Shown here: in pieces, positions 1 through 14,360 of the stretch | Layout: each line of letters opens with the position of its first letter | Numbering within the stretch: the first letter of the stretch is position 1 | Origin: an uncultured Collinsella sp. | GTDB lineage: Bacteria > Actinomycetota > Coriobacteriia > Coriobacteriales > Coriobacteriaceae | Length of the DNA: 14,360 nt | Assembly: GCA_902495265.1 (NCBI GenBank) | Contig: CABUWR010000012.1 | Coordinates: 1-14,360, forward strand | Direction: 5' to 3' | Notes under the pieces: model-generated | Seen by the model: only the letters and a program-made list of their open reading frames with translations | Told to the model about the DNA's origin: nothing | The model's database searches: none | Position numbers and translations under genes: made by a program

Positions 1-29
1 CGTCTTGCGCAGGACTGTAGAGCAGGAAA
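1..29. repeat. Partial inverted copy of a repeat-element interior
   Basis: Bases 10-29 are the exact reverse complement of 4734-4753. Over bases 1-29 against 4734-4762 the match is 27 of 29. The partner lies inside the inverted-repeat element at 4699-4843. Similarity stops after base 29, where the long arm of the other copy is not present, so this is either a truncated element or a related family member whose remainder lies left of the window. That it is a dispersed repeat is inference from two copies. Confidence 0.6.
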
Positions 30-166
30 GTTCATATGCGCCGCCCGGCTCCCGCCGCTCTCGGGGGCATCTCTCATGCAAAAACTTTTGTTGGGTAAAG
101 TCCGAGGTCAGTGGCGTTTTATACCGAGAAATTCAAAAAAAGTTGAAAATTCATTACATATTTGCG

Positions 167-195
167 TTGACTTTAGGCAACTAAAGTTTCATACT
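167..195 (+). promoter_or_regulatory. Probable sigma-70-type promoter of the cstA leader
   Basis: A -35 box TTGACT (167-172) and a -10 box CATACT (190-195) are separated by exactly 17 bases, in a locally AT-rich stretch. Transcription would begin near 202, giving a leader of about 235 bases before cstA. This is the best promoter match seen upstream of the leader peptide. Confidence 0.6.
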
Positions 196-213
196 CCTTT
201 TCATCCACTGGGG

Positions 214-242
214 GATGTGAACACGCACGGATCGTTCACATC
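214..242 (+). other. 5' leader hairpin (9-bp perfect stem)
   Basis: GATGTGAAC (214-222) and GTTCACATC (234-242) form a perfect 9-bp stem with an 11-base loop, at the 5' end of the predicted cstA leader RNA and before the leader peptide ribosome site. It could stabilise the transcript, pause polymerase or be a DNA operator. The TGTGA/TCACA half-sites are too far apart for a standard CRP site. Function unknown. Confidence 0.45.
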
Positions 243-266
243 ATGATTGAAGAGGATTTCTCAGAC

Positions 267-311
267 ATGTTCACGCATCAGCTAAACATTATCAGCGTAG
301 TAATTATCTGA
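267..311 (+). CDS. Branched-chain amino acid-rich leader peptide (14 aa)
   Basis: A 14-codon ORF reads MFTHQLNIISVVII and ends at TGA 309-311. A purine-rich ribosome site, GAAGAGGA (249-256), lies 10 bases before the ATG. Seven of 14 residues are branched-chain (4 Ile, 2 Val, 1 Leu), with an Ile-Ile-Ser-Val-Val-Ile-Ile run immediately before the stop. It uses GTA, ATT and CTA, codons uncommon in the neighbouring GC-rich genes. The ORF lies between a good promoter and a strong intrinsic terminator, and a stable helix (274-281/308-315) overlaps it. This is the standard layout of an amino acid attenuation leader, as known for ilv operons. The peptide probably has no function of its own; its translation rate would report charged tRNA-Ile and tRNA-Val. 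It is too short for normal gene calling. No T-box sequence is visible. Confidence 0.75.
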   Translation: MFTHQLNIISVVII

Positions 312-401
312 TGCGGGTTAGCACATACAGCTAGCCCGTACGATAACGGGCGGCTGATGAAGATGAGGGCCGTCGAGCGCAACCGACGGCCCTCATTTTT
401 T
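274..401 (+). promoter_or_regulatory. Ribosome-mediated transcription attenuator upstream of cstA
   Basis: Five helices overlap in series, so each excludes the next. H1 is 274-281/308-315 (8 bp, inside the leader peptide). H2 is 312-322/330-340 (11 bp, two G-U). H3 is 334-339/346-351 (6 bp). H4 is 349-355/368-374 (7 bp, two G-U), covering the 5' arm of the terminator. H5 is 363-375/384-396, the terminator. A ribosome stalled at the Ile/Val codons would block H1, allow H2, block H3, allow the antiterminator H4 and prevent H5, so cstA is read. A ribosome that finishes and leaves allows H1, then H3, then H5, so transcription stops. This parity is inferred from pairing; no energies were computed. 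Confidence 0.65.
363..401 (+). terminator. Intrinsic terminator (attenuator) before cstA
   Basis: A perfect 13-bp stem (363-375 with 384-396) with an 8-base loop is followed by six T residues (396-401). It lies only 36 bases before the cstA start codon and after the leader peptide, so it is placed to abort cstA transcription. Confidence 0.9.
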
Positions 402-436
402 ATGTCTGAGTAGTTCTTTTTAGAGGAGGAAATGTA

Positions 437-2326
437 ATGAACGGAGTTTTGCTCATGGTTGTGGCTGCGGCGGTGCTCGCCTGCGGCTATCTGGGCTATG
501 GCCGATGGCTGGCCAACAAGTGGGGCGTTGACAAAGAGGCCCTCACGCCGGCCAAGCGCATGAAGGACGGCAACAGCTTCTCGCCCGTCTCCGCCTTCAC
601 CGCGTTCTCGCACCAGTTCAGCTCGATCTGCGGTGCTGGCCCTGTTACGGGTACGATCGTCGCCATGGCCTTTGGCTGGCTGCCCGTCGTGCTCTGGGTC
701 CTCGTCGGCGGCATCTTCTTTGGCGCCGTCCACGACTTTGGCGCCCTGTACGCCTCGATGAAGAACAACGGCAAGTCGCTCGCTCAGCTCATCGAGAAGT
801 ACATCGGCAAGACCGGCCGTCGCCTGTTCCTGCTGTTCTGCTGGCTGTTCTGCATCATTGTCATCGCCGCCTTCACCGACATGGTCTGCAAGACGTTCAT
901 GTTCACCCCGGCCGTTGACGCTTCTGGTGCTGCTACCGGTGCCATCGACTTCACCAAGTCCTATGCCGCCGGCTGCGCTGGTACCATCTCCATCCTGTTC
1001 ACCTTCGTCGCTATCGCCTTTGGTTGGGCCCAGAAGAAGTTCAACCTCACCGGCGCTGCCGAGTTCGTCACCGGCGTGGTCCTTATGGTTCTCATGTTCG
1101 CCGTCGGTATGCAGTTCCCGGTCTACCTGGATAAGTTCCAGTGGTTCGCCGTCGTCATGGTCTACCTGGTCTTCGCTGGCGCTATGCCCATCCAGATGCT
1201 CAAGACTCCGCGTGACTACCTCACTTCCATCATGATGATCGTCATGATCGTCTGCGCTGTCCTCGGCATCGTCGTCCTGGGCGTCAACGGTCAGGCCACT
1301 ATCACCGCTCCGGTCTTTACCGGCTTCTCCACTGCCTCCGGCATGATGTTCCCGGTCCTGTTCGTCTCTGTCGCTTGCGGTGCTCTCTCCGGTTTCCACA
1401 GCCTCGTTTCTTCCGGCACCTCTTCTAAACAGGTCGAGAAGGAGCAGGACGCCGTCAAAGTCGGTTACGGCGCCATGATTGTCGAGTCCTTCGTCGGCAT
1501 CCTTGCCATCATCGTCGCCGGCATCATGTTCTCCGATATGAACACCGCCGGTACTGGCGCCCTCAACGCCGGTGTCGCTTCCACCCCGTTTCAGATCTTC
1601 GCCGCCGGCATCTCCCGCGGTATGCAGGCCTTCGGTGTTGACGGCACGCTCGCTACCGTCTTTATGACCATGAACGTCTCCGCTCTGGCCCTGACCTCGC
1701 TCGACGCCGTCGCCCGCATCGCCCGCACTTCGTTCTCTGAGTTCTTTGCCCAGACCAACGACGCCCTGGCCATCGAGTCCAAGGCCGGCTACATGAAGGT
1801 CCTCGGCAACCCCTGGTTCGCCACGGTTGTCACCCTGCTTCCTGGTCTCGCCCTCGCTTTTGGTGGCTATGCCAACATCTGGCCGCTCTTTGGTGCTTCC
1901 AACCAGCTGCTCGGCGGTATGACCATGATCACCCTCGCCGTGTTCTGCAAGTGCACCGGCCGCAAGGGTTGGATGCTCTACGTGCCCGTCGTCTTCCTGC
2001 TCTGCTGCACCTTCACCTCGCTGGTCCAGAGCGCCATGGGCTGCATGGCCGCCGTCCAGGCTTACGGCTTCTTCGGCACCATCCCGGCTACCGCCACCAC
2101 GGCCGCTGTCTCCGTCGCCGCTACCAAGGGCCTGCAGCTCGTCTTCGCCGTCCTGCTGATGGTCCTGGGCCTCATCGTTGCCGTCAACTGCCTCAAGGAG
2201 TTCTTCGGCAAGGAGGCCGGTTCCATGCCCGACGAGGAGCCCGAGTGGTCCGAGATGGGCAAGGCCGAGTATGGTCGCGCCGCTGCTGCTGAGGCTCCTG
2301 CCGACGCCGAGACCGCCAAGGCTTAG
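437..2326 (+). CDS. cstA: CstA-family carbon starvation protein (pyruvate/peptide transporter)
   Basis: A 629-residue integral membrane protein with more than a dozen hydrophobic segments. It has family hallmarks: the SSICGAGPVTG segment near residue 67, GAVHDFGALYASM, SGTSSKQ in the middle, and a NQLLGGMTM segment late in the protein. Characterised CstA-family members include E. coli CstA and BtsT (pyruvate uptake, about 700 residues) and proteins linked to peptide use; this copy is of the shorter type. It ends in a hydrophilic acidic, Ala-rich tail (about residues 590-629) that should lie outside the membrane. The start is fixed by AGGAGGA (424-430) seven bases upstream. The codons are strongly C-ending, suggesting high expression. 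It appears monocistronic, with an attenuator before it and a terminator after it. The branched-chain leader suggests induction by Ile/Val shortage. The substrate cannot be fixed from sequence; pyruvate would make sense as the precursor of Val, Leu and Ile. Confidence 0.93.
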   Translation: MNGVLLMVVAAAVLACGYLGYGRWLANKWGVDKEALTPAKRMKDGNSFSPVSAFTAFSHQFSSICGAGPVTGTIVAMAFGWLPVVLWVLVGGIFFGAVHDFGALYASMKNNGKSLAQLIEKYIGKTGRRLFLLFCWLFCIIVIAAFTDMVCKTFMFTPAVDASGAATGAIDFTKSYAAGCAGTISILFTFVAIAFGWAQKKFNLTGAAEFVTGVVLMVLMFAVGMQFPVYLDKFQWFAVVMVYLVFAGAMPIQMLKTPRDYLTSIMMIVMIVCAVLGIVVLGVNGQATITAPVFTGFSTASGMMFPVLFVSVACGALSGFHSLVSSGTSSKQVEKEQDAVKVGYGAMIVESFVGILAIIVAGIMFSDMNTAGTGALNAGVASTPFQIFAAGISRGMQAFGVDGTLATVFMTMNVSALALTSLDAVARIARTSFSEFFAQTNDALAIESKAGYMKVLGNPWFATVVTLLPGLALAFGGYANIWPLFGASNQLLGGMTMITLAVFCKCTGRKGWMLYVPVVFLLCCTFTSLVQSAMGCMAAVQAYGFFGTIPATATTAAVSVAATKGLQLVFAVLLMVLGLIVAVNCLKEFFGKEAGSMPDEEPEWSEMGKAEYGRAAAAEAPADAETAKA

Positions 2327-2365
2327 CCGATCGGACGGATTGAATCCTCCATCTCTATGACTCGG

Positions 2366-2403
2366 AAAGACCGGGTCCGCAGAACGCGGGCCCGGTCTTT
2401 TTT
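2366..2403 (+). terminator. Intrinsic terminator after cstA
   Basis: A 15-bp stem (2366-2380 with 2386-2400, one G-U pair), a 5-base loop AGAAC, and a T run extending to 2403, 40 bases after the cstA stop codon. It ends the cstA transcript. Confidence 0.92.
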
Positions 2404-2505
2404 GTAAAGAAGGGTGATGCCGGGGTGTTCTCGCAGATGTTTTGCGTGGATGGCGGCGTGCGTTGTACCATATGGACGTATATGTGTGCATATGAAAGGG
2501 GCCCC

Positions 2506-4695
2506 GTGGCCAAGACGGTATATTCCGATAACCAACAAAATGTCGATGCTCTGGCTGAGCGTCTGAGCGGACAAACGTCGCTTTCTGCCGAGCGGGCAAA
2601 GCTGGTTGCCTACGACCTGCTCTGCCGCAAGGCACTCAAGATAAAGTCGAGCACGCTGGCGCAAATCTTCCGCTCCGTGGATAAGGAGTGCGATACCAAG
2701 GCGATGCGCGATGAGCTCATCGCGGCAAAGATCGTTACCAAGATCGAGGGCAGCGGCATTAACGGGCGCCCGGCGTTCTATACCATTCATGCCGAGATTC
2801 GCGATGTCCAGGAGCAGCTTGCCGAGACTGCCGAAGAGGCCGTCGAGGACGTTGTCGAGGCGCCCGCTTCGGTGGAAACAGCTCCGCGCGAGCATATCGA
2901 TACCGACGAGCTGCTTGACGAGAGCGTCGTTCGCGCCTTTACGGCCAAGGCCGGCCGCGGCGGTTTTGGCGGGGGCGGCAAGCGCGATGCTCAGCGCCGT
3001 GCCCAGCAGGAGCGGTTCCGTCGCGCCGTGGCTCAAAAGGATGAGCTCGATGCCGAGGCTGTCGAGACCGAGGTTGCTGCCGAGTCGCAGAAGCCCGCAC
3101 AGGAGCAAAAGCCCGTGGATGCCCAAGAGCCCAAGCGTCGTCGCGGTGCTCACTTTAAGGCTGCGCAGCAGGACGTCGCGCATGAGGTTGAAGAGCCTTC
3201 CGAGGTTGCAGACGATGTTGAGGAGTCTGCCAAGAGGGCTCTGGGATCGTGTCGTCCCGGCCGCGGTTTTGCGGGACGCGCGTATCCCGTAAAGCGACAG
3301 GAGAAGGACGAGCCGGCTTCGACCGCTCAGGCCGATAAGGCCGAACAGACCGAGAAAACCGTTGAGCCGGTGGCTCGCGAGCAGCAGCCTTCTGAGTCGC
3401 ACTCTGCGGCTGACACCGAGGTCAAAGCTCAACAGTCCGCTGATAAGCAGACGGGGGAGAGCGCTTCGAGCAAGCCTCGCCGCCGTCGCCACCGTGGCGG
3501 CCGTGGCTCAAATGCCGAGACTGTGGCTGAGAAGGCAGTGACGCAAAACAAGGATGCGAAGGCTGAGGCCCCGGTGGAGCAGCCCAAGCGCCAGCCGGCG
3601 AAGGGGGACAAGCCCGAACGTTCGCAAAAGAGCTCGTCCGCGCCAAAGCAAGAGCGCAAAGCTCAGGCAGATTCCAAGCGCAAATCCCAGACGCAGCCCA
3701 AACCGACTACAAACGATGCGGCCGCCCAACAGCCTGATCCGCCCGCTCATGGCGAGGTTTCGGCGTTTGCTCTGGCACGTGTCCTGGGCAGGCAGCTGCT
3801 CAAGGTCGTTCCTACGCCAATGGCGCTCTCCAAGATTAAGGAGCAACAGACTCAAATCGTTAAGGTCGAGGGCAAGGACGGTAAAAAGGCTCCGCAGCGC
3901 ACTCAGCACAACGAGATGTCTAACCGCAAGATTGCCGAGGAGATTGCGATCATCCAGGCTTGGATTGAGCAGAATCGCGGTGTCGACACGCCGGTCGCTT
4001 CGCGTCGCCAGCGCGCCTACCAGATTTTTAACGATGAGAAGGCCTTTGACGGCAAGCACGGCGAGCGCCTGATTCGGCGTATGACCGAAAAGGGCATCAG
4101 CATGCAGGCGATTAAGGTCGCCCCCAACCGCCCCGTGCACTTTACGGGTTTCTTTACTCTGGGCGCCGACAAGCCGTTCATTATGGTCGAGAACCTGGAC
4201 ACCTATGACGAGATCGTCAAGCTCCTGCGCGGCCGCAAGCATGCCAAGCTTTTTGGCACCAAGGTCGGTGGCGTAATCTTTGGCGGCGGCTGCAAGGCGA
4301 GCGTTTCGCACGCACTGGATGATTATCTGGCCGAGATCGGCTATCGCTTTAACTATGTCTACTACGTGGGCGACATCGATCGAGAGGGTGCGCGCATTGT
4401 CGAGCAGGCCCGTAATGCCAATGTCGTTGAGATTCGCCTGCATGCCGGTATGTATCGCGCCATGCTCGCCGAGCACAAGCGTCGCGTAAAGGCCGGCGGA
4501 GAGTGCGAGCCCGCGGCTGCCAACCAGGGCGTGCCGCAGAACCTAGCGGCGACGATCAAAGATTTGCCTATGGTCACGCGCGTGCAGTTCCGCAACGTGC
4601 TGCGCGAGGGCGGACGCATTCCGCAGGAGATTCTGATGACCGCCGACTATCGGGATGGCGACTCGGGAAGCTTCGACCGCATGCTCAACAATTAG
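2506..4695 (+). CDS. JetD-like TOPRIM protein with winged-helix N-terminus and RG-rich linker
   Basis: I place the start at GTG 2506 (729 residues) because AAAGGGG lies just upstream; the frame stays open back to ATG 2425 and ATG 2482, neither with a clear ribosome site. There are three parts. Residues about 5-105 look like a winged-helix DNA-binding fold. Residues about 105-410 are a low-complexity Glu/Ala/Lys/Gln linker with basic RG patches (GRGGFGGGGKR, RRRRHRGGRG), probably disordered and nucleic-acid binding. Residues about 411-729 resemble the C-terminal half of JetD (DUF2220): IFNDEK (507-512, compare the family's FGDEK), VENLDT with E562, an FGGGCK turn, and GDIDREG with D623 and D625. 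The Glu plus DxD set is the TOPRIM metal site, intact here, so nuclease activity is plausible. In Wadjet systems JetD cuts DNA captured by the JetABC SMC-like complex; no such partners are visible. A weak promoter candidate is TTGCGT 2442 / TACCAT 2466. The family link is confident; the cellular role is unknown. Confidence 0.75.
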   Translation: MAKTVYSDNQQNVDALAERLSGQTSLSAERAKLVAYDLLCRKALKIKSSTLAQIFRSVDKECDTKAMRDELIAAKIVTKIEGSGINGRPAFYTIHAEIRDVQEQLAETAEEAVEDVVEAPASVETAPREHIDTDELLDESVVRAFTAKAGRGGFGGGGKRDAQRRAQQERFRRAVAQKDELDAEAVETEVAAESQKPAQEQKPVDAQEPKRRRGAHFKAAQQDVAHEVEEPSEVADDVEESAKRALGSCRPGRGFAGRAYPVKRQEKDEPASTAQADKAEQTEKTVEPVAREQQPSESHSAADTEVKAQQSADKQTGESASSKPRRRRHRGGRGSNAETVAEKAVTQNKDAKAEAPVEQPKRQPAKGDKPERSQKSSSAPKQERKAQADSKRKSQTQPKPTTNDAAAQQPDPPAHGEVSAFALARVLGRQLLKVVPTPMALSKIKEQQTQIVKVEGKDGKKAPQRTQHNEMSNRKIAEEIAIIQAWIEQNRGVDTPVASRRQRAYQIFNDEKAFDGKHGERLIRRMTEKGISMQAIKVAPNRPVHFTGFFTLGADKPFIMVENLDTYDEIVKLLRGRKHAKLFGTKVGGVIFGGGCKASVSHALDDYLAEIGYRFNYVYYVGDIDREGARIVEQARNANVVEIRLHAGMYRAMLAEHKRRVKAGGECEPAAANQGVPQNLAATIKDLPMVTRVQFRNVLREGGRIPQEILMTADYRDGDSGSFDRMLNN

Positions 4696-4698
4696 GGA

Positions 4699-4843
4699 CG
4701 CGGGACCCCGACGGGCGGGGACACCGAATTAGGTTTCCTGCTCTACAGTCCTGCTCACGACGGAGGCCACATTAAGTGGCCTCCTGTTCGTGCGGAACTC
4801 GCGATAAACCTAATTCGGTGTCCCCGCCCGTCGGGGCCCCGCG
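4699..4843. repeat. MITE/REP-like inverted-repeat element (~145 bp)
   Basis: Arms 4706-4736 and 4806-4836 are perfect 31-bp reverse complements. With one mismatch the pairing extends to 4699-4843, giving 38-bp arms. Inside is a second hairpin, 4762-4770/4776-4784 (9 bp, loop ATTAA), flanked by CACGA (4756-4760) and TCGTG (4788-4792), which also pair. It begins three bases after the stop of the JetD-like gene. It encodes no protein. The arms carry a GGGGACACCGAATTAGG-type sequence reminiscent of repeats mobilised by REP-associated (IS200-like) transposases, but no transposase is present. Part of the interior recurs at 1-29. Its family is inference. Confidence 0.75.
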
Positions 4844-4899
4844 GCACTTTGTAGATGGTGGCTCGCTTTTCGGAACTGGGCTGATATTTTCTAGATGTA

Positions 4900-4940
4900 A
4901 GGCGCTCTTGGTCCTAATGGGCCTGGGGCGCCTGTCTTTT
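4900..4940 (+). terminator. Intrinsic terminator, probably of the JetD-like gene
   Basis: A 15-position stem (4900-4914 with 4919-4933; three G-U pairs and one mismatch) with loop TAAT is followed by GTCTTTT (4934-4940). It reads on the + strand, and the only upstream + gene is the JetD-like one ending 205 bases earlier, with the inverted-repeat element in between. This fits insertion of the element between gene and terminator. Confidence 0.7.
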
Positions 4941-4983
4941 GAAGGTAGATTTTCCCGTGCTGGACGAGAAGTTGTGTTGCCTT

Positions 4984-5010
4984 GCGGGCTCGAATCCCTC
5001 CGCTTGCCCA
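4984..5010 (+). pseudogene. tRNA 3'-end-like fragment (T-arm to CCA)
   Basis: A T-arm-like segment contains TCGAATCCCTCCG (4990-5002), identical to the T-loop/acceptor region of the nearby tRNA-Gln but on the opposite strand. It runs on to a CCA (5008-5010). No matching 5' acceptor strand, D-arm or anticodon arm was found in the ~100 bases upstream, the T-stem has a mismatch and the spacing to CCA is off. It may be a decayed tRNA, a recombination scar or an attachment-site remnant. The hairpin at 5017-5048 follows six bases later. Confidence 0.35.
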
Positions 5011-5016
5011 CAAGAA

Positions 5017-5048
5017 AGCGCCCTGGGCCGTTATGGGCTCAGGGCGCT
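5017..5048 (-). terminator. Terminator of tRNA-Gln (possibly bidirectional)
   Basis: A stem AGCGCCCTG (5017-5025) / CAGGGCGCT (5040-5048), extended inward by four pairs including one G-U, with loop 5030-5035. On the - strand it begins nine bases after the tRNA-Gln CCA and is followed by TTTCTT. On the + strand it is followed by CAGTTTT, so it may act in both directions. Confidence 0.7.
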
Positions 5049-5057
5049 CAGTTTTAA

Positions 5058-5132
5058 TGGCTGGGACGGAGGGATTCGAACCCCCAACAGCCGGCACCAA
5101 AAACCGGAGTTCTACCGTTGAACTACGTCCCA
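5058..5132 (-). tRNA. tRNA-Gln (anticodon UUG)
   Basis: Read on the - strand, it folds into a full cloverleaf: acceptor TGGGACG with CGTCCCA; D-arm GTTC...GAAC; anticodon stem CCGGT/GCCGG with loop TTTTGGT, so the anticodon is TTG; T-arm GGGGG-TTCGAAT-CCCTC; discriminator G and an encoded CCA (75 bases with CCA). It lies 38 bases after the stop of the peptidoglycan-binding gene and just before a terminator. Confidence 0.95.
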
Positions 5133-5163
5133 ATGTCGTGGTGTCGCTAAAAGCAACTCGTCT

Positions 5164-5192
5164 AGTTTACCTAATCTGCGAGGGCATCGCAA
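5164..5192 (-). promoter_or_regulatory. Probable promoter of tRNA-Gln inside the preceding gene
   Basis: On the - strand, TTGCGA (5187-5192) and TAAACT (5164-5169) are separated by 17 bases. The start would be about 25 bases before the tRNA. The boxes overlap the end of the upstream coding region. The match is moderate, but spacing and position are right. Confidence 0.45.
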
Positions 5193-6076
5193 ACGCCATC
5201 GAGCAGGCGTACGGCGAGTGTCTGGGCGTCGCTGGCAGTGAAGGTGCCGTTGTAGCGCGTCATGCCGGTGAGCTCAATGCGGATGCGTGCCGGCTTTTGC
5301 TGCGCGGCAACATTGGCGGTGCGGATGCGCTGGGCCAGGTTGTGGCACTCGGCGAGGGCAATCGTGGCGCGCGGAGCGGCGTCGGCGGGTAGCTCGTCGC
5401 TTGCGATTTCGAGTACCAGGTCGACATCGGTCGGAACCTCGGAGTCGCAAAGCATCATGCCGCTGCTGTCGGTCGTCGCCGTGGCGATGTTCCACATGCG
5501 CGATGCAACGCTACGCGCGATGGGGTCCTCACCGATGACGGCAATCTGGAAACGCTCGAGTACATTGGCCGCGCGGGCAAAGCCGATGCGCGATTCGGCC
5601 TCGGTCACCGAAGGCTTACCCTCCCACACGTGGTGCAGGCGGTTGATATAGGCGTAGGTATCCTGGAAAGCCATACCGTCGGCAAACAGACCGACGTTTT
5701 CCTGGAACTGCTGAAGGGCCGCCTCGGTGTGAGGGCCAAAGTAGCCATCGTCCTCGCCGCAGGCAAAGCCCAAAACGTTGAGCGCCTTCTGCAAGGCCTG
5801 CACGTCGGCGCCATGGAAATTGGGCATACGCAGGTAGAGGGTGCGGTCGCCCAGCTTATACGAGGCGTCGACCAGGGCACTCCAACAGGGGATGTCAACG
5901 GCGTGACCGGCGGCAAGACCGCTGTCGAGCCTAAAGGTGCTAACGGCCTGCTCGGTGGTAGCACCAAAGTGCTTGTCGGCAACCTCGGTGGCATCAATCG
6001 TGTAGCCGAGCTGCAGGAGACGAGACTGCACGTCCTCGACGGCTGCTCCCTGCATGCCCGTTGTAATAGGTTCCAT
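5171..6076 (-). CDS. Two-PGBD protein with possible degenerate amidase domain, no signal peptide
   Basis: 301 residues. Two peptidoglycan-binding type 1 repeats are clear: residues 5-72 (GMQGAAVEDVQSRLLQLGY, HFGATTEQAVSTFR) and 82-148 (GADVQALQKALNVLGF, DGYFGPHTEAALQQFQ). Residues about 175-301 resemble the scaffold of zinc N-acetylmuramoyl-alanine amidases (Amidase_3): a strand like DVDLVLEIASD where active enzymes have ADLFISIHAN, then AECHNLAQRIRTANV, and a final DAQTLAVRLLDGVCDAL helix. The His and Glu zinc ligands are not visible, so it is probably inactive. There is no signal peptide or membrane segment. PGBD-PGBD-amidase order without export is known in mycobacterial CwlM, a cytoplasmic regulator of peptidoglycan precursor synthesis, so a similar role is possible. 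AAAGGGG sits before the ATG. It follows the isoprenyl synthase gene after 138 bases. PGBDs are certain; the amidase relation is tentative. Confidence 0.75.
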   Translation of the reverse strand: MEPITTGMQGAAVEDVQSRLLQLGYTIDATEVADKHFGATTEQAVSTFRLDSGLAAGHAVDIPCWSALVDASYKLGDRTLYLRMPNFHGADVQALQKALNVLGFACGEDDGYFGPHTEAALQQFQENVGLFADGMAFQDTYAYINRLHHVWEGKPSVTEAESRIGFARAANVLERFQIAVIGEDPIARSVASRMWNIATATTDSSGMMLCDSEVPTDVDLVLEIASDELPADAAPRATIALAECHNLAQRIRTANVAAQQKPARIRIELTGMTRYNGTFTASDAQTLAVRLLDGVCDALAD

Positions 6077-6214
6077 GAACGAACCCCTTTCGGCGTATCA
6101 TTCGTACTATTTGAGCGCCTGTCAGATAGACGACGCAAAGGGATGCATAAACATACATTCAACAGTGTAGCAACTTGTACCCAAATGCGCTGCCGACAGG
6201 TTTTGCAACCCCCG

Positions 6215-7240
6215 CTAGTTGAGTCGCTCCACAAAGAAATCTGCCATGGAGAGGAACAGTTCGCGTGCATGCGGGTCGAGCGAAACGTCCTCGATGGCGG
6301 CCTTGGCTTTGGCGGTCAGGCCCAGCGCGTAGGTGTGGGCGTAATCGATAGAGCCGGTCTCCTGGAAGATTTCCACGGCGCGCGCGAGCTGCGCGGGGTC
6401 CTCGGTGCCCGAGGAGAGGATCGCTTCGATCTCGTCGTGATAGCGCTCATCAGACAGGCCGTGCACGGCGACCAGGGTGCGCTTGCCTTCTGTGATATCG
6501 GTACGGAAGTCCTTGTTGGCGGCTTCCTTGGTGCCGACAAGGTTGAGCAGGTCGTCCTGAATCTGAAAGGCAAGGCCGGTGTGCAGGCCAAAGGCGCGCA
6601 GTGCCTCGACCTGCTGTTCACTGCCTCCGCCAATGATGGCTCCGGTGGCAAGCGGCGTGGCTCCGCTGTAATACGCGGTCTTGTGCGTTGCCATGTCCAG
6701 GTAATCGTCGACCGAGATGTCAAAACGCCCGTCACGGACCCAGCCCAAGTCGAGCGCCTGACCCTCGATGGTGCGGACGATCATCTCGGTGAGCTCGTGG
6801 AGTACGCGCAGCTTTACGTCTGCCTCAAGCGTGGGATCGTCGAGAACCGTCTTGGTGACCATGGTAAGTGCCAGGTCGCCGCAGTTGATAGCAAGCCCCG
6901 TGCCCTCGGTGAGGTGCATGCAGGGCTTGCCGCGGCGCAGCTGGCCGTTGTCGGCGATGTCGTCATGGATGAGCGCACCCGACTGAAAGTGCTCGATAGC
7001 CGCCGCCGCGCTGCGGGCGCTCTCAAAGCTGCCGCCCACTGCGGTTGCGGCGAGCATGCAGATAAGCGGGCGGTGGCGCTTGCCGGCGTTGGCGGTAAAT
7101 GCCGAAAGCGGGGTATACAGGTAGCGCTCGATATCGGCAGAGGTCGCCTGTCCGTCAAAGAATGTGGCCAGATAGTCGTTGATCTGGTCAAAGTGCTGGG
7201 CTAAAAAGCTGGTAAACGGACTGGACACGGGTTCTCGCAT
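6215..7240 (-). CDS. Trans-isoprenyl diphosphate synthase (GGPP/polyprenyl type)
   Basis: 341 residues, a usual length for the family. It condenses isopentenyl diphosphate with allylic diphosphates in the cytoplasm to make chains for quinones, carotenoids or lipid carriers. Visible motifs are GKRHRP (53-58), HDDIAD with the first aspartate-rich motif D93-D94-x-x-D97 followed by RRGKP, GQALDL (160-165), HKT (186-188), and FQIQDDLLN (225-233). The second aspartate-rich motif ends in Asn233 rather than Asp, a change seen in some subfamilies. Product length cannot be read reliably. The start is uncertain: ATG 7240 has only AAGAAAGA directly before it, and an in-frame GTG lies four codons later with no better site. 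It lies 113 bases after the PTS gene and before the peptidoglycan-binding gene; co-transcription is possible but unproven. Confidence 0.9.
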   Translation of the reverse strand: MREPVSSPFTSFLAQHFDQINDYLATFFDGQATSADIERYLYTPLSAFTANAGKRHRPLICMLAATAVGGSFESARSAAAAIEHFQSGALIHDDIADNGQLRRGKPCMHLTEGTGLAINCGDLALTMVTKTVLDDPTLEADVKLRVLHELTEMIVRTIEGQALDLGWVRDGRFDISVDDYLDMATHKTAYYSGATPLATGAIIGGGSEQQVEALRAFGLHTGLAFQIQDDLLNLVGTKEAANKDFRTDITEGKRTLVAVHGLSDERYHDEIEAILSSGTEDPAQLARAVEIFQETGSIDYAHTYALGLTAKAKAAIEDVSLDPHARELFLSMADFFVERLN

Positions 7241-7353
7241 TCTTTCTTAGGTTGCATCATTGCGGTGTGCAGATACCATATTGCCACATTGGAGTTGCCG
7301 GCGCGTCTGTTTTGGCGATTTGGGGAAACGGGACGCGTGCGCGTGCCGGCTGC

Positions 7354-9804
7354 TTATATAAGCCTAAAGTGCTCGAGCGCCTTGACGACGCCATCTTTGT
7401 CGACCGAGTCGGTGATGTAGTCGGCGCGCTTTTTGAGATAGTCCGGCGCATTGCCCATGGCGATACCGACATCGACGGCGTTTATCAGCGAGACGTCATT
7501 GCTCGCGTCGCCAATGCCGTACACGGTTCCGTGGTGGGGATCGAGGGCGTCGAGTACAGACTGGATGCCCCCGCGCTTCGTGCATTCGCGGGGCGAGATT
7601 TCGGTTACCTCGAGTTCGAGCTCGTTAAAGCACAGCAGCGGCTCAAGTGCCTTATCTTGAGCGATGTGGTTGGCGAGCGATGTAGACATCAAGATCTTGT
7701 AGGCACTGTAATGCTGCAGCTGCGTGACTGCGTCGCCCAGGGTGCGCGCGTATCCGGGGGCATCGGGGGCATCGGCACTCATGCGCACGACGCCGTTGAG
7801 GCCCTCAAAGCGGATGACCTCGCCCGATTGCTCAAGGTAGGGGGCAAGACGCTGCAGCATGCTGGGCGTCATCGACAGATCGCGAATTGCGCGTCCGTTG
7901 ATCTCGGCGTAACCGCCCGCAAGACAGACGATGCCGGTCCACGGCAGCTCAAGAAGTTTGGGGTGGATGCAGCTCAGGGTGCGTCCCGTGCAGATAAAGG
8001 CCATGTTGCCGTTGGCGACAAACTCGCGGATTGCCTGCGAAACCGCCTCGTTGGGATAGGGGGACAGATCGCGCTCGTCTTCGGGAAGCTCCTGGGCAAG
8101 TCTGGGATCTTGCCAGGCGAGCGTACCGTCGATGTCGAAGAAGCAGATATCGCCGTGCTTGTGGGTTGGGCCGGCGGCAGGGGAGGCCGAGGTGGTGGGC
8201 GCAAATTCCGGCTCGAGGCCCATGATCTGGTCAAAATGCTCTTTAACGCGGGGAACGGAGATGCCGATGATCACCTGGGCGGTCTTGCCCGTAATGATGA
8301 GGCCCTTGGCGCCCGCCGCGACAAACGACGCGTTATCTGCAACGATGGAAGGGTCTGCGACCTCGACGCGCAGGCGCGTGGCGCAGTTGGTTGCGCCCAC
8401 AATATTGCCAACGCCACCTAAAAGCTGAATTACCCGCTCAGCGAGGATGTGATCTTGATCGGATCGACTATTGACCTCGTCATTGGGAGATTGCTCTTTG
8501 GCAAAGCCGCTTTCCGTTAAACGATCGATTGCCGCGCGATTGGCGACATGATCCTCGCGGCCCGGCGTCTTAAGGTCATAGATCAAGATGAGTGCTCGAA
8601 AACTAACAAAAAAGATGAGGCTAAAGGCAAGGCCGATACCGAGCGCCAAAAGATAGGCACCGGCATGCGTGCGCATGAGCGGAATAAAGTTGAAGGCTGC
8701 CATCTCCATGAGGCCGCCCGAGAAGATGCCGACGATGCCAAAGAGATTCATGGTTGTGGCAAGGCAAGACGATAAGACGGCGTAGAGAAAAAAGAGCCCG
8801 GGGTGGGTGAACATAAAGAGAAACTCGAGTGGCTCGGTAACGCCGCAAACCACCGAGGCGATGATGGCGGGAACAAGGATGACCCTGAGGCCGGCGCGGC
8901 GTTCTGGTTTTGCGGTGGAGTAGAACGCGGCTGCGATGGCGGGAAGGCCAAAGAGCTTGACCCAGCCGGTGGCGGTAAAACCGGCCCACGGCGCAAGTTC
9001 ATTAAGGGGGCGCGTGCTATGGGAGAGGATGGGGAGCAAGCTGCTCCACGTGGCGTAGATGCCGTCGTTAATGACCAGGTTGTCGTAGTAGATCGGCATG
9101 TAGAGCAGGTGGTGCAGCCCCATGGGCTCGAGCGCTCGCTCCAAAAACACAAAGATGCCCACGCCAAAGGGGCCGACGCTCGTAAGTGCATGGCGCAGCG
9201 TTTCGGTCATTGCGTATACGGAGGGCACGATGGCGGCCGAGATAGCGGCAAGGGCAAACACGGCAAAAAAGCTGATGAGGTAGACCAGCGAGGAGCCCGA
9301 GAAGGTGCCGAGCCAATCGGGAACCTTGGCATCGTAGAAGCGGTCATGGATGGCGACGACGGTTGCCGATACCACCAGCGGGCCGATAATGCCGGTGTCG
9401 AGCGTCTTGATGCCGTCGATGACGGTGATACCGTTGGCGGGGGTCAAAGATGACGGGTACTTAAGCCCAAGGTTGTCTCCGCTCAGCTTAATGATCTCGC
9501 TCAAAAAGAAGCAATAGGCAAAATAGGCCACGAGTGCCTCGAGGCAGCAGCGTGCCGGTTGCTTTTGGGCAAGACCGATAGGCAGCGCTACGGCAAAAAG
9601 GAGCGGGAGGCGCTTAAAGACCGTCCATGAGCCGCGCTGGATGATGGCCCAAAAAACGTACCAAGGGGTTCCGTATACGGCGAGGTCGCCGACGATGTCC
9701 GCAGTCGTTGCGAGAGCGGAGACGCCGACCATGAGGCCCGATATAGAAAACAGCATGGCGGGAGCGAACATTGCCCCGCCAAAGCGTTGGATTTTTTGCA
9801 GCAT
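7354..9804 (-). CDS. PTS EIIC-EIIB-HAD phosphatase fusion (glucose/maltose/trehalose type)
   Basis: 816 residues with three modules. EIIC (about 1-425) is a ten-or-so-helix sugar channel of the glucose superfamily: it opens MLQKIQRFGGAMFAPAMLFS and carries GVTEPLEFLFMF (321-332), close to MalX-type permeases. EIIB (about 450-530) has the phosphocysteine motif NCATRLRV with Cys474. After a short linker (531-550), residues 551-816 are a complete Cof-type HAD hydrolase: DIDGT (nucleophile D557, D559), CTGRT (605-609), Lys744 in CTKRGG, GDASND (765-770), with the cap domain between. All catalytic residues are present. No EIIA is encoded, so a glucose-type EIIA must act in trans; the HAD sits where EIIA lies in C-B-A permeases. 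The fusion suggests sugar is imported as a phosphate and then dephosphorylated. GGAAGG precedes the ATG. It is divergent from a TreR-like regulator with GTTTAAAC operator candidates between them. The substrate is inferred only. Confidence 0.9.
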   Translation of the reverse strand: MLQKIQRFGGAMFAPAMLFSISGLMVGVSALATTADIVGDLAVYGTPWYVFWAIIQRGSWTVFKRLPLLFAVALPIGLAQKQPARCCLEALVAYFAYCFFLSEIIKLSGDNLGLKYPSSLTPANGITVIDGIKTLDTGIIGPLVVSATVVAIHDRFYDAKVPDWLGTFSGSSLVYLISFFAVFALAAISAAIVPSVYAMTETLRHALTSVGPFGVGIFVFLERALEPMGLHHLLYMPIYYDNLVINDGIYATWSSLLPILSHSTRPLNELAPWAGFTATGWVKLFGLPAIAAAFYSTAKPERRAGLRVILVPAIIASVVCGVTEPLEFLFMFTHPGLFFLYAVLSSCLATTMNLFGIVGIFSGGLMEMAAFNFIPLMRTHAGAYLLALGIGLAFSLIFFVSFRALILIYDLKTPGREDHVANRAAIDRLTESGFAKEQSPNDEVNSRSDQDHILAERVIQLLGGVGNIVGATNCATRLRVEVADPSIVADNASFVAAGAKGLIITGKTAQVIIGISVPRVKEHFDQIMGLEPEFAPTTSASPAAGPTHKHGDICFFDIDGTLAWQDPRLAQELPEDERDLSPYPNEAVSQAIREFVANGNMAFICTGRTLSCIHPKLLELPWTGIVCLAGGYAEINGRAIRDLSMTPSMLQRLAPYLEQSGEVIRFEGLNGVVRMSADAPDAPGYARTLGDAVTQLQHYSAYKILMSTSLANHIAQDKALEPLLCFNELELEVTEISPRECTKRGGIQSVLDALDPHHGTVYGIGDASNDVSLINAVDVGIAMGNAPDYLKKRADYITDSVDKDGVVKALEHFRLI

Positions 9805-9845
9805 GTTCTGCCTTCCGAATATCGAGGCGCGTTGCGCGTGGGGAA

Positions 9846-9857
9846 ACGTTTAAACAA
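9846..9857. promoter_or_regulatory. Candidate regulator operator 1 (PTS side)
   Basis: ACGTTTAAACAA holds the 8-bp palindrome GTTTAAAC (9848-9855). It lies about 40 bases before the PTS start and just downstream of a possible - strand -10 box TACAAT (9866-9871), where a repressor could block transcription. The 10-mer GTTTAAACAA is repeated at 9970-9979. Confidence 0.55.
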
Positions 9858-9967
9858 TGGATTCATTGTAGAGGACCAGACGATTGTTGTGCCGGCAGTT
9901 TTGAGCGAAACCGATTTGGGCACGACAGAAACCGTCAACGGTTAAATCCTGTCGCTTTACCGATATT

Positions 9968-9979
9968 CGGTTTAAACAA
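9968..9979. promoter_or_regulatory. Candidate regulator operator 2 (regulator side)
   Basis: CGGTTTAAACAA repeats the GTTTAAACAA core of operator 1. It overlaps the -35 position of a possible + strand promoter with -10 TATCGT (9993-9998), about 55 bases before the regulator gene, consistent with autoregulation. The rest of the 229-base intergenic region (9805-10033) shows no other feature I recognise. Confidence 0.55.
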
Positions 9980-10033
9980 CTTTAAGAAATGCTATCGTGC
10001 CTAGCCGGAAATAAATAATGTAGAGGTGAAACA

Positions 10034-10753
10034 ATGCCAAAAGCGATATACGAAGGAATCTACCGCGAGATCCGTTCGCGCATCATTAACGGGACCTATG
10101 CGTTTCAGGAGATGCTGCCAACCGAAGCCGAGCTGACCGCGGAATTTGGTTGCACGCGCAATACCGTCCGCCGCGCTTTGAGCATGCTGGCAGACGAGAT
10201 GTTTGTGCAGCCCATACACGGCAAGGGCGTGCGCGTTATTTGGCTCAAGGGCGAAACCGACATGCTGGGCGCACTCGAGGAAGTCGAGTCGTTTGGCGAA
10301 TTTGCAAAGCGCAACAATGCCGTCGCATCGACCGAGGTCAAGTCTTTTGAACATTTGATTTGCACTGAGCAACTCTCTCGTCGCCTGGGCTTTAAGGTGG
10401 GCGAGGAGTTGATTCGCGTGGTGCGTGTCCGAAGCCTTAACGGCAATGCACGCCAAGTAGACCATGGTTACTTTTTGGAGTCGATCGCCAAGGGCCTGAC
10501 GCCCGAGATTGCCGCAAAATCAATTTACGACTATCTGGAGCACAAACGCGGCGTCAAGGTGATGGCGAGCCGTCGTACGGTGAGTGTCGAGCTTGCCAAC
10601 GATGAGGACTGCAGTTATCTTGACCTCGGCAAATACAACTGCGTTGCCGTCATGGAGAGCCAGTCGTACACCTCGGACGGCATCTTGTTCGAGGTCACGC
10701 ATGCCCGCACGCATCCCGAGATCTTCCACTACCGCGTCAACTCCAAGCGATAG
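10034..10753 (+). CDS. TreR-like GntR/HutC-family transcriptional regulator
   Basis: 239 residues. Residues 5-70 form a GntR winged helix-turn-helix (LPTEAELTAEFGCTRNTVRRAL, then HGKG in the wing). Residues about 85-235 form a UTRA ligand domain. The layout matches the Bacillus trehalose repressor TreR, including a VESFGEFAK segment after the DNA-binding domain and SIYDYLEHKRG (compare SIYEYIEGELG in TreR), so a sugar-phosphate such as trehalose-6-phosphate is a reasonable ligand. AGAGGTGA lies before the ATG. It is transcribed away from the PTS fusion gene, its likely target, and is followed by a strong terminator and the ABC operon, which carries similar operator-like palindromes. I have not assigned the treR symbol because no trehalose-6-phosphate hydrolase gene is in view. 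Confidence 0.9.
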   Translation: MPKAIYEGIYREIRSRIINGTYAFQEMLPTEAELTAEFGCTRNTVRRALSMLADEMFVQPIHGKGVRVIWLKGETDMLGALEEVESFGEFAKRNNAVASTEVKSFEHLICTEQLSRRLGFKVGEELIRVVRVRSLNGNARQVDHGYFLESIAKGLTPEIAAKSIYDYLEHKRGVKVMASRRTVSVELANDEDCSYLDLGKYNCVAVMESQSYTSDGILFEVTHARTHPEIFHYRVNSKR

Positions 10754-10791
10754 CCGGCTAGCTCGCAGCCTGACGAGACTCATGGCCTCAA

Positions 10792-10846
10792 AGAGAAAAC
10801 GCCCGGTCAAACCGACGGTACATCGGCTTGACCGGGCGTTTTCTCT
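10792..10846. terminator. Strong intrinsic terminator after the regulator gene
   Basis: Arms 10792-10815 and 10823-10846 are 24 bases each and pair with a single mismatch, loop CGGTACA. The stem contains AAAAC and GTTTT, so a U tract is incorporated and it could work in both directions. It separates the regulator gene from the ABC operon. Confidence 0.9.
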
Positions 10847-10864
10847 GCATTCAATAACAAATAA

Positions 10865-10876
10865 TTGTTTATACAA
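10865..10876. promoter_or_regulatory. Candidate operator 3 (upstream of ABC operon)
   Basis: TTGTTTATACAA is a near-perfect 12-bp palindrome, resembling both the GTTTAAACAA sites beside the regulator gene and the TTGTATATACAA type known for Bacillus TreR. A further odd palindrome, ACTTGTCAAGT, follows at 10878-10888. Confidence 0.5.
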
Positions 10877-10939
10877 AACTTGTCAAGTATCAAGTTGAAA
10901 TTACCGTTCACCGAAGTTTTCCTACCGCTCTAGTAATAC

Positions 10940-10975
10940 TTGTTCAAACAACTAGCCAAATAGCGTATTGTACAA
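10940..10975 (+). promoter_or_regulatory. Promoter and overlapping operator of the sugar ABC operon
   Basis: The palindrome TTGTTCAAACAA (10940-10951) overlaps a possible -35 box TTCAAA (10943-10948). A -10 box TATTGT (10966-10971) follows with 17-base spacing and is itself overlapped by the palindrome TTGTACAA (10968-10975). Operator on both boxes is the usual layout for repression. Transcription would start near 10978, giving an 80-base leader. Confidence 0.5.
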
Positions 10976-11017
10976 ATCAGCAAAAGGGGCAAAGTCCCCG
11001 AGCCAATCTCCGAAGGC

Positions 11018-11036
11018 GGCGGCAAAGGGTGCCGCC
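11018..11036 (+). other. 5' UTR hairpin of the binding-protein mRNA
   Basis: GGCGGCA (11018-11024) pairs perfectly with TGCCGCC (11030-11036), loop AAGGG, just upstream of the ribosome site. A smaller GGGG/CCCC stem lies at 10986-10999. No T run follows, so it is more likely a stabilising element than a terminator. Confidence 0.4.
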
Positions 11037-11059
11037 ACGGTGTGAAAGGGTGGATTGTA

Positions 11060-12376
11060 ATGAAGAACGAAATGAGCAGAAGGCAGTTCCTGGGCTTTGC
11101 TGGTTCCGCGGCTGCGGTTCTTGGTCTGGGCCTCGTGGGCTGCGGTGGTTCTGCCGGCTCCGGCTCCTCTGCTTCTGGTGACGCTGCCGAGGTCTACTTC
11201 CTCCAATTCAAGCCCGAGGTCGACAAGGAGTGGAAGGAGATCGCCAAGGCGTACAAGGAGGAGAAGGGCGTCGAGGTCAAGATCGTGACCGCCGCCTCCA
11301 ACACCTACGAGGAGAAGCTCAAGTCCGAGATGTCCAAGAGCTCCGCTCCGACCCTGTTCCAGGTCAACGGCCCCACCGGTCTTAAGAACTGGAAGGATTA
11401 CTGCGCCGACCTGTCCGATACCAAGCTCCGCGGTGAGCTCATTGACGACTCCCTGGCTCTGCAGTCCGACGGCAAGGATGTGTGCATCGACTGGGTTCAG
11501 GAGAGCTTCGGCATTATTTACAACAAGCAGCTGCTCGAGAAGGCTGGCTACAAGGCCGAGGACATCAACTCCTTCGACAAGCTGAAGGCTTGTGCCGACG
11601 ACATCCAGGCCCGCAAGGACGAGCTTGGTGTCGAGGGTGCCTTCACTTCCGCCGGCATGGACGACTCCTCCAGCTGGCGCTACACCACCCACCTTGCCAA
11701 CATGCCGCTCTACTACGAGTTTGAGAAGGAGCACAACCAGGAGGACGACGAGATCAAGGGTGAGTTCCTCGACAACTACAAGCAGATCTTCGACCTGTAC
11801 ATCACCGACTCCACCTGCGATCCTTCGCAGCTTGCCTCCAAGACCGGCGACGACGCCACCAACGAGTTCGCAACCGGCAAGGCCGTCTTCTACCAGAACG
11901 GCTCTTGGGCCTACTCTGACCTCGTCAAGGCCGGCATGACCGACGATCAGATTGGCATGATGCCCATCTACATCGGTGTTGACGGCGAGGAGAACCAGGG
12001 CCTGTGCTCCGGCGGCGAGAACTACTGGTGCGTCAGTTCCCAGGCTTCCGAGGATGCCCAGAAGGCCACCGAGGACTTCATGTATTGGTGCGTCACCGCT
12101 GACACCCCGACCAGCATCATCGCCGACAAGATGGGTCTGACCGCTCCGTTCAAGAGCGCCAAGGAGACCACCAACGTCTTCTCGCAGCAGGCCGTTGCCA
12201 TGGCCAAGGACGGCAAGAAGACCGTCGCTTGGGACTTCGTCTACATTCCCTCCGAGGAGTGGAAGAAGAACCTCAAGCAGGCTCTGATTGCCTACGCTGC
12301 CGATAACAGCAAGTGGGACGGCGTCAAGAACGCCTTCGTCGATGGCTGGAAGACCGAGAAGGCCGCTTCCGAGTAA
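11060..12376 (+). CDS. Sugar ABC transporter substrate-binding lipoprotein (Tat-exported)
   Basis: 438 residues from ATG 11060; the frame opens earlier at GTG 11042, but that codon precedes the ribosome site AAAGGG (11045-11050) and would spoil the signal. The N-terminus has a twin-arginine motif SRRQFLG (R7, R8), a hydrophobic stretch and a lipobox LVGC with Cys28, so it should be exported folded and lipid-anchored. A Gly/Ser linker follows. The body is a family 1 extracellular solute-binding protein of the CUT1 (oligosaccharide) class: EVYFLQFKPEVDKEWKEIAKAYKEEKGVEVKI at the first lobe, FQVNGPTGLKNW, ESFGIIYNKQLLEKAGY, and the late GGENYWCVSS. Codon use is strongly biased, as expected for an abundant protein. 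It begins the operon with two permeases and an ATPase. The sugar is unknown; the nearby TreR-like gene suggests an alpha-glucoside. Confidence 0.92.
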   Translation: MKNEMSRRQFLGFAGSAAAVLGLGLVGCGGSAGSGSSASGDAAEVYFLQFKPEVDKEWKEIAKAYKEEKGVEVKIVTAASNTYEEKLKSEMSKSSAPTLFQVNGPTGLKNWKDYCADLSDTKLRGELIDDSLALQSDGKDVCIDWVQESFGIIYNKQLLEKAGYKAEDINSFDKLKACADDIQARKDELGVEGAFTSAGMDDSSSWRYTTHLANMPLYYEFEKEHNQEDDEIKGEFLDNYKQIFDLYITDSTCDPSQLASKTGDDATNEFATGKAVFYQNGSWAYSDLVKAGMTDDQIGMMPIYIGVDGEENQGLCSGGENYWCVSSQASEDAQKATEDFMYWCVTADTPTSIIADKMGLTAPFKSAKETTNVFSQQAVAMAKDGKKTVAWDFVYIPSEEWKKNLKQALIAYAADNSKWDGVKNAFVDGWKTEKAASE

Positions 12377-12407
12377 GCAGTTGCTGCCCAAGCTATCTGA
12401 TTAGCGA

Positions 12408-12443
12408 CAGGGGGCGGGCAGACGTTGGTTTGCCCGCCCCCTG
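12408..12443 (+). other. Intercistronic hairpin after the binding-protein gene
   Basis: A perfect 13-bp GC-rich stem (12408-12420 with 12431-12443) with a 10-base loop and no following T run. Such stems after binding-protein genes are known to protect the upstream mRNA and lower expression of the permeases, giving binding protein in excess. That function is inferred here. Confidence 0.7.
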
Positions 12444-12463
12444 CATATTGAAAGGACCCTTTT

Positions 12464-13318
12464 ATGGGCAAAGCACTCAAGCGCTGGTGGCCGCTCTTTA
12501 TGCTGCCCACGTGTCTGGCGTTTATGATCGGGTTCGTGATCCCTTTTATCCAGGGTTTCTATCTCTCGTTCTGCCAGTTTATTATCATTAGTAACGCGCA
12601 CTTTGTCGGTATCGAGAACTACGTGCGCGCGCTGTCCGATCCGCAGTTCTCCACGTCGTTCTTCTTTACCGTGGCGTTTGCCTTCCTGTCGACGGTGCTC
12701 ATCAACGTGATCGCCCTGGCCATTGCGCAGGCGCTCACCCGCAAGGCGCTCAAAGGCACCAACATCTTCCGTACGATCTTCTTTATGCCTAACCTGATCG
12801 GCGGCATCGTGCTGGGCTACATTTGGCAGATTCTGATCAACTGCCTGCTCTCCAACGTGGGCGCCCAGCTCATCGCCCTTAACTCTGCTGCTGGCTTCTG
12901 GGGCCTTATCATCCTGACCCTGTGGCAGCAGGTCGGCTACATGATGATTATCTACATCGCTGGTCTGCAGTCCATTCCGTCCGACTACATCGAGGCCGCC
13001 AAGGTCGACGGTGCCACGGCATGGCAGACGTTTTGGAAGGTTAAGATCCCTAACCTGATGCCGACCATCACCATCTGCCTGTTCCTGTCCATCACCAACG
13101 GCTTTAAGCTGTTCGACCAGAACCTCGCCCTTACCGGCGGCGCCCCCGCGCACTCCACCGAGATGCTCGCCCTGAACATCTACAACACGTTCTATTCGCG
13201 TGCCGGTATCGCATGGCAGGGTATCGGTCAGGCCAAGGCGGTTATCTTCTGCATCCTGGTCGTAGCCATCTCCATGATTCAGCTTAAGGCCACGAGGTCC
13301 AAGGAGGTGCAGCAGTAA
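12464..13318 (+). CDS. Sugar ABC transporter permease, MalF/UgpA type
   Basis: 284 residues with about six membrane helices. It has the inner-membrane permease EAA loop EAAKVDGATAWQTFWKVKIP from E177, with the conserved Gly183, which docks on the ATPase. The N-terminus (RWWPLFMLPTCLAFMIGFVIPFIQGFYLSF) is typical of the short MalF-like CUT1 partner. GAAAGGA lies seven bases before the ATG. It follows the binding-protein gene after a hairpin and overlaps the next gene by one base. Confidence 0.92.
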   Translation: MGKALKRWWPLFMLPTCLAFMIGFVIPFIQGFYLSFCQFIIISNAHFVGIENYVRALSDPQFSTSFFFTVAFAFLSTVLINVIALAIAQALTRKALKGTNIFRTIFFMPNLIGGIVLGYIWQILINCLLSNVGAQLIALNSAAGFWGLIILTLWQQVGYMMIIYIAGLQSIPSDYIEAAKVDGATAWQTFWKVKIPNLMPTITICLFLSITNGFKLFDQNLALTGGAPAHSTEMLALNIYNTFYSRAGIAWQGIGQAKAVIFCILVVAISMIQLKATRSKEVQQ

Positions 13319-14157
13319 TGAAACGCGATAAGGTTATCAATCGTGCGCTCTCGATTTTCTTTACGATTCTGTCGCTCGCGTGGATCTACCCCGTGTTCAT
13401 GATTGCGCTCAATTCCTTTAAAAAGGCAACTGCAATCAGCACCACCACGGCATTCGATCTGCTCACGCCCGAGACGTTCAACGGTCTCGCAAACTACATG
13501 CACGCTCTTAACGAGCAGGGCTTTGCCTCGGCGTTTATGTACTCGCTCATCATCACCGTCACGTCGGTCGTGCTGATCTTGGTGTGCTGCTCCATGTGCG
13601 CTTGGTACGTAGTGCGCGTCAACAGCAAGATCTCGAACTTCTTCTATTACCTGTTCGTGTTCTCGATGGTCGTACCGTTCCAGATGCTCATGTTCACGCT
13701 GTCCAATTTGGCGGACCGCATCGGCTTCAACACGCCGTTCAACATCTGCTTTATCTACCTTGGCTTTGGCGCGGGCCTGGCGGTCTTTATGTTCGCCGGC
13801 TTTGTAAAGAACATCCCGCTCGAGATCGAAGAGGCGGCCATGATCGACGGCTGCAACCCGGTCCAGGTGTTCTTTAAGATCGTCCTCCCCATCATGAAGC
13901 CCACCTATCTTTCGGTCGGCATCCTCGAGACCATGTGGGTCTGGAACGACTATCTGCTGCCCTACCTTACGCTCGACTCCACCAAGTACAAGACCATTCC
14001 TATCTTGATTCAGTACTTCCGCGGCGGCTACGGCCACGTCGAGCTCGGCCCCATGATGGCCTGCATCATGATGGTCGTTGTCCCCATCGTCATCATGTAC
14101 ATCCTCTGCCAGAAGTACATCATCGACGGTGTGGTGGCAGGTGCCGTCAAGGGCTGA
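13318..14157 (+). CDS. Sugar ABC transporter permease, MalG/UgpE type
   Basis: 279 residues with about six membrane helices. The EAA loop reads EEAAMIDGCNPVQVFFKIVLP (E172, Gly178), and the protein has the MalG-like SMVVPFQMLMF segment. It pairs with the preceding permease to form the channel. Start and preceding stop overlap in TAATG, implying translational coupling and equal subunit amounts. Confidence 0.92.
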   Translation: MKRDKVINRALSIFFTILSLAWIYPVFMIALNSFKKATAISTTTAFDLLTPETFNGLANYMHALNEQGFASAFMYSLIITVTSVVLILVCCSMCAWYVVRVNSKISNFFYYLFVFSMVVPFQMLMFTLSNLADRIGFNTPFNICFIYLGFGAGLAVFMFAGFVKNIPLEIEEAAMIDGCNPVQVFFKIVLPIMKPTYLSVGILETMWVWNDYLLPYLTLDSTKYKTIPILIQYFRGGYGHVELGPMMACIMMVVVPIVIMYILCQKYIIDGVVAGAVKG

Positions 14158-14182
14158 TGCCGTAACTGTTTTGCAAGTTTTA

Positions 14183-14207
14183 GCGGCGCCCCTCAGTGCG
14201 GCGCCGC
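14183..14207 (+). other. Intercistronic hairpin before the ATPase gene
   Basis: GCGGCGCC (14183-14190) pairs with GGCGCCGC (14200-14207), loop nine bases, no T run. It lies between permease and ATPase genes and may tune processing or read-through. Confidence 0.5.
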
Positions 14208-14225
14208 GTATCGAAAGGTAGAGAC

Positions 14226-14360
14226 ATGGCCGAGATCGTTCTCAAACATGTTCAGAAGGTGTATCCCAACAACGAGTCAAAAAAGAAAGGCTTCTTTGGC
14301 AAAAAGAAGAAGACCGAGGAGAAGAAGCACAACCTCAAGGTTACCGAGGACGGCGTGCTC
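14226..14360 (+). CDS. Sugar ABC transporter ATPase, N-terminal part (MalK/UgpC type)
   Basis: Forty-five codons before the window ends; the rest lies to the right. MAEIVLKHVQKVYPNN is the usual first strand of CUT1 ATPases. In typical members the next strand (AVKDFNLxI) follows almost at once, but here a hydrophilic, Lys-rich segment of about 28 residues (SKKKGFFGKKKKTEEKKHN and on) intervenes, ending LKVTEDGVL where the normal sequence could resume. AAAGG precedes the ATG. Walker motifs are outside the window, so the assignment rests on the N-terminus and operon position. Confidence 0.8.
   Translation, partial: MAEIVLKHVQKVYPNNESKKKGFFGKKKKTEEKKHNLKVTEDGVL

Follow-up and report, generated by a model that had tools for sequence, protein, structure and literature searches.

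A conserved leader before a CstA-family transporter gene of Collinsella, probably a ribosome-mediated attenuator responsive to isoleucine

CstA transporters occur widely, and what is known of their substrates, peptides and pyruvate, comes mainly from work on enterobacteria. The window analysed here, a stretch of 14,360 nucleotides, belongs to a Collinsella near C. aerofaciens, with a cstA that shares 98-100% identity with those of named C. aerofaciens loci and of the nearest genomes, and it carries this gene behind a leader resembling an amino acid attenuator. A preliminary description of this DNA had proposed a branched-chain amino acid attenuator composed of a 14-residue leader peptide with seven branched-chain residues, five overlapping helices and an intrinsic terminator immediately before cstA. 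The present analysis indicates that the leader is very probably a ribosome-mediated attenuator that senses charged isoleucyl-tRNA as its main, though maybe not its sole, signal and controls the CstA-family transporter.

The peptide and the terminator are both found where the preliminary description had placed them. The open reading frame at 267..311 on the forward strand encodes MFTHQLNIISVVII followed by a stop, 14 residues of which seven are isoleucine, leucine or valine, and is conserved among relatives with gaps that preserve the frame. Its codons include Ile at 288-293 and 303-308, Val at 297-302 and the Leu codon CTA at 282-284. The chance of at least seven such residues among 13 is 0.002 given the composition of one soluble protein of the window and 0.02 given that of CstA; peptide composition alone is thus weak evidence, and the window leader is more than chance because it is conserved. 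The Shine-Dalgarno region of the leader, at 249..258 on the same strand (AAGAGGA at 250-256, with a conserved 4-nt core), lies within the 5' arm of a long-range helix, H6, considered below. The terminator ends at 401, which is 35 nt from the start of cstA (437..2326, forward strand, 629 aa), a gene identified by PF02554 (475 bits, curated cut-off 27) and preceded by its own Shine-Dalgarno sequence, AGAGGAGG, read directly at 422..429 on the forward strand. The RNA from 205 to 410 folds with -88 kcal/mol against a mean of -54.9 for shuffled sequences (z -7.6), and none of 200 dinucleotide shuffles folds as well.

Upstream of the leader, a candidate promoter (TTGACT-17-CATACT, 167..195, forward strand) matches the consensus at 9 of 12 positions, which is weak alone given one site against 0.5 expected from shuffles. 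Its spacer contains most of a perfect palindrome at 170-187 (ACTTTAG-GCAA-CTAAAGT), possibly an operator for some regulator, and a motif of the form TTGAC...(C/G)(T/A)AAAG occurs upstream of 29 of 40 distinct leaders. The interval between promoter and leader also holds a perfect 9-bp inverted repeat (GATGTGAAC...GTTCACATC, 214-242). A conserved 5' hairpin in this interval was considered and found unconvincing, the mean z being -1.2 over 39 regions with 21 of the 39 below -1.

The leader is not peculiar to this genome. Among 91 cstA upstream regions (the window and 90 loci, many of them of the same species from two collections), 84 carry a leader of the same kind, in 40 distinct sequences. The other seven (L063, L066, L069, L078, L079, L083 and L089), from Olsenella, Parafannyhessea, an uncultured actinobacterium and uncultured Atopobiaceae, have no leader and gave no match when searched with the covariance model R1. 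A class-wide sample of 396 genomes, in which cstA was taken at 68% identity or more and the leader as an R1 match at most 400 nt upstream, has the leader before 72 of 118 cstA genes, at a median gap of 37 nt: 59 of 59 in family f1, to which the window belongs, 10 of 55 in family f3 and 3 of 4 in family f5, so that 45 of the 46 cstA genes with no R1 match fall in f3. Across the phylum, 11 of 296 sampled genomes have an R1 match at E<=1e-4, all of them in the same order.

Several features of the sequence make the leader reading frame look translated. Gap runs are multiples of three in 151 of 152 cases within the columns of the frame and in 25 of 167 past the stop (alignment A1, whose rows were cut from ATG to the in-frame stop, which fixes total length and leaves individual gaps unfixed). 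All 39 leaders that contain a CTA triplet have the first one in frame with the stop, and 36 of the 40 distinct leaders carry a 4-nt Shine-Dalgarno core between -18 and -5, against 82 of 720 control windows. The next-to-last residue is isoleucine in 37 of the 40. Reading frame, Ile codons, hairpins and terminator are conserved together in these 40 leaders and in 24 more (12 before cstA and 12 before other genes); loss of the reading frame or of the Ile/Val codons with retention of the terminator, the pattern that was named beforehand as speaking against the attenuator, was looked for and not encountered.

The five serially overlapping helices (A:B, C:D, D:E, E:F and F:G, here H1 to H5) are all present on the forward strand of the window according to folding and inverted repeats; the comparative data uphold H2, H3 and H5, restrict H1 to one clade and leave H4 unproven by covariation. 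Covariation was assessed on A1, which comprises 36 of the 40 distinct leaders (four near-identical C. aerofaciens variants and the seven leaderless regions were left out), and on A2, comprising 59 rows fitted to H2 and H5 by covariance model (L075 and duplicate loci were not entered). H2 (312-322 with 330-340), the first half of the antitermination state, has 9 of 11 pairs changed on both sides; with H4 it gives 9 of 18 double-changed pairs on A1, all in H2, and five measures that beat all 500 shuffles. The anti-antiterminator H3 (328-339 with 346-356) has 5 of 10 pairs double-changed on A1 and 7 of 10 on A2, where four measures were reached by none of 500 shuffles and one by two of them. H5 (364-375 with 384-395), which together with the T run at 396-401 makes up the intrinsic terminator (364..401), covaries in 8 of 12 pairs and came up in folding as well as in the inverted repeats, at 94%. 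It was absent from the list of a consensus terminator scan of the window, probably because part of the U run can be taken up in pairing with positions 360-363. H3 and H5 together have 13 of 22 pairs double-changed on A1, with four measures above all 500 shuffles and the fifth reached by 14 of the 500, and when the partners are slid by one to three columns, pairing drops from about 90% to 31-63% for H2 with H4 and for H3 with H5 alike. H2 and H5 together have 23 of 23 pairs double-changed on A2, above all shuffles, in an alignment that itself leans to these two helices.

The antiterminator H4 (349-355 with 368-374, GGCGGCT with GGCCGTC) is paired in 94.4% of cells on A1 and 90.3% on A2, where it exhibits no covariation of its own beyond shuffles (379 of 500 reach its paired percentage), and it therefore rests on conservation and folding. 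Independently of any alignment, the stalled-ribosome state folds as C:D with E:F in 55 of 63 distinct leaders and otherwise in 8, and the letters of E:F differ between leaders (for example GGCGGCT:GGCCGTC and GCGGTCGTGG:CCACGACTGC). Thus, H2, H3 and H5 covary, while H4 is conserved and favoured in folding. H1 (274-281 with 308-315), which lies over the leader codons, is a clade-specific helix and, whether as A:B or as A with C, is unsupported as a conserved helix across the aligned leaders.

These elements suggest the following mechanism, for which anatomy, conservation, the covariation of H2, H3 and H5 and folding energetics were computed, and from which the isoleucine signal, the stalling of the ribosome and the direction of the response are inferred. 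When isoleucyl-tRNA is scarce, the leading ribosome would stall at the Ile codons with its edge before segment C; C would then pair with D, and E would be free to pair with F, making this terminator arm unavailable so that RNA polymerase would continue into cstA. When isoleucine is plentiful, a ribosome at the stop codon would cover C, D would pair with E, and the free arm F would form the terminator with G, leaving cstA untranscribed. H1, where present, would block read-through of an untranslated leader; this helix is not conserved.

The parity between ribosome position and terminator, which the preliminary description had deduced for stalls at Ile or Val codons, is reproduced by folding, though not in every leader. 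Transcripts were folded to the end of the 5' arm of the terminator with the RNA upstream of a moving ribosome edge removed, an equilibrium treatment that is crude in taking the ribosome as a simple block. Placing the edge 6-9 nt ahead of the stop gives the antiterminator a median probability of 0.98 over the 40 leaders, which falls to 0.07 at +12; in the window the same positions give 0.98 and 0.00. If the edge is set further back, 21-27 nt ahead of the stop, the median over the 40 is 0.51-0.59, so that the outcome with no ribosome near the Ile codons appears to depend on the species, and for several relatives the antiterminator is predicted even in the absence of a ribosome. A strict switch, defined as a probability of at least 0.7 followed by one of at most 0.3, is predicted for 20 of 39 leaders and missed by 19; among shuffles it appears in 30 of 600, made as 60 from each of 10 leaders, and in none of the 60 derived from the window, a comparison of foldings only. 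The denominators here and for the stalled state are 39 for 40 and 63 for 64, the terminator parser having missed L088. The 24 further leaders have medians of 1.00 when stalled and 0.49 at +12, and their off state is therefore less clear.

A further helix becomes possible only after read-through. H6 joins the Shine-Dalgarno and start region of the leader to the segment after the terminator (249-258 and 260-269 with 412-421 and 401-410, spanning 249..421 on the forward strand), and was examined by permutation and folding. Several other C. aerofaciens loci have it with 21 pairs and no mismatch, G-U allowed, and with T-A where the window has the pair C262-G408. For 34 distinct pairs from outside C. 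aerofaciens, the native duplex averages -13.1 kcal/mol against -8.9 with swapped partners, a value as low arising in none of 2000 permutations; the leader's own partner ranks first or second in 17 of the 34 and lower in the other 17. With a short spacer to cstA (60 nt or less, n=28) H6 is strong, at a mean of -17.4, and with a long one (n=12) it is weak, at -8.1. In folding, the probability that the Shine-Dalgarno sequence of the leader is unpaired is 0.28-0.74 in terminated RNA and 0.00-0.02 in read-through RNA. After read-through, segment 401-421 would thus pair with the ribosome binding site and start codon of the leader and end its translation, and H6 can be inferred to act as a lock that halts leader translation after passage of the polymerase. 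A comparable case is known for trpL, although a literature search did not retrieve it.

The same leader also precedes genes other than cstA. Among the strong R1 matches listed for the class (85 at E<=4e-5, 72 of them before cstA), 13 lie elsewhere; one of these (G245:C42, L127) ends at a contig edge 131 nt past the leader, and the other 12 precede a different gene. Eight stand before a gene for an MHS-type metabolite/H+ symporter (L136-L138 and L140-L144), three before a 2-oxopent-4-enoate-hydratase-like gene (L122, L124 and L125) and one before a ketopantoate-reductase-like (KPR) gene (L121). Pfam and NCBIfam scans cover six of the 12 proteins (L121, L122, L124, L136, L142 and L143), the rest being assigned by sequence likeness; the symporters score 386-394 bits against a cut-off of 443, and the two scanned hydratase-like proteins 60-69 bits, far below equivalog cut-offs. 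The hydratase-like frame of L125 is open for just 92 codons, and this copy may therefore be broken. Genome G029 has a hydratase-like gene followed by a KPR-like gene, by likeness. At L124:1255-4999, forward strand, the hydratase-like gene with its leader is followed by FAD and molybdopterin subunits of the xanthine-dehydrogenase type. The peptides of these other leaders are rich in isoleucine (for example MLSIRAIKIIGIIEII, MRTICINIASIIS and MFNPQDRIITSIIR), and those before the hydratase-like and KPR-like genes, four in number, have three to eight isoleucines each with at most one leucine and one valine. Weak R1 matches (E >1e-4) were inspected for L145-L148 and L150-L153; all but L153, an MHS-type leader copy at a contig end, were set aside as chance terminators. 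Many of the other weak matches are the opposite strand of the terminators.

Which residue is sensed, and whether a peptide is sensed at all, can be weighed from these comparisons. It is conceivable that the structures, which are strong and conserved, form a constitutive terminator with an untranslated fold, such as a riboswitch or a protein-bound leader, in which the reading frame is incidental. The frame-preserving gaps, the in-frame CTA, the Shine-Dalgarno sequences and the recurrence of Ile codons before four kinds of gene all speak against this reading, as does a Rfam scan of the window without any match overlapping 160-436 at E<=5, T-box included (the sole match above gathering score was a tRNA at 5061-5132), and it appears highly improbable. 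A variant contained within the preferred explanation, with which its odds overlap, is a general branched-chain attenuator in which stalls at CTA, Val or Ile codons all relieve termination; this is possible, if clearly the less favoured form. It draws on the CTA codon found in 39 of the 40 distinct cstA leaders, on leader codon preferences (CTA for 45 of 64 Leu, GTA for 17 of 26 Val and ATT for 107 of 156 Ile) that cstA of the window hardly shares (0 of 56, 0 of 65 and 2 of 31, respectively), and on the window itself, where an edge 15 nt before the stop, roughly a stall at CTA, also gives 0.98 antitermination. Against it, valine is not constant, most of the 40 having other residues where the window has Val-Val, and the four hydratase and KPR leaders have at most one leucine and one valine each. 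Isoleucine, in contrast, is the constant residue of the cstA leaders, 38 of 40 having at least three and 38 of 40 an Ile-Ile pair. The attenuator of the preliminary description is therefore retained, with its breadth narrowed: because of the isoleucines of the cstA leaders and the Ile-rich, Leu- and Val-poor leaders before hydratase and KPR genes, the sensed amino acid is, on the sequences compared, most likely isoleucine in particular.

A different question is why an attenuator of this kind should govern CstA. The preliminary description had suggested that the transporter might bring in pyruvate as precursor of valine, leucine and isoleucine. E. coli CstA does take up pyruvate, and CstA-family proteins of E. 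coli and Salmonella have been linked to pyruvate and peptides, according to the available text of these sources (PMC5847655, PMC7730263 and, for the latter statement, PMC12632267). The window protein shares PF02554 with the E. coli pyruvate and peptide transporters CstA and BtsT but scores 190 bits against NF011590, the pyruvate/proton symporter equivalog, far below the cut-off of 1188. No relative of solved structure was found by sequence at E<=0.001. A match to ilvC (PF01450) is present in 11 of 43 Collinsella genomes and in 14 of 14 control genomes; among the 32 Collinsella genomes without a match, 30 have cstA, and all 30 keep the leader. Because most of these Collinsella genomes show no ilvC match and nevertheless retain the leader, pyruvate import feeding branched-chain synthesis offers no general rationale, and the ilv loci of six relatives that do bear ilvC are without the leader, one of them, tested against Rfam, having a T-box-like stem instead. 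An attenuator coupled to pyruvate import of this kind is accordingly improbable.

The transporter most likely brings in a source of isoleucine (peptides, isoleucine or the 2-oxo acid of isoleucine) rather than pyruvate as a branched-chain precursor. Within the 43 Collinsella genomes, ilvD/edd-type genes occur in 24, HMGL-like genes in 21, and Aminotran_4 (IlvE-type) in 42. The BrnQ carrier, likewise matched in 42, gives the cell another route for isoleucine. In one genome with no ilvC match (G017), ilvE lies directly upstream of both leader-cstA copies (L188 and L189) on the same strand; for these two genes only, NCBIfam TIGR01123 identifies the Aminotran_4 gene as IlvE, with 364 and 373 bits (cut-off 250). 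The ilvE-cstA intervals hold promoter-like sequence, and that of L189 also a terminator-like stretch, which indicates that ilvE and cstA are not one transcript. The proximity of ilvE to the leader and cstA favours import of a compound that IlvE converts to isoleucine, and both kinds of leader-bearing enzyme gene belong to families acting on 2-oxo acids. On the basis of these enzyme families, the near-universal Aminotran_4 and the arrangement in G017, it may tentatively be suggested that the leader marks an isoleucine-starvation regulon for the salvage of branched 2-oxo acids, in which the CstA-family protein and, in relatives, the MHS-type symporter would import 3-methyl-2-oxopentanoate for conversion by IlvE to isoleucine, a reading that is at present speculative. 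If true, the CstA family would gain a new substrate, and strains without branched-chain synthesis could live on the keto acids of other gut microbes. A leader that links CstA to isoleucine supply, in a lineage of which 32 of 43 genomes have no ilvC match, is in any case a testable clue to substrate and physiology.

The his, trp and ilv attenuators of enterobacteria consist of a leader reading frame rich in cognate codons, overlapping helices with parity and an intrinsic terminator. The cstA leader has the same leader frame, parity helices and terminator before its structural gene; it differs in that the target is a transporter and not a biosynthetic operon, that the early helix blocking untranslated read-through is not conserved, and that Ile codons are combined with a conserved Leu CTA. 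Closer taxonomically are the ilvB-II motif and the ilvB leaders of Corynebacterium, Mycobacterium and Streptomyces, for which the available text describes peptides rich in isoleucine, leucine and valine, terminators and proposed attenuation (PMC10272879, PMC1262725). These are actinobacterial, I/L/V-rich and terminator-bearing like the cstA leader; however, the ilvB-II and ilvB-OMG motifs precede ilvB, whereas the gene behind the window leader is cstA, and as far as that text goes the ilvB leaders belong to biosynthetic operons of other genera, whereas here cstA, an MHS-type symporter gene and two kinds of enzyme gene in Coriobacteriales are concerned. In term searches of the main texts, Coriobacteri- and Collinsella are absent from both papers, cstA from PMC1262725 and carbon starvation from PMC10272879. 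A T-box with no assigned amino acid is reported upstream of cstA1 in Bacillus methanolicus, and the authors, in the available text, doubt that it regulates cstA1 (PMC4342826); like the leader described here it is an amino-acid-responsive RNA before cstA, but of the T-box class. E. coli cstA, by contrast, is controlled by CRP and CsrA according to the available text of PMC7730263.

A literature search covering few subscription papers returned no paper on branched-chain attenuation of CstA by a leader peptide or on attenuation leaders of Coriobacteri-, and the literature found on leader-peptide attenuation in Collinsella, including the available text of PMC9413887, shows none on this leader. The mechanism is thus classical, while the RNA family, its further targets, the isoleucine link of CstA and the H6 lock seem to be new, to judge from this search. 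With them, amino acid attenuation in Actinomycetota would reach beyond biosynthetic operons to transporters and a small set of Coriobacteriales genes.

The biosynthetic loci examined are without this leader. In 11 ilv/leu-type loci, R1 gave no match at E<=1, Rfam none at gathering threshold, and a scan for I/L/V-rich reading frames listed none. Before ilvD at L175:3391-3491, forward strand, RF00230 matches a T-box-like stem I with 24.3 bits (E 0.0017, against a gathering score of 93), and this element before the ilv operon of the ilvC-bearing Collinsella relatives is a candidate divergent T-box. By eye, similar sequence lies upstream of ilvD in L171-L174 and L176.

Some minor observations concern cstA and its surroundings. 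Apparent internal stops in cstA of several genomes of genus g13 proved to be the normal end of a slightly shorter protein in the eight inspected (G074, G100, G119, G123, G152, G197, G202 and G209), each with one in-frame stop. Downstream of cstA in the window, 2506-4692 on the forward strand encodes a 729-aa protein with no Pfam match at E<=0.001, and 7357-9804 on the reverse strand encodes an 816-aa PTS EIIC/EIIB protein fused to a C-terminal HAD-type hydrolase domain.
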